Source: Alphaproteobacteria bacterium
GTDB taxonomy: Bacteria; Pseudomonadota; Alphaproteobacteria; Reyranellales; Reyranellaceae
NCBI GenBank assembly: GCA_017307275.1
Contig: JAFKFK010000009.1
Span: 124,001-188,000, forward strand
Direction of reading: 5' to 3'
DNA length: 64,000 bases
The notes under the pieces: model-generated
The model's input: the letters and a program-made list of their open reading frames with translations, nothing else
Told to the model about the DNA's origin: nothing
The model's database searches: none
Program-made: the position numbers and the translations under genes
Part shown: in pieces, positions 1 to 64,000 of the stretch
How the letters are laid out: each line of letters begins with the position of its first letter
How positions within the stretch are numbered: the stretch's first letter is position 1

Positions 1-857
1 ACCACGAGTTGCACACCGGCCAGCACCAGAACAGCGACCATCAACGACGCCCAGCCCTGTGGCGGCTTGTCGGAGATGATCGCCTCGACGATGACAATCA
101 CCGCGGTAAGGGCACCCAGCGCACCGAACCCCAGCCCCAGCAGGGTGGCGAGCCGAAGCGGCATCACCGAGAAGTTCAGGAACATCGCGAGCCACAGCCG
201 GATCAGGCGGCGCAGCGTGTAGTTGGAACGGCCCTCCGCGCGCGGCAGGTGGCTGACCTGCAGGCGGCCGACATTCTGCGTCACCTGGAAGACGAGGCCA
301 TCGACGTAAGGATAAGGCCCCTCGTAGCTCGCAGTGATGCGTTCGCGCACGAAAGCCGAGATACAGCGGAAGCTCGACAGGTAGAGGCCGGGCGGCTTGT
401 CGATCAGCCGGTCGGCACACCAGTTGGTGAAGCGACTGCCGAGATTGCGCCATGCCGCATGCTTCTTCTCTTCGTAGTAGGTGTAGACCGCGTCATAGCC
501 GCCGTCGCGCGCATGCTCGAAGAGGCGCTTCACTTCCTCCGGCGGATTCTGCAGGTCGTCGTCCATGGTGATGGCGAAGGCGCCACGCGCGCGCGACAGG
601 CCGGCCATGACGGCGTTGTGCTCGCCGAAATTACGGCTGAGCGACAGAACGATGACAGGTGCGCCAGGCTCCTGCGCGAGCCGCTTGCAGACATCGAGGC
701 TGTTGTCCGGGCTGCCATCGACCGCCAGAACGATTTCGAGACCACCCTCGATGTCGAGCGCGCGCAACGCCTTGACCAGATCGCCGACCGTTGCCGCACC
801 GTTATAGACCGGCACAACGATCGACAGGGCGGGAGCCGGCAGAGCTGTTTCACTCAT
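1..857 (-). CDS. Glycosyltransferase family 2 (DPM1/ArnC-like), C-terminus cut by window edge
   Basis: Read directly from the complement: about 285 codons with no stop before the left edge. The N-terminus carries the GT-A nucleotide-binding strand SIVVPVYNGA, and about residue 95 the acidic metal-binding stretch MDDDLQNP, typical of undecaprenyl-phosphate or dolichol-phosphate sugar transferases. The last ~70 visible residues are hydrophobic and look like the C-terminal transmembrane helices of ArnC/GtrB-type enzymes. Likely role: transfer of a sugar from a nucleotide sugar to polyprenyl phosphate at the inner membrane. The ATG lies inside the end of the upstream methyltransferase (ATGAGTGA overlap), so the two are co-translated. 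Donor sugar cannot be told. Confidence 0.88.
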   Translation of the reverse strand, partial: MSETALPAPALSIVVPVYNGAATVGDLVKALRALDIEGGLEIVLAVDGSPDNSLDVCKRLAQEPGAPVIVLSLSRNFGEHNAVMAGLSRARGAFAITMDDDLQNPPEEVKRLFEHARDGGYDAVYTYYEEKKHAAWRNLGSRFTNWCADRLIDKPPGLYLSSFRCISAFVRERITASYEGPYPYVDGLVFQVTQNVGRLQVSHLPRAEGRSNYTLRRLIRLWLAMFLNFSVMPLRLATLLGLGFGALGALTAVIVIVEAIISDKPPQGWASLMVAVLVLAGVQLV

Positions 858-1590
858 CGCGCGCTGCCACGACAATCAGGGAACCGCCGAACGGCAGGCT
901 GAGACCCATTGAGATGAGGGCACGCTCGACCGCCAGGGCTATCGAAAAGATCGCATCCAGCCAGCGTGGGTAGTCGCGCACGTCGCTCTCGGCGTCGTCG
1001 CGTTCGATCAGTCGATGAAGAAGCATGAGAGGAAACAAGAAAGTGTTCCAATAGCTCGAACGAAGGACACGGAACCCATGCCCGGAAAGCAGGGCCCCGA
1101 CCTGGCCCCGCGTGAAGCGGCGGACATTGTGCACGCGCTTGTCATGCGCGGACAACATCCAGCCATAGGCCGGCAAATTGAAGACGGCGATCGCGCCGGG
1201 CTGGAGGCAACGATGCGCCTCTTTCAAGGCGCGCGTCGGCTCGACACCACCATGACACAGGACATCGAGCGAGACGTAGCCGGCGAGCGTGGCGCCGCCC
1301 AGTGGCATTTCGTTGACCGAACCTGAGGCGACGGGCCGGCCGGCCTTGGCGGCCGCCAGCGATGCAGCGATCGCGTCATACTCCAGCCCGAGTGTCGGCC
1401 GCCCTGCGGCGGCTGCCCCCAAGACCCGCAGCATGCCGCCCGTACCGCATCCCGCATCGAGCACGGGGCCAACCGCCGTCGAACGTGCCAGGGCCCGCGC
1501 AAGTTCGCCCGCCGCCAATGCCCGAAGGCCGCGATACCACCACATGCGGTCTTCGACCGCATGCATGCGCTCGTATTCAGCCCGCTCCAC
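850..1590 (-). CDS. Class I SAM-dependent methyltransferase
   Basis: The SAM-binding motif I is LDAGCGTGG, followed by an acidic residue at the end of strand 2 (GLEYD), so this is a Rossmann-type methyltransferase of the Methyltransf_11/UbiE-like kind. I chose the GTG start at 1590, because a GGAGG lies 10 nt upstream and the protein then begins VERAEYERMHAVEDRMWWY, a usual beginning for this group. An in-frame ATG at 1656 would give 268 aa, but overlaps the start of the divergent gene. It overlaps the glycosyltransferase gene by 8 bp, suggesting a joint role in modifying a glycan or lipid-linked sugar. Substrate unknown. Confidence 0.85.
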   Translation of the reverse strand: MERAEYERMHAVEDRMWWYRGLRALAAGELARALARSTAVGPVLDAGCGTGGMLRVLGAAAAGRPTLGLEYDAIAASLAAAKAGRPVASGSVNEMPLGGATLAGYVSLDVLCHGGVEPTRALKEAHRCLQPGAIAVFNLPAYGWMLSAHDKRVHNVRRFTRGQVGALLSGHGFRVLRSSYWNTFLFPLMLLHRLIERDDAESDVRDYPRWLDAIFSIALAVERALISMGLSLPFGGSLIVVAARDE

Positions 1591-1649
1591 GCTGTGAAGG
1601 CCTCCGGAAGTCTCGTCTTGTCGTCTGCTTATGATATCTTCGCCGGGCC

Positions 1650-3227
1650 TTGCCAACCGCTACGACCAAACCCCCGACCATTCCGCCGCGCATCGAACGC
1701 CTGCTGCTGGCGCCCCTGTTTGCCCTGCCGGTGCTGTGGCTGACCGGCTATTTCTTCCCGCCCCTCAACCACGACGTCGCGGCCATCCTGGATGTGTCTA
1801 CGCGGTGGATCGGCGGTGAGAAGCTCTACGTCGAGGTTCTCGACGAGAACCTGCCGCTGACCTTCGTTATCCACGGCCTGCCCGTCCTGACGGCGAAGAT
1901 CCTGCCCGGAACCGTGACCTTCTGGTTCACCGCCTGGGTGGTCGCCGGCATCTTCGCCTCCTTCTGGGCGTGCCGGCGGCTCATACATCTCGTGCCGTCG
2001 GCGGACCATGCGCTGACCGAAGCCCTGCTGCCGCCGGTCCTGCTGTTCTTGTTCTCCGTGCTGCCCAACGAGCATTTCGGCCAGCGCGAGCACATCATGT
2101 TCGTGGCCTGCGCGCCCTATCTGATTGCCTCGATGGCGCGTGCCGAAGGGGTGAACCCGACGCGAGCAGCCAGTATTGCGGTCGGCATCGTCGCGGGCCT
2201 CGCGCTTGCGATGAAGCCGCATTATCTCGCCATTCCGGCCGCCGTCGAACTCTACCTGCTGGTGCGCCGCGGCTGGCGCGCGACGCTGACCGATCCCATT
2301 CCCTGGGCCATCGGCCTGCTGGCGGTGGCGCATGTCGTGTCGATGTACACGCTGTTCTCCGACTTCGGCCGGTTCGTCCTGCCCTTGGCCATCGAGTCCT
2401 ACGCCCCGATCGGCGATTCGGGCTGGCGCGAGGTGCTGACCAGCAACGTGTTGGGCCCCACGCTGCTGGCACTGTTGATCTTCGGCCTGCTGGCCACCCT
2501 GTTCACCAAGACCATCGCCGCCCGTGTCCTGGTCGTCTTCGGCATCGGAGCTGCACTTTCGGCCATCGGTCAGGCCAAGGGCTGGCCCTATCACGTGCTG
2601 CCAGCGCTTTCGGTGGCGATCCTGCTGGCCGCCCTTACCGTCTCGCAGACCGTCGACCGTTACCTGCCGATCAGCCGCAGCGCCCATCGCCTGCCCGTGG
2701 CCGTGATCTGCGCCACCCTGATGGTCCTGCTCTACTTCCAGGCCGCGCTCTATACTCCACCCTTCTACAAGCAGCGGCAGTTCGAGGACTCAATCGGCGG
2801 CCGGCTGCAACACATCATCGAGCAGAACGCGCCGCACCGCACGTTCCTCGTCCTGTCGCCGGGCATCTATCCGTTCTGGCCGATGGTGAATTACGTCAAC
2901 GGCCGCATGACCACGCGGTTTCTCACCATGTGGGTGCTGCAGGGTGTCTACGCGACCTGCGACGACTTCCCCGCCCTCTACAATCCACCCGACACAATGG
3001 GCGACTCCGAGAAGTTCGTCTTCGACACGGTGAGCGAGGACTTTGCCCGCGAGCATCCCGACCTGCTGATCGTCGACCGTATCGCGGGCGTGCCGCGCTG
3101 CCAGGGCAAGGAGTTCGACTACCTCGAATACTTCCTGCAGAATCGGGTGTTCGCCGACGCCTTCGAGAACTACGAACACCTCATGGACTTCGACCGCTAC
3201 CGGATCTACCGGCGGAAGAAAAAGTAG
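1650..3227 (+). CDS. Polytopic membrane protein, GT-C (PMT/ArnT-like) glycosyltransferase candidate
   Basis: 525 aa with about ten hydrophobic segments. The first loop after helix 1 holds NHDVAAILDVSTRW and further on DENLP, acidic residues placed as in GT-C glycosyltransferases that use polyprenyl-phosphate sugars. A soluble C-terminal part of roughly 130 residues (from about residue 390) follows the membrane region. TTG at 1650 is the only start codon between the upstream in-frame stop and the first helix, so the start is constrained although no good Shine-Dalgarno is seen. It diverges from a family 2 glycosyltransferase/methyltransferase pair, which could make its lipid-linked donor. The enzymatic assignment is inference; only the membrane topology is clear. 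Confidence 0.65.
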   Translation: MPTATTKPPTIPPRIERLLLAPLFALPVLWLTGYFFPPLNHDVAAILDVSTRWIGGEKLYVEVLDENLPLTFVIHGLPVLTAKILPGTVTFWFTAWVVAGIFASFWACRRLIHLVPSADHALTEALLPPVLLFLFSVLPNEHFGQREHIMFVACAPYLIASMARAEGVNPTRAASIAVGIVAGLALAMKPHYLAIPAAVELYLLVRRGWRATLTDPIPWAIGLLAVAHVVSMYTLFSDFGRFVLPLAIESYAPIGDSGWREVLTSNVLGPTLLALLIFGLLATLFTKTIAARVLVVFGIGAALSAIGQAKGWPYHVLPALSVAILLAALTVSQTVDRYLPISRSAHRLPVAVICATLMVLLYFQAALYTPPFYKQRQFEDSIGGRLQHIIEQNAPHRTFLVLSPGIYPFWPMVNYVNGRMTTRFLTMWVLQGVYATCDDFPALYNPPDTMGDSEKFVFDTVSEDFAREHPDLLIVDRIAGVPRCQGKEFDYLEYFLQNRVFADAFENYEHLMDFDRYRIYRRKKK

Positions 3228-3233
3228 CGCCTG

Positions 3234-3710
3234 TCACCTCTTCCAGGGCGGCGACAGGGCCGCGGTCTGGAACTGCTCGGGAATCTTGTCGACGTCGGGC
3301 ACCTTGAACACGCCGGACGACACCAGGACGATCTCGCCGCCACAGACGAGGTCGCAGCTTGCAAAGCAGAAGTTGACCGTGCGCCGCGCGATGCGCGCCT
3401 TGCCTTCCAGCCACTGGCCGAGCTTGGCGCCGCGCACGAATTCGCTGGTGAGCGAGATCGTCGGATGCGGCCAGTAGATTCCCGTGGCAAAGCCCGATCC
3501 CAGGCCCATGACCATATCGGCCACCGTCACCAGCAGTCCGCCGTGGGCCCAGCCCATCGGATTGCCGTGGCGGTCCTCCAGCGGCAGGCCGACCCGCAGG
3601 CCGTCGGCTTCGGCCTTGACCCAGAGAGGCCCTGCCAGTGCCACGAACTGATCGGGCACCGCGAGCTTGCGGAAGCCCTCTGGAACTCCACCGGGAACAT
3701 CTGATGTCAT
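3234..3710 (-). CDS. PaaI-family hot-dog thioesterase
   Basis: 158 aa. The segment GWAHGGLLVTVADMVMG is the hallmark of PaaI/YdiI-type thioesterases: HGG at the end of strand 1 and the catalytic acid on the long helix. Such enzymes hydrolyse acyl- or aryl-CoA esters in the cytoplasm. The ATG overlaps the stop of the preceding 4HBT gene by 4 bp (ATGA), making it the last gene of a four-gene unit (MaoC, VOC, 4HBT, PaaI). It ends 6 bp from the convergent membrane protein gene. Substrate chain cannot be deduced. Confidence 0.88.
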   Translation of the reverse strand: MTSDVPGGVPEGFRKLAVPDQFVALAGPLWVKAEADGLRVGLPLEDRHGNPMGWAHGGLLVTVADMVMGLGSGFATGIYWPHPTISLTSEFVRGAKLGQWLEGKARIARRTVNFCFASCDLVCGGEIVLVSSGVFKVPDVDKIPEQFQTAALSPPWKR

Positions 3711-4150
3711 GCGGTCAATCCGTCCTTGGAGGCAGCAAGCCGGTCGATCATGGTACGCACAACCGGGTCGAAGGGCGTGCTGCGATGGGTCTTCTCATCG
3801 AGCGATACTAGGAGCACGCGCTGGACCGCGGTGCAGTTTCCCTCGCCGTCGAACAGCCCCTGCCCGATCACGCACTTGCGCTCATGCGCCTCGATCAGGC
3901 GGGCACAAGCCGTCGCGATGCCGGGATAGAACATCTGACGCTTGAAGTCGGCTTCGATGCGGCCGACCACCATCCGGAAGCGCGGCAAGCCCATGCGAAC
4001 GATCTGGCGCAGGTAGGAAACTCGGGCATTCTCGAGAAGTTCGAGGAAGGAGCCGTTGTTGATGTGGCCATTGGAGTCCACATCGGCGAAGCGGAGATTT
4101 TCCGAAGTCGAGAAACCATAGATGCCGCGGTCGGCAAGATCGAACGCCAT
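3707..4150 (-). CDS. Acyl-CoA thioesterase, 4HBT family
   Basis: 147 aa with the 4-hydroxybenzoyl-CoA thioesterase signature RFADVDSNGHINNGSF near residue 20: catalytic Asp, then GHxNN on the hot-dog helix. ATG at 4150 is preferred; it sits 8 nt after the stop of the VOC gene with a GGAG 13 nt upstream, while a TTG at 4171 would overlap that gene. Known family role: hydrolysis of short or aromatic acyl-CoAs (YbgC/FadM type). Co-transcribed with MaoC, VOC and PaaI proteins, which suggests a shared, unidentified acyl-CoA substrate pathway. Confidence 0.88.
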   Translation of the reverse strand: MAFDLADRGIYGFSTSENLRFADVDSNGHINNGSFLELLENARVSYLRQIVRMGLPRFRMVVGRIEADFKRQMFYPGIATACARLIEAHERKCVIGQGLFDGEGNCTAVQRVLLVSLDEKTHRSTPFDPVVRTMIDRLAASKDGLTA

Positions 4151-4157
4151 TGAAAGA

Positions 4158-5003
4158 CTAACGCTCCGCAAATTCGAGAGTGAGATGGGCAGCTTCCGAT
4201 GGCGGCACGATCAGCCGCCCGGAATCGGGCTTTAGAAACTCGACGCCGTTCTTCTGCAGCAGGGCCTCGCAGGCAGCGAGATTTTCGACGCGCACGCTCA
4301 GCAGCGCCGGATGATCGCCGGACCTGACCGGCGTGATGCCGGGATAGCGCGCCAGGTAATCCTTGCGCGAAAGATAGTGAATCGGCTGGGTCCCCGTATT
4401 GGCCACCAACCCTTCGCCCTGCCGCTTCGTCGAGCCTTCACCGAAGTACTTCTCGAGTTCCGGCGCCCACTTGGCCGGCTGCTCGGCGATCACCGTAACG
4501 CCCAGGATGCCGCGTGCGCCGTTGGGATGCTTTGCCCATTCCGGCCGATAGACGAACTGCGGGGTGATGTGGTCGCAAACGAAGAAGCCAACCACCGGCA
4601 TATTGGTCTTGGGCACGCGGACCGTGCGGAACTTGGCGAGTTCGGTCTTGCCGTCGATCTCGACGGCCCGATCAAACGACAGCGGCTCGTCGGGATTGAG
4701 TCCGGCGGCCTTGAAAGCCTCGAACGCGAGATCGGCGCCGTCGGTCGCCAGCGCCACGTTGGCAAGCCCCCCACCGGCCTTGAGCCACTCGCGCCGCTCG
4801 GCGTTGAACTCCGTGTCTTCGACGATGCCCAGGATCTCGAAATAGTCGTTGTCGAAGATCATGAGATGGTTGGCAGTGCCGAGCTTCTTGTGAAAGCCAC
4901 GCGGCTGAACCTGGAAGCCGAGCTTGGTGTAGGCTGCCTCGGCAGCATCGATACCGTCGACCATCACCACGACATGGTCGAGGCCCTTCACGGGCTGCTT
5001 CAT
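4158..5003 (-). CDS. VOC superfamily (glyoxalase-like domain) protein
   Basis: 281 aa. It begins with GLDHVVVMVDGIDAAEAAYTKLG, a typical first beta-alpha unit of vicinal-oxygen-chelate proteins with the metal His, and a second half (LSVRVENLAACEALLQ) repeats the fold. Length and layout match the two-module Glyoxalase_3-like group of unknown function. The ATG at 5003 overlaps the MaoC stop by 4 bp. The open frame continues upstream, but there it runs antiphase through the MaoC gene and is not coding. Possible roles are isomerisation, dioxygenation or lyase chemistry on a small ketone/acid; the specific reaction is unknown. Confidence 0.82.
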   Translation of the reverse strand: MKQPVKGLDHVVVMVDGIDAAEAAYTKLGFQVQPRGFHKKLGTANHLMIFDNDYFEILGIVEDTEFNAERREWLKAGGGLANVALATDGADLAFEAFKAAGLNPDEPLSFDRAVEIDGKTELAKFRTVRVPKTNMPVVGFFVCDHITPQFVYRPEWAKHPNGARGILGVTVIAEQPAKWAPELEKYFGEGSTKRQGEGLVANTGTQPIHYLSRKDYLARYPGITPVRSGDHPALLSVRVENLAACEALLQKNGVEFLKPDSGRLIVPPSEAAHLTLEFAER

Positions 5004-5458
5004 GTCGGCCTCCGGCGTACCATGTTGATCCCCTTGGCCGTCATCACCAGCTCGCCGTTCTGATTGGTGGCGCTCCAATGCTCGTGGATGACGCCCATGT
5101 TGGGTCGGCTCTTCGACGGTACCTTGGAAGCGCACTCGACCCAGGCTGTCAGCGTGTCGCCGGGCCGGACCGGTTTCAGCCAGCGCAGTTCGTCGAGGCC
5201 GGGCGAACCCAGTGCCGTGCGTTTGTCGACGTAATTGTCGACGAACAGCCGCATCAACTTGGCCGCCACATGCCAGCCGGAGGCGACGAGGCCGCCGAAC
5301 AGCGACGCCTTGGCGGCTTCGGCATCGACATGGAAACTCTGCGGATCGAACTGACGGGCGAACTCGACAATTTCGTCTGCTGTGAAGGTGGTCGAACCCA
5401 AGGGGTACTTCGTGCCGACCTCGTAATCTTCCCAGTAACGGGGGGTTTCGGACTGCAT
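5000..5458 (-). CDS. MaoC-like (R)-enoyl-CoA hydratase/dehydratase
   Basis: 152 aa. The pattern YWEDYEVGTKYPLGSTTFTADEIVEFARQFDPQ is split here as an N-terminal YxEDxxVG element plus the hydratase helix with DPQ and a following His (FHVD); this is the usual MaoC_dehydratas arrangement. The start at 5458 follows GACCGAGG. Family members hydrate enoyl-CoA esters. First gene of the MaoC-VOC-4HBT-PaaI unit, all joined by overlaps, and divergent from the cyclase gene across 87 bp. Confidence 0.87.
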   Translation of the reverse strand: MQSETPRYWEDYEVGTKYPLGSTTFTADEIVEFARQFDPQSFHVDAEAAKASLFGGLVASGWHVAAKLMRLFVDNYVDKRTALGSPGLDELRWLKPVRPGDTLTAWVECASKVPSKSRPNMGVIHEHWSATNQNGELVMTAKGINMVRRRPT

Positions 5459-5545
5459 GGCCTCGGTCTTCGCAGAGCGGGGGGCGCCATGCAAGCATGT
5501 CCTCCGCCGCCTGCTGTGGTAGCCTGCCCGTGGAGCAAAGAACCG

Positions 5546-7201
5546 ATGAGCGATATCAACCTTGTCCGGCGGCTGACCACGATCATTGCGATCGATGTCG
5601 TGGCCTTCAGCACCATGTCGGCGCGCGACGAGGAACATGCGCTGGCACTGCTCGGGTCCCGCATGGATATCGCGGGCACTCTCATCCGTCATCATCGCGG
5701 CCGCGTTTTCAAGCTGACTGGCGACGGCCTGCTCGCGGAGTTCGCAAGCCCCGTGGAAGCGGTGCGCGCCGCGCTCGAGATTCAGGAAGCAATGCGCTCG
5801 GCCAATGCGACTGCCGGCGAGAACGATCAGCTCAACCTGCGCATCGGCATCAATCTCGGCGACATCGTCGAGAGCGGCGACGATCTGATGGGCGATGCAG
5901 TCAACGTCGCCGTACGGCTGGAATCGATCGCCACGACCGGCGGCATTTGCGTGTCCTCTTCGGTCTACGAGCAGATCACAGGTAAGCTGATGCTCGGCGC
6001 CGAGGATATCGGCGACCAGCATGTCAAGAATATCCCGCGGCCGATCCACGCCTATCGACTGACCCTGAACGGCAGCAAGCCCGCCGCTCCTCCTCATCCC
6101 GCACACGAAGCTGCAAAGGCCAGCCCGCGCTCGCGTATGCTGCTGATGGGCAGCATCGTCGCGGCCTTGGCCGTCGCGGCGGTCGGCGGCACCTTCTATC
6201 TGCGCCAGGGACCTGCCTCTGGGGCAGTGCAGACAGCCGAGCCGACCACCACTACACCCGGCGCAACGCCACCCGCTGCCGTCGCCACCGCGCCATCTCC
6301 CGCCGCGACGCCGCCTGCTGCTTCAGCCGCATCTCCGGCACCACCACCGGCGGCTCCCGCGCCCGCTCAGCCGCGCGTGTTCGTTCCAAAGGAAGTGCCG
6401 TTCGTTCCCGACTTCCGGTCGCGAGCGCTCGACAACTATGCCAGCGCCGCCGACTCCAAGGCCTTCGCGCTGAACGTACGCGGCATCTTTGCCATGGCGA
6501 CGCGCCGCATCGACGATGCGACTGCCCGGCGCGTTGCCCTCGAGGAATGCAACAAGTCCGTGCAGCGCGACGTGCCCATCGTGCGCGACTATGACCGCTG
6601 CATGCTCTACGCCGTGGGCAACAACGTCGTCTGGTCGTTCCGGTCACCGGCAATGCCGCCTGCACCTTACATTCCCGCCGCACGCCCCAATCCGCCGATC
6701 CCCTTCGATCCCGCGACAGCGCCATTGCTCCATGCACCGGCGCGCAAGAATCTCGAAGAGAACTACCTTAAGTCGGACCGCAGCCGGGCGCTTGTCCTGG
6801 GACACGGCCGCTTCGACTGGTGGACACCCAGCCAGAACGACGAGGACGCGATTCGACGCAATCTGCAGATCTGCGGACACCTGACAGGGCGGCCCTGTGT
6901 CGTCTACGCGCTGAACAATGAAACGCTCGTGCGGACACCTCAGACGATGCGGCCGGTCAATGTCTTCGTTCCGCAGGATCTCGCGAACATCACGCCGGAT
7001 CAGCGGCGCGCGCTCGACCAGTATCTGATCGCCAACGATTGGCGGGCCGTCGCGCTTTCGGGCAATGGCCAGGTCGGTATCGTGAGCGGCAAAGGAAGCG
7101 AAGGCGAAGCAAAGGCCGAAGCCTTGCGTATCTGTACCCAAGCTGGCGGTATCGACTGCGCCATCAACGCCATTGGGCCATTCCAGGTCGCGCCCAACTA
7201 G
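5546..7201 (+). CDS. Class III adenylate/guanylate cyclase with membrane anchor and three repeated C-terminal modules
   Basis: 551 aa. Residues 1-180 are a class III cyclase domain: metal-binding Asp17 in IIAIDVVAF, Asp60 in LTGDGLLAEF, and the transition-state Asn/Arg pair in GDAVNVAVRLES. A single transmembrane helix lies near 198-217, followed by a Pro/Ala/Thr-rich linker to about 290. The C-terminal part, probably periplasmic, holds three related ~65-residue units at about 292-360, 400-470 and 484-551. Each has RxLxxY, a central G, and two of them end with C(x)nC followed by YAxxN. The start at 5546 has GGAGCAAAG upstream. Cytoplasmic catalysis with an extracytoplasmic sensor is inferred; the ligand is unknown. 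Confidence 0.85.
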   Translation: MSDINLVRRLTTIIAIDVVAFSTMSARDEEHALALLGSRMDIAGTLIRHHRGRVFKLTGDGLLAEFASPVEAVRAALEIQEAMRSANATAGENDQLNLRIGINLGDIVESGDDLMGDAVNVAVRLESIATTGGICVSSSVYEQITGKLMLGAEDIGDQHVKNIPRPIHAYRLTLNGSKPAAPPHPAHEAAKASPRSRMLLMGSIVAALAVAAVGGTFYLRQGPASGAVQTAEPTTTTPGATPPAAVATAPSPAATPPAASAASPAPPPAAPAPAQPRVFVPKEVPFVPDFRSRALDNYASAADSKAFALNVRGIFAMATRRIDDATARRVALEECNKSVQRDVPIVRDYDRCMLYAVGNNVVWSFRSPAMPPAPYIPAARPNPPIPFDPATAPLLHAPARKNLEENYLKSDRSRALVLGHGRFDWWTPSQNDEDAIRRNLQICGHLTGRPCVVYALNNETLVRTPQTMRPVNVFVPQDLANITPDQRRALDQYLIANDWRAVALSGNGQVGIVSGKGSEGEAKAEALRICTQAGGIDCAINAIGPFQVAPN

Positions 7202-7208
7202 CGCCTCG

Positions 7209-8369
7209 TCAATCGGCCAGCGCTTGGCCGAAGCGCTTGGCGATCTCCTCCAGCATGACTTCCGAGGCGCCGCCGCCGATCGCCTGAACACGGGCGTCGC
7301 GCGACATGCGTTCGACCGGCGTCTCGCGCACGAAGCCCATGCCGCCATGGAACTGCACGCAGTCGTAAAGCACTTCGTTCACAAGATCGCCCGCCAGCGC
7401 CTTCACCATCGACACCTGCGCGACGCAATCGGCGCCCTGGGCATCGAGCCAGGCCGTATGATGGACGAGCTGGCGCGCCGCCTCGACCTCGGCCAACCGA
7501 CGCGACAGGCGCTGGCGGATCGCCTGCTTGTCCCAGAGCGGCTTGCCGAAGGCGGTCCGCTGGCTGACATGATCGAAGGTCAGGCGAATGGCCTCGCGTG
7601 CCTCGGCCATCGCCATGGCGCCGATCACCAGCCGCTCGGTCTGGAAGTTGGCCATGATCGAATAGAAGCCGCGATTCTCCTCGCCCAGCACGTTTTCCGC
7701 CGGCACGCGGCAATCCTCGAAGATCAGTTCCGCCGTGTCGGAGCTGCGCCAGCCCGTCTTGTCGAGTGCGCGGCCGACCTTGAAGCCCGGCATGCCTTTC
7801 TCGACGATGAAGATGGTGATGGCGCGCGAACCCTTGGCCTCGGGATCTGTCTTGGCGGCAATGAAGTAGAGATCGCCATGGACGCCATTGGTGATGAACA
7901 TCTTGGCGCCGTTCAGGACGTAATGGGTGCCGTCACGCACAGCGCGGGTGCGGATGCCGGCGACGTCCGATCCGGCGCCGGGCTCGGTAACGCCGACGGC
8001 GGTGATGGTCTTCCCGGCGATGATGCCGGGCAGATATTTCTCGAGCTGCCGCTTGGTGCCGAAACGGACGAGGTGCGGGCTCGCCATGTCGGTGTGGACC
8101 AGCACGGTGATGGCGAAGCCGCCATGGGTCGATCGTCCGACCTCCTCGGCGAGCACCACCGATGCCCGCGCATCGAGGCCGGCCCCGCCCAGCGCCTCGG
8201 GGATGCGCAGGCCGAAGAAGCCAAGCTCGCCCATTTGCGCCAGCACGTCGCGCGGCACAAACCCCGCCTCCTCCCACTTCGACCCGTGCGGCCTGACCCG
8301 CTCGTCGACGAAGCGCCGGAGCTGGGCGCGGATGAGGTCGTGCTCTTCGGTGAAGATCGGGTGTGCCAT
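7209..8369 (-). CDS. Acyl-CoA dehydrogenase
   Basis: 386 aa, the normal length for this flavoenzyme family. It contains the ACAD signatures GxTEPGAGSD (here GVTEPGAGSDVAG) and, near the C-terminus, QFHGGMGFVRETPVERMSRD, carrying the GGxG turn and RD end motif. It catalyses alpha,beta-dehydrogenation of an acyl-CoA with FAD and passes electrons to ETF. It is convergent with the cyclase gene (7-bp gap) and divergent by 25 bp from a 4HBT thioesterase gene, with which it may share substrate. Chain-length specificity cannot be judged. Confidence 0.93.
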   Translation of the reverse strand: MAHPIFTEEHDLIRAQLRRFVDERVRPHGSKWEEAGFVPRDVLAQMGELGFFGLRIPEALGGAGLDARASVVLAEEVGRSTHGGFAITVLVHTDMASPHLVRFGTKRQLEKYLPGIIAGKTITAVGVTEPGAGSDVAGIRTRAVRDGTHYVLNGAKMFITNGVHGDLYFIAAKTDPEAKGSRAITIFIVEKGMPGFKVGRALDKTGWRSSDTAELIFEDCRVPAENVLGEENRGFYSIMANFQTERLVIGAMAMAEAREAIRLTFDHVSQRTAFGKPLWDKQAIRQRLSRRLAEVEAARQLVHHTAWLDAQGADCVAQVSMVKALAGDLVNEVLYDCVQFHGGMGFVRETPVERMSRDARVQAIGGGASEVMLEEIAKRFGQALAD

Positions 8370-8394
8370 GGCGGCGGGATGCTACACTCCGCCC

Positions 8395-8829
8395 ATGTCA
8401 CGCGACAAACGTTTGCAGGATCGCTCGATCTACCCACACTGGTGCAGCGACACCGTGCGCTTCTCCGACCAGGATGCCGCCGGCCACATCAACAACGTGG
8501 CCCTCTGCGCCTATCTTGAAACGGCCAGGCTCACCTTCAGCCGCGACATGGGGATGATGCAGCGCGGCGAGGACGGCGTACGTGGCATCTCGGCCGGTAT
8601 GACGGTGAGCTTCCTGGCGGAATCGCACTGGCCGGGCCAGATCGAGCTGGGAACGGGTGTCCTGAAGGTCGGGACCAGCTCGGTCACGGTCGCCTCCGCC
8701 GCCTTCAAGGACGACCTGTGCATCGTCGCAGCCGAGATGACCATGGTCAGGCTCCAGGGCAAGACGCCCCATCCGATTGGGGACGCCCTGCGGGAAAAGC
8801 TGGAAAAGTACCGTCTAAAGGGCTTTTAG
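8395..8829 (+). CDS. Acyl-CoA thioesterase, 4HBT family
   Basis: 144 aa. The hot-dog signature is VRFSDQDAAGHINNVALCAYLE about residue 22 (catalytic Asp and GHxNN). The ATG at 8395 is the first after the divergent acyl-CoA dehydrogenase start. The frame stays open upstream but would run antisense through the dehydrogenase. Role by family: hydrolysis of acyl-CoA thioesters. It is the fourth hot-dog protein within 5.6 kb. Confidence 0.87.
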   Translation: MSRDKRLQDRSIYPHWCSDTVRFSDQDAAGHINNVALCAYLETARLTFSRDMGMMQRGEDGVRGISAGMTVSFLAESHWPGQIELGTGVLKVGTSSVTVASAAFKDDLCIVAAEMTMVRLQGKTPHPIGDALREKLEKYRLKGF

Positions 8830-8882
8830 GCCGGCCTGCGGTCGCACTTGACCGCCCCGGAGGCGCCCCCTATCTTTGCGTC

Positions 8883-8897
8883 TGCGAGTAAGTCGCA
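8883..8897. promoter_or_regulatory. Candidate Fur-family operator upstream of bfd
   Basis: TGCGAGTAAGTCGCA is an imperfect 7-1-7 palindrome (outer five bases TGCGA/TCGCA perfect), the geometry of Fur/Mur boxes, lying 23 nt before the bfd start. Bfd genes are commonly repressed by iron, so an iron-responsive site is expected here. Which regulator (Fur, Mur, Irr) is inference. Confidence 0.45.
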
Positions 8898-8920
8898 AGA
8901 GCATGGGAACGCCGCTAGGC

Positions 8921-9121
8921 ATGTACATCTGCATCTGCAAGGCCATTCGGGAACGCGAAGTCGACGCTGCCGTCCGAGCAGGAGCCCGTCGCCCCTCCGA
9001 TGTCTTCCGGGCCTGCGGCAAGAGTCCCCAATGCGGGACCTGCGCCTGCGACATGCGCGAACGCATTGCTCACACGATCGCCCACGAGCGGACGACCCAA
9101 ACCCTGCTGGCGGCTGACTGA
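8921..9121 (+). CDS. bfd: Bacterioferritin-associated ferredoxin
   Basis: 66 aa. MYICICKAI provides Cys4 and Cys6, and CGKSPQCGTC supplies Cys38 and Cys41, the CxC...CxxC set that binds the [2Fe-2S] cluster in the BFD family. Known function: Bfd docks on bacterioferritin and delivers electrons to mobilise stored iron. The start at 8921 gives the standard MYxCxC beginning; an upstream in-frame ATG would add residues not seen in the family. It is convergent with bfr, 13 bp apart, and both stop codons sit in one hairpin. A Fur-like palindrome precedes it. Confidence 0.92.
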   Translation: MYICICKAIREREVDAAVRAGARRPSDVFRACGKSPQCGTCACDMRERIAHTIAHERTTQTLLAAD

Positions 9122-9138
9122 CGAGCGCTGCTCGTCAG
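9118..9138. terminator. Bidirectional hairpin between bfd and bfr
   Basis: CTGACGAGC-GCT-GCTCGTCAG is a perfect 9-bp inverted repeat with a 3-nt loop. The bfd TGA (9119-9121) and the bfr stop (9135-9137, complement) both lie within the arms. No clear T-run follows on either strand, so factor-independent activity is uncertain. Confidence 0.55.
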
Positions 9139-9620
9139 CTCGATTCCTTGCCTTCGCCGATCTGGGTCTGCAGGTAATTCTGCTCGCCCACCTTCTCGAG
9201 CAAGCCGATCTCCGTTTCGAGGAAATCGATGTGCTCTTCAGCATCCTCGAGAATGTCGACCACGATCTCGCGGCTGACATAGTCCTTGGCCGTCTCGCAA
9301 TGGGTTACGGCGGCAACCAGCGCCGTCCGCGCCGCGGTCTCGAGCTTGAGATCGGCCGACAGGCACTCGGGCACCGTCTCGCCGACCGCCAGCTTGCCGA
9401 GATCCTGGAGGTTGGGCAGGCCATCGAGCATGAGAATGCGCTGGATGAGTTTGTCGGCGTGCTTCATCTCGCCGATCGACTCTTCATAGATTTTCTTGCC
9501 GAGACGCTCGAAGCCCCAGTGCTTCATCATGCGAGCGTGGAGGAAGTACTGATTGATCGCCGTCAGCTCGTTCTTCAGGAGCTTGTTCAGTTCGGCGATG
9601 ATCTGCGGATTGCCTTTCAC
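9135..9620 (-). CDS. bfr: Bacterioferritin (heme-binding iron storage)
   Basis: 161 aa from GTG at 9620, chosen because AGGAGG sits 6 nt before it; an in-frame ATG at 9638 would put that Shine-Dalgarno inside the gene. With this start the numbering matches E. coli Bfr: Glu18, Glu51, heme ligand Met52, His54, Glu94 and His130 are all present. The position of Glu127, however, is Ala (ILEDAEEHID), so one ferroxidase iron ligand appears lost, perhaps compensated by Glu128 or by a second subunit elsewhere. It forms a 24-mer that stores ferric iron, with its release partner bfd adjacent and convergent. Confidence 0.94.
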   Translation of the reverse strand: MKGNPQIIAELNKLLKNELTAINQYFLHARMMKHWGFERLGKKIYEESIGEMKHADKLIQRILMLDGLPNLQDLGKLAVGETVPECLSADLKLETAARTALVAAVTHCETAKDYVSREIVVDILEDAEEHIDFLETEIGLLEKVGEQNYLQTQIGEGKESS

Positions 9621-9742
9621 GGCGAACCTCCTCTGCAATGAGTAGGTTCTTACAGATACTCATGGAAACAACCGACGCAACCGAAGAGTGCGCAAGTAAT
9701 AACCGTTCGCTGAAAAAACTGCGCGTAATGCCTGCTTTTGCA

Positions 9743-9761
9743 GCGACTGGTTCTCACTTGC
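9743..9761. promoter_or_regulatory. Candidate Fur box between bfr and sodB
   Basis: GCGACTGGTTCTCACTTGC agrees with the classical GCAAATGATTCTCATTTGC style of Fur site at 15 of 19 positions, counted by eye. It lies about 120 bp upstream of bfr and 270 bp upstream of sodB; both are typical iron-regulon members. The regulator and direction of effect are inferred. Confidence 0.4.
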
Positions 9762-9919
9762 TGACACGATCGGCATTTGGGTAATCGCCGACGCCTCGCG
9801 CACCCGTTTCGGCGAACACGAGGCATACGGGTAACTCTGCCGGAGACAGCCCGCCTCGGCGAAATTCCGCGTCCGTAAAACCCGACCAGCAATATGGCAA
9901 ACGCGACCTTTTCACCCAG

Positions 9920-9939
9920 GTTGCGGTGAAAACCGCAAC
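9920..9939 (+). other. GAAA-tetraloop stem in the sodB leader
   Basis: GTTGCGGT-GAAA-ACCGCAAC forms a perfect 8-bp stem closed by a GNRA-type tetraloop, 93 nt before the sodB start. If transcribed it would be a stable 5' UTR hairpin. As DNA it is also a possible operator. The sequence shows the structure; its function is unknown. Confidence 0.5.
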
Positions 9940-10032
9940 GTCATCGCCACCCGCGACGTCTTATGATTCAGAACGTTCATATCGAACGCCGCCCGCCCGG
10001 GAGATTCCGGGCCAGCCGTAAGGATACGCGTC

Positions 10033-10647
<615 letters not shown>

Positions 10648-10658
10648 GGAGCTCCAGC

Positions 10659-10700
10659 GTCCGGCTGGAAGGAACCTCGCTCGGTTCCTTCCAGCCGGAC
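10659..10700. terminator. Strong hairpin terminator after sodB
   Basis: An 18-bp perfect inverted repeat (10659-10676 with 10683-10700) and a 6-nt loop TCGCTC lie 11 bp after the sodB stop, between convergent genes sodB and the LpxR-like gene. It probably ends transcripts from both sides; no T-tract is evident. Confidence 0.75.
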
Positions 10701-10712
10701 CCAATCCCCGCT

Positions 10713-11795
10713 TCAGTAGCGAAACGTGAGATTGAGCGAGCCGAATTGCTGGAAGCGCTCGCGTTCGAAGAATTCCGGTGTGCGCAGCACCTGCGTGTAG
10801 GACAGGCGCATCCCGCGATAAAGAATGGCAAGCCCGAACTGCACCTCGCCGACAAATGGCCGATGTGAGACGCGCAGGCTGTTTCCGTCCGTATTGCCAT
10901 CGAGAAAGATGTTCCGAGCGACGGCCGTGCCGTCGAAACCGGCAAACAGATACCACCCGAAGCTGCCATCGCCGATGAACGCCTCGGACCCCGGCAAGGC
11001 GGGCCGGGCGCGCGTCGGGCCGAAGTCGTCGCGCAGGTTCTTGCCGATGCGTGCTGTGCCGCCCACGCCGGCATAGGTCGCGACATTGCCGAGCGACGCG
11101 CCAATACGCGGAATGAAATCGACTTCGAGCTTTGGGTCGTCGATCAGCACCGCGCGGCCCGTGCGCCAACGCCGCTCGAAGGTGAGCCCCAGCGTCGGCT
11201 CATTGTGGAGCTGATTGGCCCAGCCGTAGCTTTGCGAGACACCGATCAGCGTGTGGAAGTTATTCTGCACGAACTCACCGCCAGCGGCAGGACCGATCAC
11301 GCCGACGTCGAGTTGCAGCGTGTCGAGCCGGATCGGTTCGTCGACGCCCGTCTTCGAATCGTGCCGCTTGTAGGTGTATTGCAGGGCAAAGCTCGCATAG
11401 AGCCAGGCGGCATAGGGCCGATCATTGTAGATCGGCTGCGACGTGTACACGTTCTCGGGCGTGTACATCGCCTGGCCGACCGAGAGCGCGAAGCGGCGGA
11501 TCACCGAGTCGGGCGTGGCCTCGCCGAAGAAGGTCGGCACGGTGGTAAGGGCCACGAAGCCCGGCGACATTTCGGTGATCGCAGGCGAGAGCCAGCCCAG
11601 CCGCACACCGCTCGTATAGTCACGGTCGGAGGGCCAGATGCGATTGAAGACATCGTTTTCGATCTGGATCGTGTAGATGCTCCGCCGCTCGTCATCGGTG
11701 GCCGAGGGAGGAATGGGCTGGGCAATCGCCGGCGCCGCCGCGGCAACGAAAGCAGCCGCCATCGGCACCGCGGCTTTGACGAGGCGGCGTTTCAT
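10713..11795 (-). CDS. Outer membrane lipid A deacylase, LpxR/DUF2219 family
   Basis: 360 aa with a signal peptide (KRR, hydrophobic core, cut after AIAQ). Conserved LpxR positions are visible: the acidic/amide pair in QIENDVFN, the DRDYTSGVRLGW block, and a His in NNFHTLIG. The C-terminus ends in aromatic FRY with alternating hydrophobics, as expected of a beta-barrel protein. Known LpxR removes the 3'-acyloxyacyl group of lipid A at the outer membrane, dampening host recognition; whether this homologue acts on lipid A is inferred. No operon partner; an MFS gene starts upstream in the same direction after a 34-bp gap. Confidence 0.82.
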   Translation of the reverse strand: MKRRLVKAAVPMAAAFVAAAAPAIAQPIPPSATDDERRSIYTIQIENDVFNRIWPSDRDYTSGVRLGWLSPAITEMSPGFVALTTVPTFFGEATPDSVIRRFALSVGQAMYTPENVYTSQPIYNDRPYAAWLYASFALQYTYKRHDSKTGVDEPIRLDTLQLDVGVIGPAAGGEFVQNNFHTLIGVSQSYGWANQLHNEPTLGLTFERRWRTGRAVLIDDPKLEVDFIPRIGASLGNVATYAGVGGTARIGKNLRDDFGPTRARPALPGSEAFIGDGSFGWYLFAGFDGTAVARNIFLDGNTDGNSLRVSHRPFVGEVQFGLAILYRGMRLSYTQVLRTPEFFERERFQQFGSLNLTFRY

Positions 11796-11829
11796 CCCGA
11801 GAAAACGCGAGATACTGGAGGGGGTTGCC

Positions 11830-13080
11830 CTATCGTTCGTTCACGGGGGCAGCACGATCCCAGAGTTCGGCTCGCCAGTAGAGGCCGATCGCCAAGGTGA
11901 ACAGGATGCCGACTGCACTGTAGAGCGTCCCGGTGACGGCAAAGCCTGCCCGCTCGACAATCGGCCCCGATAGCAACAGCCCCATCGGCAGCCCGTAGAC
12001 AGCAAGCATACGCACGCCCATGACGCAGCCCCGCAACGCAGGACTGGTGACCCTGAGCAAGATCACCGACATCGGGATCATGCAAAAACTCTGCGCGAAG
12101 CCCGCGATGAACAGGATCACCTCACCAGCGAGCGGCGTCGTCGTCCACGAAAAGATCAAATTGAAGGAAAGCCAGATCACCGTGCAGACGAGCATGGTGC
12201 GCGCCGGCCTGACATGGGCGCCGTACATCGAGATGGTGATGGAGCCGGCCAGCGCGCCACCGGCGAAGCTTGCGATCAACCACCCCAGCCCTGTCTGGTC
12301 GAGCCTGTAGACGTCCTTCGCGACATAGGCCAGCAGCGAGCCGACCAAGGGATAGGCCGCAAAATTCACCAGGAAGGCCAGCAGCATCACGGACCGCACG
12401 ACCGGCGTCGACCAGACGTAGGCGAATCCGTCGCGCAAGGCGCGCAGCGGCGAGAGCATCACCTCGTTCTCGCCGAGGACACGAAGGCGCCGAATGCCGA
12501 CACCGAAGGTAAGCGCGAGGCAGAGCGCATAGACGCCGCAGACCGCGATATAGGCCTTGCCAGATCCCAGGGCCGCTACCAGGGCAGCGCCGGAGAGAGC
12601 GCCCACGACGCGCGCCGAATCCGCGGTGGTGCGGGATACGCCCATGGCGCGCATCAGGTAATCGGCCGGCATGGTCTCGCCGACGATGAGGTTGCGCAGG
12701 GTGATATCCGACGGCCGCACCAGACCCATAATCGTGGCCAGTGCGAAGACCGGCACCGGGCTGGCCAGGTCGGTCAGAAATAGAACCATCAGGCACGACG
12801 CCAGCACCAGGTAGGTGAAGCGCATCAGCAGCAGGACCGAGCGGTTGCCGATCCGGTCGCCTGCCATGCCGAACAGCGGTGAAATCAGAGTGCCCAGGAA
12901 CTGCAGGGAACCGAACACCGCCAGGGCCAGGACCGAGTCGGTCACGACCAGGACGAACCAGCCCAGGATGACGGTCTCCATCTCGAAGGCCCAGGAGGCC
13001 AGGAGGTCGGAGGGCCACTGGAAGCGGAAACTGCGAATCCGAAAGGGCGCCAGCGCCGGTGCACGCGCGATGAAGCTCAC
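11830..13080 (-). CDS. MFS transporter (MFS_3/EntS-like)
   Basis: 416 aa with about 12 hydrophobic helices. MFS motif A between helices 2 and 3 reads GMAGDRIGNRSVLL. Overall layout matches the MFS_3 group that includes the enterobactin exporter EntS and various drug/metabolite exporters. It is located just upstream of the LpxR-like gene on the same strand. Substrate unknown; no siderophore genes are in view. Confidence 0.85.
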   Translation of the reverse strand: MSFIARAPALAPFRIRSFRFQWPSDLLASWAFEMETVILGWFVLVVTDSVLALAVFGSLQFLGTLISPLFGMAGDRIGNRSVLLLMRFTYLVLASCLMVLFLTDLASPVPVFALATIMGLVRPSDITLRNLIVGETMPADYLMRAMGVSRTTADSARVVGALSGAALVAALGSGKAYIAVCGVYALCLALTFGVGIRRLRVLGENEVMLSPLRALRDGFAYVWSTPVVRSVMLLAFLVNFAAYPLVGSLLAYVAKDVYRLDQTGLGWLIASFAGGALAGSITISMYGAHVRPARTMLVCTVIWLSFNLIFSWTTTPLAGEVILFIAGFAQSFCMIPMSVILLRVTSPALRGCVMGVRMLAVYGLPMGLLLSGPIVERAGFAVTGTLYSAVGILFTLAIGLYWRAELWDRAAPVNER

Positions 13081-13380
13081 GTCTTGTTCGTTCCCCTCCC
13101 CTGCGCTTTTGTCCTCTGTGGCGCTCGGGGCAAGTCAGGCTGCGCTTTCAGGTCACAGACTGCAATAATCTCCTCGGCATGCCCCTTAGGCACTAATGGG
13201 TGGGCTCTAGCCCCCAAAAACCCTAAAGCTAGTGTCTTTATTAGGGCCAGACTCGGTGTGAAACTCTGTTCTCGCAGTTGCGTTGCGGGGCCGCTCAGCG
13301 CATTGTGTGACAGGATGCCGTCAAGCGGTAGAAGAGCAGAGTGGGCCGCACGCGGGGTTTTTGCCTTGGAGAAGTCCGCG
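13081..13380. other. Divergent intergenic region, MFS / radical SAM
   Basis: 300 bp with no convincing gene. The frame of the radical SAM gene stays open through it, but lacks a Shine-Dalgarno and homologous-looking sequence. It contains a weak inverted repeat CCCTAA (13221-13226) / TTAGGG (13241-13246). No clear promoter boxes seen. Confidence 0.5.
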
Positions 13381-15189
13381 ATGGGCGGTGTCGTGAAGCG
13401 TACTACCTTTCAGCTGATCCTGATCAAACCGACGCACTATGACGATGATGGCTATCCCATCACGTGGTTGCGATCACATATTCCATCCAACACCCTGGCT
13501 GCTCTCTATGGCCTCGGCGACGATTGCCGTCGACGCCAGGTGCTGGGCCCGGATGTCGACATAGTCATCAAGCCCTTCGACGAGACCAACACGCGCGTAC
13601 GCGCCGACCGCATCATGCGCGACATCAAGCGCAGCGGTGACAAGGCCCTGATCTGCCTGGTCGGTGTTCAGAGCAACCAGTTCCCGCGCGCGACCGACCT
13701 TGCCCGCCAGTTCATCAAGGGCGGCTTTACCGTCGCGATGGGCGGCTTCCATGCCGCCGGCTGCCTCTCGATGCTTCCCGTCATTCCGCCCGAAATCCAG
13801 GCGGCTATGGACATGGGCGTCTCGATCTACGCCGGCGAAGCCGAAGAAGGGCGCCTCGACGAGGTTCTGCGCGATGCCTGGAACGGCACGCTGAAGTCTC
13901 TCTACAACTACATGGACGACCTGCCGGGCATCGAAGCGGCCCCGACGCCGCATCTGCCGCCGGCCGCCTTGGCGCGCAACGAGGGCCGCAAGTCGAGCTT
14001 CGATCTCGGCCGCGGCTGCCCGTTCCAGTGCTCGTTCTGCACCATCATCAACGTGCAGGGCCGCAAGAGCCGCTTCCGGACGCCCGACGACCTCGAGGCG
14101 ATCGTTCGCGAGAATTACAAGCAGGGCATCACGTCGTTCTTCATCACCGACGACAACATGGCCCGCAACAAGCATTGGGAAGCCTTCTTCGACCGGCTGA
14201 TCGAGCTGCGCGAGAACGAAGGCATCTGCGTGTCGCTGATCATCCAGGTCGACACCCAGTGCCATCGCATCCCGAACTTCATCCACAAGGCCCGCTGGGC
14301 TGGCGTCTACCGCGTGTTCATCGGGCTCGAGAACGTCAACCCCGACAACCTGCTCGCGGCCAAGAAGCGCCAGAACAAGATCACCGAATATCGCAAGATG
14401 CTGCAGGCCTGGCATACCAGCGGTGCCTCGACCTGGGCCGGCTACATCCTGGGTTTCCCTGGCGATACGCGCGAATCGATCCTGCGCGACATGGAGATCA
14501 TCAAGAAGGAGCTGCCGCTCGACATCCTCGAGCTGTTCATGCTCACGCCCCTGCCGGGTTCCGAAGACCACCAGACGCTCTGGAAGCAGGGCGTATGGAT
14601 GGACCCGGACCTCAACAAGTACGACCTCCACCACCGCGTCGTGCATCATCCGAAGATGAGCGATGCGGAGTACGAGCAGACCTACCGCGATGCCTGGCGC
14701 ACCTACTACACGCCCGAGCACATCGAGACGGTGGCCAAGCGCCATGGCTCGATCCCCGGTCGCAACCCGGCCGAGCCCGCCCAGTTCATGACCATGTTCA
14801 AGATCATGTTCGAGGCCGAGGGCATCCATCCGCTCGAAGGCGGCGTGGTCCGCATGAAGTACCGTAGCGACCGCCGCTATGGCATGCCGATCGAACCGGT
14901 CGGCGTGTTCCACTGGAAGCTGGCGGTCGAAACCGTGCGTAAGCTCAAGATCTACGGCCGCCTGGCCTGGCAGGGCTGGCGCATCGGCCAGCGCGTCAAG
15001 AACGACCCCAAGCGCCACGAGTACACCGACCTCGCGCTGCAGCCGGTCATGGACGACGACATGGACAAGCTCTCGCTGTTCGCCGAGACGGCGGGCGGCG
15101 GTGCAGCCGTCAACAAGCGTCGCGGCGAAGATCTGGCTCGCGCCAAGATTGCGGCCCAGCAGAACCAGCGCCTCGCCGCAGCCGAATAA
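13381..15189 (+). CDS. B12-binding radical SAM protein
   Basis: 602 aa from ATG 13381, preceded by GGAGAAG. The N-terminal ~200 residues look like a cobalamin-binding domain (VGVQSNQFPRATDLARQFIKGG, then VAMGGFHA). At about residue 215 GRGCPFQCSFCTI provides the CxxxCxxC that ligates the [4Fe-4S]-SAM cluster. The C-terminal ~200 residues (radical SAM end plus a helical region with many charged residues) are conserved-looking but unassigned. Such enzymes often methylate unactivated carbons or modify lipids, for example hopanoids; the substrate here is not deducible. It stands alone with its own terminator. Confidence 0.88.
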   Translation: MGGVVKRTTFQLILIKPTHYDDDGYPITWLRSHIPSNTLAALYGLGDDCRRRQVLGPDVDIVIKPFDETNTRVRADRIMRDIKRSGDKALICLVGVQSNQFPRATDLARQFIKGGFTVAMGGFHAAGCLSMLPVIPPEIQAAMDMGVSIYAGEAEEGRLDEVLRDAWNGTLKSLYNYMDDLPGIEAAPTPHLPPAALARNEGRKSSFDLGRGCPFQCSFCTIINVQGRKSRFRTPDDLEAIVRENYKQGITSFFITDDNMARNKHWEAFFDRLIELRENEGICVSLIIQVDTQCHRIPNFIHKARWAGVYRVFIGLENVNPDNLLAAKKRQNKITEYRKMLQAWHTSGASTWAGYILGFPGDTRESILRDMEIIKKELPLDILELFMLTPLPGSEDHQTLWKQGVWMDPDLNKYDLHHRVVHHPKMSDAEYEQTYRDAWRTYYTPEHIETVAKRHGSIPGRNPAEPAQFMTMFKIMFEAEGIHPLEGGVVRMKYRSDRRYGMPIEPVGVFHWKLAVETVRKLKIYGRLAWQGWRIGQRVKNDPKRHEYTDLALQPVMDDDMDKLSLFAETAGGGAAVNKRRGEDLARAKIAAQQNQRLAAAE

Positions 15190-15214
15190 TCCCGGCCATC
15201 CATCGTGCCGATAG

Positions 15215-15232
15215 GCCCGCCTTTCGGCGGGC
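15215..15232 (+). terminator. Hairpin after radical SAM gene
   Basis: GCCCGCC-TTTC-GGCGGGC, a perfect 7-bp stem with 4-nt loop, 26 bp after the stop and 14 bp before the next start. The short poorly T-rich tail (TGTATGAT) makes it a modest intrinsic terminator. Confidence 0.6.
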
Positions 15233-15245
15233 TGTATGATGGGAC

Positions 15246-16439
15246 ATGGACGAAGAGACCCTGTCCCGCGTCTATGACGATCCGCTGGCACACTGGTTCG
15301 TCACCGAAGCCTATCGGATCACCGACACCACCGAGCTGATCGCCGCAACCGGGGAGCAGATCGTGGCGGCCGGCCTTCCGCTCTACCGGCTCGCCTACTT
15401 CCAGCGCACCTTGCACCCGGAATTCTCGGGCAAGGGCTACTTCTGGCGACGGGGCCGCGGCGTGGAGGTGGGTTCGGTGCCGCACGGCTTCCAGGCCGGA
15501 GCCGACTATCTCGATAACCCGCTGCCAGCGGTCTATCGGGACCGCAAGATCGTCCGCTTCCGGCTGGAGAATGTAGAGCCGCAGGCACCCGTGCTGCGTC
15601 AACTCAAGGGCGAGGGCGCGACGGACTATGTGGCGCTGCCCCTCTTCTTCACCGGCGGCCATATCGATGCCCTCAGCATCGTTTCCGACCGGCCGGGCGG
15701 CTTCACCGGCAGCGACCTGGATCGCCTTTACCTGCTGCACTTCGCCTTCACGCGCATCGTGGAGACGCACTCGTTGCGCGACACCGCAACCAACCTGCTC
15801 GACGCCTATGTCGGCCGGGCCGCCGGCGAGCGTATCCTGGCCGGCGAGGTGAAGCGCGGCGAAGGGCAGACGATAGAGGCCGTGATCTGGTACTGCGACC
15901 TGCGCGGCTTCACGCGCACGTCCGACGTCCTGCCGCGCGACTCCGTCATCTGCCTGCTCAACGACTATTTTGGCGCAATGGGTGCCGCCGTCACGTCGGC
16001 GGGCGGCGAGATCCTGAAGTTCATGGGCGATGCCATGCTGGCGATGCTGCCCATCCCCGATCCCGCGGGGCGCGCGGCGACAGTGGGTCGTGCCGTACAT
16101 GCGGCCACTGTGGCCATGCAATCGATTGCAGTGTTGAACGACTGTCGTATCGCAACCGGCAAACAGACCTTGAAGTTCGGCCTGGCGCTTCACCTTGGCG
16201 AGGTGATGTTCGGCAATATCGGCGCCAGCCAGCGGCTCGACTTCACGGTGATCGGCCCTGCGGTGAACTACGCCGCGCGACTGGAAAAGATAACGACCAT
16301 CGCGGGCTGCCCGATCGTGCTGTCGCAGGCGGTCGCGGACCTGCTGCCCCGCGACACCGTCCAGCCGCTCGGGCGGCATGCCCTGAAGGATATCGACCAG
16401 CCCCAGATGGTCTATCGGCTGGCCGACCTCGCGGCCTGA
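15246..16439 (+). CDS. Class III adenylate/guanylate cyclase with N-terminal GAF-like sensor
   Basis: 397 aa, soluble. Residues 1-190 form a predicted alpha/beta domain with DRPGGFTGSDLDRLYLL, resembling the end of GAF domains. The cyclase domain follows: CDLRGFT with metal Asp, ILKFMGDAMLAM with second Asp, and GPAVNYAARLEK with the transition-state Asn and Arg. Product likely cAMP; the purine-specifying residues are not decisive by eye. Second cyclase gene within 10 kb, but of a different architecture (no membrane segment). Confidence 0.88.
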   Translation: MDEETLSRVYDDPLAHWFVTEAYRITDTTELIAATGEQIVAAGLPLYRLAYFQRTLHPEFSGKGYFWRRGRGVEVGSVPHGFQAGADYLDNPLPAVYRDRKIVRFRLENVEPQAPVLRQLKGEGATDYVALPLFFTGGHIDALSIVSDRPGGFTGSDLDRLYLLHFAFTRIVETHSLRDTATNLLDAYVGRAAGERILAGEVKRGEGQTIEAVIWYCDLRGFTRTSDVLPRDSVICLLNDYFGAMGAAVTSAGGEILKFMGDAMLAMLPIPDPAGRAATVGRAVHAATVAMQSIAVLNDCRIATGKQTLKFGLALHLGEVMFGNIGASQRLDFTVIGPAVNYAARLEKITTIAGCPIVLSQAVADLLPRDTVQPLGRHALKDIDQPQMVYRLADLAA

Positions 16440-16446
16440 TGCCGCG

Positions 16447-17325
16447 TCAGTGCACGACCGCCGGCTTCACTTCGCCGAGGCCATCCGCCTCGGTCGCGGA
16501 AATGGTGGTGCGCACCATCGAGCGTTCCTTGGTGTAGTCCCAGGGGCGACCGCGATGGAGCATGGCGCGGTTGTCCCACATCACGGCATCGCCGGTCCGC
16601 CACTTGTGGGTGTAGACGAACTCCGGCCGCGTCGCTTCGTCGAGAAGCTGCGCCAGGAGCTGGCGCGCGTCGCGATCGTCCATGCCGTCGATTGCATAGG
16701 CGTGGCTTGCCACATAGAGCGCGCGACGGTCGTTGCTCGGGTTGCGCCAGTTCATTCGCCAGCGCACCGGCGGCAACGCCTTGCGCTCCTCGGCATTGGC
16801 GAGGTCGGGATGGATCTGGTCGCGGCTGTTGGCATAAGAGTGGGTGGCCACGGCATCCTTCAGCCGGTCCTGTAGATCCGCCGGCAGCCGCTCCCAGGCC
16901 AGCCGTGTCGAGGTGAATTCCGTGTCGCCGTCCTCGCCCGGCAGGACCCGCGCCGTCAGGACCGAGGCCAGTGCCGGCGTTTTCTTGAACGACGAATCGG
17001 TGTGCCAAAGGGCATTGGCCTTGGCGACCAGCACCTGGCGATGGTCGAGCGGCACGATCTCGCCCTGCGACCCGACATTCGTCAGGCGCGAATAGAAGCT
17101 GTTGGCGCCCACCGAGGCCGCTTTGGTGAGTTCGAGCGGTCCAAAGGCCCGGCTGTAGGCCACCTGGATGTCGTCGGCGATTGTCTGATTCCTGAACACG
17201 AGGAGTGAATGGGTCTCGAAGGCCGCCCGTACGGCCTTGTAGGCTTCGGCATCGATGGCAACATCCAGCAGGCTGACGCCCTTCACCTCGACTCCGAATC
17301 CAAGTCCCAGTGGAACCAGTTCCAT
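16447..17325 (-). CDS. TauD/TfdA-family Fe(II)/2-oxoglutarate dioxygenase
   Basis: 292 aa from ATG 17325 with GAGGAGGAACG upstream. The iron ligands are visible as LWHTDSSF (His, Asp) around residue 105 and MLHRGRPWDY (distal His) near the C-terminus, with the 2OG-binding Arg in TKERSMVR. Members hydroxylate sulfonates, herbicide ethers, carnitine precursors and others with loss of CO2 from 2-oxoglutarate. No transporter or linked catabolic gene defines the substrate. Diverges from nadK over 102 bp. Confidence 0.9.
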   Translation of the reverse strand: MELVPLGLGFGVEVKGVSLLDVAIDAEAYKAVRAAFETHSLLVFRNQTIADDIQVAYSRAFGPLELTKAASVGANSFYSRLTNVGSQGEIVPLDHRQVLVAKANALWHTDSSFKKTPALASVLTARVLPGEDGDTEFTSTRLAWERLPADLQDRLKDAVATHSYANSRDQIHPDLANAEERKALPPVRWRMNWRNPSNDRRALYVASHAYAIDGMDDRDARQLLAQLLDEATRPEFVYTHKWRTGDAVMWDNRAMLHRGRPWDYTKERSMVRTTISATEADGLGEVKPAVVH

Positions 17326-17427
17326 CGCGTTCCTCCTCGCGGTTATCTTTCTGGCAGGGATTTTATCGCAACGTCCCAAGGGGCCGCTATAGTAAGTATC
17401 TTGCATCCTAGGCATTGCTGACACCCG

Positions 17428-18216
17428 ATGGCCGTTCGTCCCTCTTCGTCACCCCCTCTCCGCCTCTCTTTCGTCAGCGCTGCCACTCCGACCGCCCGGG
17501 AAGCCAAGGCGCGGCTGGAAAAACGCTATGGCAAGGTAACGACGGCCGAGGCCGATATCGTCGTGGCGCTGGGCGGCGACGGACTGATGCTGCAGGCCCT
17601 GCACCACAACATGCGCCGGCTGAAGCCGATCTACGGCATGAACCTCGGTACGGTCGGCTTTCTGCTCAACACCTACAAGGAAACCGGCCTGCTGGACCGC
17701 TTGCGGAAAGCGCGCCAGGTGACCTTGAACCCGCTGCGCATGATCGCAGTCGATACGCGCGGCAAGGCCACCGAAGTTACGGCGATCAACGAAGTATCGT
17801 TGTTCCGTTCGAGCCGGCAAACCGCACGCATCGCGGTCGCCGTCGACGGCAAGAAGCGCCTGCCCGAGCTCCATTGCGACGGCGTTCTGGTGGCGACGCC
17901 CGCCGGTTCGACTGCCTATAACCTCTCCGCCCATGGGCCCATCCTGCCGCTCGGCGCGGGCCTGCTGGCGCTGACGCCGATCAACGCCTTCCGTCCGCGG
18001 CGCTGGCGCGGCGCGCTGCTGTCGCGCACCAGCCGCGTCGAGTTTACCATCCTCGACCCCCGCAAGCGGCCGGTCGCTGCGGCGGCGGACTCCGTCGAGA
18101 TCGCCAATGTCGTCAAGGTGACGGTGACCGAGGCAACCGATATCCGCCTCACCCTGCTGTTCGACCCCGAGCACGACCTCGAGGAGCGCATCCTCAAGGA
18201 GCAGTTCGTTCCTTGA
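17428..18216 (+). CDS. nadK: NAD kinase
   Basis: 262 aa. All family motifs are present: GGDG at residues 49-52, GMNLGTVGFLLN, INEVSLFR (NE/D motif) and TPAGSTAYNLSAHGPILP, the conserved phosphate-binding and structural segment. It phosphorylates NAD to NADP with ATP or polyphosphate. The length matches alphaproteobacterial NAD kinases. It is translationally coupled to the downstream AbrB-family gene through a TTGA overlap. Confidence 0.95.
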   Translation: MAVRPSSSPPLRLSFVSAATPTAREAKARLEKRYGKVTTAEADIVVALGGDGLMLQALHHNMRRLKPIYGMNLGTVGFLLNTYKETGLLDRLRKARQVTLNPLRMIAVDTRGKATEVTAINEVSLFRSSRQTARIAVAVDGKKRLPELHCDGVLVATPAGSTAYNLSAHGPILPLGAGLLALTPINAFRPRRWRGALLSRTSRVEFTILDPRKRPVAAAADSVEIANVVKVTVTEATDIRLTLLFDPEHDLEERILKEQFVP

Positions 18217-19301
18217 GCGCCAAGGACGCCTCCTTCAAGCCGGAAAAGAAAACGACAATCGGCCATGACGGCTACGGGCCACTGCTGTTGGCCATCGCCA
18301 TTGGCACAGCAGGCGGTTTCGTCTTCGACTGGTTGAAGATGCCACTCGCCTGGATGCTGGGCGCCTGCGTCTTCGCGACAGTCGCGGCCTTCTTCGGCCT
18401 GCGCATCGGCATGAAAGTGCGACTGCGCCAGGGCATGATTATCGTGCTGGGCGTTCTGCTGGGATCAGGCTTCACGCCCGAACTGGTGCAGCGGCTGGGA
18501 GAGTGGGCGGTCAGCCTCTGCGTGCTCACCGGCATGACCATGACTGGCGCGGCGCTGTGCTACGCGTGGCTGCGGCGGACGACTGATTGGGACAAGCCGA
18601 CTTGCTACTTCGCCGCCATGCCGGGCGGGCTCAACGACATGACGATCATGGGCGGCGCCATGGGCGGCGAGGAACGTGCCATTGCCCTCGCCCACGCGCT
18701 CCGCATCCTGACGGTCGTCCTCACCATTCCCGTCTGGTACCGACTAGTCAACGGCGCGCAGACCAGCGTGCTCTCCATGGTGCATGGGCCCAGTGGCAAC
18801 GACTGGAAGGACTACGCCGTCCTGATCGCCTGCGGGGTCGTCGGCGCCGTCGCGGGCCGCCTGCTGCGCCTGCCGGCGAGCTTCATGATGGGGCCCATGA
18901 TCGTGAGCGCGCTGGCCCACCTCGGCGGCCTCACCAACTCCCAGCCTCCCGGCATCCTGGTCGCCGCCGCCCAGGTCGTGGTCGGCACCGCCATCGGCTG
19001 CCGCTTCGTCGGTGCTGCGCTGGACCGGCTGCACAAGGAGATGGCGGCCTCGATCGGTGCCGCCCTAATCCTGATCGGCTGCGCGGTGATCTTCGCCAAG
19101 ATCACCGTGGCGCTCACCGGCCTCAATCTCGACGCCACCGTGCTGAGCTATGCGCCCGGTGGCTTCGCGGAAATGAGCCTGATCGGACTGGCTTTAGGCA
19201 TCGAGATCGCCATGGTGGCGACCCATCACCTCTTCCGCCTGTTCCTGATCATCTTCACAGGGCCACTGGTCTTCAGGACATTCCTGAAGCGCGATCACTA
19301 G
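18213..19301 (+). CDS. AbrB-family membrane protein (AimA/AbrB, 'ammonia monooxygenase' family)
   Basis: 362 aa with about ten transmembrane helices arranged as two repeats; conserved-looking AAMPGGLNDMTIMG in the first half and SYAPGGFAEMSLIGLALG in the second, the repeated PGG(L/F) xxM element of the Pfam AbrB membrane family. The function is not established: some members are suggested transporters. The gene starts with TTG at 18213, overlapping the nadK stop by 4 bp, with AAGGAG upstream. It converges on an SDR gene; the two stop codons share a CTAG. Confidence 0.82.
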   Translation: MSAKDASFKPEKKTTIGHDGYGPLLLAIAIGTAGGFVFDWLKMPLAWMLGACVFATVAAFFGLRIGMKVRLRQGMIIVLGVLLGSGFTPELVQRLGEWAVSLCVLTGMTMTGAALCYAWLRRTTDWDKPTCYFAAMPGGLNDMTIMGGAMGGEERAIALAHALRILTVVLTIPVWYRLVNGAQTSVLSMVHGPSGNDWKDYAVLIACGVVGAVAGRLLRLPASFMMGPMIVSALAHLGGLTNSQPPGILVAAAQVVVGTAIGCRFVGAALDRLHKEMAASIGAALILIGCAVIFAKITVALTGLNLDATVLSYAPGGFAEMSLIGLALGIEIAMVATHHLFRLFLIIFTGPLVFRTFLKRDH

Positions 19302-20113
19302 GCCCGCACGGTAATCCCGCCATCGACGACCAGAAGATGGCCGTTGACGTAGGCGGCCTCGTCGGATGCGAGGAACAGCGCGGCATTGGCGGTATCCCAG
19401 CCCGTACCCATCTTGCCCGTGGGTGACGCACGATCGCGGATGGCGATCATCTTGTCGTAGGCCTGATTATGGTCCTTCTCGCCTTTGGCGTACTGCTCGG
19501 CCAGAAAATCGATCATGGGCGTGTGCATCAGGCCGGGCAGGATCGCATTGCAGCGGATGCCCTTCTCGGCGTACTGCGAGGCGATTGCGAGGGTCAGCGA
19601 GTTCACCGCGCCCTTGCTGGCATTGTAGGCGATATAAGAGACCCCCTTGGGGCTTCGGATTGAGGCGATCGAGCTCACATTCACGATCGAGCCCTTGCCC
19701 TGCCTCTCCATGACCGGCAGCACATGCTTGGCCGTGAGGAAGAAGCTCTTCACGTTGACGTCGAAGACGACCTGCCATTCATCCTCGGAAAGCTCGACCG
19801 GCCCACCAGTCGAGCCGATGCCGACATTGTTGTCGAGCACGTCGATGCGGCCCCATTTGGCGACGCAGGCATCGACCATCGCCTTCACGCTGGCATTGCT
19901 GGAGGCATCCGCTTCGAAGGCCATGGCTTCGCCGCCTTCCTTGGCGATCAGGCCGACGGTCTCCTCGGCAGCGGCGCGTTTGCGATCGACGCAGAAAACC
20001 TTGGCGCCTTCGCGCGCGAAGGTCACGGCCGTGCATTTTCCATTGCCCCAGCCCGGCCCGCTTGATCCCGCGCCGACCACGATCGCCACCTTGTCCTTCA
20101 ACCTGCCTGCCAT
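19298..20113 (-). CDS. SDR family oxidoreductase
   Basis: 271 aa from ATG 20113 with AAAGGGAG upstream. Classical SDR features: catalytic Ser in SSIAS, YxxxK in YIAYNASKG, and the final PGxxxT-like segment. The nucleotide-binding glycine motif is expanded (VGAGSSGPGWGNGK) compared with TGxxxGxG, a variant also found in some SDRs with longer loops. NAD(P) preference cannot be stated; Asp at the end of strand 2 (CVDRKR) favours NAD. Last gene of the amidohydrolase-CobW-SDR operon (5-bp gap). Confidence 0.9.
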   Translation of the reverse strand: MAGRLKDKVAIVVGAGSSGPGWGNGKCTAVTFAREGAKVFCVDRKRAAAEETVGLIAKEGGEAMAFEADASSNASVKAMVDACVAKWGRIDVLDNNVGIGSTGGPVELSEDEWQVVFDVNVKSFFLTAKHVLPVMERQGKGSIVNVSSIASIRSPKGVSYIAYNASKGAVNSLTLAIASQYAEKGIRCNAILPGLMHTPMIDFLAEQYAKGEKDHNQAYDKMIAIRDRASPTGKMGTGWDTANAALFLASDEAAYVNGHLLVVDGGITVRA

Positions 20114-20118
20114 TGCGC

Positions 20119-20988
20119 TCACTCCCTTTGCAGGCAGCCTAGCATGGGCCTGAGCCCCAACAGCACCAACCGAGAGTCCGGCGTATCGCCCCACGGACCT
20201 TCATCCCGAATATCGAGCCGGCGGCCGACGAGATGGACGGTGAAGCGACGGTCCAGCGCATCGTCGAAGCGCACGATGCCCTTGGCGCGCAGGACGCCTC
20301 GCCGGGCATCCTGCAGCAGGTCCATCAGTACCTTGCGCGGCAGCGGGTCGCGCCACGTATAGGACCAGCTCGCAAAGCAGGTGGGCGGAGCCGTGTCGGC
20401 AGTGACGCCATGGCGATCCAGCCCGAACATCAGCTCGAGCGGTACCCCGGCATGGCAGGCCTCGAGGATCGGCGCCGCGGTCTGCTGGCAAAGCCAGTCG
20501 CGTGTCGTGTCCAGGTCGGGCGCGATGTCGATCTTGTTCAAGATGAGGAGATCGGCGGCCTGGATCTGCCGCTCCACCGTATCGCTCAAACGTCGATCGG
20601 CCGCGCGTTCGCGCACGTCGACGCCGTCGACCAGCACGATCACCCCGTCACGTTGCAGGCGCGGCTCCAGTTCGGCGAGATCTGCGATGCGACCGGGATC
20701 GGCCACACCCGACGCCTCGACGACGATATGATCGAACCGTTCGGGACGTTCCAGCAGGCCAATCAACGTGGTCACCAGTGAATCGCCAATAGTGCAGCAA
20801 AGGCATCCATTGGCCAGCGTCACCGTGTCGCCGCCATGCGCGGCTACCAGGCGGCCATCGATGTCGAGCGTACCGAAATCGTTCACAAGCACGGCGAACC
20901 GCCGTCCCGTCACCTCACGCAGCAGGCGATTGAGCAGCGTCGTCTTGCCTGCTCCCAGGAAGCCACCGATGACAGTGAAGGGAATCAC
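20119..20988 (-). CDS. CobW/COG0523 G3E GTPase metallochaperone
   Basis: 289 aa from GTG 20988, overlapping the amidohydrolase stop (GTGA). Walker A GGFLGAGKTT lies at residues 7-16; the metal-binding CxCC occurs as NGCLCCTIGDS; the G3 and G4 regions are EASGVADP and LNKID. A short C-terminal CobW_C domain follows. Proteins of this family insert Zn, Co or other metals into target enzymes. Its tight coupling to a metal-dependent amidohydrolase suggests that enzyme as client. That link is inference. Confidence 0.9.
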   Translation of the reverse strand: MIPFTVIGGFLGAGKTTLLNRLLREVTGRRFAVLVNDFGTLDIDGRLVAAHGGDTVTLANGCLCCTIGDSLVTTLIGLLERPERFDHIVVEASGVADPGRIADLAELEPRLQRDGVIVLVDGVDVRERAADRRLSDTVERQIQAADLLILNKIDIAPDLDTTRDWLCQQTAAPILEACHAGVPLELMFGLDRHGVTADTAPPTCFASWSYTWRDPLPRKVLMDLLQDARRGVLRAKGIVRFDDALDRRFTVHLVGRRLDIRDEGPWGDTPDSRLVLLGLRPMLGCLQRE

Positions 20989-22619
20989 GCCTTCGGTGCC
21001 TCGAACACCTTGCCGCCCAGCACCGTGCCCCAGACCCCGACGTCCTTGAGCTTCTCCGGAGCGACCTGCAACGGATCGTCTTCGAGGATGGCGAAGTCGG
21101 CGCGCTTGCCGACATCTATGCTGCCCAAATCCTCGTCGAGCTTGAGCGTGTAGGCGGCCCCGAGCGTGATCGCCCGCAGAGCATCGGGAACGGAGATCTT
21201 CTCCGCCTCGCCCAGGGTGCGGCCCGAGGCGGTGAGCCGATTGACCGCACACCAGGCGGTGAACAGCGGCCCGATCGGCGTCACCGGCGCATCGCAATGG
21301 ATGGCGAACGGCACGCCCGTCGCCAAGGCCGTCCCGCAGGCGTCCATCCGCTCGGCACGCTCCGGCCCCAGCGTCTTGGCGTAGTGAATATCGCCCCAAT
21401 AGAAGAGGTGGTTGGCGAAGAGATTGGCGCACATGCCCAACGCCTTCATGCGGCGGAACTGGCCGGCATCGGCCATCTGCGCATGCTGCAATGTGTGGCG
21501 ATGATCCCACCGAGGTGCTGCGACCAGCGCCCGTTCCACGGCTTCGATGCCCACTTCGGAGGCTTCGTCACCGTTGGTGTGGATGTGAACCTGGAAACCG
21601 GCCTTGTGGTAGGCAAGCAGGATGCGGTCGATATCGTCGGGACCGATGTTCCAGACGCCGTTGGGCGTGCCGTCGTAGTAGCCCGGCCAGCGCATGCGCG
21701 CCGACAGGCCCTGGATCGAGCCGTCGGTGACGATCTTCACGAGCTGGAACCGAAGCCGCTCGTTGTTCTTCTTCATCAAGGCCTGCAGCCGCGGCACGCC
21801 GTCGGCCGGCGGCACGCTGCCCGCAGCGAAAGCCGGCAGGATGCGGATCGGAAACTCCGCCGAACTAGTCGCCTGGAGATAGCCCTCGACCGTGCTGTCC
21901 GGCAGGTCGTTGTGCAGATCCGTGGCCGTGGTCACGCCGGAGAGTTGCGCCACTTTGGCGAAGCGCCAGACGGCTTCCCTGTCCGACAGAATGGCGGAGA
22001 GTTCCACGCCGGCAGCGCGGTAAGCCATGTACTTGGCGGCCATCTCCTGCAGCTCGCCGGTCGGCTCGCCGGCGGCATCCTTCACGATGCCGTGGACGTT
22101 GGTGTCCCGCGTGATCTTGGCCTTGCCGAGGACCAGCGAGTTGGCATTGGCAACGTGGAAGTTGGAATGGATCACCACCACAGGGCGCTCGGTCGAAACC
22201 TTGTCGAGATCGCGAAAATCCATGCGCCTGCCGCCGAAATAGATCGGATCGAATCCCCAGGCGAGAAGCGAGGCATCCTTGGCCAGCATCTTCTCGTGCG
22301 CCGCAAGGACCGCCACCACTTCCTCGATACTCTTCAGGCCCTTGAACCGCTTGCCCTCGGGGCTGATGCGGTCGAAGTAGCCAACATAGGGGAATTTCCA
22401 CACACCGCCTTCGAAGGCGTGGCTGTGGCCTTCGACGAAGCCGGGCAGGATCACCTTGTCGCGAAACCGTTCGTCGAGATCGAACTTGCCCCAGCCCTTG
22501 AGCTGATCGAGCGTCCCGGCGCCCAGGATGCGGCCATCGCGCACCGCGACATGGGTGGCCGAGGGCTGGTTCGGGTTCATCGTCAGGATGCGACGTGCCG
22601 AATAGACAATGGTGCTCAC
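20985..22619 (-). CDS. Amidohydrolase, YtcJ-like (Amidohydro_3)
   Basis: 544 aa from GTG 22619 (overlaps the DUF1801 stop). Metal-binding features: LPGFVEGHSHAF (HxH), HIHTNGDEASEVG and TLQHAQMAD (later histidines), and a late Asp in ADFAILEDDP. The order matches YtcJ/N-substituted formamide deformylase-type enzymes that use one or two divalent metals to hydrolyse amides. It lacks a signal peptide. Operon: DUF1801, this gene, CobW GTPase, SDR. Confidence 0.87.
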   Translation of the reverse strand: MSTIVYSARRILTMNPNQPSATHVAVRDGRILGAGTLDQLKGWGKFDLDERFRDKVILPGFVEGHSHAFEGGVWKFPYVGYFDRISPEGKRFKGLKSIEEVVAVLAAHEKMLAKDASLLAWGFDPIYFGGRRMDFRDLDKVSTERPVVVIHSNFHVANANSLVLGKAKITRDTNVHGIVKDAAGEPTGELQEMAAKYMAYRAAGVELSAILSDREAVWRFAKVAQLSGVTTATDLHNDLPDSTVEGYLQATSSAEFPIRILPAFAAGSVPPADGVPRLQALMKKNNERLRFQLVKIVTDGSIQGLSARMRWPGYYDGTPNGVWNIGPDDIDRILLAYHKAGFQVHIHTNGDEASEVGIEAVERALVAAPRWDHRHTLQHAQMADAGQFRRMKALGMCANLFANHLFYWGDIHYAKTLGPERAERMDACGTALATGVPFAIHCDAPVTPIGPLFTAWCAVNRLTASGRTLGEAEKISVPDALRAITLGAAYTLKLDEDLGSIDVGKRADFAILEDDPLQVAPEKLKDVGVWGTVLGGKVFEAPKA

Positions 22620-23038
22620 GATCGGGGCTTCTTCTTTCGAGAATGATGAGTGAGGGCCAGGCCAACGCAGTGGCGCAGTTCACGCGCCGGCAGACGCTGA
22701 CCTGCGGTGAAATGCAAGGCACGTTCGCCTTCGACATCGAACTTGCCGGGATAGAGTTCGCGGAACTGGCCGACGAGGCCGCTCTGGCAATGGAAGTAGA
22801 CCGCGTAGCCGCCCTCCCTGCCCCTTACCCGGTCGATGCGCACGGTGGAGCCGCTGCCGGTTTCCTGGGTGAGGTAGCTGGGCTGCCCCCATTTCAACGT
22901 CTCTGTGAGACTACCGACGCCGGGTGTCGCCGCCGCCACCTCGAACATCATCTCGCGCAGCTTCATCAAGTCGGACCGCACGGCCGGCGGATAGGCTTTG
23001 AACACAGCCGCCACCTTGGCGTCGTCGAAGCGTCTCAT
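22616..23038 (-). CDS. DUF1801 domain protein
   Basis: 140 aa from ATG 23038. DUF1801 style: begins with helices (YPPAVRSDLMKLREMM), followed by LKWGQPSYLT and a beta-strand AVYFHCQSGLVGQFRELYPG. These small YdhG/YjbR-type proteins have no established function. It leads the amidohydrolase-CobW-SDR operon and overlaps it by GTGA; the role in that operon is unknown. Confidence 0.8.
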   Translation of the reverse strand: MRRFDDAKVAAVFKAYPPAVRSDLMKLREMMFEVAAATPGVGSLTETLKWGQPSYLTQETGSGSTVRIDRVRGREGGYAVYFHCQSGLVGQFRELYPGKFDVEGERALHFTAGQRLPARELRHCVGLALTHHSRKKKPRS

Positions 23039-23131
23039 GGGATGCAGCCTAACACGCCGCTGGCGGCACGCGAGCCCGCATGGAATGCTCATCCTGAAAA
23101 ATCGACCAAAGAAAAATCAGGAGGAGCGTTC

Positions 23132-24085
23132 ATGCGTCGTCGAGCGTTCACGGCCTCTGCCCTGGCAGCCTTTGCGGCTCCGGCCATTGCCCAGCAATGG
23201 CCGTCCAAGCCGCTCCGCCTGGTCATTCCCTATCCACCCGGCGGCCCGTCGGACGTTTCCAGCCGCATCGTCATGGAACGCGCGGCACATATCCTCGGTC
23301 AGTCGATCCTGTTCGACAACAAAGCCGGCGCGTCGGGCATGATCGGGGCGGAGTTCGTGAAGAACCAGCCAGTCGACCACCACACCTTTCTGACGACGAC
23401 GACCGCAATGGTCTGCATCACGCGTCACCTGCAGCCGATCCCTTTCGATCCGGACAAGGACATCATCCCGGTGGCGCGCATGACGACCTCGTGGGGTGCC
23501 TTTGCCATCCATCCCTCGGTGCCGGCCAACACCGTCGCGGAGTTCGTGGCCTACGCCAAGGCCAACCCCGGCAGGATCAACTATGGCTCGGCCGGACTCG
23601 CCACCATCACTCATCTGTTCGGCGAGATGCTCTGCCTTGAGGCCGGCATCAAGATGACCCACGTGCCCTATCGCGGCAGCGCTCCCGCGACCAATGCGCT
23701 GCTGGCTGGCGAGATCCAGGCGCAGTTCGATCAGACGACCTTGCCGCATATCAAGGCCGGCAAGCTCAAGGCGCTGGCCATGCTTGCCGAGGTACGCCAT
23801 CCGGATTTTCCCGATGTGCCGACCCTGCGGGAGGCAGGTTATGGCAGGGAAGGTGGCGATTCCTGGTTCGGCATCCTCGCGCCCGCCGGCACCTCGCCCG
23901 ATGCAATCGCTCGCCTCGACAAGGCCATCGCCGAGGCGCTGCAGGCGCCCGACATCGTCGAGAAGACCCACAAGGGCGGCATGCGCGTGACCTATCTCAA
24001 CCCAGCCAACTTCCGGACGCAAATCGGCAGCGAGAGCCGGATGTTCGGCAACATCATCCAGAAGGGTAACATCAAGCTCACCTGA
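23132..24085 (+). CDS. Bug-family (tripartite tricarboxylate transporter) substrate-binding protein
   Basis: 317 aa from ATG 23132 (CAGGAGGAGCG upstream). Signal peptide: MRRRAFTASALAAFAAPAIAQ. Mature start WPSKPLRLVIPYPPGGPSD is the family signature; the ligand pocket elements NKAGASG and YRGSAPAT are clear. It would bind a carboxylate or similar small molecule in the periplasm. No TctA/TctB membrane genes are nearby, so it is an orphan binding protein, as is common in Bug-rich genomes. Confidence 0.92.
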   Translation: MRRRAFTASALAAFAAPAIAQQWPSKPLRLVIPYPPGGPSDVSSRIVMERAAHILGQSILFDNKAGASGMIGAEFVKNQPVDHHTFLTTTTAMVCITRHLQPIPFDPDKDIIPVARMTTSWGAFAIHPSVPANTVAEFVAYAKANPGRINYGSAGLATITHLFGEMLCLEAGIKMTHVPYRGSAPATNALLAGEIQAQFDQTTLPHIKAGKLKALAMLAEVRHPDFPDVPTLREAGYGREGGDSWFGILAPAGTSPDAIARLDKAIAEALQAPDIVEKTHKGGMRVTYLNPANFRTQIGSESRMFGNIIQKGNIKLT

Positions 24086-24099
24086 GCCAAGGTCCTGTC

Positions 24100-24849
24100 A
24101 TGCCGTCCAAGCCACTGCAACATGCCGAATACGACGACATCGCCGACGAGTATGCGGCCTCCAAGCAGCTCCCCTTTCGCACTGTCGTCGAAGCGCCGAC
24201 GCTGTTCAGCCTGGTGGGCGACGTGCAGGGCCTTGCGGTGCTCGACCTGCCCTGCGGCGACGGTACCTATTCGCGCGCCCTGGCCCGTCGCGGGGCGGCT
24301 TCCGTACAGGGCATCGACCTGTCGAGCGCGATGATCGAGAGAGCCCGGCAGGCCGAACGGCAGGCTCCGCTCGGCATCTCCTATCGGGTCGGCGATGCAG
24401 CCGATCTCGGTATCGTCGGCGCATTCGATCTCATCCTGGCGAGCTATCTCTTCAACTACGCGCAGACCCGCGCGCAGCTCCTGGTCTTCGCTCGTGTCGT
24501 CTACGCCAACCTGAAGCCCGGCGGACGTCTCGTCGGCATGAACGACAATCCACGCACATCGCTCGACCGCTACGGCTCCTACGCCGCCTACGGCTTCTCG
24601 CGCGAGGTCGAGCGACCGCGGCGCGAAGGCGCCCGGGTCCGCTATTCCTTCTTCAGGCCAAACGGCACGAGCTTTGGCTTCGATAACTTCTGGCTGGCGC
24701 CGCAGACCTACGAAGAGGTCTTTGCCGAAGCCGGCTTGGCCGGTTTCCGCTTCGTCGACCCCCTAGCGGCCTCACCGGAGGGCGAGGACTGGAGCGGCTT
24801 CCTGCGCGATTGCCCGATCACCGGGCTCGCGGCGCATCGTCCCGGTTAG
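24100..24849 (+). CDS. Class I SAM-dependent methyltransferase
   Basis: 249 aa. Motif I LDLPCGDGTYS, motif after strand 2 GIDLSSAMIERAR, and FDLILASYLFNYAQTR as post-motif region place it in the Methyltransf_11/25 group. It starts 14 bp after the Bug-type gene and probably shares its transcript. Substrate unknown. The end overlaps the convergent MFS gene by 32 bp. Confidence 0.87.
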   Translation: MPSKPLQHAEYDDIADEYAASKQLPFRTVVEAPTLFSLVGDVQGLAVLDLPCGDGTYSRALARRGAASVQGIDLSSAMIERARQAERQAPLGISYRVGDAADLGIVGAFDLILASYLFNYAQTRAQLLVFARVVYANLKPGGRLVGMNDNPRTSLDRYGSYAAYGFSREVERPRREGARVRYSFFRPNGTSFGFDNFWLAPQTYEEVFAEAGLAGFRFVDPLAASPEGEDWSGFLRDCPITGLAAHRPG

Positions 24850-26197
24850 ACCAGACGCGTGGCCACAGGCAGGACAGCAACAGCGCCACCAGCAACCCTC
24901 CTCCGGCCACCACGAAGGCAAAGCGATAGCCGGCGAGAAATCCCGCCATGCCGGCAAACCCTTCGGCGCCGCGGGCCTGCAGCGCCGTCAGCACCGAGGC
25001 GCCGCCCACAATGCCCAGGGTCCGCGTCAGCAGCGAGAGACTGCCGGCAACGCCACGGTCGCGCGGCGGCAGAGTCGCAGTCACGATGTCCGTATAGGCC
25101 ACCGTAAGCAGGCCCTGGCCGATCCCTTCGAGCACCAACAGGGACGCCACCACCAGCACGGGCGTATCGATGCCGGTGAAGCCCAGCGGCAGCAGTCCCA
25201 ACCCGACCAGGGCAATGCCGACAAAGACCGTGGGCCGCTGACCGATGCGGCGGACGAGGAAGGCCGACAGCGGCGCGCCGGTCAGGCTGCCGCCAAAGGC
25301 CATCGCGAGCACGATGCCGCTGCCCAACGGCGTCAGCTTCAGAACATTCGTCAGGTAGTAGGGCGTCAGCAAGAGGATCGAAAAGCCCGCCAGGTTGGCG
25401 AGTATGTTGAGCACGTTGGGAACGGTAAAACGCGCGTCGGCGAACAGTGCCGGCCGGATGATCGGCTCGGGCACGTGGCTTGCGTGGCGCACATAGAGGG
25501 CCAGCAGGACCAGCGCGATCACCAGAAGACCCAACGCCCATAGGCCCGCCACCTCGCGGCGCTGCGACAGCACCAGCGACAGGAGCAGCGTGCTCATGCA
25601 AGCCGCCAACATGACGGCACCCAGTGCATCGAACGGACGGGCATCCGGCTTCGGCGACGGCAGGAGACCGGTGAGCGCCAGGGTCACGAGTGCAATGGGC
25701 ACGCGGACCCAATAGACGGCCGGCCACCCCCAGACCTCGACCAGCGCGCCCCCCAGGAAAGGGCCGACGGCCGCGGCCAGCGCCATCGCACTCGCAAAGC
25801 CCGCCAGCGCCTTGGTGCGCTGGCTTTCGGGAAAGAGCGAGGTGGCGAGTGCCGGTGTGCAGGAGAGTGCCAGCGCCGTGCCGATCCCCTGCACGGCGCG
25901 TGCCCACAGGAACAGCGACCAGTCGGGTGCCGCGGCACAGGCCGCACAGCCCACGGCGGAAATGAGAAGACCGATACGGAAAAGCAGCCGGTGACCGAAC
26001 AGGTCGCCTAGCTTGCCGGCGACCAGCATCAGCGAGCCGTAGACCAGCACGTAGCAGATCACCAGCCACTGCACGTCGCCCAGAGCGAGCTTGAAGTGGC
26101 CGGTGATCGCCGGCAACGCGACGTTGACGGCAATGTCGAGCGGCGCCAACGACGCGCCGAGCCCGACGACGACGAGGCCGAGTTGAGGGCGCGTCAC
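24818..26197 (-). CDS. MFS transporter, DHA2 (EmrB-like) family
   Basis: 459 aa from GTG 26197. About 14 hydrophobic helices; the N-terminus GASLAPLDIAVNVALPAI is the typical helix 1 (motif D1) of DHA2 transporters, and motif A is GKLGDLFGHRLLFRIG. These proteins export drugs or metabolites with the proton gradient. It is the third gene of an acyl-CoA ligase, dienelactone hydrolase, MFS operon, so it may import or export an aromatic or organic acid; this is inference. Confidence 0.88.
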   Translation of the reverse strand: MTRPQLGLVVVGLGASLAPLDIAVNVALPAITGHFKLALGDVQWLVICYVLVYGSLMLVAGKLGDLFGHRLLFRIGLLISAVGCAACAAAPDWSLFLWARAVQGIGTALALSCTPALATSLFPESQRTKALAGFASAMALAAAVGPFLGGALVEVWGWPAVYWVRVPIALVTLALTGLLPSPKPDARPFDALGAVMLAACMSTLLLSLVLSQRREVAGLWALGLLVIALVLLALYVRHASHVPEPIIRPALFADARFTVPNVLNILANLAGFSILLLTPYYLTNVLKLTPLGSGIVLAMAFGGSLTGAPLSAFLVRRIGQRPTVFVGIALVGLGLLPLGFTGIDTPVLVVASLLVLEGIGQGLLTVAYTDIVTATLPPRDRGVAGSLSLLTRTLGIVGGASVLTALQARGAEGFAGMAGFLAGYRFAFVVAGGGLLVALLLSCLWPRVWSNRDDAPRAR

Positions 26198-26216
26198 TTC
26201 CGACGCGCGCCCGTCA

Positions 26217-26873
26217 TCAGAGATGTTTGCCCAGGAAGGCCAGCATGCGTTCCCACGCAGCGTTGGCCGATTTCACGTCGTAGGCCTCGCTGCGCTCGTT
26301 GGAGAAGGCATGGGCGGCATCGTAGCGGAAGATCTCCGGGCTCTGGCCCGCGCCCTTCATCGTCTTCTCAAGCTCGTTGACCGCGGCCGGCGTGCACCAA
26401 TCGTCCTTGTTGGCAAAGTGACCCTGCAGCGGCACCTTGATCTTGGCGGGATCGGCGAGCTGTCCCGGCGGAATGCCATAGAACGGTACGCCGCAGGAGA
26501 TGCCGCCGATACGGGCACAGGCCGCGATGGTGAGCGCGCCGCCCATGCAGAAGCCCATCACGCCGACCTTACCGCCGAGGTCGGCCAGATGCTTGACGGC
26601 TCCCGCGATGTCCTGGTCCGACGCGCCGACGAAATCGAGGCCGCTCATCATGTGGTTGGCTTCGTCGGGCTTCTGCGTCACGCGGCCCTTGTAGAGATCG
26701 GGCGCCAGCGCATTGTAGCCTGCGCGCGCGAAACGATCGGCAACACCACAGATCTGGTCGTTGAGACCCCACCATTCCTGGATCACGACGATGCCGGGCT
26801 TGCCCTTGCCGGCCTCGGCCAGATAGCCCTTGCAGGCCGAACCGTCGGGCCGCTTGAAGTCGATCATCGCCAT
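26217..26873 (-). CDS. Dienelactone hydrolase family protein
   Basis: 218 aa. ATG 26873 is chosen since GGAGG lies 8 nt upstream; a GTG at 26888 would contain it. Alpha/beta-hydrolase features: QEWWGLND (oxyanion and Glu region), GFCMGG with nucleophilic Cys, NKDDWCTP with the Asp region, and AHAFSNE with the His. Dienelactone hydrolases open 4-carboxymethylenebutenolide in chloro-aromatic breakdown, but many relatives have other substrates. It lies between acyl-CoA ligase and MFS genes. Confidence 0.9.
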   Translation of the reverse strand: MAMIDFKRPDGSACKGYLAEAGKGKPGIVVIQEWWGLNDQICGVADRFARAGYNALAPDLYKGRVTQKPDEANHMMSGLDFVGASDQDIAGAVKHLADLGGKVGVMGFCMGGALTIAACARIGGISCGVPFYGIPPGQLADPAKIKVPLQGHFANKDDWCTPAAVNELEKTMKGAGQSPEIFRYDAAHAFSNERSEAYDVKSANAAWERMLAFLGKHL

Positions 26874-26903
26874 GTCTCGTTCCTCCACGTTGAGGCGCAG
26901 AGC

Positions 26904-28424
26904 TTAAAGGAGCTTGCGCAGTTCCGTCTTGAGAATCTTGCCGTAGTTGTTCTTCGGCAGAGCTTCCACGAACTTGTAGTCCTTCGGCCGCTTGAAGCGC
27001 GCGATATTGTCGAGGCAGAGCTTGTCCAGCTCGGCTGGCGTCAGCGCCTCCGCTCCACGCGTCACGACGAAGGCCACGACCTCCTCGCCCCATTCGGGAT
27101 GCGGCCGGCCGACGACCGAGCATTCGGCGACGGCAGGATGGAGGTTCAGGACGTCTTCGATTTCGCGCGGATAGATGTTCGAGCCGCCGGAGATGATCAT
27201 GTCCTTGGACCGGTCCTTCAGCGTCAGCAACCCTTCCTCGTCGAAGGCGCCGACATCGCCGGTCCACAGCCAGCCGTCGCGCAGCGATCGCGCGGTCGCC
27301 TCGGGATTGTTCCAGTAACCCGCCATCACGGGATCACCCTTGCAGATGATCTCGCCGACTTCGCCGACGGGAAGCTGACGCCCCTCCTCGTCGACCACCC
27401 TCACCTCCATGCAGGAATCCGCGCGGCCTGCCGACGCCAGCCGTTGCTCCCAGCGCGGATGCTGGCGGTCCCAGTGATACTCCCGGGAGAGATGCGTGAT
27501 GGTCATTGGGCTCTCGCCCTGGCCATAGAGCTGCATCAGCTTGTTGCCCAGCAAGTCGAGTGCGCGCTTGAGATCGGCCACATACATCGGCGCGCCGCCG
27601 TAAGTGATCAACCGGAGCGCCTGCGGCTGGAGATCGGCGACGCTGCCATGCTCGATCAGGCGCTTCACCATCGTGGGGGCGAGGAAGATGCTGCACTCCG
27701 GCCAGCGGTTCATCAGCTCGACCGTCTCGGGCACTTCGTATTTGCCGCTCTCGGGAAACACCTGGACCGAGCCGCGCCCGACCATGGGGAAATTCCACAG
27801 GCCCGAGCCATGGCTGATCGGCGCGGCATGCACGATCGAGCCGCCGGGCGGCGGACGGTCGGCATCGGCATAGTAGTTGAGTGTCATCGCCAAAAGATTG
27901 CGATGCGTGAGCGTCGCCCCCTTGGGCCGCCCCGTCGTACCAGAGGTATAGAACAGCCACGCAGGATCGGTCGGCTCCGCCGAGGCCAGGGGGCTGGGAT
28001 CACCCACTTCCATGAAGGTGTAGGAGCGCGTGGTGACGTCCACGATCTCCTTGAGCTCCGGCGCCTCTTTGGCCGCTTCGGCAATCGTCTCGGCAAGATC
28101 GGGGGTCACGAAACAGAGCCTGGCGCCGGAGTTCTCCAGGATGAAGGCGAATTCCCGCGCGTGCAGCTTGGCGTTCATCGGCACGGCGCAGAGGCCCGCG
28201 TGCCAGATCGCGTACATGACCTCGATCGATTCCACGCAGTTGGCCATGGCGAACGCCACGCGGTCGCCGCGCTTCAACCCGAACCGGCCGGTGAGATGCG
28301 TGCTCATCACCGAAACCTTGCGCCAGAGGTCCCGGTACGTGAGGTAGGGAGTCGTGCCCCGCGCCAAGGCGGGCAGATCGCGGAACTCCTGCGCGGAGCC
28401 CAGAAGCAGATGGGCGATGTTCAT
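26904..28424 (-). CDS. AMP-dependent acyl-CoA synthetase/ligase
   Basis: 506 aa. Adenylation motifs: LFYTSGTTGRPKG (P-loop), YGQGESPM (A5), GWLWTGDVG (A7), and the C-terminal catalytic Lys in NNYGKILKTELR. It activates a carboxylic acid to its CoA ester through an acyl-adenylate. The protein is similar in length to fatty/aromatic acid ligases. First gene of the three-gene operon, divergent from the DauA-like oxidase over 63 bp. Confidence 0.92.
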   Translation of the reverse strand: MNIAHLLLGSAQEFRDLPALARGTTPYLTYRDLWRKVSVMSTHLTGRFGLKRGDRVAFAMANCVESIEVMYAIWHAGLCAVPMNAKLHAREFAFILENSGARLCFVTPDLAETIAEAAKEAPELKEIVDVTTRSYTFMEVGDPSPLASAEPTDPAWLFYTSGTTGRPKGATLTHRNLLAMTLNYYADADRPPPGGSIVHAAPISHGSGLWNFPMVGRGSVQVFPESGKYEVPETVELMNRWPECSIFLAPTMVKRLIEHGSVADLQPQALRLITYGGAPMYVADLKRALDLLGNKLMQLYGQGESPMTITHLSREYHWDRQHPRWEQRLASAGRADSCMEVRVVDEEGRQLPVGEVGEIICKGDPVMAGYWNNPEATARSLRDGWLWTGDVGAFDEEGLLTLKDRSKDMIISGGSNIYPREIEDVLNLHPAVAECSVVGRPHPEWGEEVVAFVVTRGAEALTPAELDKLCLDNIARFKRPKDYKFVEALPKNNYGKILKTELRKLL

Positions 28425-28487
28425 GCAGACAAATCCTCAGGCGCGTGACTATTGCAGGCACGACAGCAACCTTGCAATGTGCGCCGC

Positions 28488-29621
28488 ATGCAGGATTTCG
28501 ATTTCGCCATCATCGGCGCCGGCATCGCCGGGGTTTCGGCTGCCTATCATCTCGCGCCCCATGCGAAAGTGGTCATTCTCGAGCGCGAGCATGTCGCGGC
28601 CTATCACACGACGGGCCGCTCCGCGGCGCTGCACTCGGAGACCTACGGCAGTGCGGAGATCCGGGCCATCACCGTGGCCTCGGGCCGCTTCTATCGCCAG
28701 CCGCCTCAAGGCTTCTCGGATCACCCGCTACTCACGCCGCGGGGCGCTCTGATCGCCGGCCGGGCCGAGCAGAAAGAAGCGTTGCAGAAGGCCGCTGCCG
28801 ATTATGCACGGCTGGTGCCGAGCGTGCGCTGGCTCGATCCCGCCGAAGCCTCGAAGGTACAACCGCTGTTCAAACCCGAGCATGTGGCCGGCGGTGCGAT
28901 CTTCGAGCCCGAGGCCGACGACATGGACGTCGCCGCCATCCATGGCGGCTTCCTCAAGGGGGCGCGGGCAGCCGGTGGCGTGCTGCGGCTCAATGCCGAA
29001 GTCGCAGCGCTCGAGCGCAAAGACGGAAGATGGGCAATCCGTCTTGGCGACGGCGAGACGATCCACGCCGCCAACATCGTGAACGCATCCGGCGCCTGGG
29101 CCGATGTCGTGGCCGGCCTCGCCGGCGCCAAGCCGGTCGGCCTCGTGCCGAAGCGGCGCACGGCCTTCACCTTTGATGCGCCGCAGGGGCTCGATCTGAC
29201 GAAGCTGCCGATGGCCATCGACTTCGACGAGACCTGGTACATCAAGCCCGAGGTCGGCCAGTTCCTCGCCTCGCCGGCCGACGAAACGCCGTCGGAGCCG
29301 TGCGATGCGCAGCCCGAGGAGCTGGATATCGCCATTGCCGTCGACCGTATCGAGACGGCGACCTCGCTGCAGATCCGCCGCATCAAGAACAAATGGGCGG
29401 GTCTGCGCAGCTTCGTTGCCGACAAGAATCTCGTCGCCGGCTACGACCCCAAGGTCGAAGGCTTCTTCTGTCTGGCCGGCCAGGGCGGCTACGGCATCCA
29501 GACCGGCTATGCCGCTGGCCAGCTCGCGGCCAGCCTGGCGCTCGGCAAGGGCTTACCCTCCAGCGTCGCCGAACTCGGTGTGACCGAAGCGGCTCTTTCG
29601 CCTGCGAGGTTCGCCCACTAA
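28488..29621 (+). CDS. FAD-dependent D-amino acid dehydrogenase, DauA-like
   Basis: 377 aa from ATG 28488. Dinucleotide motif IIGAGIAGVSAAYHL begins at residue 8; EREHVAAYHTTGRSAAL resembles D-arginine dehydrogenase DauA of Pseudomonas (remembered sequence), as do QPEELDIA, WAGLRSFVAD and the end GQGGYGIQT. DauA oxidises D-arginine and other D-amino acids to 2-oxo acids with release of ammonia. The true substrate may be another D-amino acid. Runs up to the tRNA-Leu gene. Confidence 0.85.
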   Translation: MQDFDFAIIGAGIAGVSAAYHLAPHAKVVILEREHVAAYHTTGRSAALHSETYGSAEIRAITVASGRFYRQPPQGFSDHPLLTPRGALIAGRAEQKEALQKAAADYARLVPSVRWLDPAEASKVQPLFKPEHVAGGAIFEPEADDMDVAAIHGGFLKGARAAGGVLRLNAEVAALERKDGRWAIRLGDGETIHAANIVNASGAWADVVAGLAGAKPVGLVPKRRTAFTFDAPQGLDLTKLPMAIDFDETWYIKPEVGQFLASPADETPSEPCDAQPEELDIAIAVDRIETATSLQIRRIKNKWAGLRSFVADKNLVAGYDPKVEGFFCLAGQGGYGIQTGYAAGQLAASLALGKGLPSSVAELGVTEAALSPARFAH

Positions 29622-29635
29622 GGTCGCGCGCCTGT

Positions 29636-29724
29636 GCCCCCGTGGCGGAATTGGTAGACGCCAGCGACTTAAAATCGCTTGATCCGAAAGGGTCGTGCCG
29701 GTTCGAGTCCGGCCGGGGGCACCA
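29636..29724 (+). tRNA. tRNA-Leu (anticodon TAA), CCA encoded
   Basis: A class II tRNA: acceptor arms GCCCCCG (29636-29642) and CGGGGGC (29714-29720), discriminator A and CCA to 29724. The anticodon arm AGCGA-CTTAAAA-TCGCT gives anticodon TAA, reading UUA. A long variable arm GATCCGAAAGGGTC is present, and the T arm is GCCGG-TTCGAGT-CCGGC. All features fit leucine. Confidence 0.97.
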
Positions 29725-29728
29725 ACCT

Positions 29729-30727
29729 CTATCCCCTGTAGTGACAGGACACCCAGTGGCCGGGCTTGCTCTCGCGCAGCTCGGGTACGCGCTGGGCGCA
29801 GTCGGGCTTGGCGATCGGGCAGCGCGTATGGAAGTGGCAGCCCGAAGGCGGCCGGATCGGATTGGGCACGTCCCCCTGCAGCATGATCCGTTTGCGCTTC
29901 ACCGTCGGATCGGGGATCGGCACGGCCGAGAGCAGCGCCTCGGTATAGGGATGCAGCGGATTGTCGTAGAGGTCGCGCGACGGCGCAATCTCGACGACGC
30001 GGCCGAGATACATCACCGCCACGCGCGTGGAGATGTGCTCCACCACGCTGAGATCGTGGGCGATGAACAGATAGGTGAGGCCGAACTGCTCCTGCAGGTC
30101 CTCGAGCAGGTTGATGACCTGCGCCTGGATCGACACATCGAGCGCGGAGACCGGCTCGTCGCAGATCACCAGCTTGGGCTCGACGGCAAGCGCACGGGCG
30201 ATGCCGATGCGCTGACGCTGGCCTCCCGAGAACTCGTGCGGGAAGCGCCGCATATGGTCCGGTTGCAGGCCCACCGTTTCGAGGAGCTGCACCACGCGAT
30301 CCTCGAGCGCCTGACGCGACGCCGCGAGATTGTGGATGGTGAGCGCCTCGCCGATGATCGCGCCGACCGTCAGACGCGGGTTCAGGGACGCATAGGGATC
30401 CTGGAAGATGATCTGCATGTCGCGCCGCAAGGCACGCAGCGCATCAGTCTTCATCTTGGTGACGTCGGCACCTTGAAACAGCACCTCGCCCGAGCTGGGC
30501 TCGATCAGGCGCAGGATGCAACGGCCAGTCGTCGACTTGCCGCAGCCGGACTCGCCCACCAGGCCCAATGTCTCGCCGGCCGCAATATCGAAACTGACGC
30601 CATCGACGGCATGAACCTTGTCGACGACGCGGGAGAATACGCCGCCGGTGATGGCGAAATGCTTGCGCAGATCGCGGACCGATAGCAGCGTCTCGCCGCT
30701 GGGCTGCGGGCCGCTCACAGCACGCAC
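29729..30727 (-). CDS. Peptide ABC transporter ATP-binding protein (DppF/OppF type)
   Basis: 332 aa. Walker [12 protein letters not shown], signature [14 protein letters not shown], Walker [14 protein letters not shown] and the H-loop [10 protein letters not shown]. The C-terminal oligopeptide_HPY region has the cysteine pair in [12 protein letters not shown]. It powers uptake of peptides or similar compounds with the OppD-type partner. Last gene of the operon; its start overlaps the preceding ATPase gene by 13 bp. It ends 5 bp from the tRNA-Leu gene on the other strand. Confidence 0.94.
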
Positions 30728-31686
30728 CGTACGAAATGGCCCGGCCCGACTTCTTTGAGGGGAGGCATCGCCCGGGTACAGACCTCCATGGCGTGCTTGC
30801 AGCGCGAGGCGAAGCGGCAGCCCGGCGGCGGATCGAGCAGGCTCGGCACCGTACCGGCGATCGCCTCTAGCCGCTGCTTCTTCTCGGCGGCCCGGTCGAC
30901 GCGCGGGATGGAGCGGATCAGGCCTTGCGTGTAGGGATGCCGTGGGTTGCCGAACAGCGCTTCGACCGGCGCTTCCTCGACCACCTTGCCGGCATACATC
31001 ACCGTCACCCTCTGGCAGGTCTCGGCCACCACGCCCATGGCGTGGGTGATCAGCATGATCGCCATGCCGAACTTGTCCTTCATCTCCTGCATCAGCTCCA
31101 GGATCTGCGCCTGGATGGTGACGTCGAGCGCCGTCGTCGGCTCGTCGGCGATCAGGAGCTTGGGCTGGCAGGACAGCGCCATGGCGATCATCACTCTTTG
31201 GCGCATGCCACCGGAGAACTGATGCGGATAATCGTGCACCCGGCGCTGCGGGTGCGGGATGTTGACCAGACGCAGCATTTCAGCGGCACCAACCAGCGCC
31301 TGCTTGCGCGACAGCTTCTGGTGCAGCTCGATCACCTCGGCGATCTGGTCGCCGACGGTATAGACCGGGTTCAGCGAGGTCATCGGCTCCTGGAAGATGA
31401 TTGCGATCTCCCGGGCGCGGATCTTGTTCATCTCGGCCTGTTCGAGCGGGATCAGGTTCCTGCCCTGCCACAGGATCTCGCCGTCCTCGAAGCGGCCCGG
31501 CGGCATGTCGATCAGCTTCAGCACGGAGCGTGCCGTCACCGTCTTGCCGCAGCCCGACTCGCCCACGACGCCCAGGGTCTCGCCACGATCGATATGGAGG
31601 TCGACGCCATCGACGGCACGCACCATGCCGTCATCGGTCTTGAACCAGGTCTTGAGACCGCGGATATCCAGCAGAGGTTCAGCCAC
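30715..31686 (-). CDS. Peptide ABC transporter ATP-binding protein (DppD/OppD type)
   Basis: 323 aa from GTG 31686, giving [15 protein letters not shown], the usual N-terminus; codons upstream do not look like protein. Walker [12 protein letters not shown], signature [14 protein letters not shown], Walker [15 protein letters not shown]-terminal HPY domain with [14 protein letters not shown]. It forms the heterodimeric ATPase with the downstream DppF-like protein. Starts 13 bp after the permease C gene. Confidence 0.93.
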
Positions 31687-31699
31687 GCATACGCTCGCG

Positions 31700-32650
31700 T
31701 CAGAGGACTCGGCGCGGGTCGAGCGCATCGCGCAAGCCGTCACCGATGAAGTTGATGGCAAGCACGGCCAGGAAGATGGCGGCACCGGGGAACAGCGCCC
31801 AATGCGGCGCGATGTCGAGATAGTCCTTAGCGTCGCGCAGCACGCTGCCCCAGGTCGGCACGTCGGACGGGAAGCCGAGGCCGAGGAACGACAGGGTCGA
31901 TTCGGCGATGATGGCGGCGGCGACGTCGATGGTGCCGGCGACGATCACCGGCCCCAGGGCGTTGGGCAGGATGTGCTGGACGACCTGGCGCGTCTTGGAG
32001 GCGCCGAGCGCGCGGGCGGCTTCAACGAACTCCTTTTCCCGCAAGGAGAGGAACTGCGCACGGACGAGACGTGCCACCGGCATCCAGCGCAGGCCTCCGA
32101 TCACCACCACGATCAGGACGAAGGCGCCGCCCTCGACGCCGAAAATCCCCTTCATCGTGTCGCGGAAGAGATAGATCACCAGCAGCAGCAACGGCAGCTG
32201 CGGCAGCGACAGGAACAGGTCGGTAAGCCACATCAGCACAGCATCGACCCGGCCGCTCGACATGCCGGCCAGCGCACCGACCAGGATGCCGACGACGACC
32301 GCGACAACCATGGCCGCCAAGCCGACCGCCAGCGAGATCCGGCCGCCGTAGAGGAGCCGCGCCAACAGGTCCTGGCCGAGATCGTCGGTGCCCAGCGGAT
32401 GCGCCCAGGACGGTCCCTGCAGCTTGGCGGCGAAGTCGATGTCGTTGATCGGCACCGGCCAGATGATCGGGCCGAGCGCCACCGCCGCAAACATGACGAT
32501 CAGCACGATGCCGCTCGCCACGGCGAGTCTGTGCCGGCGGAAACGCCGCCAGGCTTCGCGGGCCGGCGTAACGGGCCGGCTCTTGCGCGGGGCCGCGGCG
32601 CCGACGCGCGGCGCGTCAGCGGAAAGCGATGCGGGGGTCGAGCCAGCCAT
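31700..32650 (-). CDS. Peptide ABC transporter permease (DppC/OppC type)
   Basis: 316 aa, six membrane helices. The N-terminal 30 residues are Ala/Pro-rich, followed by the OppC_N helix. The EAA loop for ATPase contact reads [44 protein letters not shown] is the usual DppC segment. Its start lies 35 bp inside the upstream permease gene; a later start cannot be excluded. Confidence 0.92.
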
Positions 32651-33578
32651 ACAGGATATCTGCGATAAGGTTGAAGAGGACGACGAGACAGGCGAACACG
32701 AAAGTCACGCCCATGACGACAGGGGTGTCGTTGGCCAGCATGGCCGAGATCAGCAGCGAGCCGATGCCCGGAACACGGAAGATCTGCTCCGTGACGATGG
32801 CGCCGCCGAACACGATCGGCATCTGCAGGGCGACCAGGGTCACTACCGGGATCAGCGCATTGCGCACGACGTGCTTGGTGATGACCTTGCGCTCGCCGAT
32901 GCCCTTGGACCGCGCGGTGGTGACATAGTCCAACCGGATGACGTCGAGCACCGATGACCGCACGTAGCGCACCAATGAGGCACCCTGGAACAGACCCAGC
33001 ACCGCCACCGGCATGATCGATTGCTTTATATGCTCCCAATAGAACAGCCAGCCCTTGGCTTCTATGTCGGTGCGATAGACGAAGGGCAGCCAGTCGAGCT
33101 GGATCGAAAAGACCAGGATCAGCAACAGGCCGGTAAAGAAGGTCGGCAGCGAGAAGCCGATGAAGGCCAGCGTATTGGCAATCTGGTCGAACACCGAGTA
33201 GGGCCGGGTCGCGGCCAGCACGCCGACCGGCAGCGCCACCAGGATGGCGAGGATCTGCGAAGAGCCGATCACGATCAGCGTCACCGGCAGGCGTTGCAGG
33301 ATCAGCTTGTCGACATCCATGCGGCTCGCAAAGGAGAAGCCCCAGTCGCCCTGCAGCATTGCGGCGAGCCAGTGCAGGTAGCGCGTCCAGATGGGGTCAT
33401 CGAGGCCGAACTTGGCGCGCAGCGCCATACGGACCTCAGGCGGGACCGCAGGATTGGTGGCGAGTTCCTCGAAGGGATCGCCCGGTGCCATGGCAAGCAC
33501 GGCAAACAGGACGACGCTGATCCCGAGCAGACTTGGGATAGCGATCAGCAGGCGGCGAATCAGATACTGACGAGACAT
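32616..33578 (-). CDS. Peptide ABC transporter permease (DppB/OppB type)
   Basis: 320 aa from ATG 33578 ([11 protein letters not shown]); a TTG at 33593 is possible. The helix-rich protein has the EAA loop [23 protein letters not shown] and the large early periplasmic loop of OppB. It forms the channel with the DppC-like permease. It follows the binding-protein gene across a 14-bp stem-loop. Confidence 0.92.
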
Positions 33579-33591
33579 TGGCTGGCCTAAC

Positions 33592-33622
33592 AACTCCCTC
33601 CCTCGAGACGAGGGAGGGAGTT
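33592..33622 (-). terminator. Intra-operon stem-loop between binding protein and permease genes
   Basis: AACTCCCTCCCTCG-AGA-CGAGGGAGGGAGTT is a perfect 14-bp inverted repeat with a 3-nt loop, 16 bp after the SBP stop and 13 bp before the permease start (minus-strand reading). Such hairpins commonly give partial termination or protect the abundant SBP mRNA. The right arm on the minus strand also resembles a Shine-Dalgarno (GGGAGGGAG). Confidence 0.65.
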
Positions 33623-33638
33623 CAACTTGCTATACGTC

Positions 33639-35432
33639 TCAGGCGTCCTTGAACCAGTCCGACAGGTCGGACGTGTTGTTGTCCCAACCGCTGATCTGGG
33701 CGTTGAGCTTGAGCGCCTGCGCCGAGACCGTCGGCCGCTGCACGACGCCCAGCACGATGTGATTCTGAATCGCCAGGTCGTTCATCTTGATGAACATCGC
33801 GGCCCGCTTGACGGGATCGAGTTCCGACTCCGATTCCCGATAAAGTTTCTCACACTCCGGACTCTGCCAGCGCGTGATGTTGCGGCCCTGCCACTTGTTG
33901 TCCTTGGAGGCCGCCTCCCAGGGGACGAACTGGAGCATGTGCAGCGCGGGATCGGGCTGCGTCATGGTCGTCGTGTACATCTCAAGGTCTGTATAGAACT
34001 TGGTGTAGGTGTCCGGATTGGCGACGTCGGACGAGAAGAAGACCGAGGCCGTCACCGATTTCAGTTCGATATCGATGCCGGCCTTCTGGGCGGCCTGCTT
34101 CACGATCGCCTGCGTCTTCTGACGCGGCTGGTTGATCGAAGTCTGATAGACGAACTTCAGCTTCTTGCCGTCCTTGGCGCGAATGCCGTCGGAACCCTTC
34201 TTCCAGCCGGCCTTCTCGAGGATGTCGTTCGCCTTGTCGACATTGAACTCGATCGGATTGTTCTTCGAGCGGAAGCGCTCCGGATTGTAGAGGAAGTCGC
34301 GCGTTGCAGGCCCGGTCCGGCCGTAGATGTGCTGCTCGATCGACTTGTTGTCGACCAGAAGCGCCATGGCCTTGCGCACTTCGGGATCGCTGAGCGTCGG
34401 GTGCTTGGTCTTGAGGCTAGCCCGCTCGCCGTCGACCTCGGTCCACGGATCGGTCTGGTTCATCAAGAAGAACTCGATGTTGCCGCCCGGCGTGACCTGG
34501 ACGCGGCCCTTGCCGCCCTTCTCCAGGCGCGACAGAATCTCGTCCTCGACCTGCATGTTCCAGGCGAAGTCGTATTCGCCGGTCTGCAGCACCGCACGCG
34601 CCGCCGACACCGCATCGCCGCCGCCCTTCATTTCGATCGCGTCGAAATAGGGCTTGTTGGCCTGATGGTAGTTCGGATTGATCACGCCGGTGACCATGTC
34701 GCCCGGCTTGAAATCCTTGAACATATAGGGGCCGGTGCCGACGGGCTTGAGGTTCGTGGGGGCGTCGCGCGACTTGGCGCCGATATAGTCGGCAAACAAG
34801 TGCTTGGGAATGAGCATGCCGCGCGTGCCCACGAACGCATCGGCCCAGAACGGCGTCGGCTTCTTGAACTTCACGACGACCGTGTACTGATCGACCTTCT
34901 CGACATCGACGTCTTGATAGGAGCCAATCGTGTAGGCCGCCGTCGCCGGATCCTTGGCGTATTGCCAATTGAAGATGACGTCGTCGGCGGTGAAGGGCTT
35001 GCCGTCGTGCCAGGTGACGCCTTGTTTCAACTTCCAGGTAACCGACTTGCCGTCCGCCGAGACGCCGCCATTCTCCCGGCTGGGAATTTCCGCCGCCAGC
35101 TTCGGCTTGAGATTGCCGTCGCCATCCCAAGCCGCCAGCGGCTCGTAGAAGATACGCGAACCGTCCTGGTCTTTGGTGCCGACTGCAAAATGCGGGTTCA
35201 GCAGGGTCGGTCCCTGCCACCACAGGACCTTCAGCGTGCCACCGCCGCCGCGCTTCGTCGGTTTGTAGGTCGATGGGCTCTGCGCCATCGCGACACCCGA
35301 CTGCATCAAGATCAAGCTGGCCGTCGGTGCGGCAATGCCGACCGCCATCATGCTGCGAACGAAGCCTCGTCGCGACAGCTTGCCGGCCTTCACCTTCCCA
35401 ATGAGGCCACGCAATTCACGTTCGTTCATCAT
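33639..35432 (-). CDS. Peptide ABC transporter substrate-binding protein (SBP_bac_5), Tat-exported
   Basis: 597 aa. The start ATG ATG at 35432/35429 follows GGGAG. The N-terminus has a twin-arginine motif SRRGFVRSMM within a signal ending at AMAQ. The body contains LKQGVTWHDGKPFTADDV, the family-5 signature, and GTGPYMF. It binds peptides, opines or other ligands in the periplasm for the DppBCDF-like system downstream. Operon head; divergent from the exporter gene with a perfect palindrome between them. Confidence 0.93.
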   Translation of the reverse strand: MMNERELRGLIGKVKAGKLSRRGFVRSMMAVGIAAPTASLILMQSGVAMAQSPSTYKPTKRGGGGTLKVLWWQGPTLLNPHFAVGTKDQDGSRIFYEPLAAWDGDGNLKPKLAAEIPSRENGGVSADGKSVTWKLKQGVTWHDGKPFTADDVIFNWQYAKDPATAAYTIGSYQDVDVEKVDQYTVVVKFKKPTPFWADAFVGTRGMLIPKHLFADYIGAKSRDAPTNLKPVGTGPYMFKDFKPGDMVTGVINPNYHQANKPYFDAIEMKGGGDAVSAARAVLQTGEYDFAWNMQVEDEILSRLEKGGKGRVQVTPGGNIEFFLMNQTDPWTEVDGERASLKTKHPTLSDPEVRKAMALLVDNKSIEQHIYGRTGPATRDFLYNPERFRSKNNPIEFNVDKANDILEKAGWKKGSDGIRAKDGKKLKFVYQTSINQPRQKTQAIVKQAAQKAGIDIELKSVTASVFFSSDVANPDTYTKFYTDLEMYTTTMTQPDPALHMLQFVPWEAASKDNKWQGRNITRWQSPECEKLYRESESELDPVKRAAMFIKMNDLAIQNHIVLGVVQRPTVSAQALKLNAQISGWDNNTSDLSDWFKDA

Positions 35433-35505
35433 TACGCTCCCAAGTCTTGGATGTCCGTCCCCGAGCCGCCCTCGCTATGCTGCAAGATGCGTGCAATTCT
35501 GCAAT

Positions 35506-35522
35506 CGTTACAGGCTGTAACG
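35506..35522. promoter_or_regulatory. Perfect 8-1-8 palindrome, candidate operator
   Basis: CGTTACAG-G-CTGTAACG is a perfect palindrome 41 bp before the Gdx-like start and 74 bp before the SBP start. The size and symmetry suit a dimeric repressor of TetR, MarR or GntR type. No regulator gene is adjacent, so which gene it controls is open. Confidence 0.5.
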
Positions 35523-35562
35523 CCGCAGTCAATGACAGCACGAACTCTTGGGGTGAGGTTCC

Positions 35563-35880
35563 ATGGCTTGGCTTTATCTAGTTTTGGCTGGAATTTGCGA
35601 AATCGGCTGGCCGGTCGGCCTCAAGCTCGGCTGGACCAACGAGGGCGCCCGCCCCTGGTGGATCGTATTCGCTGTCGTTTCCATGGCCGCCAGCGGCGCG
35701 CTGCTTTTGTGGGCACAGCGGGTCATTCCGATGGGCACTGCCTACGCAATCTGGACCGGCATCGGCGCGGTCGGCGCCTTTACAGTCGGCATCCTGGTGT
35801 TTGGTGACTCCGCATCGACCATGCGGATCGTCTCGATTGGCCTGATCGTCGCCGGGATCATCGGCCTCAAACTCGCATAA
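35563..35880 (+). CDS. SMR transporter, guanidinium exporter Gdx/SugE-like
   Basis: 105 aa with four helices. It carries the subtype-specific residues of Gdx rather than EmrE: Gly10, Glu13 and Trp16 in LAGICEIGW, Trp64 in AYAIWTGIGAVG, and Lys103 in GLKLA at the end. Gdx proteins exchange guanidinium for protons across the inner membrane. I looked for a guanidine riboswitch upstream and saw none. It heads an apparent operon with an SDR (12-bp gap) and a NUDIX hydrolase. Confidence 0.88.
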   Translation: MAWLYLVLAGICEIGWPVGLKLGWTNEGARPWWIVFAVVSMAASGALLLWAQRVIPMGTAYAIWTGIGAVGAFTVGILVFGDSASTMRIVSIGLIVAGIIGLKLA

Positions 35881-35892
35881 GGAAGTGATCCC

Positions 35893-36651
35893 ATGCGCAT
35901 GAAGGGGAAAGTCGCCCTGGTCACTGGTGCGGCGAGCGGCATGGGCGCCGCGACCGCACGTCTGCTCGCACGCGAAGGCGCCAAGGCCGTGGTGCTCGCC
36001 GATGTCCTCAACAAAGAAGGTGAGGCCACCGCTGCCGAGATTACAAAAGCCGGTGGTACGGCGCATTATGTTCATCTTGACGTGACCGCCGAGGATCAAT
36101 GGCAGAAGGCGGTAGAGGGGATCGTCGCCGCGCACGGTGGCCTCGACGTTCTGGTGAACAATGCCGGCATCTCGGGATCGGCCGAGCAGGATCTCTACGA
36201 TACTGACGCCTGGAACCGGCTGATGGGGATCAACGCGACCGGCGTTTTCCTCGGGATGAAGTACGGTATCGCGGCCATGCGGAAAGGCGGCCGCCGCGGC
36301 TCGGTCATCAACCTCTCCTCGATCTCGGGCATCGTCGGTCAGGCCTACATCCATGTCGGCTACAATGCCTCCAAAGGCGCCGTACGGCTCATCACCAAGG
36401 CGGCAGCGGCCCAGCATGGCAAGGAAGGCATCCGCGTGAACTCGGTGCATCCCGGCCTGATGCCCCCGATGCGAACTTCGGGCCGCACCGCCGATCCCGA
36501 GCAGCGGGCCAAGACCCTAAAGGGCGTGCCGCTCGGCCGCGCCGGGGAGGTCGACGAAGTGGCCTATGCTATCCTCTTCCTGGCTTCCGACGAATCCTCC
36601 TATGTCACCGGCGCCGAACTGGTGGTCGACGGCGGCTGGACGGCGGTCTGA
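35893..36651 (+). CDS. SDR family oxidoreductase
   Basis: 252 aa. Rossmann motif TGAASGMGAAT, NNAGISG, catalytic Ser in LSSISG, YNASKGA (YxxxK) and closing VTGAELVVDGGW. Asp at the end of strand 2 (LADVLN) suggests NAD preference. ATG 35893 follows GGAAGTGAT; ATG 35899 is an alternative. Substrate unknown. Located between gdx-like and NUDIX genes in an operon. Confidence 0.92.
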   Translation: MRMKGKVALVTGAASGMGAATARLLAREGAKAVVLADVLNKEGEATAAEITKAGGTAHYVHLDVTAEDQWQKAVEGIVAAHGGLDVLVNNAGISGSAEQDLYDTDAWNRLMGINATGVFLGMKYGIAAMRKGGRRGSVINLSSISGIVGQAYIHVGYNASKGAVRLITKAAAAQHGKEGIRVNSVHPGLMPPMRTSGRTADPEQRAKTLKGVPLGRAGEVDEVAYAILFLASDESSYVTGAELVVDGGWTAV

Positions 36652-36652
36652 C

Positions 36653-37258
36653 ATGAAAGACAGCAAGCAGGGCACCACTGTCGCGCCCTGGAAGGTATTG
36701 GAGTCCCAGTACGCGTACCGCGACCGTTGGATCGCCCTCAGGTCGGATAAGGTCGAACTACCCAATGGGCATGTCCTCGCGCCCTATCATGTCATCGAAC
36801 AGCCCGACTGGGTGACGGCCCTGGCGCTGACGCATGACGGCAACATCATCCTGATCGAGGAATATCGCCACGGTTGCCAGCAGACCGTCGTCGAGCTGCC
36901 GAGCGGCATCCACGACAAGCCGGGCGAGCCGACGATCGAGGCGATGAAGCGTGAGCTTCTCGAAGAGACAGGGTTCGCCGCCGAAGAATGGCACCCCCTG
37001 GGCACGTTCTTCGCGAACGCACCGCGGCTCAACAACCGCGTTCACTGCTTCCTGGCACTGGATGCCCGCAAGACGGCCGCCCCTAAGCTAGACGACGGCG
37101 AGGTGCTGGTGCCGCACCAGGTCCCCTTCGCCGAGTATGTCGCCGATCTGCGTGAAGGACGGCGCATTCTGCACGGCTTTCAGGGAGGCGCGATGTGGCT
37201 GCTGCACCTCTATGCGGCGAAGACCGGCGACCCGCGGCTCGGTGCCCTGCGTTTTTGA
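36653..37258 (+). CDS. NUDIX hydrolase (ADP-ribose pyrophosphatase-like)
   Basis: 201 aa from ATG 36653, one base after the SDR stop. NUDIX box core: GEPTIEAMKRELLEETGF (RExxEExG). The preceding LIEEYRHGCQQTVVELPSG matches the ADP-sugar pyrophosphatase (NudF/AdpP) group. It would hydrolyse ADP-ribose or a similar nucleoside diphosphate derivative. Exact substrate not determinable. Confidence 0.88.
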   Translation: MKDSKQGTTVAPWKVLESQYAYRDRWIALRSDKVELPNGHVLAPYHVIEQPDWVTALALTHDGNIILIEEYRHGCQQTVVELPSGIHDKPGEPTIEAMKRELLEETGFAAEEWHPLGTFFANAPRLNNRVHCFLALDARKTAAPKLDDGEVLVPHQVPFAEYVADLREGRRILHGFQGGAMWLLHLYAAKTGDPRLGALRF

Positions 37259-37300
37259 GCCTTGCAGTTCTGCTGCGACACTATGAGGACCAGCGTCGAC

Positions 37301-37330
37301 TTGTGATTAGCTGACGGGCCTGCCTAAAAT
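37301..37330 (+). promoter_or_regulatory. Candidate sigma70-type promoter for the copper operon
   Basis: TTGTGA (37301-37306), 18-nt spacer, TAAAAT (37325-37330). A start site 6-7 nt after the -10 would fall on the ATG at 37336, so the first gene would be leaderless; consistent with this, it has no Shine-Dalgarno. Judged by eye only. Confidence 0.4.
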
Positions 37331-37335
37331 TCACC

Positions 37336-37725
37336 ATGATCCGCAAACGTCCCGATACGGGTTGGCGCGCATCGGCATTTGCCGTTGCGCTGTTTGCGAT
37401 CACGCTCAACTTCCTGCAGCCGATGGCGCACGCCGCCATGCTGCGCGATGCGGGTCCGCTCGCCGCCGCCAAGATGTGGGGCGCTTTCTGCCTGCCCAGT
37501 GCAGGCCAGGACGACTCGGAGTCGTCTACCCCGGCGGAAACCCAGAACCACGAATGCTGCCTTGGCCTCGCCCATGCCCCGGTGCTGGCCGAGCCCTCCG
37601 CCGCATTCATTCGTATCGAGCCCGTCGTCACGACGATCCGCGTCGTGGCCGCAGTCGATGCACACTCTCCCGTCGGCATTCGCGACGGACCCAGTCAACC
37701 CCGCGCGCCACCCTCCCTCGTCTGA
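37336..37725 (+). CDS. DUF2946-like exported protein, copper operon
   Basis: 129 aa. A signal peptide-like hydrophobic stretch (residues 12-33, ending in AHA) is followed by a short mature domain with Cys in GAFCLPSAG and a CC pair in NHECCLGL, typical of DUF2946 proteins found beside copper receptor genes. Function unestablished; periplasmic metal or heme-copper handling is suspected. It precedes the TonB receptor gene after a hairpin. The start has no Shine-Dalgarno. Confidence 0.75.
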   Translation: MIRKRPDTGWRASAFAVALFAITLNFLQPMAHAAMLRDAGPLAAAKMWGAFCLPSAGQDDSESSTPAETQNHECCLGLAHAPVLAEPSAAFIRIEPVVTTIRVVAAVDAHSPVGIRDGPSQPRAPPSLV

Positions 37726-37735
37726 CTCCTGAAGC

Positions 37736-37759
37736 CGCGACGCGCTCACCCGCGTCGCG
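37736..37759 (+). terminator. Attenuator-like hairpin upstream of the TonB receptor gene
   Basis: CGCGACGCG-CTCACC-CGCGTCGCG, a perfect 9-bp GC-rich stem with a 6-nt loop, followed by TTCGTTTGTC. It sits in the 61-bp gap between the DUF2946-like and receptor genes, where it could reduce or control read-through. Confidence 0.5.
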
Positions 37760-37786
37760 TTCGTTTGTCATTCGTGGGGAGATGTC

Positions 37787-39967
37787 ATGTTTTCCGTTCG
37801 CGCGGCGACGTTCGCCGCTTTTACAGCCCTGGGGCTGATTCCTGCCTTGGCCAAAGCGCAGGATACGCCTTCAGCGGACCCTTCGGCAGCGCCACCAGCG
37901 GCAACCATCAATCTGCCGCCGATCACCGTCAGCGCCGGCCGCGGTTCCGACCTCGAAAAGCTCGACGTCAGCACGACCGTGATGACGCGTGAGCAGATCG
38001 AGGCCATGCCGGAAACCGGCGTCGACCAGATCGTGAACCGCATTCCTGGCGTCTGGCTGCCGACGATCCCGACCGGCCAACTTCATCCGACGGCCCAGCC
38101 GGTCAACATTCGCGGCTTCGGCACCACCACGACCATCAACACGCTGGTGATGGTGGACGGCGTGCCGATCAACGACCCCTATTTCAGGACGATCAACTGG
38201 AGTGCGATCCCGAAGAACTCGGTCGACCGGATCGAAGTCATCCGCGGCGGCGGCGCGACCAGCCTGTGGGGCAATATGGCGATGGGCGGCGTCATCAACA
38301 TCGTAACCCGCGAGCCCACCAAGACCGGCGTGGCGGCCGATGTGAGCTACGGCAGCTTCAACACCTCGACCGCCGAGATCTCCACCAGCCTCGCGGTAAA
38401 CGACAAGCTGAAGGTCGGCCTTTCCTACAACCACACCCAGAGTGCGGGTTACAACACGACGCCCGCCCAGTATCGCAACGCCAACCTCGTCCCGACCGCG
38501 TCGAAGGCCGACAATATCGCCTTCTCTGCCTTCCTGACACCCAGCGAGAGCCTCAAGCTCTACGCCAAGGCCTACTTCAACCAGACCTACGAAGATGGCC
38601 TGACTTGGACCTACGCCCATAACAACTGGTCGACCTATCGGCTGCTGCTGGGCGGCTCCTACCAGCTCGACGAGAAATCCTCGATCAACTTCAATGCCTG
38701 GGCTGGCGGCGGCTCGTTCGGCACCATCAACGTGGCGAGTGGCGCCTATACGCTGAACAACACCAGCGCCACCAACCAGTTCGTCAGCCAGATCGAGACG
38801 GCGCCCAACTCCGAGCAGGGTGGCTCGGTCTTCTACGAGGCGAATTTCGGACCGATCCGCGACGTCAAGATCGGCGTCGATGCGCGCCGCATCGTCATCT
38901 CTGACTACAACAACCTCTACGCCAGCGCGACGGCTGCGCCGACCAGCTTCGTTGCCAACGGCGAGCACCGGCTGCAGGGCATCTTCGCGCAGGGCACCTA
39001 TCGCGTGCCCGGCATTCCGCTCGATGTCACGGTCGGCCTGCGCGGCGACTTCTGGCAGGCCCTGAATGCCAATGTGCTGACCGTCAATTCCGGTACCAAC
39101 AATCCGGTCGCCAACTCCAGCGCTTCGAGTTTCGATCCGCGTCTCGGATTGAAGTTCCACGTCACCGACGAACTGGTGCTGCGCGGTGCGATCTATCGCA
39201 ACTTCTCAGCGCCCGGCATGAACCAGATGTATCGCAGCTTCGCCAGCGGCACGTCCTACACGGCGATCAATCCCAACCTGCAGCCCATGACCAACTTCGG
39301 CCAAGAGATCGGCTTCGATTTCCAATGGCGCGAGTTCAACCTGTCGGGAACAATCTTCAACAACAACCTCGACAACTTCATCGACTTGGCCACGGTCTGC
39401 AACGCCAGTGCCGCTTGCGCCGCCCCCTTTGTCGCGGCGGCAGGCCTCAGCCCTGCCTTCACGACGGTGCGGCAGTATCAGAATGTCGGCAACGCCACCT
39501 TCCGCGGCGTCGAGATCATCGGCGGCTGGCAGCCGACCAAGGAACTGAAGTTCGGCGCCAGCTTCGTCGCCACCTCGGCCTACCTCACCAGTTCCAACTT
39601 CCCGACTTTGATTCGGACCGGCGTGCAACTGGGGCAGGTCCCGACCACGATGGTGACCGCCAGCGCTGAATGGCGGCCGATTCCGGAACTGGTCCTGACG
39701 GCCTCCTTGAAGTCCTTCCCGGCCTACTGGAACGACACGGGCCATACCCAGCTCAACGAGGGGGCTACCCTGATCGACCTCGGCCTGACTTATTCGCCGG
39801 TCAAGGATGTCGATATCTACGCCAGCGTGCAGAACCTCACGAATGTGCAGTATCTCGCGTCGGGCTATACCCTGACCTCGTTCGAGGGCACGACCGTCAA
39901 TCCGTCGGCCATTCCCGCCCTGGGCATGCCGCTCACCGCCACTGCCGGCCTGAGAGTGAGGTTTTGA
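37787..39967 (+). CDS. TonB-dependent outer membrane receptor (copper type proposed)
   Basis: 726 aa. Signal peptide ends at AKAQ. The plug domain begins near residue 44 (ITVSAGR...) with NIRGFGTTTTINTLVMVDGVPIND and RIEVIRGGGATSLWGNMAMGGVINIVT, then a beta-barrel closing in LRVRF, a C-terminal aromatic. Such receptors import chelates or metals using TonB energy. Copper is inferred only from the surrounding DUF2946, TlpA-like and PCuAC genes. Its stop overlaps the next start by one base (TGATG). Confidence 0.9.
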   Translation: MFSVRAATFAAFTALGLIPALAKAQDTPSADPSAAPPAATINLPPITVSAGRGSDLEKLDVSTTVMTREQIEAMPETGVDQIVNRIPGVWLPTIPTGQLHPTAQPVNIRGFGTTTTINTLVMVDGVPINDPYFRTINWSAIPKNSVDRIEVIRGGGATSLWGNMAMGGVINIVTREPTKTGVAADVSYGSFNTSTAEISTSLAVNDKLKVGLSYNHTQSAGYNTTPAQYRNANLVPTASKADNIAFSAFLTPSESLKLYAKAYFNQTYEDGLTWTYAHNNWSTYRLLLGGSYQLDEKSSINFNAWAGGGSFGTINVASGAYTLNNTSATNQFVSQIETAPNSEQGGSVFYEANFGPIRDVKIGVDARRIVISDYNNLYASATAAPTSFVANGEHRLQGIFAQGTYRVPGIPLDVTVGLRGDFWQALNANVLTVNSGTNNPVANSSASSFDPRLGLKFHVTDELVLRGAIYRNFSAPGMNQMYRSFASGTSYTAINPNLQPMTNFGQEIGFDFQWREFNLSGTIFNNNLDNFIDLATVCNASAACAAPFVAAAGLSPAFTTVRQYQNVGNATFRGVEIIGGWQPTKELKFGASFVATSAYLTSSNFPTLIRTGVQLGQVPTTMVTASAEWRPIPELVLTASLKSFPAYWNDTGHTQLNEGATLIDLGLTYSPVKDVDIYASVQNLTNVQYLASGYTLTSFEGTTVNPSAIPALGMPLTATAGLRVRF

Positions 39968-41154
39968 TGCGCCTGTTCTTTACCTTCCTCGCGACCCTCA
40001 TGCTGGCCGGCACTGCCGCCGCCCAGCATCACAATCACGGCAAGCCAAGCGCTGCGCCCGAAGCCTTCACCGCCACGCCGGCTTTCGGGCCCGACGGCAC
40101 GCTATGGCTGGTGCGCGCGACGGCCGACAAGATCGCCGTGGTGAAATCGACCGATCTCGGCAAAACCTTCTCCGAGCCTGTGGCAGTGACGCCCGAGCCG
40201 ATGAACCTCGACTGGGGCCCCGATGCACGCGCTCGCATTGCCGTCGATCCGAAGGGTGGGGTGATCGTCACCTTCGCCATCTTCCAGGACAAGAATTTCA
40301 ACGGCCGCGCTTTCTTCGCCCGCTCCAAGGACAACGGGGCGAGCTTCACACCACCGAGGCCCATTACTGCCGACAAGACCAGTCAGCGATTCGAGACGGT
40401 GGCCGTCGATCCCTCGTCGGGTCGCTTCTTCGCGACCTGGCTCGACAAGCGCAACGGCGCCAAGGCGCGTGCCGCAGGCAAGCCCTATCCCGGCGCCGCC
40501 CTGGCGTTCGCCTGGGAGGATGGAGACGCCGACTTCGGCAAGACGGAGATCGCGCTCGACAACACGTGCGAATGCTGCCGGCTGGGCGTCGCCTTCGCAG
40601 GGCCGGGGCGGCCTGCGGTCGTGTTCCGCAATATCTTTCCCGGTTCGGTGCGCGACCATGCTGTCGTCACCTTCAAGGACGCGACGACGCCCGGTCCACT
40701 ACGCCGGGTGAGCGCCGACGACTGGAAGATCGAAGCGTGCCCGCATCACGGGCCGACGATCGCGATCGCGCCGGACGGCTCCTATCACGTCGCCTGGTTC
40801 ACCGATGCGCCGTCGCGCAAGGGCCTGTTCTACGCCCGCGCCGACAATGGCAACGTTCCCTTCGGCGCGCCGCGCGCCCTTTCCTCTCCCAACCGCCAGC
40901 CCGCTCGACCCTACCTGCTATCGGACGGCCAGGCCCTGCATCTGGTGTGGAAGGAATTCGATGGAACAAAATCGGTGGTGCGTTGGCAGGTGAGCCGCGA
41001 CAGCGGTCGCCAATGGACCGACGCCCGCACGATTGCCGAGACCGCCGATGCCTCGGACCATCCACTGCTCGTCGCCCACGGCGGCCATGCCTATCTCTCG
41101 TGGCTGACCAAGGTCGAGGGTTATCGGCTGATCCCGCTGGAAAACCAGCCATGA
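39967..41154 (+). CDS. Exported BNR/sialidase-like beta-propeller protein with CxCC and CxHH motifs
   Basis: 395 aa with signal peptide (cut near AAAQ, followed by HHNHG). The body shows BNR/Asp-box-like repeats such as SKDNGASFTPP and SRDSGRQWTDA, suggesting a beta-propeller. In the middle NTCECCRLG and later EACPHHGP are cysteine/histidine clusters unusual for glycosidases, more in keeping with metal binding. It lies in an overlapping operon between the TonB receptor and a thioredoxin-like gene. I propose a periplasmic copper-related role; no enzyme activity is claimed. Confidence 0.7.
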   Translation: MRLFFTFLATLMLAGTAAAQHHNHGKPSAAPEAFTATPAFGPDGTLWLVRATADKIAVVKSTDLGKTFSEPVAVTPEPMNLDWGPDARARIAVDPKGGVIVTFAIFQDKNFNGRAFFARSKDNGASFTPPRPITADKTSQRFETVAVDPSSGRFFATWLDKRNGAKARAAGKPYPGAALAFAWEDGDADFGKTEIALDNTCECCRLGVAFAGPGRPAVVFRNIFPGSVRDHAVVTFKDATTPGPLRRVSADDWKIEACPHHGPTIAIAPDGSYHVAWFTDAPSRKGLFYARADNGNVPFGAPRALSSPNRQPARPYLLSDGQALHLVWKEFDGTKSVVRWQVSRDSGRQWTDARTIAETADASDHPLLVAHGGHAYLSWLTKVEGYRLIPLENQP

Positions 41155-41636
41155 GTAAAGCCGCCATCCTCGCCCTGCTGCTGGCGCTGGGGCTCGTTGG
41201 CAATGTCCACGCCGCCGATCCGCAGCCGTTCGAACGCGGAAGCTGGTCGAAGCTCATGGCTGCCCATGAAGGCCAGCCGACGATCGTGCATCTTTGGGGT
41301 CTCACCTGTGCGCCCTGCCTGACCGAGCTGCCGCATTGGGCCAATCTTCAGAAGGAGCGACCCGACATGCGGCTGGTGCTCCTGGCCGCCGATCCCGTGC
41401 CGCAGCCGCCGGTTCGCGTCGAAGAGATGCTGACCCGCACAGGCCTCGGCAAGACCGAGAGCTGGAGCTTCGCCGACCGCTTCAACGAACGCCTGCGCTA
41501 CGAGATCGATCCATCCTGGTCAGGCGAGCTGCCGCGCACCCTGATGATCGACCGCGAGGGCAAGGTCACGACCCTACCGGGCGTTGCCGATCTTGCCGAG
41601 GTCAGAACCTGGCTCGACCGGCAGCGCAAACGTTGA
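41151..41636 (+). CDS. TlpA/thioredoxin-like periplasmic protein
   Basis: 161 aa from ATG 41151 (ATGA overlap). Signal peptide ending near VHAAD. The redox motif is HLWGLTCAPCLTELP (CxxC: CAPC), and the cis-Pro region is ELPRTLMID. TlpA/ScoI-type proteins reduce copper sites or copper-binding cysteines during CuA assembly. In this operon a role in keeping copper ligands reduced for the PCuAC chaperone is likely, by inference. Confidence 0.87.
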   Translation: MSKAAILALLLALGLVGNVHAADPQPFERGSWSKLMAAHEGQPTIVHLWGLTCAPCLTELPHWANLQKERPDMRLVLLAADPVPQPPVRVEEMLTRTGLGKTESWSFADRFNERLRYEIDPSWSGELPRTLMIDREGKVTTLPGVADLAEVRTWLDRQRKR

Positions 41637-41691
41637 AGCCAATTGCTCCACCGACCATATCCTCCCCCATCCCGTTGAAAGGAACAAAGCC

Positions 41692-42162
41692 ATGACCATC
41701 CGTCGCTGGCTCGTTGCCGCCGCTATTGCCACCTTCGCCCTGCCGGCTCTCGCCCAGGATTACAAGGTCGGCTCACTCGAGATCGGTAAACCCTGGACTC
41801 GCGCCACACCGCCCTCGGCACAGAGCGGCGGCGGCTTCCTCACCATCACCAACAAGGGCACGACGCCTGACCGGCTTGTCGCCGTGCGCACCACGGCCTC
41901 CAACAAGGCGGAAATCCACGAGATGAAGATGGACGGCAACGTGATGCGCATGCGCGAGCTGGAGAAGGGACTCGAAATCCCGCCCGGCGCGACCGTCGAG
42001 CTGAAGCCCGGCAGCTATCACCTGATGTTCATGGAGTTGAAGGCGCCCTTTGCCAAGGACGCCAGGATCCCGGCCACCCTGGTGTTCGAAAAGGCCGGCT
42101 CGGTCGACGTCGAACTGAGCGTCGCCGCGATGGGCGCCGCATCGCCCGCCACCAAACACTAG
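41692..42162 (+). CDS. Periplasmic copper chaperone, PCuAC family
   Basis: 156 aa with signal peptide (MTIRRWLVAA to ALAQ) and GAAAGGAAC-like ribosome site (GAAAGGAACAAAG). The Cu(I) motif H(M)x10Mx21HxM is met: HEMKMDGN...MRMRELEKG and, after the loop, YHLMFMELK. PCuAC delivers copper to the CuA or CuB site of heme-copper oxidases and is induced by copper starvation in relatives. Last gene of the operon. Confidence 0.92.
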   Translation: MTIRRWLVAAAIATFALPALAQDYKVGSLEIGKPWTRATPPSAQSGGGFLTITNKGTTPDRLVAVRTTASNKAEIHEMKMDGNVMRMRELEKGLEIPPGATVELKPGSYHLMFMELKAPFAKDARIPATLVFEKAGSVDVELSVAAMGAASPATKH

Positions 42163-42184
42163 GGGCGGGCGACGCGGCGGAACG

Positions 42185-42580
42185 CTACATCGCCTTCACG
42201 AGTTCCCAGGCGATCATGGCCATGCCGATCACCGACACAAACCAGGCGAGCGTACGCAGCCAGGCGATACCGGCGACATAGATCACGGCGTAGGCGAGGC
42301 GCGCCCAGAAGAAGATCATGGCGCCCATCGCCGTCATGGCGTTGGCCTTGCCGACCACTGCTGCGATCAGCACGAGCGCCGCGAACAGCACCATGTTCTC
42401 GATCATGTTGAGGTGGGCCCGCTTGGCGCGGCCTGCCCAACCGGGAATCTCACCGAGGCCCTCGCGGTTGCCGGCGAGCGTGTTGAGGCCGACTGCCTGG
42501 TTGGCGCCCATGGCCGCCACCAGCACTTGTACGAACGTCAGGATTGTAGAGAGGAGGAGGTATTTCAGGTCCGGAGACAT
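42185..42580 (-). CDS. MAPEG family membrane protein
   Basis: 131 aa, four hydrophobic helices. NREGLGEIPGWAGRAKRAHLNMIENM is the family hallmark region (RAxxAHxNxxE) split around residue 52. Bacterial MAPEG proteins are related to glutathione transferases and eicosanoid enzymes but mostly uncharacterised. It follows the upp gene by 24 bp on the same strand, so may be co-transcribed; converges with the PCuAC gene. Confidence 0.88.
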   Translation of the reverse strand: MSPDLKYLLLSTILTFVQVLVAAMGANQAVGLNTLAGNREGLGEIPGWAGRAKRAHLNMIENMVLFAALVLIAAVVGKANAMTAMGAMIFFWARLAYAVIYVAGIAWLRTLAWFVSVIGMAMIAWELVKAM

Positions 42581-42604
42581 TGCGTTGCTCCTGCGCTTCT
42601 TGGG

Positions 42605-43243
42605 CTATTTGGTCCCGAAGAGACGGTCACCCGCGTCGCCGAGCCCAGGAACAATATACCCGTGATCGTTGAGTTTTGCATCGATCGCTGCCGCGAACAC
42701 TTGCACATCTGGATGAACTTCGGCGAAAGCCCGAGCGCCCTGCTCCGAACCCAGGATGCAAATGAACTTGATCCTCTTGGCGCCGGACTCCTTCAGGCGA
42801 TCGACGGCGGCGATCGCCGAGTGCGCGGTGGCCAGCATGGGATCGCAAACGATGACGTCGCGGTCCGAGATGTCCTGCGGGATCTTGAAGTAATACTCGA
42901 CCGCCTGAAGCGTACGTGGATCGCGATAGAGGCCGACATGGCCCATACGCGCCAACGGCACGAGATCGATGATGCCCTCCGCAAGTCCGAGGCCTGCGCG
43001 CAGGATCGGCACCACCACCAGCTTCTTGCCGTCGAGCAACGGCGCCTTCATCGCCTCGATCGGCGTTGCGATATCGCGCTCCACCAAGGGCAGGTCACGC
43101 GTGGCGTCGTAGCCCAGCAGCAAGCCCATCTCGCGCAGCAGCCGGCGGAAATTCGTGCTCGACGTCTCCTTGTCGCGCATCTTGCTGAGCTTGTGCTGCA
43201 CCAGCGGGTGGCTCACGACATGGATCGAGTGTGGCAAAGACAT
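42605..43243 (-). CDS. upp: Uracil phosphoribosyltransferase
   Basis: 212 aa. PRPP-binding loop [14 protein letters not shown] and the uracil-binding C-terminus [13 protein letters not shown] are clear. It converts uracil and PRPP to UMP. In the URC pathway UMP-type ribosylation of uracil is a required step, and here upp directly follows the urc4-like gene (15-bp gap), supporting a catabolic rather than only salvage role. Confidence 0.94.
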
Positions 43244-43258
43244 TGACGAAGACTCCCC

Positions 43259-44434
43259 TCAAAACACCGTGCCGTCGCTTTCTATGGCGATCGGCGGTCC
43301 TCCGCCCGGGCGACGCTCCGCCGCGAGCTTGCGTCCGGCAAACCAGGTACCGGCCTCCAGAACTTTAACCAACGGCAGACGCGTGGCATCGAGGCCGAGA
43401 TGGCCGCGCACATGCTCGGCGATCCGGTCGAGCAGCATCACCGTCAGCGCCCGCCATTCGACAATGGCCTCGTCACCCGGCTTGAACGCTTTCTCCAGCA
43501 GAGCGCGCTGCTTGGGCCGCAAGGCCCCGGCATCGACCAGGAGCCCGCCGTTGCGATACTCGGGCAGGCCGGTCAACGTATCGAGCGCAGTGACGCGCAG
43601 CCCAGCCCCTTCGATCGGCTCGACCAGCGAATAGCTCATCCATTGCGAGAGCTTATGGAAGGGGACCAGTCCAACGGCCGGATGCTCCCAGACGTCACCG
43701 AGCTCGGTCGGCCAGATCGGCGAGAGCTTGTCGAGCACGGCGGCCAGGATCGATTCAGCCTTCACCTCGCTACTGCTCGCAACGACATCGAACAGCGCAC
43801 CCGGCCGGTCGAGCCCCGTACCGCCCAGCTTGCGCAGCAGCTCGGCGCGACCTTCCAGACCGAGCAGTGGATTGTGCGCCTTCACCTGGAAACCCATGGC
43901 GATGTCCATGGGTGTCAACGCCGCGAGACGCTCGGCATCGACCCGCAGCGGATCGCCCTTGGCGTCGCGGCTGAAGGCGCCGTTGGCGAACATGTGCAGG
44001 CTCGCCACACCGAGGCCCTCGGAGCGCGCGTAGGTTTCGCCAGTTCCCGGCTCGCGATAACTCCAGGCAGTGCCGGCACCGGCATCGAGCAGCACAGACA
44101 CGACCGCAAGGTCCATGCGGCGGCGCGCGATCTCTTCGGGCGGCAGCCCCTTCAGCCGTTCGGCCAGCGCACCCCAGCGATCGCGGCCTCCGACCTCGAA
44201 GTGCCGCCAGCGCGAGTGGAAGGGAATGGCTGCCGGGTTGGGAAAGCGCTCCCGTGCCACGGCAAGCGTCGCTTGCACCGCGGCTTCCAGCCCGTCTGCC
44301 GACAGGGAGAACCAGTGCGACTGGCCATCCTCGACGTGCTTCAGCACCTTGGCCGAGCGCTCGCGAATGGCCGCCGGCGTGCGGAGATAGGCAATCGAAT
44401 CTGTCGTCGGACGATCGCGCCCCAATGACGTCAT
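43259..44434 (-). CDS. urc4: DUF1688 protein, uracil catabolism Urc4
   Basis: 391 aa. DUF1688 features: begins IAYLRTPAAIRERS and includes PFHSRWRHFEVGGRDRW, and a C-terminal WRALTVMLLDRIAEHVR. Urc4 is required for uracil use as nitrogen source in the yeast Lachancea kluyveri and is found in bacteria with Urc1. The biochemical step is not settled. Overlaps the urc1 stop by 4 bp (ATGA) and is followed by upp, an expected grouping. Confidence 0.85.
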   Translation of the reverse strand: MTSLGRDRPTTDSIAYLRTPAAIRERSAKVLKHVEDGQSHWFSLSADGLEAAVQATLAVARERFPNPAAIPFHSRWRHFEVGGRDRWGALAERLKGLPPEEIARRRMDLAVVSVLLDAGAGTAWSYREPGTGETYARSEGLGVASLHMFANGAFSRDAKGDPLRVDAERLAALTPMDIAMGFQVKAHNPLLGLEGRAELLRKLGGTGLDRPGALFDVVASSSEVKAESILAAVLDKLSPIWPTELGDVWEHPAVGLVPFHKLSQWMSYSLVEPIEGAGLRVTALDTLTGLPEYRNGGLLVDAGALRPKQRALLEKAFKPGDEAIVEWRALTVMLLDRIAEHVRGHLGLDATRLPLVKVLEAGTWFAGRKLAAERRPGGGPPIAIESDGTVF

Positions 44435-45666
44435 TCGTCCAACCCCCTGCCCTTGGGCTTGGCCAGTTCCTCGACGGCTGGCTTCTTAGGCGTGAAGTAG
44501 CCGGCGGCTTTCTTGGCATCCATCTCGACCTGGGCATCGGCAGGGATCAATTCGTCGGGAATCGGCACCTGCTCGACCACCTCGATCCCCTGTTCGCGCA
44601 AGGCATCGGACTTCATGTTGCTCATCGAGGCGAAACGGTCGATGCGAGCGATGCCAAGCCAGTGAAAAAGGTCAGGCATCAGCTCCTGGAAGCGCATGTC
44701 CTGCACGCCGGCGACACACTCAGTGCGGTTAAAGTATTGCGCCGCCGAATCGCCGCCGGGCTGACGCTTGCGCGCATTGTAAACCAGGAACTTGGTGACC
44801 TCGCCCAGCGCCCGGCCTTCCTTGCGATTGTAGATAACCACGCCGACGCCACCCTTCTGTGCCATCTCGATGCAAATCTCGATGCCATGCGCGAGATAGG
44901 GCCGGCAGGTGCAGATGTCGGAGCCGAAGACGTCGGAGCCGTTGCATTCGTCGTGGAGGCGGCAGGCGATCCTGGTTTCCGGCTTGCCGAGCTTCTGCAC
45001 GTCGCCGAAGAAATAGATCGTCGATCCGCCGATCGGCGGCAGGAAGAGTTCGAGATCCATGCGCGTGACGAGTTCGGTGTACATGCCCCCGGTCTGCTCG
45101 AACAGGGTGCGGCGCAGGTCGGTCTCCTTGACGCCGAAGCGCTCGGCGATTCCGGGCAGCCACCATACCGGTTCGACCGCAGCCTTGGTCACCTTCACGT
45201 CGCCCGACGAACTCAGGATGTCGTTATCGGGTTTCAATCGCCCGGCCGCGATGGCGTCGCGGATCTCCGGCATATGCACATGCGCCTTGGTGACGGCGAT
45301 GGTCGGACGGATATCCCAGCCTGCCGCCAGTTTGTCGGCAAAGACATCGGCCACCATGTGGCCCCAGGGATCGAGCGACACGATCTTCTTCGGGTCGAAC
45401 CAGCTCTCAAAGGGACCGATCGGCTCGGCAGGCGAGGTGTTGGTAAAGTCCGGGCGGTGGCCTGGCTTCAGCTCCTGGGCCGCGATCGCCAGCGCGCGAT
45501 AGATGCCGTAGCTGCCGGAATGCACGCCGATGGCGTTGCGTCGCGCGGAATCCGCCACCGTCCCGACAACAGGCCCTCGAATGGCGGGGTCGCGCGCGCC
45601 CCATACCACCGGAGGGGCCGCCTGGCCGCCCTGGCTGGGATGGGTATTCAGTCTGATGTGAGCCAT
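44431..45666 (-). CDS. urc1: GTP cyclohydrolase II homologue, uracil catabolism Urc1
   Basis: 411 aa, much longer than RibA-type enzymes (about 200 aa). The C-terminal half carries the GCHII zinc site in LHDECNGSDVFGSDICTC and the catalytic Tyr/Arg region YNRKEGRALGEV. The N-terminal ~180 residues are typical of Urc1. By genetics, Urc1 acts in degradation of uracil, perhaps opening the ring of a ribosylated uracil derivative. No other riboflavin gene is near, which favours Urc1. First gene of urc1-urc4-upp(-MAPEG). Confidence 0.87.
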   Translation of the reverse strand: MAHIRLNTHPSQGGQAAPPVVWGARDPAIRGPVVGTVADSARRNAIGVHSGSYGIYRALAIAAQELKPGHRPDFTNTSPAEPIGPFESWFDPKKIVSLDPWGHMVADVFADKLAAGWDIRPTIAVTKAHVHMPEIRDAIAAGRLKPDNDILSSSGDVKVTKAAVEPVWWLPGIAERFGVKETDLRRTLFEQTGGMYTELVTRMDLELFLPPIGGSTIYFFGDVQKLGKPETRIACRLHDECNGSDVFGSDICTCRPYLAHGIEICIEMAQKGGVGVVIYNRKEGRALGEVTKFLVYNARKRQPGGDSAAQYFNRTECVAGVQDMRFQELMPDLFHWLGIARIDRFASMSNMKSDALREQGIEVVEQVPIPDELIPADAQVEMDAKKAAGYFTPKKPAVEELAKPKGRGLDE

Positions 45667-45767
45667 ATGCCTTCCAGATCCCTCGGAGCGGGAAAGCGAG
45701 GCAGTGTAAGCCCTGTGGATTACGAAGGAAAGAATCTCGGCGAGGGCGGAAAGTCGAGGAAACGCAA

Positions 45768-46166
45768 CTACTTGGCGCCCCTGGTCTCCTGAAGGTAATC
45801 GACGATGGCCGCGACATCGGCCTCCGCCACCGGCGCCTTGTAGGCATGGATCATCTTTTCGACGATGCCCGTCCAGGCGGCCTTGGAGAGGTCGGGCTGG
45901 GTCAGCACCATGCCAGCGGAATGGCAGGACAGGCAGTTGGCGGCGATGGCGTCGGCCTTGGCACCGCCCGGAAAGACCACTTCGCTGACCGGCAGGTCGA
46001 CCGACACCGACTTCAAGGCAAAGCCCGTGGCCGGTGCCGTTCCCGAGGATGCAGAGGTCGCCGCAGACGGCGGCGGAAGCTGGACCGCAGGATGGCCGAT
46101 CAGGGCAAGCACCATCCCCGCAACGATGGGAACGGCAAAGCTAACGGCGCCCATGGAGATCTTCAT
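45768..46166 (-). CDS. Monoheme c-type cytochrome, SorB-like
   Basis: 132 aa with an N-terminal signal/anchor (VPIVAGMVLALIG). Single heme site ANCLSCHSAG; the axial Met is probably in MVLTQ or KMIHAY. It starts 3 bp after the molybdoenzyme gene, matching the SorA-SorB order of sulfite dehydrogenase from Starkeya, where the cytochrome takes electrons from the Mo centre. Longer N-terminal linker than SorB. Confidence 0.85.
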   Translation of the reverse strand: MKISMGAVSFAVPIVAGMVLALIGHPAVQLPPPSAATSASSGTAPATGFALKSVSVDLPVSEVVFPGGAKADAIAANCLSCHSAGMVLTQPDLSKAAWTGIVEKMIHAYKAPVAEADVAAIVDYLQETRGAK

Positions 46167-46169
46167 CCG

Positions 46170-47405
46170 TCAGGCCACCTTCACACGTACGGTCTCGATG
46201 CCATTGTGCATGAACCCGCTGGGGTTCCAGTTGTTCGCCATCGGTTGAGCAAGTCCGTCGTCGTTGGTGCAGCGGACCATCAACGCGAGATCGCCAACAG
46301 TCGGTGTTACCTCCGCCTGCCACTGCCGGAAGCTGTACTTGCCTTCATCGCGACCAAGCACCGTCGGTAGCCAGGTGACGCCACCATCGATTGACAGGTC
46401 GACGGCCTTGACGCCGGCCACACCACCGAAGGCGATACCGCGCACCAGGTTCTTCACACCGGCCTTCAAAGGCTCACCGGTCCTGAGGTTGGTGATGAAG
46501 GAGCGCGGCACCATTTTGGTGATGGGCACCATCGCAACGCCAGCCTGACCTGGCTTCATGTCCGCGCCGGGCGTGTCGGGAATCAGATACGCGTTCTTCG
46601 TCCAGAAATTCTCGTCGGGCGCCGACAGCACCTCGATGCGGTCGAGCATCTTCACCCAGTAAGTCGAGTACCAGCCCGGCACCACGAGGCGCAGGGGAAA
46701 GCCGTTCAGCAGCGGAAGCTGTTCGCCGTTCATCGCGTACGCGATCATCACTTCGCCGTCGCGGGCATGATCCAGCGACAGCGACTTCATGAACTTCGGC
46801 GCGTCGCTCACCACCGGCTCGTCGAGCCCGGCAAAGCGCACGGCGACGGCGCCAGGCTTGACGCCGGCACGATCCAGCACGTCGCGAAGCTTCACGCCCA
46901 TCCACTTGGCATTGCCCATCGCGCCGTTGGCCCACTGCGCGCCGGCAACACGAGGCTCCGTAAAGCCGCGCGAATTGCCCGAACATTGATTGACCGCCGC
47001 CAGTTCGACCCGCGGCAGGCCGTCGACGATCTCCTTCAACGACAGCGATAGTTCCTTGTCGACGTGGCCCCGCACGGAGAGCCGGAAGGTATTGACGTCG
47101 ATCTCGGTCGGGATCACCGCCCAGTGCCAGCGCACGTAGAAAGCATCGTTGGGCGTGAAGACGCCGCGATCGAAGACTTCGAATGGCGTTTCGAGCAGCG
47201 GCGGGCGGGTGCGCTGCAGGATCATCGGCCCCTTCTGGGGGAAGGCCTTGGTGATGACCCGCTTGTCAGGGCCGCCCGGCAAGGGCAGATCAATCGTGGC
47301 AGGCGCTGATGGGGTTTGCGCCCAGGCGGCTCCCGACACGAGCATGAGGCCTCCCGTGCCGGCTTGCGCCAGAAAGGCCCGTCTCGTTGATGTCTTGGTA
47401 TTCAC
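46170..47405 (-). CDS. Sulfite dehydrogenase-like molybdoenzyme, SorA family, Tat-exported
   Basis: 411 aa. Twin-arginine signal STRRAFLAQAG with the cut after AWAQ. The molybdenum-ligating Cys is in VNQCSGNSRG; later RLVVPGWYSTYWVKML and a C-terminal Mo-co dimerisation domain (LSIDGGVTWLP) are typical of sulfite oxidase-fold enzymes. It likely oxidises sulfite to sulfate in the periplasm and passes electrons to the adjacent cytochrome. Close relatives with other substrates (SoxCD, YedY) are less similar. Confidence 0.87.
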   Translation of the reverse strand: MNTKTSTRRAFLAQAGTGGLMLVSGAAWAQTPSAPATIDLPLPGGPDKRVITKAFPQKGPMILQRTRPPLLETPFEVFDRGVFTPNDAFYVRWHWAVIPTEIDVNTFRLSVRGHVDKELSLSLKEIVDGLPRVELAAVNQCSGNSRGFTEPRVAGAQWANGAMGNAKWMGVKLRDVLDRAGVKPGAVAVRFAGLDEPVVSDAPKFMKSLSLDHARDGEVMIAYAMNGEQLPLLNGFPLRLVVPGWYSTYWVKMLDRIEVLSAPDENFWTKNAYLIPDTPGADMKPGQAGVAMVPITKMVPRSFITNLRTGEPLKAGVKNLVRGIAFGGVAGVKAVDLSIDGGVTWLPTVLGRDEGKYSFRQWQAEVTPTVGDLALMVRCTNDDGLAQPMANNWNPSGFMHNGIETVRVKVA

Positions 47406-47654
47406 GGCGCTCTTTTGGACGATTGCTGGCCGCTACGAAAGCCAATTGAGTATATTGCAATTAGACTGCATATTTATTGCTGCGCTGTTTCGCCTCGGCT
47501 ACACTCTCGAATTCGTGTTCGCGTTTCCACTGCAATAATACTTATATAGGAGCGTGGGAAGGAGCTCTTGTCGGCAGGCTGCTTTTGGGGAGCACCTGTC
47601 AGGCAAGAGATCTCCGTTGCTGTTGTCCAATGGACGCTTCGATGGGGTTCTAGG
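47406..47654. other. Divergent AT-richer intergenic region upstream of sorA-like gene
   Basis: 249 bp holding notably AT-rich stretches near 47440-47480 and 47530-47550, unlike the surrounding DNA; presumably promoters of the sulfite dehydrogenase genes (minus) and of the small secreted protein gene (plus). I could not fix -35/-10 pairs confidently. Confidence 0.4.
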
Positions 47655-47963
47655 ATGAAGTCGTTGGGTGTGGGTCTTCTACTGGTTGCGATGGCTGCGG
47701 GACTGGCCTGGGCGCAGCAGGCGGCGGCACCGCCACCTGCTCAACAGGTGCCGTCGAAGATATGTCTCTCGCAGTACACGCCGATGCCTGGCCAGTCGGC
47801 CGCTGGGCTGATCACTGCAGGCTATGACATCAAGGCCGCTGTGCCAGGCGGTCTGTGGGTTCAGAAGGATCGCGAGGTCTACTACTGCAATTCCGGACGG
47901 CCGCTCGAGACCGAGCCGCTGTGCTGGCGTTTGCGGGAGCCGAGCGCCGGCAACTTCTGCTGA
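47655..47963 (+). CDS. Small secreted four-cysteine protein (paralogue 1)
   Basis: 102 aa. Signal peptide to about residue 20 (LAWAQ), then a short Pro/Ala-rich stretch. The mature part has four Cys: KICLSQY, YYCNSG, LCWRL and the final Cys. It shares with the product at 48541 the core IKAAVPGGLWVQK-x-x-x-VYYCNSGR. I do not recognise a named family. Start at 47655 is the only one giving a signal peptide. It lies 52 bp before a cupin gene. Confidence 0.78.
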   Translation: MKSLGVGLLLVAMAAGLAWAQQAAAPPPAQQVPSKICLSQYTPMPGQSAAGLITAGYDIKAAVPGGLWVQKDREVYYCNSGRPLETEPLCWRLREPSAGNFC

Positions 47964-48015
47964 CCAGGGAGCTCAATAAGGGCATGCTCGCCTCCAACGA
48001 CAAACGGAGGATGGC

Positions 48016-48468
48016 ATGCCTGACCTGTTCCCCACGACCGAAGAGGTCACGCAGGAGAAACTGAGAGACGATGCCGCCGCAGGTGGCCTAAGCATCGTCA
48101 ATCATGTCGGACCGGATTCGTTCAAAAAGGACGGGTTGCGCCCGTTCTTCGAGTACCGCCCGCTCGGCCTCAAGGAGCTGACCGGCGGCAAGGTTGGTGC
48201 GCACGTGATCCGCGCTGTCCCCGGCCAGCATCCTGATGCGCCCCGCCATAGTCACGCGCTCCAGTTCCAGTTCGTTTACGTGCTGAAGGGTTGGGCGATC
48301 TTCGAATACGAAGGCTATGGCCAGCACAAGCTGGTCGCGGGCTCGACCGTCTATCAGCCGCCCGGCGTGAAGCATAAGGAGATCGACCATTCGGACGATC
48401 TCGAGTTGATCGAAATCACGATGCCTGCGGACTTCGAGACGACGGTCGAGAACCAAGCGTCTTCCTGA
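48016..48468 (+). CDS. Cupin domain protein
   Basis: 150 aa, no signal peptide. Cupin motif 1 is seen as PRHSHALQFQFVYVLKG, with HxH and the later Glu position replaced by Gln/Phe, and motif 2 as PPGVKHKEIDHSDDLELIEI. A metal site with three His is plausible. Small single-domain cupins can be isomerases, dioxygenases or ligand binders; function unknown. It lies between two paralogous small secreted protein genes. Confidence 0.85.
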   Translation: MPDLFPTTEEVTQEKLRDDAAAGGLSIVNHVGPDSFKKDGLRPFFEYRPLGLKELTGGKVGAHVIRAVPGQHPDAPRHSHALQFQFVYVLKGWAIFEYEGYGQHKLVAGSTVYQPPGVKHKEIDHSDDLELIEITMPADFETTVENQASS

Positions 48469-48540
48469 AGACCAAGCCAGAGTTATTGCACCATAGTGGC
48501 GAGCATTCTAAGATTCCCCATACCGGACTGGGGGAATGTG

Positions 48541-48843
48541 ATGAAATTGCTAGGCGTTCTTGGCCTGGCCTGCTTGGCATCAGGGGTTGCCTTCGCGCAA
48601 CAACCCGGTGGGTCTCCACCTGCCGGCTCCAAGGCCGCCACCTGCCAGTCGCAGTATGCCGAAGCCCCTGCCTATTCGTCGGCTCTGCTGCTGAACACTG
48701 GCTTCGAGATCAAGGCCGCCGTTCCCGGCGGCTTGTGGCTGCAGAAGCAGAAGGACGTCTACTTCTGCAATTCCGGCCGAGCCGCCGACGGCGACATGCT
48801 GTGCTGGAAGCTGCGCGTGCCCGTGAAGGGCCAGCCCTGCTAG
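48541..48843 (+). CDS. Small secreted four-cysteine protein (paralogue 2)
   Basis: 100 aa with signal peptide (cut after AFAQ). Mature Cys in ATCQSQY, YFCNSG, LCWKL and a final Cys align with those of the 47655 gene, and IKAAVPGGLWLQK is nearly identical. The start has GGGGGAATGTG before it. Two disulfides are expected. Its converging neighbour is a D-aminoacylase gene, 6 bp away. No family recognised. Confidence 0.78.
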   Translation: MKLLGVLGLACLASGVAFAQQPGGSPPAGSKAATCQSQYAEAPAYSSALLLNTGFEIKAAVPGGLWLQKQKDVYFCNSGRAADGDMLCWKLRVPVKGQPC

Positions 48844-48849
48844 CAGCCT

Positions 48850-50547
48850 CTAGGCACCGTGCCGCAGCAGTCGGCCTGAATGTGTGTTGGTCGGCTTGTC
48901 GTCGCGCATCGTGACCTGGCCGTTGACCAGAATGTACTTGTAACCCGAGGCGCGCTGCACGCGACGCCATTCGCCGCCCGGCAGGTCGTGCGCGATCTCG
49001 TCTGGCAGCACTTTCAATCCGTCATAGTCGTAGATCACGATATCGGCCGGTGCGCCCTTCTTCAGCACACCGCGACCGCGGAACCCTGCCACTTCGGCCG
49101 GCAACGCCGACAGACGCCAGTGCACGTCTTCCAGACTCAACATCCCGTGCTGACGCACGACCTTGCAGATCGTTTCCGTGGGATAGCGGCCCGCCGTCAG
49201 GAATTTGGTATGGGCGCCGCCGTCGGAAACGCCGAACAGGATGTAGGGATCGTCGACCAGCTCTTTCAGATACTCGATGCTGCCGTTGGGGGGCGCAGCG
49301 AAGAACTCCGTCTCGAGATTCTCTTCGACGGCCATGTCGAGCATCACGTCGACCGGATGTTTGCCCATCTTCTCGCCGGCATGGGCCAGCGTGTAGTCGA
49401 GCCACTTCTTGTTCTTCTCTGGCTTGGGGCCAATGATCGCTATCTGCGGCAGCGGTCCCGTCGCGGTGATCGGCAGGTTCTCGCGCAAGGCCTGGCGGCG
49501 TGCCGGATCGGCGAGCTTGGCCAGGCGCTCGGCGCGTGTGCCGGTCGTAGCATCGCACCAGGCCTGCGAATCGTCGAACAGGTTCCAGTCTTCGAAGGTG
49601 AAGGTGAAGCCCGCATCGGTCGTGAGCCCCTGCCCGACGACGCGGATGCCGCGCTCGCGGCAGCTCTTCAGCCACGCCAATTGACGACGATGGATCTCCG
49701 GCCGGTGATCGAAGGCCTGGATCACGTTCATGATCATCGGCCGCCCACTGATGCTCGACAGCTCCTCGTAGAAGGTGCGGTCGCGGGCATTGTCGCCCGA
49801 AATCAGCAGCATCTGCATGAAGCCTTCGTTGCGCTGGGCAAGCACGCGGGCGAATTCGCGGCAGGTTTCGTCGTGCATGACGTCGGTCGGCATCGGCGTG
49901 CCGTCATAGTCGCGCTGCACCGCAGACGGGCCGGTCGGCAGCATCCGCTGGGCCGACCAGCCGCAGGCGCCGGCGTCCATGGCCTCGTGCAGCAGGCGCT
50001 TCAACTCGGCGTGCTGCTCGGGCGTCGGCAGCTTGCCGGCTTTGGCGGCTTCGAAGCCCATCACCCAGATCAGCAAGGGCGAGATCGGCACGTAGGGCAG
50101 GATGTTCACGGCCTTGGGCGCGGCGTCGACGCTGTCGAGGAATTCCGGGAAGGTCACCCAGTTCCACGGCATGCCTTCCTGCATCGAGGCCATGGGAATC
50201 GCCTCGACCCGTGTCATCGACATCATGGCGCGCTCGCGCTCCGCCGGGCGCACCGGCGCGAAGCCGAAGCCACAATTGCCGATAACCACCGAGGTGATGC
50301 CGTGCCACGACGAGAGCGTGCAGTAGGGATCCCAGAAGAGCTGCGCATCGTAGTGGGTATGCAGATCGACGAAGCCCGGCGCCACGATCAGGCCGCCGGC
50401 GTCGATCACCTCATCGGCTTCGCCGGCACCAATCTGGCCGATCTCGGCGATCACGCCGTCCTTGATGCCGATGTCGCCGCGGAAACGTGGCAGGCGGCTG
50501 CCGTCCACGACCATGCCTCCCCGGATCACACGATCGAAACGCGCCAT
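48850..50547 (-). CDS. N-acyl-D-amino-acid deacylase family amidohydrolase
   Basis: 565 aa from ATG 50547, GTGGAGGAAGC upstream. DLHTHYDAQ (HxH metal site) with the D-aminoacylase-type GNCGFGFAP, and FGVSDGGAHTKF near the end (late Asp). Family enzymes release free D-amino acids or process other N-acyl compounds with zinc. No signal peptide. Two abutting inverted repeats lie in its upstream region (50660-50715). Confidence 0.88.
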   Translation of the reverse strand: MARFDRVIRGGMVVDGSRLPRFRGDIGIKDGVIAEIGQIGAGEADEVIDAGGLIVAPGFVDLHTHYDAQLFWDPYCTLSSWHGITSVVIGNCGFGFAPVRPAERERAMMSMTRVEAIPMASMQEGMPWNWVTFPEFLDSVDAAPKAVNILPYVPISPLLIWVMGFEAAKAGKLPTPEQHAELKRLLHEAMDAGACGWSAQRMLPTGPSAVQRDYDGTPMPTDVMHDETCREFARVLAQRNEGFMQMLLISGDNARDRTFYEELSSISGRPMIMNVIQAFDHRPEIHRRQLAWLKSCRERGIRVVGQGLTTDAGFTFTFEDWNLFDDSQAWCDATTGTRAERLAKLADPARRQALRENLPITATGPLPQIAIIGPKPEKNKKWLDYTLAHAGEKMGKHPVDVMLDMAVEENLETEFFAAPPNGSIEYLKELVDDPYILFGVSDGGAHTKFLTAGRYPTETICKVVRQHGMLSLEDVHWRLSALPAEVAGFRGRGVLKKGAPADIVIYDYDGLKVLPDEIAHDLPGGEWRRVQRASGYKYILVNGQVTMRDDKPTNTHSGRLLRHGA

Positions 50548-50659
50548 GCTTCCTCCACTACTCTTCTGCTTTTGTCGAAAAGCGTGGGCGGCGTACCAAA
50601 ACCTGTCAACGCCGGTGCCACCGCGTCGCAAAATCACGGATTGCGGGCCAGCCTCTGTT

Positions 50660-50680
50660 CATAAGAGCCCAATTCTTATG
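50660..50680. promoter_or_regulatory. Inverted repeat, candidate operator (7-7-7)
   Basis: CATAAGA-GCCCAAT-TCTTATG: perfect 7-bp arms with 7-bp spacer, about 113 bp upstream of the D-aminoacylase start. The spacing of arm centres suits a dimeric repressor or LysR-type site. No regulator gene adjacent. Confidence 0.45.
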
Positions 50681-50715
50681 CTTGCGCATGTGCTGCAACT
50701 TTACTATAGCGCAAG
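50681..50715. promoter_or_regulatory. Inverted repeat abutting the first (7-21-7)
   Basis: CTTGCGC (50681-50687) and GCGCAAG (50709-50715) with a 21-bp AT-richer spacer containing CTATAG. It directly follows the CATAAGA repeat. Centre-to-centre distance of about 28 bp would place half-sites on nearly the same helix face; function unknown. Confidence 0.35.
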
Positions 50716-50790
50716 CGTCAGTTGTGGCGCAGGGCAGAACCTCGGGGGAGAGTTCTCGGCCAGCGACCGCTGGCTTGTGGTGGGTGTGTG

Positions 50791-50820
50791 GAGTGCCGGC
50801 GGCCCTCGCCGCCGGCACTC
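50791..50820. terminator. Terminator after the SGNH-like gene
   Basis: GAGTGCCGGCGGC-CCTC-GCCGCCGGCACTC: perfect 13-bp stem with a 4-nt loop, 26 bp beyond the SGNH-like stop on the minus strand. Confidence 0.7.
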
Positions 50821-50846
50821 AACCCGCCTTCTTCCTGCAATCGCTC

Positions 50847-52322
50847 CTACTTCTTACAGTCAAAGGTGATTTGCCGCGGCTTGAAAGGCTGAAGCGGCGG
50901 GGCCTCCGGGAAGTCCTTCTTGGGCCAGGCGCCGTCGGCGAGATGGCGCTCGATCAGCGGGACCAGAAGCTGGAACATCACCCAGCCGCGCAAGCGCACC
51001 CCTTCGGGCGTGCCGTGGATCGCATCGACGAACAGGTTGGGATCTCGCGGCATCCATTTCGAGACATCGAGGAAGGCGAGCTTGTGTTCGTCGGCATACT
51101 TGGCGAACACGCGATTCTGGAATGTGGCGAGACGCTCCAGGTCGCGATAGCGGTACGGCGAATATCCAACATTCAGATATTCGAGAATGCCGCGCTGGCG
51201 CTCCGGATCGAGCACCATGCCGTCCGACACCAGCCACACGAATGACGAGAGCGCCAGTTCGCTCCCTATTCCTGCGGTCACCCCGCGAACGATGTCGAGA
51301 TCGTGCAGGATGGTAGGCAGGTTTACCGGCAGGTCGGTACGGGAAAGATCGGGGTCACGCTCGTCGAGGCCGCTGGGCCAGACGAGCTTGTATTCGGGCT
51401 TCGCCCATTCGCCGCCGTCCTTCTTGACCTCGCGCGAAGCCAACAAGGATTGCAGACGCCGCGCCAGCGCCGAGCTGTAGGCGAGGTCGGTCAGTGCGCG
51501 CTCGAAGGTGCTCGGCTGCTTCTTTTCCATCAGCTCGGCATAAGATGGCTGCGGCGGCAGGTTCGGCACGAGCGAGCGCAAATTGAACTGGTTGGCACCC
51601 TCGTAATAGACGACCAGATCCGGCGCGAGCGGAGCCACCTCCCCGCGCATGATGGCGGCAATGTCGGTCGAGTTGATGCTTTCGCGGCCGGCGTTCAGCA
51701 CCTCGAAACGCACATCGAGTTTCTTGGCCGCCGCCCACTGGTTCAACCACTGCCAGACATACTCTGGGTAGGAATACGGAAAATTGTGCGACGCCACCGT
51801 CGTCGAGGCACCGACGAAGGCGATGCGAATGGTCTTGGGCTGACGCGCGACCGGCACAGGTGGGCCACGGAAGCCATAGGCATTGGTCACCAGGCCATTC
51901 GGCGTCGTCGCGTCCGGCAGGAAGCGATAAGGCGGCCGCGGCGAACCATCCGGCGGGTCGTAAACAAAGAGACGCCCCGGAGCCTCCTTCAGATAGGGAT
52001 GCTGACAGGGATCGCCCACGAAGACGCTGTTCCAGGCCTTGAAGGCATCGGCACGGCGGGTCGCGCCACTGACGCCGCTCAGGTCGATCTCGCGGTCGAG
52101 CGCCCGCCATTCGGCCGGAACGGCATGACGGTTCGGTAGCGGCGGCGGATCCTGGGTGAACCATGCGCGCTCGACGCCCGGCGCCAGCGGAATCTTGTCG
52201 AGATACTGCCGCGCCGACAGATCGTCGCCCGCTTCCAGCCATCGCACCATGGCCTCGGCTGCCGCCGTGCACAGCACGACGGTGACGATGACCAGCAGGG
52301 AGTTCTTCAGCACGTTACGCAC
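50847..52322 (-). CDS. SGNH/GDSL hydrolase-like exported protein
   Basis: 491 aa with an N-terminal signal/anchor (VLKNSLLVIVTVVLCTAAA). The region from about residue 165 shows SGNH blocks: IAFVGASTTVAS (Ser block I), NAGRES (Gly block II), VVYYEGANQFN (block III Asn), and near the end FVDAIHGTPEG with the Asp-His pair. Ser at GAS and His at DAIH could form the triad. Deacetylase, esterase or AlgJ/PatB-like roles are all possible. The first 150 residues are not recognised. Single gene with its own terminator. Confidence 0.68.
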   Translation of the reverse strand: MRNVLKNSLLVIVTVVLCTAAAEAMVRWLEAGDDLSARQYLDKIPLAPGVERAWFTQDPPPLPNRHAVPAEWRALDREIDLSGVSGATRRADAFKAWNSVFVGDPCQHPYLKEAPGRLFVYDPPDGSPRPPYRFLPDATTPNGLVTNAYGFRGPPVPVARQPKTIRIAFVGASTTVASHNFPYSYPEYVWQWLNQWAAAKKLDVRFEVLNAGRESINSTDIAAIMRGEVAPLAPDLVVYYEGANQFNLRSLVPNLPPQPSYAELMEKKQPSTFERALTDLAYSSALARRLQSLLASREVKKDGGEWAKPEYKLVWPSGLDERDPDLSRTDLPVNLPTILHDLDIVRGVTAGIGSELALSSFVWLVSDGMVLDPERQRGILEYLNVGYSPYRYRDLERLATFQNRVFAKYADEHKLAFLDVSKWMPRDPNLFVDAIHGTPEGVRLRGWVMFQLLVPLIERHLADGAWPKKDFPEAPPLQPFKPRQITFDCKK

Positions 52323-52409
52323 GTCTGCCTAGTTAGTCCGTCCTACCTCACGATGCCAGACCGCATGCTATAGAAACATGGACCGTGCCAAGAGTTGGCG
52401 GAGAGTTCG

Positions 52410-53474
52410 ATGCAGTTTGGTTGGTTGACGCTTGCCATGTCCCCGTCGCCTGACGAAGACGGGGCCCGCATAGATCAGATCGTTGCCCAGGCCTGCGAAG
52501 CCGAACGCTTGGGATTCGCCGACGTCTGGCTGACGGAGCACTACTTCACCGGGGAAAGCGTCTACTGCGACTCACTCATGTTCGCCGCCGCACTGGCGAT
52601 GAAGACCGAGAAGGTGCGGCTGGGCTTTGCCGTGGTGCAAACACCCTTCCACCATCCGGTGCGATTGGCCGTACAGCTCGCCTTGCTCGACAATCTCAGC
52701 AAGGGCCGCATCGACGTCGGAATCGGCAAGGGCACGGCCTACAACGAGTACGAATTCGTCGGCCATGGCCTGCGCAGCAACGACAGCCGCGAGCGCATGG
52801 AAGAGGCTGTCGACATTCTGCAGCGCGCCTGGCGGGAAGCACCGCTGGACTATGAGGGCCGTTTCCACAAGCTGCATGTGCCGGCGATCCGGCCGAAGCC
52901 TGTCCAGCTTCCCGGGCCGCCCCTGTGGCGCAGCGTGATCTCGCCGGGCTCCTTCAAGGAATGCGGCAAGCTCGGCGTGCCGATCCTGACAGCACGCCTT
53001 CCCGTCGAACGCATCAAGGAGCGCTGGGCGACCTATGCTGCCGGCATCGACGAGGGCGGCCACGATGAGAAGACCCGCGCGACGCTGCTCGCCAAGAGCG
53101 CGTTGTGGCGCAACGTCTATGTCGCGGAATCTGACGCCGAAGCCGAGGATGCGCTGGCCGGCCTGCTGGTCGAGACACGCGCGCACATGATGCATGTGCG
53201 TGAGGCGCACAATCCGGCCGATTTCGAGCCCGACCCGGCGGCACTAAATGCCTGGACCGATCCCAAGGTTCCGGATTCCGAGGCGATCCCTTTCGTGCTG
53301 CGCACCGGTTCGCTCTATGGCTCCCCCAAGCGTGTGCGCGAACAGGTGGCCGAATTGCGCGACGTTGGCGTGCAGCACCTGCTTTGCCAGACCGGCTTCG
53401 GTGCCATGAACCATGCGCAGAACCTCGCGTCGATGCGGCGGTTCGGCGAGCAGGTCATGCCGGCATTCGCCTGA
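52410..53474 (+). CDS. LLM-class flavin-dependent oxidoreductase
   Basis: 354 aa from ATG 52410 with GGAGAG upstream; a TTG at 52395 is less likely. Bacterial luciferase-like fold: early FGWLTLAM, WLTEHYFTG, and GRIDVGIGKGTAYNEYEFVG (phosphate/FMN region). Flavin monooxygenase activity with reduced FMN on an unknown compound. Followed 4 bp later by a DUF4269 gene and then a deacetylase gene, likely one transcript. Confidence 0.9.
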   Translation: MQFGWLTLAMSPSPDEDGARIDQIVAQACEAERLGFADVWLTEHYFTGESVYCDSLMFAAALAMKTEKVRLGFAVVQTPFHHPVRLAVQLALLDNLSKGRIDVGIGKGTAYNEYEFVGHGLRSNDSRERMEEAVDILQRAWREAPLDYEGRFHKLHVPAIRPKPVQLPGPPLWRSVISPGSFKECGKLGVPILTARLPVERIKERWATYAAGIDEGGHDEKTRATLLAKSALWRNVYVAESDAEAEDALAGLLVETRAHMMHVREAHNPADFEPDPAALNAWTDPKVPDSEAIPFVLRTGSLYGSPKRVREQVAELRDVGVQHLLCQTGFGAMNHAQNLASMRRFGEQVMPAFA

Positions 53475-53478
53475 ACCA

Positions 53479-54039
53479 ATGGCCTTCTCCTATCTCGAGG
53501 CTTTGCAACGACTGGACCTGCTGGCGGCACTGGCTCGCTTCGATCCACATGTCGCCGGCACGCCGCCCCTCGGACTGGACCTGCCCGGCAGCGATATCGA
53601 TGTGCTGTGCCATGTCGCCGATACCGACGCCTTCGCGCGGACAGTCTGGGACTTCGCCAGCAACCACGAACGATTCGCCATCCATCAGTGGACAGGCGAG
53701 AGACGACCGGTCGTCGCCTCCTTCGTCGCCCATGGCTGGACGATCGAGATCTTCGGTGCGTCCTGCCCAGTAGTACAGCAATCGGGTTGGCGGCATTTCA
53801 CGGTAGAGCGTCGGCTGCTGATGTTGGGCGGCGATATCTTTCGCACGGCAGTCATGGAGCGTCGTCGCGGTGGATTGAAGACCGAACCAGCTTTTGCCGA
53901 GGTGTTGGGTCTCGCCGGCGATCCTTATTCCGCCCTGCTCGACGTCGAAACGAGGTCCGATGCTGATCTCGTCCGGTTGCTGAACAGTAGCGGATTTGCT
54001 GTCACAGTGGCGGGCACAGGCACTCGTGGAGAAGAGTAG
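53479..54039 (+). CDS. DUF4269 protein, nucleotidyltransferase-like
   Basis: 186 aa. GLDLPGSDIDVLCHV resembles the GSDxDV metal motif of minimal nucleotidyltransferases, consistent with DUF4269. A later Asp (WTIEIFG has Glu instead) is uncertain. The substrate and function are unknown. It sits between the LLM oxidoreductase and deacetylase genes, its stop directly followed by the next ATG. Confidence 0.8.
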   Translation: MAFSYLEALQRLDLLAALARFDPHVAGTPPLGLDLPGSDIDVLCHVADTDAFARTVWDFASNHERFAIHQWTGERRPVVASFVAHGWTIEIFGASCPVVQQSGWRHFTVERRLLMLGGDIFRTAVMERRRGGLKTEPAFAEVLGLAGDPYSALLDVETRSDADLVRLLNSSGFAVTVAGTGTRGEE

Positions 54040-55011
54040 ATGGTAGAGCCGATTTCACCCGATGGACCGATCCGGCTTGCCATCAGCATGGATGACCTTC
54101 TGCTGTGGCCGGACATGCCGTTGGCGTCGGGCTACACACATCTTGGCATCACACAGGCCATGACCGACGCCATGAAACGGCACAAGGTCGCTGGCACCTA
54201 CGCTTTCTCGGCTACCAGCCCGGCCGAAGGACGGCCCGACCTCTTCCGCACTTTCGATCACTGGGTCGAGGCCGGGCATCACATTGCCAACCACACCCAC
54301 CATCACGCGAATCTGAACTGGGTGACGGTCCCGAAGTATCTCGCCGACATCGAGCGGACCGAGACCTTGATCCAACCCTGGTCGAGCCGTGTGCCCACGC
54401 GATATTTCCGCTATTGCATGGACAATTGGGGCAACACGCCGGAGAAGCACGAAGGCGTGAAGGCCTACCTCGATCGCCACGGCTTCACGCCGGCGCCGAT
54501 CACCATCTGGTTCTACGACACCGAATTCCTGGCGCCGCATTGGCGGGCCACCAAGGCCGACGACACCGACGGGCTGAAGCAGGTCCGACGCCTGTTCGTC
54601 GACACCGCCGAGCGGCAGCTTCGCGTACAGGCTGCCGCGGCGCGCGCCATGTTCGGGCGGGATCCGGCGCATATCTGGCTGATCCACGGCACACCGCTGG
54701 CCGCCGACTGCCTTGGCGAAATTCTCGATCGCTTTCAGGCAGCCGGCGTCGAGTTCATTTCGCTCGAAGAGGCGATGGCCGATCCGTTCAACCGGGAGCC
54801 GGTGCCGATCGTCACGCCGCGGTTCCTCAATCAGGTACAGAAATGGGCGGCGCTGAAAGGCGTGGCCATCGAGGATTGTCCGCCGGCGGTCTTCGAGGAG
54901 ATCGACCGCATCTCGCCGATGCCAGGCCACAGCACACCCGAAGTCATGGGGCGCGTCTTCCGCGCCATCTCCGACAGCATGGAAGGCGTCTTCATCCCGA
55001 AGATGTACTAA
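54040..55011 (+). CDS. Polysaccharide deacetylase (NodB-type) family protein
   Basis: 323 aa without signal peptide. NodB signs: ISMDDLLLW with the Asp pair and NHTHHHANL with the HxxxH metal ligands; DWGN-like WGNTPE in motif 3. The C-terminal part has IHGTPLAADC (catalytic His). Lack of a signal suggests a cytoplasmic small-molecule amidase (as in allantoinase PuuE relatives) rather than a cell-wall enzyme; this is inference. Directly follows the DUF4269 gene without gap. Confidence 0.85.
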   Translation: MVEPISPDGPIRLAISMDDLLLWPDMPLASGYTHLGITQAMTDAMKRHKVAGTYAFSATSPAEGRPDLFRTFDHWVEAGHHIANHTHHHANLNWVTVPKYLADIERTETLIQPWSSRVPTRYFRYCMDNWGNTPEKHEGVKAYLDRHGFTPAPITIWFYDTEFLAPHWRATKADDTDGLKQVRRLFVDTAERQLRVQAAAARAMFGRDPAHIWLIHGTPLAADCLGEILDRFQAAGVEFISLEEAMADPFNREPVPIVTPRFLNQVQKWAALKGVAIEDCPPAVFEEIDRISPMPGHSTPEVMGRVFRAISDSMEGVFIPKMY

Positions 55012-55020
55012 CCAACCTTC

Positions 55021-56181
55021 CTAGATCGACAGGTCGAGCAGGTTATAGTCCTTGATGCCTGCCCGGGCTGCATCGTCCCAGCGATAGGTCTCACCTGCTT
55101 CGGCATGCAGGCGGTAAGTGAAGGGCGTCTCCTGCGGGAAACGCTTGCGGCGGGCATCGATGGCGTAGCCAATCACTTTGGCGCGCTCGTGGATACGCTG
55201 GATATCATAGACGGCCGGCTTGTTGTGGACGCCACCACCCTTGATGCCCAGCACCGACTTGCGGCGATGGAAACCGAAGTTCACCGTCACCCGCCAATCC
55301 TTGCTGGTGTTGGCGAAGGAGCCGTGCAGCGCCTGACGGTTGGTGATGCAGACATCACCCGGCTTGCAGACCATCGGCACTGCCTCGGGCAGCCGCTCAC
55401 TGCCAGCCTTTGCGATCACCGACTTGATGTCGATCTTGCCCTGCTTGTGCGAGCCCGGCACGACCCAGACGCCGTTGGCCGGCGTACAACCATAGAGCTG
55501 CGCCATGAAGTTGAAGCCGTGCACGCCCTCGTCCCAATCGGGACTGTCCCAGTGGGTGACGCCATCCTGGTGCCAGGCCACGGAGGCACCGCGGCCCGGC
55601 TCCTTGATGAACAGCGCTTCGTTGAAAGGCGCAAAGTCGGGTCCGTTGATTGCCGCAGCAACGGCGAGAAGCTGCGGGTGGCCATAAACCCGCAGCGCCG
55701 CTTCCGAGAACTGTAGCGAACCTAGAATGAGGTAGACGATCTCCTTAGGGGCATCGGCGGCAGCCTTCGGCTCGAACATCTTCACCTGATGACGGCCGTT
55801 GGCGAGCGTGGTGCCGCCGAACGGATCGCCGAGCGGCTTGGACCAGAGCAGGTTCGGCCCCGCGCAATCCGCGCCTAGCGCGGGGCGCCCCTTCGCATCC
55901 AGCGGCGCACCACGCTCGATCGGCAGCCGGTCGAGAATATTGTGCAGATCGCGCTCGATGTCGGCCAGTTCCTCCGGCTTCAGCACGCCTTCAAAGACGT
56001 AGAAGCCGCACCGCCAGTAGGCTTCGACGATCTCCGGATGCAGGGCGCCGTCGACCGTAAAGCGGATCGGACCGCGATTGCCCAGCGTATAGGCTCGTTT
56101 CTCGCCGTCACGAAGGTAGGCCTGCATCGCGGCCTCTTCCGGCCCGTAGTCGGCCGTGTGATCGAGCACCGTCTGGTCCAT
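55021..56181 (-). CDS. Phytanoyl-CoA dioxygenase (PhyH) family protein
   Basis: 386 aa. The iron ligands appear as VAWHQDGVTHWD (HxD) about residue 205 and LHGSFANTS (distal His), with Arg (WRVTVNFGFHRR) for 2-oxoglutarate. Members hydroxylate diverse small molecules with Fe(II)/2OG. Located 12 bp downstream of a periplasmic binding protein gene on the same strand, so may process the imported compound. Confidence 0.9.
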   Translation of the reverse strand: MDQTVLDHTADYGPEEAAMQAYLRDGEKRAYTLGNRGPIRFTVDGALHPEIVEAYWRCGFYVFEGVLKPEELADIERDLHNILDRLPIERGAPLDAKGRPALGADCAGPNLLWSKPLGDPFGGTTLANGRHQVKMFEPKAAADAPKEIVYLILGSLQFSEAALRVYGHPQLLAVAAAINGPDFAPFNEALFIKEPGRGASVAWHQDGVTHWDSPDWDEGVHGFNFMAQLYGCTPANGVWVVPGSHKQGKIDIKSVIAKAGSERLPEAVPMVCKPGDVCITNRQALHGSFANTSKDWRVTVNFGFHRRKSVLGIKGGGVHNKPAVYDIQRIHERAKVIGYAIDARRKRFPQETPFTYRLHAEAGETYRWDDAARAGIKDYNLLDLSI

Positions 56182-56193
56182 CGCACGCCTCCC

Positions 56194-57390
56194 TCAGTCG
56201 ACGTAATCCCAGCTCGTTCCGTTGAAGCGCTGCAGCTTCATGTAGTTGATGACCCGGTAATCGGTCGGGCTGGTGTTGATGCGGCTCTCCGGCAGCAGCA
56301 GCCCGACACGGAAGTTCTTCAGGTTGGCCGCCTGCGCCATGATGTTCTCGCGCGTGAGGTTGTCGCCGGCCTGGCGCAGCACCTGTTCGAGCGTCTGGGC
56401 ATAGGCGTATCCCGCGGCGTTCAAAAAGTCGGAGAGTTCTGCGCCCGGCATGTTCTCGTTCATCCAGGCAACCCATGCCTTGACGTCCGGATCGTCCTTC
56501 CATTGCGGGTCGGTCACGTCCTTCATGAAGCCCGCCGTCAGAATGCCCTTGGACTTCTCCAGCCCTGCCGGCTTGAAGGTGGCGCCGACCGAGGCGGCCC
56601 CGAGATGCAGGTAGGTCGCGGGCTTCCAGGCGAGATCGTCCATCTTGCCGATCGCCTGGGCCGCCTGCTTGGCATAAGTGAAGAGGAACAGCGTATCGGC
56701 GCCCGTTGCCTTGAGCGCGATCAACTGGCTGTCGATCGTCGGGTCGGTCGGCTGGAAATTCTGCGTGCCGACGATCATGGTCTTGGCCTTGTCGCCAAGT
56801 GCCATCTGCAAGCCATGCAGCATGTCCTTGCCGAAATCGTCGTTCTGGTAGAGCACCGCCACTTTGGCATTGGGCGCCTTGGCCAGAAGATGCTTGGCGT
56901 AGAAGGCCGTCTCCGACTGCAGGTTGGGTTGCCAGCCCATCGTCCAGGGGAACTTTGCCGGATCGTTGAAGGCCGTGGCGCCGGCGGCGATGAAGAGCTG
57001 CGGTACCTTCTTTTGATTCATATAGGGCCGGATCGCCATGTTGAGCGGCGTACCCAGCACGTTGAACACCAGGGAGACCTGATCGCTTTCGACCAGACGA
57101 CGTACGTTCTCGACTGCCTTGGGTGGCGAGTAGCCGTCATCGAGTGTGATGAAGGTGATCTTGCGGCCGTTGATGCCGCCCTTTGCGTTCAGCCATTTGA
57201 AGTAGGCTTCCTCGACCTTGCCAAGCTGGCCATAGGCCGAGGCAGGACCGGAATAGGCGATGGTCTGTCCGACCTTGATCTCGGTCGCCGAGGTTCCGGG
57301 CCCGTACTTCGGCTGCGCGAGCGCCGATCCCGCTCCGAACGAGACGATAGAGAGCCCGGCGACCAGCGCCGCCGTTCCAAAAAGCCGCAT
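56194..57390 (-). CDS. ABC transporter substrate-binding protein, branched-chain amino acid type (Peripla_BP_6)
   Basis: 398 aa. Signal peptide ends near ALAQ. EIKVGQTIAYSGPASAYG is the typical first strand for LivK-like proteins, followed by DDGYSPPKAVENVRRLVE. It binds a small ligand in the periplasm (amino acid, aromatic acid, amide). No permease genes nearby. It is followed by a PhyH gene after 12 bp. Confidence 0.92.
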   Translation of the reverse strand: MRLFGTAALVAGLSIVSFGAGSALAQPKYGPGTSATEIKVGQTIAYSGPASAYGQLGKVEEAYFKWLNAKGGINGRKITFITLDDGYSPPKAVENVRRLVESDQVSLVFNVLGTPLNMAIRPYMNQKKVPQLFIAAGATAFNDPAKFPWTMGWQPNLQSETAFYAKHLLAKAPNAKVAVLYQNDDFGKDMLHGLQMALGDKAKTMIVGTQNFQPTDPTIDSQLIALKATGADTLFLFTYAKQAAQAIGKMDDLAWKPATYLHLGAASVGATFKPAGLEKSKGILTAGFMKDVTDPQWKDDPDVKAWVAWMNENMPGAELSDFLNAAGYAYAQTLEQVLRQAGDNLTRENIMAQAANLKNFRVGLLLPESRINTSPTDYRVINYMKLQRFNGTSWDYVD

Positions 57391-57486
57391 GCGCTTCCTC
57401 CACTTCTTTATTGGGAGAAAGCCTAGGCTCGTCGGTGTGGCCGCGCACGCCTACAGGCGCTACCAATTTCGCAAGTCAGATCGACA

Positions 57487-57518
57487 GGCAGCGGCCGGGT
57501 ATGTCCCGGGCCGCTGCC
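57487..57518. terminator. Hairpin between the two binding-protein genes
   Basis: GGCAGCGGCC (57487-57496) pairs with GGCCGCTGCC (57509-57518), plus GGG/CCC after one bulged base; loop TATGT. It lies 43 bp beyond the 57561 gene end (minus strand). Confidence 0.6.
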
Positions 57519-57560
57519 GATCTAGGCCGAATCGTCTCTCTGTCGACGCCAACCCGCCGT

Positions 57561-59150
57561 TTACCGCTCGAGCCAGACCTCGTCGAAGCGCCAGTTGTTG
57601 TAGATGCTGTTGACGTGGAGGGTGATGTTCTTCACCGCCGGCTGCCAGCAACCGGCGATCCGGCCATAGGAGATGATCGGCCGGGCGATATCCTCCTGCA
57701 GCTTACGGTCGATCTCCCACACCATCTTGAGACGCTTCTGCTGGTCGGGCTCGCGCGACTGTTCCTCGAAGAGTTTGGTCATCTCCGGATTGCAGTAGTT
57801 GTTGTAGTTGCGCAGCGATCCGCAGGCGTAGTTTTCGAACAAGGTGACATCGGGATCGTCGACGGCGCTGCCGCTCAGGTTCAGCGCGACCACGTAATCC
57901 TTCTTGAACACGCGATTGTAGTAGACCGAGGTATCGATGATCTCGAGCTCGCCATCGATCCAGATCTGCTTGAGCTGGTCGATCAGGATCACCGCCGGAT
58001 CCTTGAAGGTCGCGATGTTACGTGTGCTGACCTTAAGCTTCACCCGCTTGTCGGGCCCGAAGCCCGCCTGCTTCATCAAGGCGCGTGCTTCCTCCCGGTT
58101 CTTCTCGACATCGCCGTAGCCCACGAAAGTCTTCAGCACCTCCGGGGGCACGCCCCAGTTTCCGTCGGGCGGCGGCAGCATCGCCCCGCTCATCTTGCCT
58201 TCGCCTTCGCTCAGGATATCGATGAAGGCCTGACGATCGAGCACCAGGGCCAATGCCCGTCGCACCTTCGGATCGTTGAACGGCGCCACCTCGTTATTGA
58301 CGATCAGGTTGGTACTGACGCCACTCTCCCGCATGGTGCACTGCGCCTGCGGAGCGTCGCGTTTGATATTCTTCAGCAGCGGGACCGTGATATCGGCCGG
58401 GAAAGTCATGTCGAACTTGCCGGCGATGAAGGAGAGCATGCGCGTCGAGCGGTCAGGAATGATCGAGTACTCGATACCGTCGAGATAGGGCCGTCCCTTC
58501 TTCCAGTAGTCGGGATTCTTCACGAGCTTGATGCCTTCGTTCATCTTGAACTCGGCCAGCTTGAAGGGCCCCGTGCCGACCGGCTTGCGGCGCATATCGG
58601 CCGAAGGAATGTGGCAGGGATAGATAGGTGTGTAGCCCGAGGCGAGGAGTGCCAGCAGAGACGGCTGCGGCTGCTTGAGATGCAGAGTGACATCAAAATC
58701 GCCGCCGGCTGTCGCCTTCTCGACATTGCCCCACCAGGCCGAGCGGGGATTGCGGCGTAGTTTGTCTGCGCTGAGCAGCAGGTCGAAGGTGCAAACGACA
58801 TCCTTGGACGTGAACGGCTTGCCGTCATGCCACTTCACACCCTCGCGCAGCTTGAAGGCGAGTTGCTTGCCGTCACCGCTCCACGACCAGCTCGTGGCAA
58901 GATCCGGTACGATAGACTCGAAGCTGTTCTTCGCCACGTTCTGGTCGAAGACGACCAGGTTGTTGTAGAGCGCCATGAACGGCACTGCGACGGACACTGT
59001 TGCTTCTTCGTGGATCGATGCGCTGGGCGGCGTATCCATGTGCTGGATCTTCAGCACGCCACCCGTCTTCTGGCTCCAGCCAGAACCTGGAGCCAAAACC
59101 ATTACGGCCGCCGCAGCGGCCAGGGCGAAATACCCTGCCCTCGTCCTCAT
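57561..59150 (-). CDS. Peptide-type ABC transporter substrate-binding protein (SBP_bac_5)
   Basis: 529 aa with signal peptide (GYFALAAAAAVMVLAPGSGW, cut near WSQ). LREGVKWHDGKPFTSKDVV is the SBP_bac_5 hallmark; GTGPFKL and YDWK-like NPDYWKKGRPYLD follow. No permease or ATPase genes adjoin it, unlike the 35-kb system. Likely ligand: peptides or similar. Its transcription ends at the hairpin at 57487. Confidence 0.92.
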   Translation of the reverse strand: MRTRAGYFALAAAAAVMVLAPGSGWSQKTGGVLKIQHMDTPPSASIHEEATVSVAVPFMALYNNLVVFDQNVAKNSFESIVPDLATSWSWSGDGKQLAFKLREGVKWHDGKPFTSKDVVCTFDLLLSADKLRRNPRSAWWGNVEKATAGGDFDVTLHLKQPQPSLLALLASGYTPIYPCHIPSADMRRKPVGTGPFKLAEFKMNEGIKLVKNPDYWKKGRPYLDGIEYSIIPDRSTRMLSFIAGKFDMTFPADITVPLLKNIKRDAPQAQCTMRESGVSTNLIVNNEVAPFNDPKVRRALALVLDRQAFIDILSEGEGKMSGAMLPPPDGNWGVPPEVLKTFVGYGDVEKNREEARALMKQAGFGPDKRVKLKVSTRNIATFKDPAVILIDQLKQIWIDGELEIIDTSVYYNRVFKKDYVVALNLSGSAVDDPDVTLFENYACGSLRNYNNYCNPEMTKLFEEQSREPDQQKRLKMVWEIDRKLQEDIARPIISYGRIAGCWQPAVKNITLHVNSIYNNWRFDEVWLER

Positions 59151-59283
59151 ACAGTCTCCTCCTCACGCAGGCCGCGTTAACGAAGTCGCGGCACCATTCA
59201 GTTGGCGTGAGTATGGAGACCTGTCCGAATTTCACAAACTCTGCAGAGCGATATCGGATGAACGCTCCCGTCGCCGACGAGCG

Positions 59284-59733
59284 TTACGGGCAATCGCCGA
59301 GACGCTTGCCGCTCAGCACAGCGTTACCCTTGATCGTCGTGCCGGACTTATCCTTCGCTTCGATCTGGCCCAACCCCTCGTAGCTCGTGGCGCTATAAGT
59401 AACTTCGGCCTTCGCGGTAATGCCTGCGAGTGCATCGGAAGGCGGGCAGACCAACGTGGCAGACAGAACACCTGCTTTCTTGGGCCCTTCCGCGTACGTG
59501 CAATTATGTTCCTTCATCTCGGCCGGAGTCGGAAAGAACAGCCGCTCGAGCTTGGCATCGTCGCCTTTGAGGCAAACCTTCTTCGATGTGGCAGGCGTAG
59601 GTTCCAAGCCTTCCATCGTGGTCTTCTCCGTAGCTTCCCACTCACCGGCCTGAATGGTGGTCTCGGCATGGGCGACACCGACGATCGCCGACGCGACCAG
59701 GATTGCAGTTACTCCAAACAGCCTCATTTCCAT
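59284..59733 (-). CDS. DUF3617 family periplasmic protein
   Basis: 149 aa. Signal peptide ends at AHAE. ETTIQAGEWEATEKTTMEG and KKVCLKGDD, with Cys in CLK, HNCTYA, LVCPP and GDCP, match DUF3617 (four Cys). Function unknown. Ends 133 bp from the SBP_bac_5 start. Confidence 0.83.
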   Translation of the reverse strand: MEMRLFGVTAILVASAIVGVAHAETTIQAGEWEATEKTTMEGLEPTPATSKKVCLKGDDAKLERLFFPTPAEMKEHNCTYAEGPKKAGVLSATLVCPPSDALAGITAKAEVTYSATSYEGLGQIEAKDKSGTTIKGNAVLSGKRLGDCP

Positions 59734-59766
59734 CTCCGTGAGTTGGCCACCACTATACCCGATCGC

Positions 59767-60138
59767 CTATTGCGGTTGAGCGTCGATCCAGTCGCGGGCG
59801 GCCTTGAGAGTTTCGAAAATCTTGGTTCGGCGATCGGCAGCCGCCAAGGCGCCGAACAACCGAGCAAGCTCGTGCGTCTTGTCTGCAGCCGCCACGATCG
59901 CAAGTGCGCCGATCTTTCCCTGGCCATGAAAGGTGCGCAGCCGAACGCCCAGCACCATCATCTCTTCATCGGTCATCGCCAAACGAGCTTCGCTGCCATC
60001 GAACAGCTTGCGATAGGGCATCGTGCCCGCCGCAACGACGGCGTTGAGATACTCGACAATCTCCTTCAACGTGATCTCGCCTTCGGCCGTCGCGAGAAGC
60101 ATCTGTCGCGACTGATCGACAGTCCAACGAATGGGCAT
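59767..60138 (-). CDS. SpoIIAA/STAS-like small protein (tandem paralogue A)
   Basis: 123 aa, no signal peptide. PIRWTVDQSRQMLLATAEGEIT, YRKLFDGSE and a C-terminal helix FETLKAARDWID give an alpha/beta fold similar to SpoIIAA-like/STAS proteins of unknown function. About 40% similar by eye to the product of the gene immediately upstream (60157-60531), indicating tandem duplication. Confidence 0.72.
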   Translation of the reverse strand: MPIRWTVDQSRQMLLATAEGEITLKEIVEYLNAVVAAGTMPYRKLFDGSEARLAMTDEEMMVLGVRLRTFHGQGKIGALAIVAAADKTHELARLFGALAAADRRTKIFETLKAARDWIDAQPQ

Positions 60139-60156
60139 GCACCGTAGCCTTCGACT

Positions 60157-60531
60157 CTACTTCGGGAAACTATCGATCCAGCGACGCGCAGGTTCAATCG
60201 ACTCGAACACGCGCATCGGGCGATCCGCTGCTGCAAGAATACCGAGGATGCGCGAAATCAATTCGCTCTTGTCGGACGGCATGACGATCGCCAACGGACC
60301 GAGCATTCCCCCCTTGGAATGACGATCGCGGATCTGCACGCCGATCGCCAACAGATCGTCGGTACCCATCGACGTGTCGCCGTTGCTGGCGTCGAACAGC
60401 TTGCGATAGCCCATTGCATTCGCGCCATCGAGCACATGCAGGTAATGCTCGATCTCGGCGCGCGTCACGTCTCCATCGGCGACAGCGACGACGAGATGGT
60501 CCCTGGAATCGATCGTCCAATGGAGAGACAT
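60157..60531 (-). CDS. SpoIIAA/STAS-like small protein (tandem paralogue B)
   Basis: 124 aa from ATG 60531. LHWTIDSRDHLVVAVADGDVT, YRKLFDASN and FESIEPARRWIDSFPK align with the downstream paralogue. The longer frame to 60561 gives no homology gain. Function unknown; 18 bp from its partner, so co-transcribed. Confidence 0.72.
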   Translation of the reverse strand: MSLHWTIDSRDHLVVAVADGDVTRAEIEHYLHVLDGANAMGYRKLFDASNGDTSMGTDDLLAIGVQIRDRHSKGGMLGPLAIVMPSDKSELISRILGILAAADRPMRVFESIEPARRWIDSFPK

Positions 60532-60585
60532 GGCGGAGTTTTGTGACAGCCAATGCCGCAAAAGGCCAGAGAATCCGGCATTTCA

Positions 60586-61218
60586 TCACTCTCCAAGGCT
60601 CGGCCATTTCGCTGAGAGTGTAGCGGCCATGGCATCGACCCAGGCCGACATCAGACGCTCGCCCTTGAAAGCTGTCGCCTGACTGGGATCGCCGGGACCT
60701 GCCGATGGCACCGGACGAACGCTTCGTGGGGCAAGCGCCAGGACGATGGACGTCTCAAATTCACTGGCCGACTCACCGTCGAGACGCTCGATCAATGCTT
60801 CGGCAGCAGTACTCATGTTCTCCGCTCGGAGCACGAGCACATCATCCAACTCACCAGGAAGCTCTTCGACTGAGGTTCCAATATAGAGAAGAGCGATACG
60901 CCTCGCCCCCTGAGCATGGAGTCCGTCGACGATCTCCTGAAGCAATTGTTTGAACGTCTCACGCCGCAGGTGCTGGCTGCCGGCAAGAGACGCGTAGGCG
61001 GGGTGGATGCCAAAGCCCACCACAGGCGCCACGACTATCGGCAGCCGCTCGATCAGCCTTTGCCCCAGGGCGCGAGCTATGAATGTGTCCGTACCGAGCG
61101 GCAGATACCTTCCATGGGCCCGGCTAGCGGCGGCGACAGGAATGACGACCACGTCATCTCGATCGAACCGAACCTTGGCCTCGGGCCAGGTAAGATCCTC
61201 CAACCAGACGCCCTTCAT
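60586..61218 (-). CDS. Creatininase family protein with altered metal site
   Basis: 210 aa from ATG 61218 (GGGAGG 9 nt upstream). The family region is recognisable as RAHGRYLPLGTDTFIA, with HG and the ligand Asp, but the usual EQH is RAH, so the Glu metal ligand is missing; the usual GxSxEH segment is here GIHPAYASLAGSQHLR. Normal members hydrolyse cyclic amides (creatinine, formylaminopyrimidine). Activity is therefore questionable. Confidence 0.75.
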   Translation of the reverse strand: MKGVWLEDLTWPEAKVRFDRDDVVVIPVAAASRAHGRYLPLGTDTFIARALGQRLIERLPIVVAPVVGFGIHPAYASLAGSQHLRRETFKQLLQEIVDGLHAQGARRIALLYIGTSVEELPGELDDVLVLRAENMSTAAEALIERLDGESASEFETSIVLALAPRSVRPVPSAGPGDPSQATAFKGERLMSAWVDAMAATLSAKWPSLGE

Positions 61219-61327
61219 TCCCACACGCCTCCCGGACACGCATACGGCCGACGGATGCGTATCCGGGATGCTGGGGCTGCGCCAATGCAAAAAGTGCCGG
61301 CGATTGGCCTGTGCTAGGGTTGGCGCA

Positions 61328-62263
61328 ATGAATCCTGTCGTTCTCGTCTTGCAGCACATGGGAAGGCGCGCCACCACTCTGCTGCCGTTTTCCTTGCTCC
61401 TCGGGCTCCTGTTCCAGGACATCGCCGCCGCGGCCCGCCCGCTTCTGATGCCGCTCGCCGTGACCTTGCTGATGTTGGCCCTGGCACGGGTCGATTGGAA
61501 CCGGCTCAGCGCCCTGCTGCGTCGCCCCGGCCTGGCAATCGCGCTGTCACTGCTCAATCTCATCGCCGTACCGTTGGTCGTCTGGCCGATCTGGCAGGGG
61601 CTTGGCCTGTGGCCCGGCCTGGTCGCCGCCCTCTGTCTCAGTGCCATGGCGCCCGGCATCATTTCGGCCGCCACGACGGCCACCTTCCTCAGGCTCGACT
61701 CGTCGCTGGCGCTGCTGATCTCCCTGTTCACCAACTTCCTGGTGCCCTTCACCCTGCCGCCGCTTGCCCTCTGGCTGCTGGGGCTCGATCTCAAGATCGG
61801 CCTTCTCGACCTCAGCCTCAGGCTCGGCCTGATCGTGGCGCTGGCGCTCGTCGGCGCGATCATCATTCGCCGCTTCCTCGGCGCCAAGGTCGCCGAGGCC
61901 GGTCCTGCACTCGACGGCCTGTCTGTAGTGGTGCTGATGATCTTCGCCATCCCGTTGATGGACGGTGTCGTGGCCCGTGCCATGGCCGAGCCCGTGAAGC
62001 TCGGAGGCTTCATCGCCGGCGCCTTCGCCGGCATGCTCCTGTGCAACCTCGTCATGGCGCTCGGCATGCTGCCGATTCTCGACCGGCGGATCGCCCTTAC
62101 CGCTGGCTATTGTTCGGGCGGGCGCCACAACGCCCTGCTGATGGCAGTCCTGCCCGTCACCGCCGATCCCGACATCTTCCTGTTCATCGCCGCGGTGCAG
62201 TTTCCGATCTACCTGATCCCGACCCTGCTGCAGCCGCTCTATCGCCGCTTACTACCTTCCTGA
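61328..62263 (+). CDS. BASS/SBF-type transporter (bile acid:sodium symporter superfamily)
   Basis: 311 aa, about ten helices. The pattern with crossed helices is suggested by LSAMAPGIISAATTATFLRLD and, in the second half, AGYCSGGRHNALLMAVLPV, similar to SBF/ArsB-like permeases. The substrate could be an organic anion. ATG 61328 is the first in-frame after the divergent creatininase-like gene. The end overlaps the convergent racemase gene by 25 bp. Confidence 0.75.
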   Translation: MNPVVLVLQHMGRRATTLLPFSLLLGLLFQDIAAAARPLLMPLAVTLLMLALARVDWNRLSALLRRPGLAIALSLLNLIAVPLVVWPIWQGLGLWPGLVAALCLSAMAPGIISAATTATFLRLDSSLALLISLFTNFLVPFTLPPLALWLLGLDLKIGLLDLSLRLGLIVALALVGAIIIRRFLGAKVAEAGPALDGLSVVVLMIFAIPLMDGVVARAMAEPVKLGGFIAGAFAGMLLCNLVMALGMLPILDRRIALTAGYCSGGRHNALLMAVLPVTADPDIFLFIAAVQFPIYLIPTLLQPLYRRLLPS

Positions 62264-62925
62264 CGGCCAAGCTCGGCATAGAAGCCGTTCAACAGGTCGA
62301 GTACGTCGTACACCGGCAGGCCAAGAGCGGCTTTAAGAGCGTCCTTGTAGGGCGGCAGGTTGGTGCATTCGAGCACCACCGTATCGATCTCGGGATGCCG
62401 CGCCACCAGCGCACGACCGGCAGCAACCGCCTCGCGTTCGACCTGCTCACGATCGAGCGTCAGGCCGTTGCGCAGGAAGGTGTCGGCAAAGGAGCTGTTC
62501 TCCGGCAGGCCGACGAAAGGCGTGTCGCCCGGCGCTCCTACGGCCTCGAAATGGGCCGGCGTCAGATTCTTCGCCGACGCCGTGATGACCCCCACCCGCT
62601 TTCCCTTTAGCTGCTTGATCAAAAGCAGCGCCGACGTCGCCACCGGCACCGGCGACACCGCCGCGAGATCGTTTTGATAGAGGGCGAGAAACCCACAGCT
62701 CGTCGAAATACCTACCGCACCTTCGGCCGCCAGCGCTTCGGCATTGGCCTTCAGCGCCGCAAGTACGCGCGGCCTGTCGGGCTGTGTGGTCACGGCGTCG
62801 GAGGAGCCGATGCCCTCCATGCGCCGGAAGATCACCGGATAGTCGAACGACGCGGCATTGCCGATGTCGCCGACGATGCGCGGAAAGCGCGTATCGAGCA
62901 TCAGGATGCCGAGCGGCGCCTTCAT
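62239..62925 (-). CDS. Aspartate/glutamate (hydantoin) racemase family protein
   Basis: 228 aa from ATG 62925. The two acid-base cysteines appear as STSCGFLALYQ and VLECTNLPPY. The N-terminus is atypical (LMLDTRFPRIVGDIGN). It may racemise amino acids or hydantoins, or act as a maleate-isomerase-like enzyme. 10 bp downstream of the amidase gene in the same direction. Confidence 0.87.
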   Translation of the reverse strand: MKAPLGILMLDTRFPRIVGDIGNAASFDYPVIFRRMEGIGSSDAVTTQPDRPRVLAALKANAEALAAEGAVGISTSCGFLALYQNDLAAVSPVPVATSALLLIKQLKGKRVGVITASAKNLTPAHFEAVGAPGDTPFVGLPENSSFADTFLRNGLTLDREQVEREAVAAGRALVARHPEIDTVVLECTNLPPYKDALKAALGLPVYDVLDLLNGFYAELGRQEGSKRR

Positions 62926-62935
62926 GGCGGGGCCG

Positions 62936-64000
62936 TTACTTCGGCTCCGGCCACTTCTTCTGCGGGCCACGCGCCGCCTCGAACCAGCGCGAGAGCTGCA
63001 TCACGCCGAGGTCATCGAAGCGATGGCCGGCGATCTGCAGGCCGATCGGCTTGCCCTCTTGCGTGTAGCCACAGTTGATCGAGGCCGCCGGCTGTTCGCT
63101 CATGTTGTAGGGCATAGTGAAGGAGATATGCTCCAGCGGCCGGTTGACGTCGTTGGTCGGCGTCTCCCATTCCGCCCGGTAGGTCGGCACGGGCGAGACC
63201 GGCGACAGCACGAAGTCGAAGGGCTGGGTCGCGCGCGTCGCCGCGGCCCGGATCGCCATGTAGTTGTTGACACCGCGAATCACCATGCTGCCCGAGACAT
63301 CGGCGCCGCCGCGGCACCAGTCGGCAATAAAGGGCAGCACCTTGGCCTGGCGCTCGTGACTCAACGCCGAGAAATCGACCCAGCTCCGGACCCGCCAGAA
63401 GAGGTCCTGCAGGTACAGCATGTCGGGCGAGAGGAACGGCGCCACCGGCTCGATATGAGCGCCCGCATCAGCAAACAGCTTGGCGGCCGCCTCGATTGCC
63501 GCCTTGGTCTCGGCATCGACCGGCAGGCCCGAGCCGGCATCGAGATGCAGACCGATCTTGAGGCCCTTGGGATCGCGCGGTCCGGCACTCCAGTCGATGG
63601 TCGCCGGCGGCAGGCTCATATGATCGCGCGGATCGGGCTTGGAGAGTTCGGCCATCAGCAGGGCGGAGTCCGCGACCGTCCGCGTCATCGGGCCGATGGC
63701 GCGGCCGAAGAATGGCGGATCGACCGGGATGCGGCCGAGGCTGGGCTTCAGGGTAAAGATGCCGTTCCAGGAGGCAGGCAGGCGCACCGAGCCACCAATG
63801 TCGGTCCCGAGGTGCAGCGGCCCATAGCCTGCTGCCGCGGCGGCCCCCGCTCCCGAGCTGGAGCCACCGGGGTTCCAGGCAAGGTTCCAGGGATTGCGCG
63901 TCAGGGGATGAAACGAGCTACGCCCTGACGAGAGCATACCGTAGTCGGGCATAGTGGTCTTGGCGAGGATGATCGCCCCCGCCTCGCGCACCCTTGCCGA
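62936..64000 (-). CDS. Amidase signature enzyme, N-terminus beyond window edge
   Basis: About 355 codons visible, reading into the right edge without start. The signature region GGSSSGAGAAAAAGYGPLHLG contains the cis-Ser and nucleophile Ser (GTDIGGSVR); the catalytic Lys would be in the ILAKTTMPD region just before. Hydrolyses amides to acids and ammonia. Operon partner: racemase. Confidence 0.9.
   Translation of the reverse strand, partial: SARVREAGAIILAKTTMPDYGMLSSGRSSFHPLTRNPWNLAWNPGGSSSGAGAAAAAGYGPLHLGTDIGGSVRLPASWNGIFTLKPSLGRIPVDPPFFGRAIGPMTRTVADSALLMAELSKPDPRDHMSLPPATIDWSAGPRDPKGLKIGLHLDAGSGLPVDAETKAAIEAAAKLFADAGAHIEPVAPFLSPDMLYLQDLFWRVRSWVDFSALSHERQAKVLPFIADWCRGGADVSGSMVIRGVNNYMAIRAAATRATQPFDFVLSPVSPVPTYRAEWETPTNDVNRPLEHISFTMPYNMSEQPAASINCGYTQEGKPIGLQIAGHRFDDLGVMQLSRWFEAARGPQKKWPEPK

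Follow-up and report, generated by a model that had tools for sequence, protein, structure and literature searches.

Four-cysteine exported proteins flanking a Reyranella cupin gene: a probable branch of a wider, nameless exported family

In the stretch of 64,000 nucleotides analysed here (the window), a cupin gene stands between the genes for two small proteins, which we call A and B. Very probably, these are real paralogues that are exported and that form one branch of a wider protein family. Our reading of the whole, held tentatively and at slightly less than even probability, is that A and B are disulfide-stabilised periplasmic accessory or binding proteins, a Reyranella branch of that wider family encoded in a recurrent cupin cluster. 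The binding or accessory role is itself a conjecture, one that we consider possible and hold less firmly. The analysis joins orphan exported proteins, not linked by any of the models scanned, in one probable family with one compact domain and one probable disulfide. Its main interest lies in a copy that some rhizobia encode within their complex I operons, where genetics is tractable and the domain's job could be learned. Within Reyranella, the picture of a pair around a cupin is replaced by that of a recurrent cluster of three families.

RESULTS

Two related four-cysteine proteins flank a cupin gene

Gene A (P0001) lies at positions 47655..47963 and gene B (P0002) at 48541..48843, with the cupin gene (P0003) between them at 48016..48468. 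All three are on the forward strand, separated by intergenic gaps of 52 and 72 bases, and may be co-expressed. A is 102 amino acids (aa) long, with cysteines at residues 37, 78, 90 and 102; B has 100 aa and cysteines at residues 35, 76, 88 and 100. A six-frame search of the whole genome aligned the two at 52% identity over their full length (E 2.5e-27) and found no third copy at a meaningful score in the 5.3-Mb assembly, the next matches (E 0.14 and 0.28) being at the level of chance. Common to both are the motifs IKAAVPGGLW, YCNSG/FCNSG and LCW and a final cysteine. An earlier note on this DNA had described two related exported proteins of about 100 aa with such motifs around a cupin gene, and that description stands, with export indicated by apparent signal peptides.

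Both proteins begin with an apparent Sec signal peptide ending in A-x-A (residues 1 to 20 in A and 1 to 19 in B, called by eye and from the hydropathy maximum, without a dedicated predictor), which is followed by a P/Q/A-rich linker and then by a conserved domain. Judged by this layout, A and B would be exported to the periplasm. Each mature protein has four cysteines; B has an additional one at residue 11, within the hydrophobic stretch of the signal peptide, where the orthologue at locus L039 (R. aquatilis) has serine. We rejected a bacterial lipoprotein as a candidate for either protein, since there is no lipobox cysteine at +1 and the first conserved cysteine lies 16 to 17 residues into the apparent mature protein. 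The B orthologue of R. massiliensis 521, the nearest named relative, is 91% identical.

A promoter scan found no sigma-70-type promoter and an Rfam scan no RNA family; a terminator scan returned two overlapping terminator-like sites against 1.1 expected.

A and B match no characterised family

Searches of A and B against Pfam, NCBIfam and PHROGs returned no match, and sequence searches of the PDB returned chance chains only. No characterised family was matched, in agreement with the earlier note, whose author knew of none. Eight Pfam families obtained with 21 members of the A/B family were rejected, as each was matched by one or two members and none was shared (best E 0.0057, for DUF6234 with one member). 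PepSY_2 was matched by 1 of the 21 members at E 0.15, which is within noise.

Structure searches with the A and B models likewise gave no family that stood out: the best Foldseek E-values were 0.41 and 0.84 against the PDB and 0.09 against viral models, and the best Z-scores were 3.9 and 4.2. Low in the lists stood the N-terminal dimerisation domain of DsbC, at noise level (Z 2.4 to 2.6; 48 residues and rmsd 5.5 and 5.4 for the chains at Z 2.6 and 2.5), a likeness that we take to lie in the order of a helix and then an antiparallel sheet. Unlike DsbC, A and B have no thioredoxin domain following, and no sequence relation between them and DsbC was shown.

Among the literature matches listed for Reyranella secreted proteins and genomes and for the rhizobial nuo operon, no title or opening of an abstract concerned the A/B family; nor was anything found on the nuoD/nuoE combination, Reyranella cupins, URC genes or SMc01916 (presumably a locus tag). 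The A/B family is without a model or structure in the libraries scanned, and as a four-cysteine variant of a nameless small exported family it is new.

The four-cysteine family is conserved within Reyranella

A profile search at E 1e-3 placed family members in 37 of the 76 genomes of the order, at 62 places: all 37 are among the 65 genomes of the window's genus, and the 11 genomes from outside it have none. Three of 39 initially matched genomes (G043, G046 and G049) had been dropped from this count, their matches (E 4e-5 to 8e-4) lying inside long frames and not being confirmed by the profile. The 41 named loci come from Reyranella or from bins whose labels go no further than Rhodospirillales, Rhodospirillaceae, Alphaproteobacteria or Proteobacteria.

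Our alignment and tree comprise 47 of the 50 family frames. The motif filter missed the A copies of L037 and L038, and the upstream part of L068 sits in another frame; these three frames, which also carry all four cysteines, were left out. The four cysteine positions hold cysteine in 46, 47, 46 and 46 of the 47 aligned members, the exceptions being one Cys-to-Arg change in L040 and a copy in L046 that is shortened by an in-frame stop. Identical in all 47 members (mature B numbering) are Q19, I38, A41, W47, Q49, C57, N58 and G60. Among four genomes, dN/dS (Nei-Gojobori, own script) was 0.015 to 0.129 for A, 0.107 to 0.178 for B and 0.025 to 0.086 for the cupin gene. Since these values are well below 1, A, the cupin and B are genes under purifying selection.

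The tree program flagged long branches, and the deep branching order is uncertain. A clade of 19 rows (support 98/93) brings together A and the single copies beside cupins, 18 of the rows lying upstream of the cupin and that of L054 downstream; B falls in a clade of 8 rows (100/98). A third clade, of 14 rows (100/99), contains members with a C-terminal tail that are encoded elsewhere in the genome, and the stretches around them hold neither a cupin gene nor the PPC-like gene described below. Because the A, B and 14-row clades are distinct, the split between A and B predates the genomes compared, and the two look like old, separately inherited paralogues rather than a recent duplication in the window's genome. 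A few cupin-less members (L041-L046) are not placed by the tree; several of the same neighbour genes are kept at their loci.

Within the 14-row clade, a sub-group of 11 rows (100/98) has the same large gene upstream at every locus. The sub-group consists of L047-L048, L050-L051, L053, L055, L057-L059, L061 and L065, and in L051 the large gene encodes an M1 aminopeptidase. In-frame stops within the matched stretch were seen in four-cysteine copies at L046 (G009:C6), G014:C28, G017:C250 and G032:C37; such copies may be pseudogenes, start-site effects or assembly errors.

Predicted fold and disulfide pairing

AlphaFold models of B (from 47 sequences) and A (from 36 sequences) agree on a strand, a helix and four further strands, at moderate confidence (mean pLDDT 78.6 and 77.4; pTM 0.64 and 0.62). 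The N-terminal linker is of low confidence, the middle blocks exceed a pLDDT of 90 and the C-terminal part goes down to 53-83. The central cysteines, which in B are Cys76 and Cys88 (codons at 48766..48804, forward strand), end strand 4 and begin strand 5 in the models, and a disulfide between them is likely for this reason; in MAFFT alignments they also line up with both cysteines of the two-cysteine relatives described below. The outer cysteines, at the ends of the domain, could form a second disulfide. The case for that pairing is weakened by L040, where the first cysteine is lost and the last is kept.

Two-cysteine relatives occur outside Reyranella

When searched against 385 genomes of the class, the Reyranella profile matched G315 (E 2.2e-4) and G126 (E 0.01), in both cases in a small, exported frame with GYEIRA or GYEIKA, LQK and two cysteines. 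With 385 genomes searched, these two matches alone do not clearly exceed what chance would give. Once they had been added, the profile picked up five others, G395, G195, G298, G235 and G383, with E-values from 3.1e-9 to 2.7e-5. The enlarged profile matched at least seven non-Reyranella genomes at E 0.01 among the 385, and at least five of 160 genomes drawn from the phylum, two from the class and three from elsewhere in the phylum; these counts are lower bounds, as at most 12 candidates per genome were scored in the class draws and 29 in the phylum draw. A single-protein search with one two-cysteine relative returned only itself, in 289 and in 59 genomes, and the spread of the family is therefore taken from the profile searches. 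On plasmids, tblastn with B gave no match, and likewise with the L115 and L169 relatives. We dropped the weak matches L103, L105, L106 and L121, which have no convincing small exported frame, and the partial matches L120, L122 and L123 (E 0.02 to 0.04). Within the limits of these searches, the wider family is scattered and not common.

In profile-profile comparisons, the Reyranella-only alignment A1 matched the two-cysteine sets A5 and A10 at 97.8% and 97.9% probability, and these two non-Reyranella sets matched each other at 97.6%. The controls scored low: against A5, the cupin and each of three further exported families of Reyranella stayed between 0.05 and 2.1%; A1 reached 19% against one control family, through signal peptides alone. 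Both A5 and A10 were gathered by iterated profiles that held Reyranella rows, and part of their similarity to A1 comes from this selection. The main check on it is a search of the whole Reyranella genome with A10, which contains no Reyranella sequence: the two window genes came first and second, at the modest E-values of 0.006 and 0.008, with the third match at 0.31. Membership of the wider family is well supported by these comparisons; A and B are probably no orphans, and would belong to a scattered, nameless superfamily of exported two-cysteine proteins.

The relatives from other Alphaproteobacteria (L102, L104 and L115-L119) and from outside the class (L169-L171) have the same order of motifs as A and B, G[YF]E[IV]K-like, LQK-like and C...C, but lack the outer cysteine pair; in MAFFT alignments their two cysteines fall on the central pair. 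The first central cysteine, after LQK, is invariant in alignments A3, A6 and A10. The second is invariant in the MAFFT alignments A3 and A6 and does not fall in one column in A10, although every relative read has such a cysteine, at varying spacing. Profile-profile alignments miss this residue, that of A1 with A10 stopping before it and that of A1 with A5 pairing it with another residue. As hhalign does not carry the second cysteine, the putative shared central disulfide rests on the MAFFT alignments.

No Pfam model was matched above cut-off by L102, L104, L115, L116, L118, L169 or L170, and no NCBIfam model by L115, L118 or L169. Since the neighbours of the various relatives are unlike (cupin, pepN, nuo and FUR/ABC-3), the neighbourhood points to no single function. 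In L102 the relative's gene stands after ABC-3 and ABC_tran genes resembling those of metal importers, and in L115 it stands after a FUR-family gene.

A relative lies inside rhizobial nuo operons

On pSymB of Sinorhizobium meliloti Ak57, a protein annotated as hypothetical (UIJ96251.1) is encoded between nuoD and nuoE, its gene overlapping the nuoD stop by one base. It resembles B in its signal peptide, the stretch LLxxGYEIKAAV..G, the LQK motif, two cysteines near the C terminus and a similar size (31% identity over 83 columns). In contrast to A and B, it has two cysteines instead of four and neither the N-terminal CxSQ stretch nor the C-terminal cysteine, and its setting is a complex I operon whereas theirs is a cupin cluster. 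A two-cysteine gene stood between nuoD and nuoE in all five loci examined (L167, L168, L172, L173 and L174). Three of the loci come from Sinorhizobium, for which four records were found, and the other two from genomes whose nuoD shares 88 to 92% identity with the S. meliloti gene. Among the phylum-draw genomes, at least four that belong to the same taxonomic family were without a match. Because of these and of the close likeness in nuoD, the link to nuo genes may be confined to one genus.

The cupin gene as the apparent anchor of a loose cluster with a third family

The cupin has 150 aa, with an HxH motif at residues 78 and 80 and a later histidine at residue 120; an alignment of 7 orthologues shows no change at H78, H80 or H120. 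It scores 34.9 bits against Cupin_2 (PF07883), above the Pfam gathering cut-off of 27.2, and a profile of the gene with 6 orthologues (n=7) matches PDB 2o8q, a hypothetical protein (E 1.4e-38). The cupin is unrelated to A and B. A weak resemblance to ureidoglycine aminohydrolase (E 0.0034) reached 16.9 bits against an NCBIfam cut-off of 200. No signal peptide was seen in the cupin by the same crude test as for A and B, and because A and B appear to be exported, the cupin and its flanking proteins should be in different compartments. Viral contigs scanned with the cupin gave no relative.

To the left of A, on the reverse strand, are genes for a SorB-like cytochrome (45768-46166) and a SorA-like sulfite dehydrogenase (46170-47405), both named by their best NCBIfam matches, which are below cut-off. 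This divergent pair (45768..47405) recurs at L034-L036 and L140, is absent from the other loci and is not part of the A-cupin-B unit. Beyond it, also on the reverse strand (42605..45666), are genes for uracil phosphoribosyltransferase, a DUF1688 protein and GTP cyclohydrolase II, which are frequent neighbours of the cupin in Reyranella; we take this row to resemble the URC uracil-degradation set. The right-hand neighbour is a convergent amidohydrolase gene (Amidohydro_3; 48850..50637, reverse strand).

A close cupin orthologue (E 1.6e-71 or better) is present in 51 of the 76 genomes. With linkage defined as lying within 1 kb on the same strand, four-cysteine genes are found on both sides of 9 of these cupins, upstream only of 13, downstream only of 1 and beside none of the other 28; put differently, 23 of 51 cupins have a member nearby, and 32 of the 62 four-cysteine genes are so placed. 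The gap between the matched stretches of the upstream gene and the cupin is 49 to 85 bases in 22 of 22 cases. The earlier note would have counted it as a refutation if the cupin never occurred with these genes in relatives; that ground falls away, and the co-occurrence is no accident. The note's proposal that the pair around the cupin forms a functional unit held in part: the A-cupin-B order is kept in 9 of the 76 genomes, but it is just one of several layouts, with 28 cupins lacking a member and 9 genomes carrying four-cysteine genes without a cupin orthologue (one of the nine is only 60% complete).

Of the 28 cupins that lack a close four-cysteine gene, we examined the regions of 20, among them that of G048, where a member lies about 2.8 kb away. 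The GTP cyclohydrolase II gene known from the left flank in the window was near the cupin in 16 of the 20, twice at a distance of more than 3 kb. Because the cupins without members usually keep this neighbour, it is the cupin that seems to anchor the locus, with A and B apparently its accessories. The link between the cupin and the four-cysteine genes is real but loose.

A third gene, which we call PPC-like, encodes a small exported protein with a weak likeness to the PPC domain (E 0.17, below cut-off). It gave 56 matches over the 76 genomes, two of them weak, and no copy was found in the window's genome at E 1e-5. Of the 56, 38 are near a cupin by the same 1-kb, same-strand definition (16 of these are also near a four-cysteine gene), 6 are near a four-cysteine gene only and 12 near neither. 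Seen from the 51 cupins, 18 have a PPC-like gene only, 14 have both, 9 have a four-cysteine gene only and 10 have neither, so that 41 have one or both exported genes; the PPC-like gene is the commonest exported gene beside the cupin, at 32 cupins versus 23 for the four-cysteine gene. Another member of the trio is a neighbour of 44 of the 56 PPC-like genes and of 38 of the 62 four-cysteine genes, and at the six cupin-less loci L041-L046 the two exported genes adjoin. There is, we think, about an even chance that the exported proteins keep together as a set, the best evidence being this co-placement of the PPC-like, four-cysteine and cupin genes. PPC-like genes beside a cupin or four-cysteine gene were seen at L037-L039, L041-L046, L054, L060, L063-L064, L067, L070-L074 and at least 15 of L131-L149; L039 has A, B and the PPC-like protein together.

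DISCUSSION

In the explanation that we prefer, A and B would be a four-cysteine branch, restricted to Reyranella, of small Sec-exported Pseudomonadota proteins. In each, a signal peptide would be followed by a short, disordered linker and then by a single compact domain (strand, helix, four strands), held by an old disulfide, Cys76-Cys88 in B, to which a second, Cys35-Cys100, would probably have been added in Reyranella, tying the N and C termini together. In the periplasm, this stable domain would bind another protein or a small ligand. We judge it to be probably non-catalytic, there being no conserved residue set of catalytic type in the 47-member alignment. The encoding cluster would be built round a conserved cytosolic cupin of the metal type and, in many relatives, would include the PPC-like exported protein. 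The cupin would be a cytosolic protein that works alone, probably within the catabolic context of its neighbours, and not an obligate partner of the exported proteins. The absence of a fold match, an annotated relative and a detected promoter counts against this explanation, as does the moderate confidence of the models. For the role of receptor, inhibitor or envelope sensor suggested in the earlier note, we found no direct evidence.

A closer partnership, in which the cupin serves one pathway with A, B and the PPC-like protein and the exported proteins, for example, capture or sense a compound for the cupin, beside the uracil phosphoribosyltransferase/GTP cyclohydrolase module, would account for the short, even gap upstream of the cupin in 22 genomes, for the single clade, apart from B, formed by the cupin-linked members, for the 41 cupins with at least one exported gene, for the frequent divergent catabolic module and for the cupin's faint likeness to ureidoglycine aminohydrolase. 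We nevertheless consider it unlikely: many cupins have no four-cysteine gene within 1 kb and ten have neither exported gene, four-cysteine genes occur in genomes without the cupin, the compartments differ, and the shared position may be mere shared descent. Rather less likely is a broader proposal, that the family supplies periplasmic accessory or assembly factors for membrane or envelope machines that differ by lineage, serving complex I in rhizobia and, with a second disulfide and a duplication, the cupin/PPC cluster in Reyranella. A respiratory role, in which the wider family acts in the periplasm to help build or stabilise complex I or some other complex of the membrane and the Reyranella copies are a relocated branch, is improbable. 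It draws on the position between nuoD and nuoE in five of five loci and the one-base overlap in S. meliloti Ak57, but no nuo genes adjoin the Reyranella copies, the neighbours differ in other relatives, and the five loci may represent one genus (nuoD at least 88% identical), with same-family genomes lacking a match.

A periplasmic metal-handling protein, for instance in a zinc-starvation response, might be suspected from the ABC-3, ABC_tran and FUR-family genes that precede two of the relatives. Those neighbours come from only two genomes of one family (f11) and none was seen beside the Reyranella copies, the domain has no conserved histidine and its cysteines look disulfide-bonded, and we regard this role as quite improbable. 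Even less credence goes to a secreted antibacterial protein or effector in tandem copies: A and B are small, exported, cysteine-rich, patchily distributed and present in several copies, but they are under purifying selection with no diversification seen, hold a conserved position among metabolic genes, match no PHROG and, in our judgement, have no immunity-like partner. That they are spurious open reading frames or a chance resemblance, as short genes without annotation models could be, has practically no probability and is refuted by the A-B similarity, by members in 37 genomes and by the dN/dS values. Our preferred explanation, an exported accessory or binding domain encoded in a cupin-anchored cluster, is the one to which we give most weight.

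One further family of small exported proteins, marked by GCAC and ICW/LCW motifs, is encoded near these genes; the one protein scanned had no Pfam match above cut-off. Its genes lie on the opposite strand of the cluster at L037-L040, L064, L066-L067, L069 and L072-L073.
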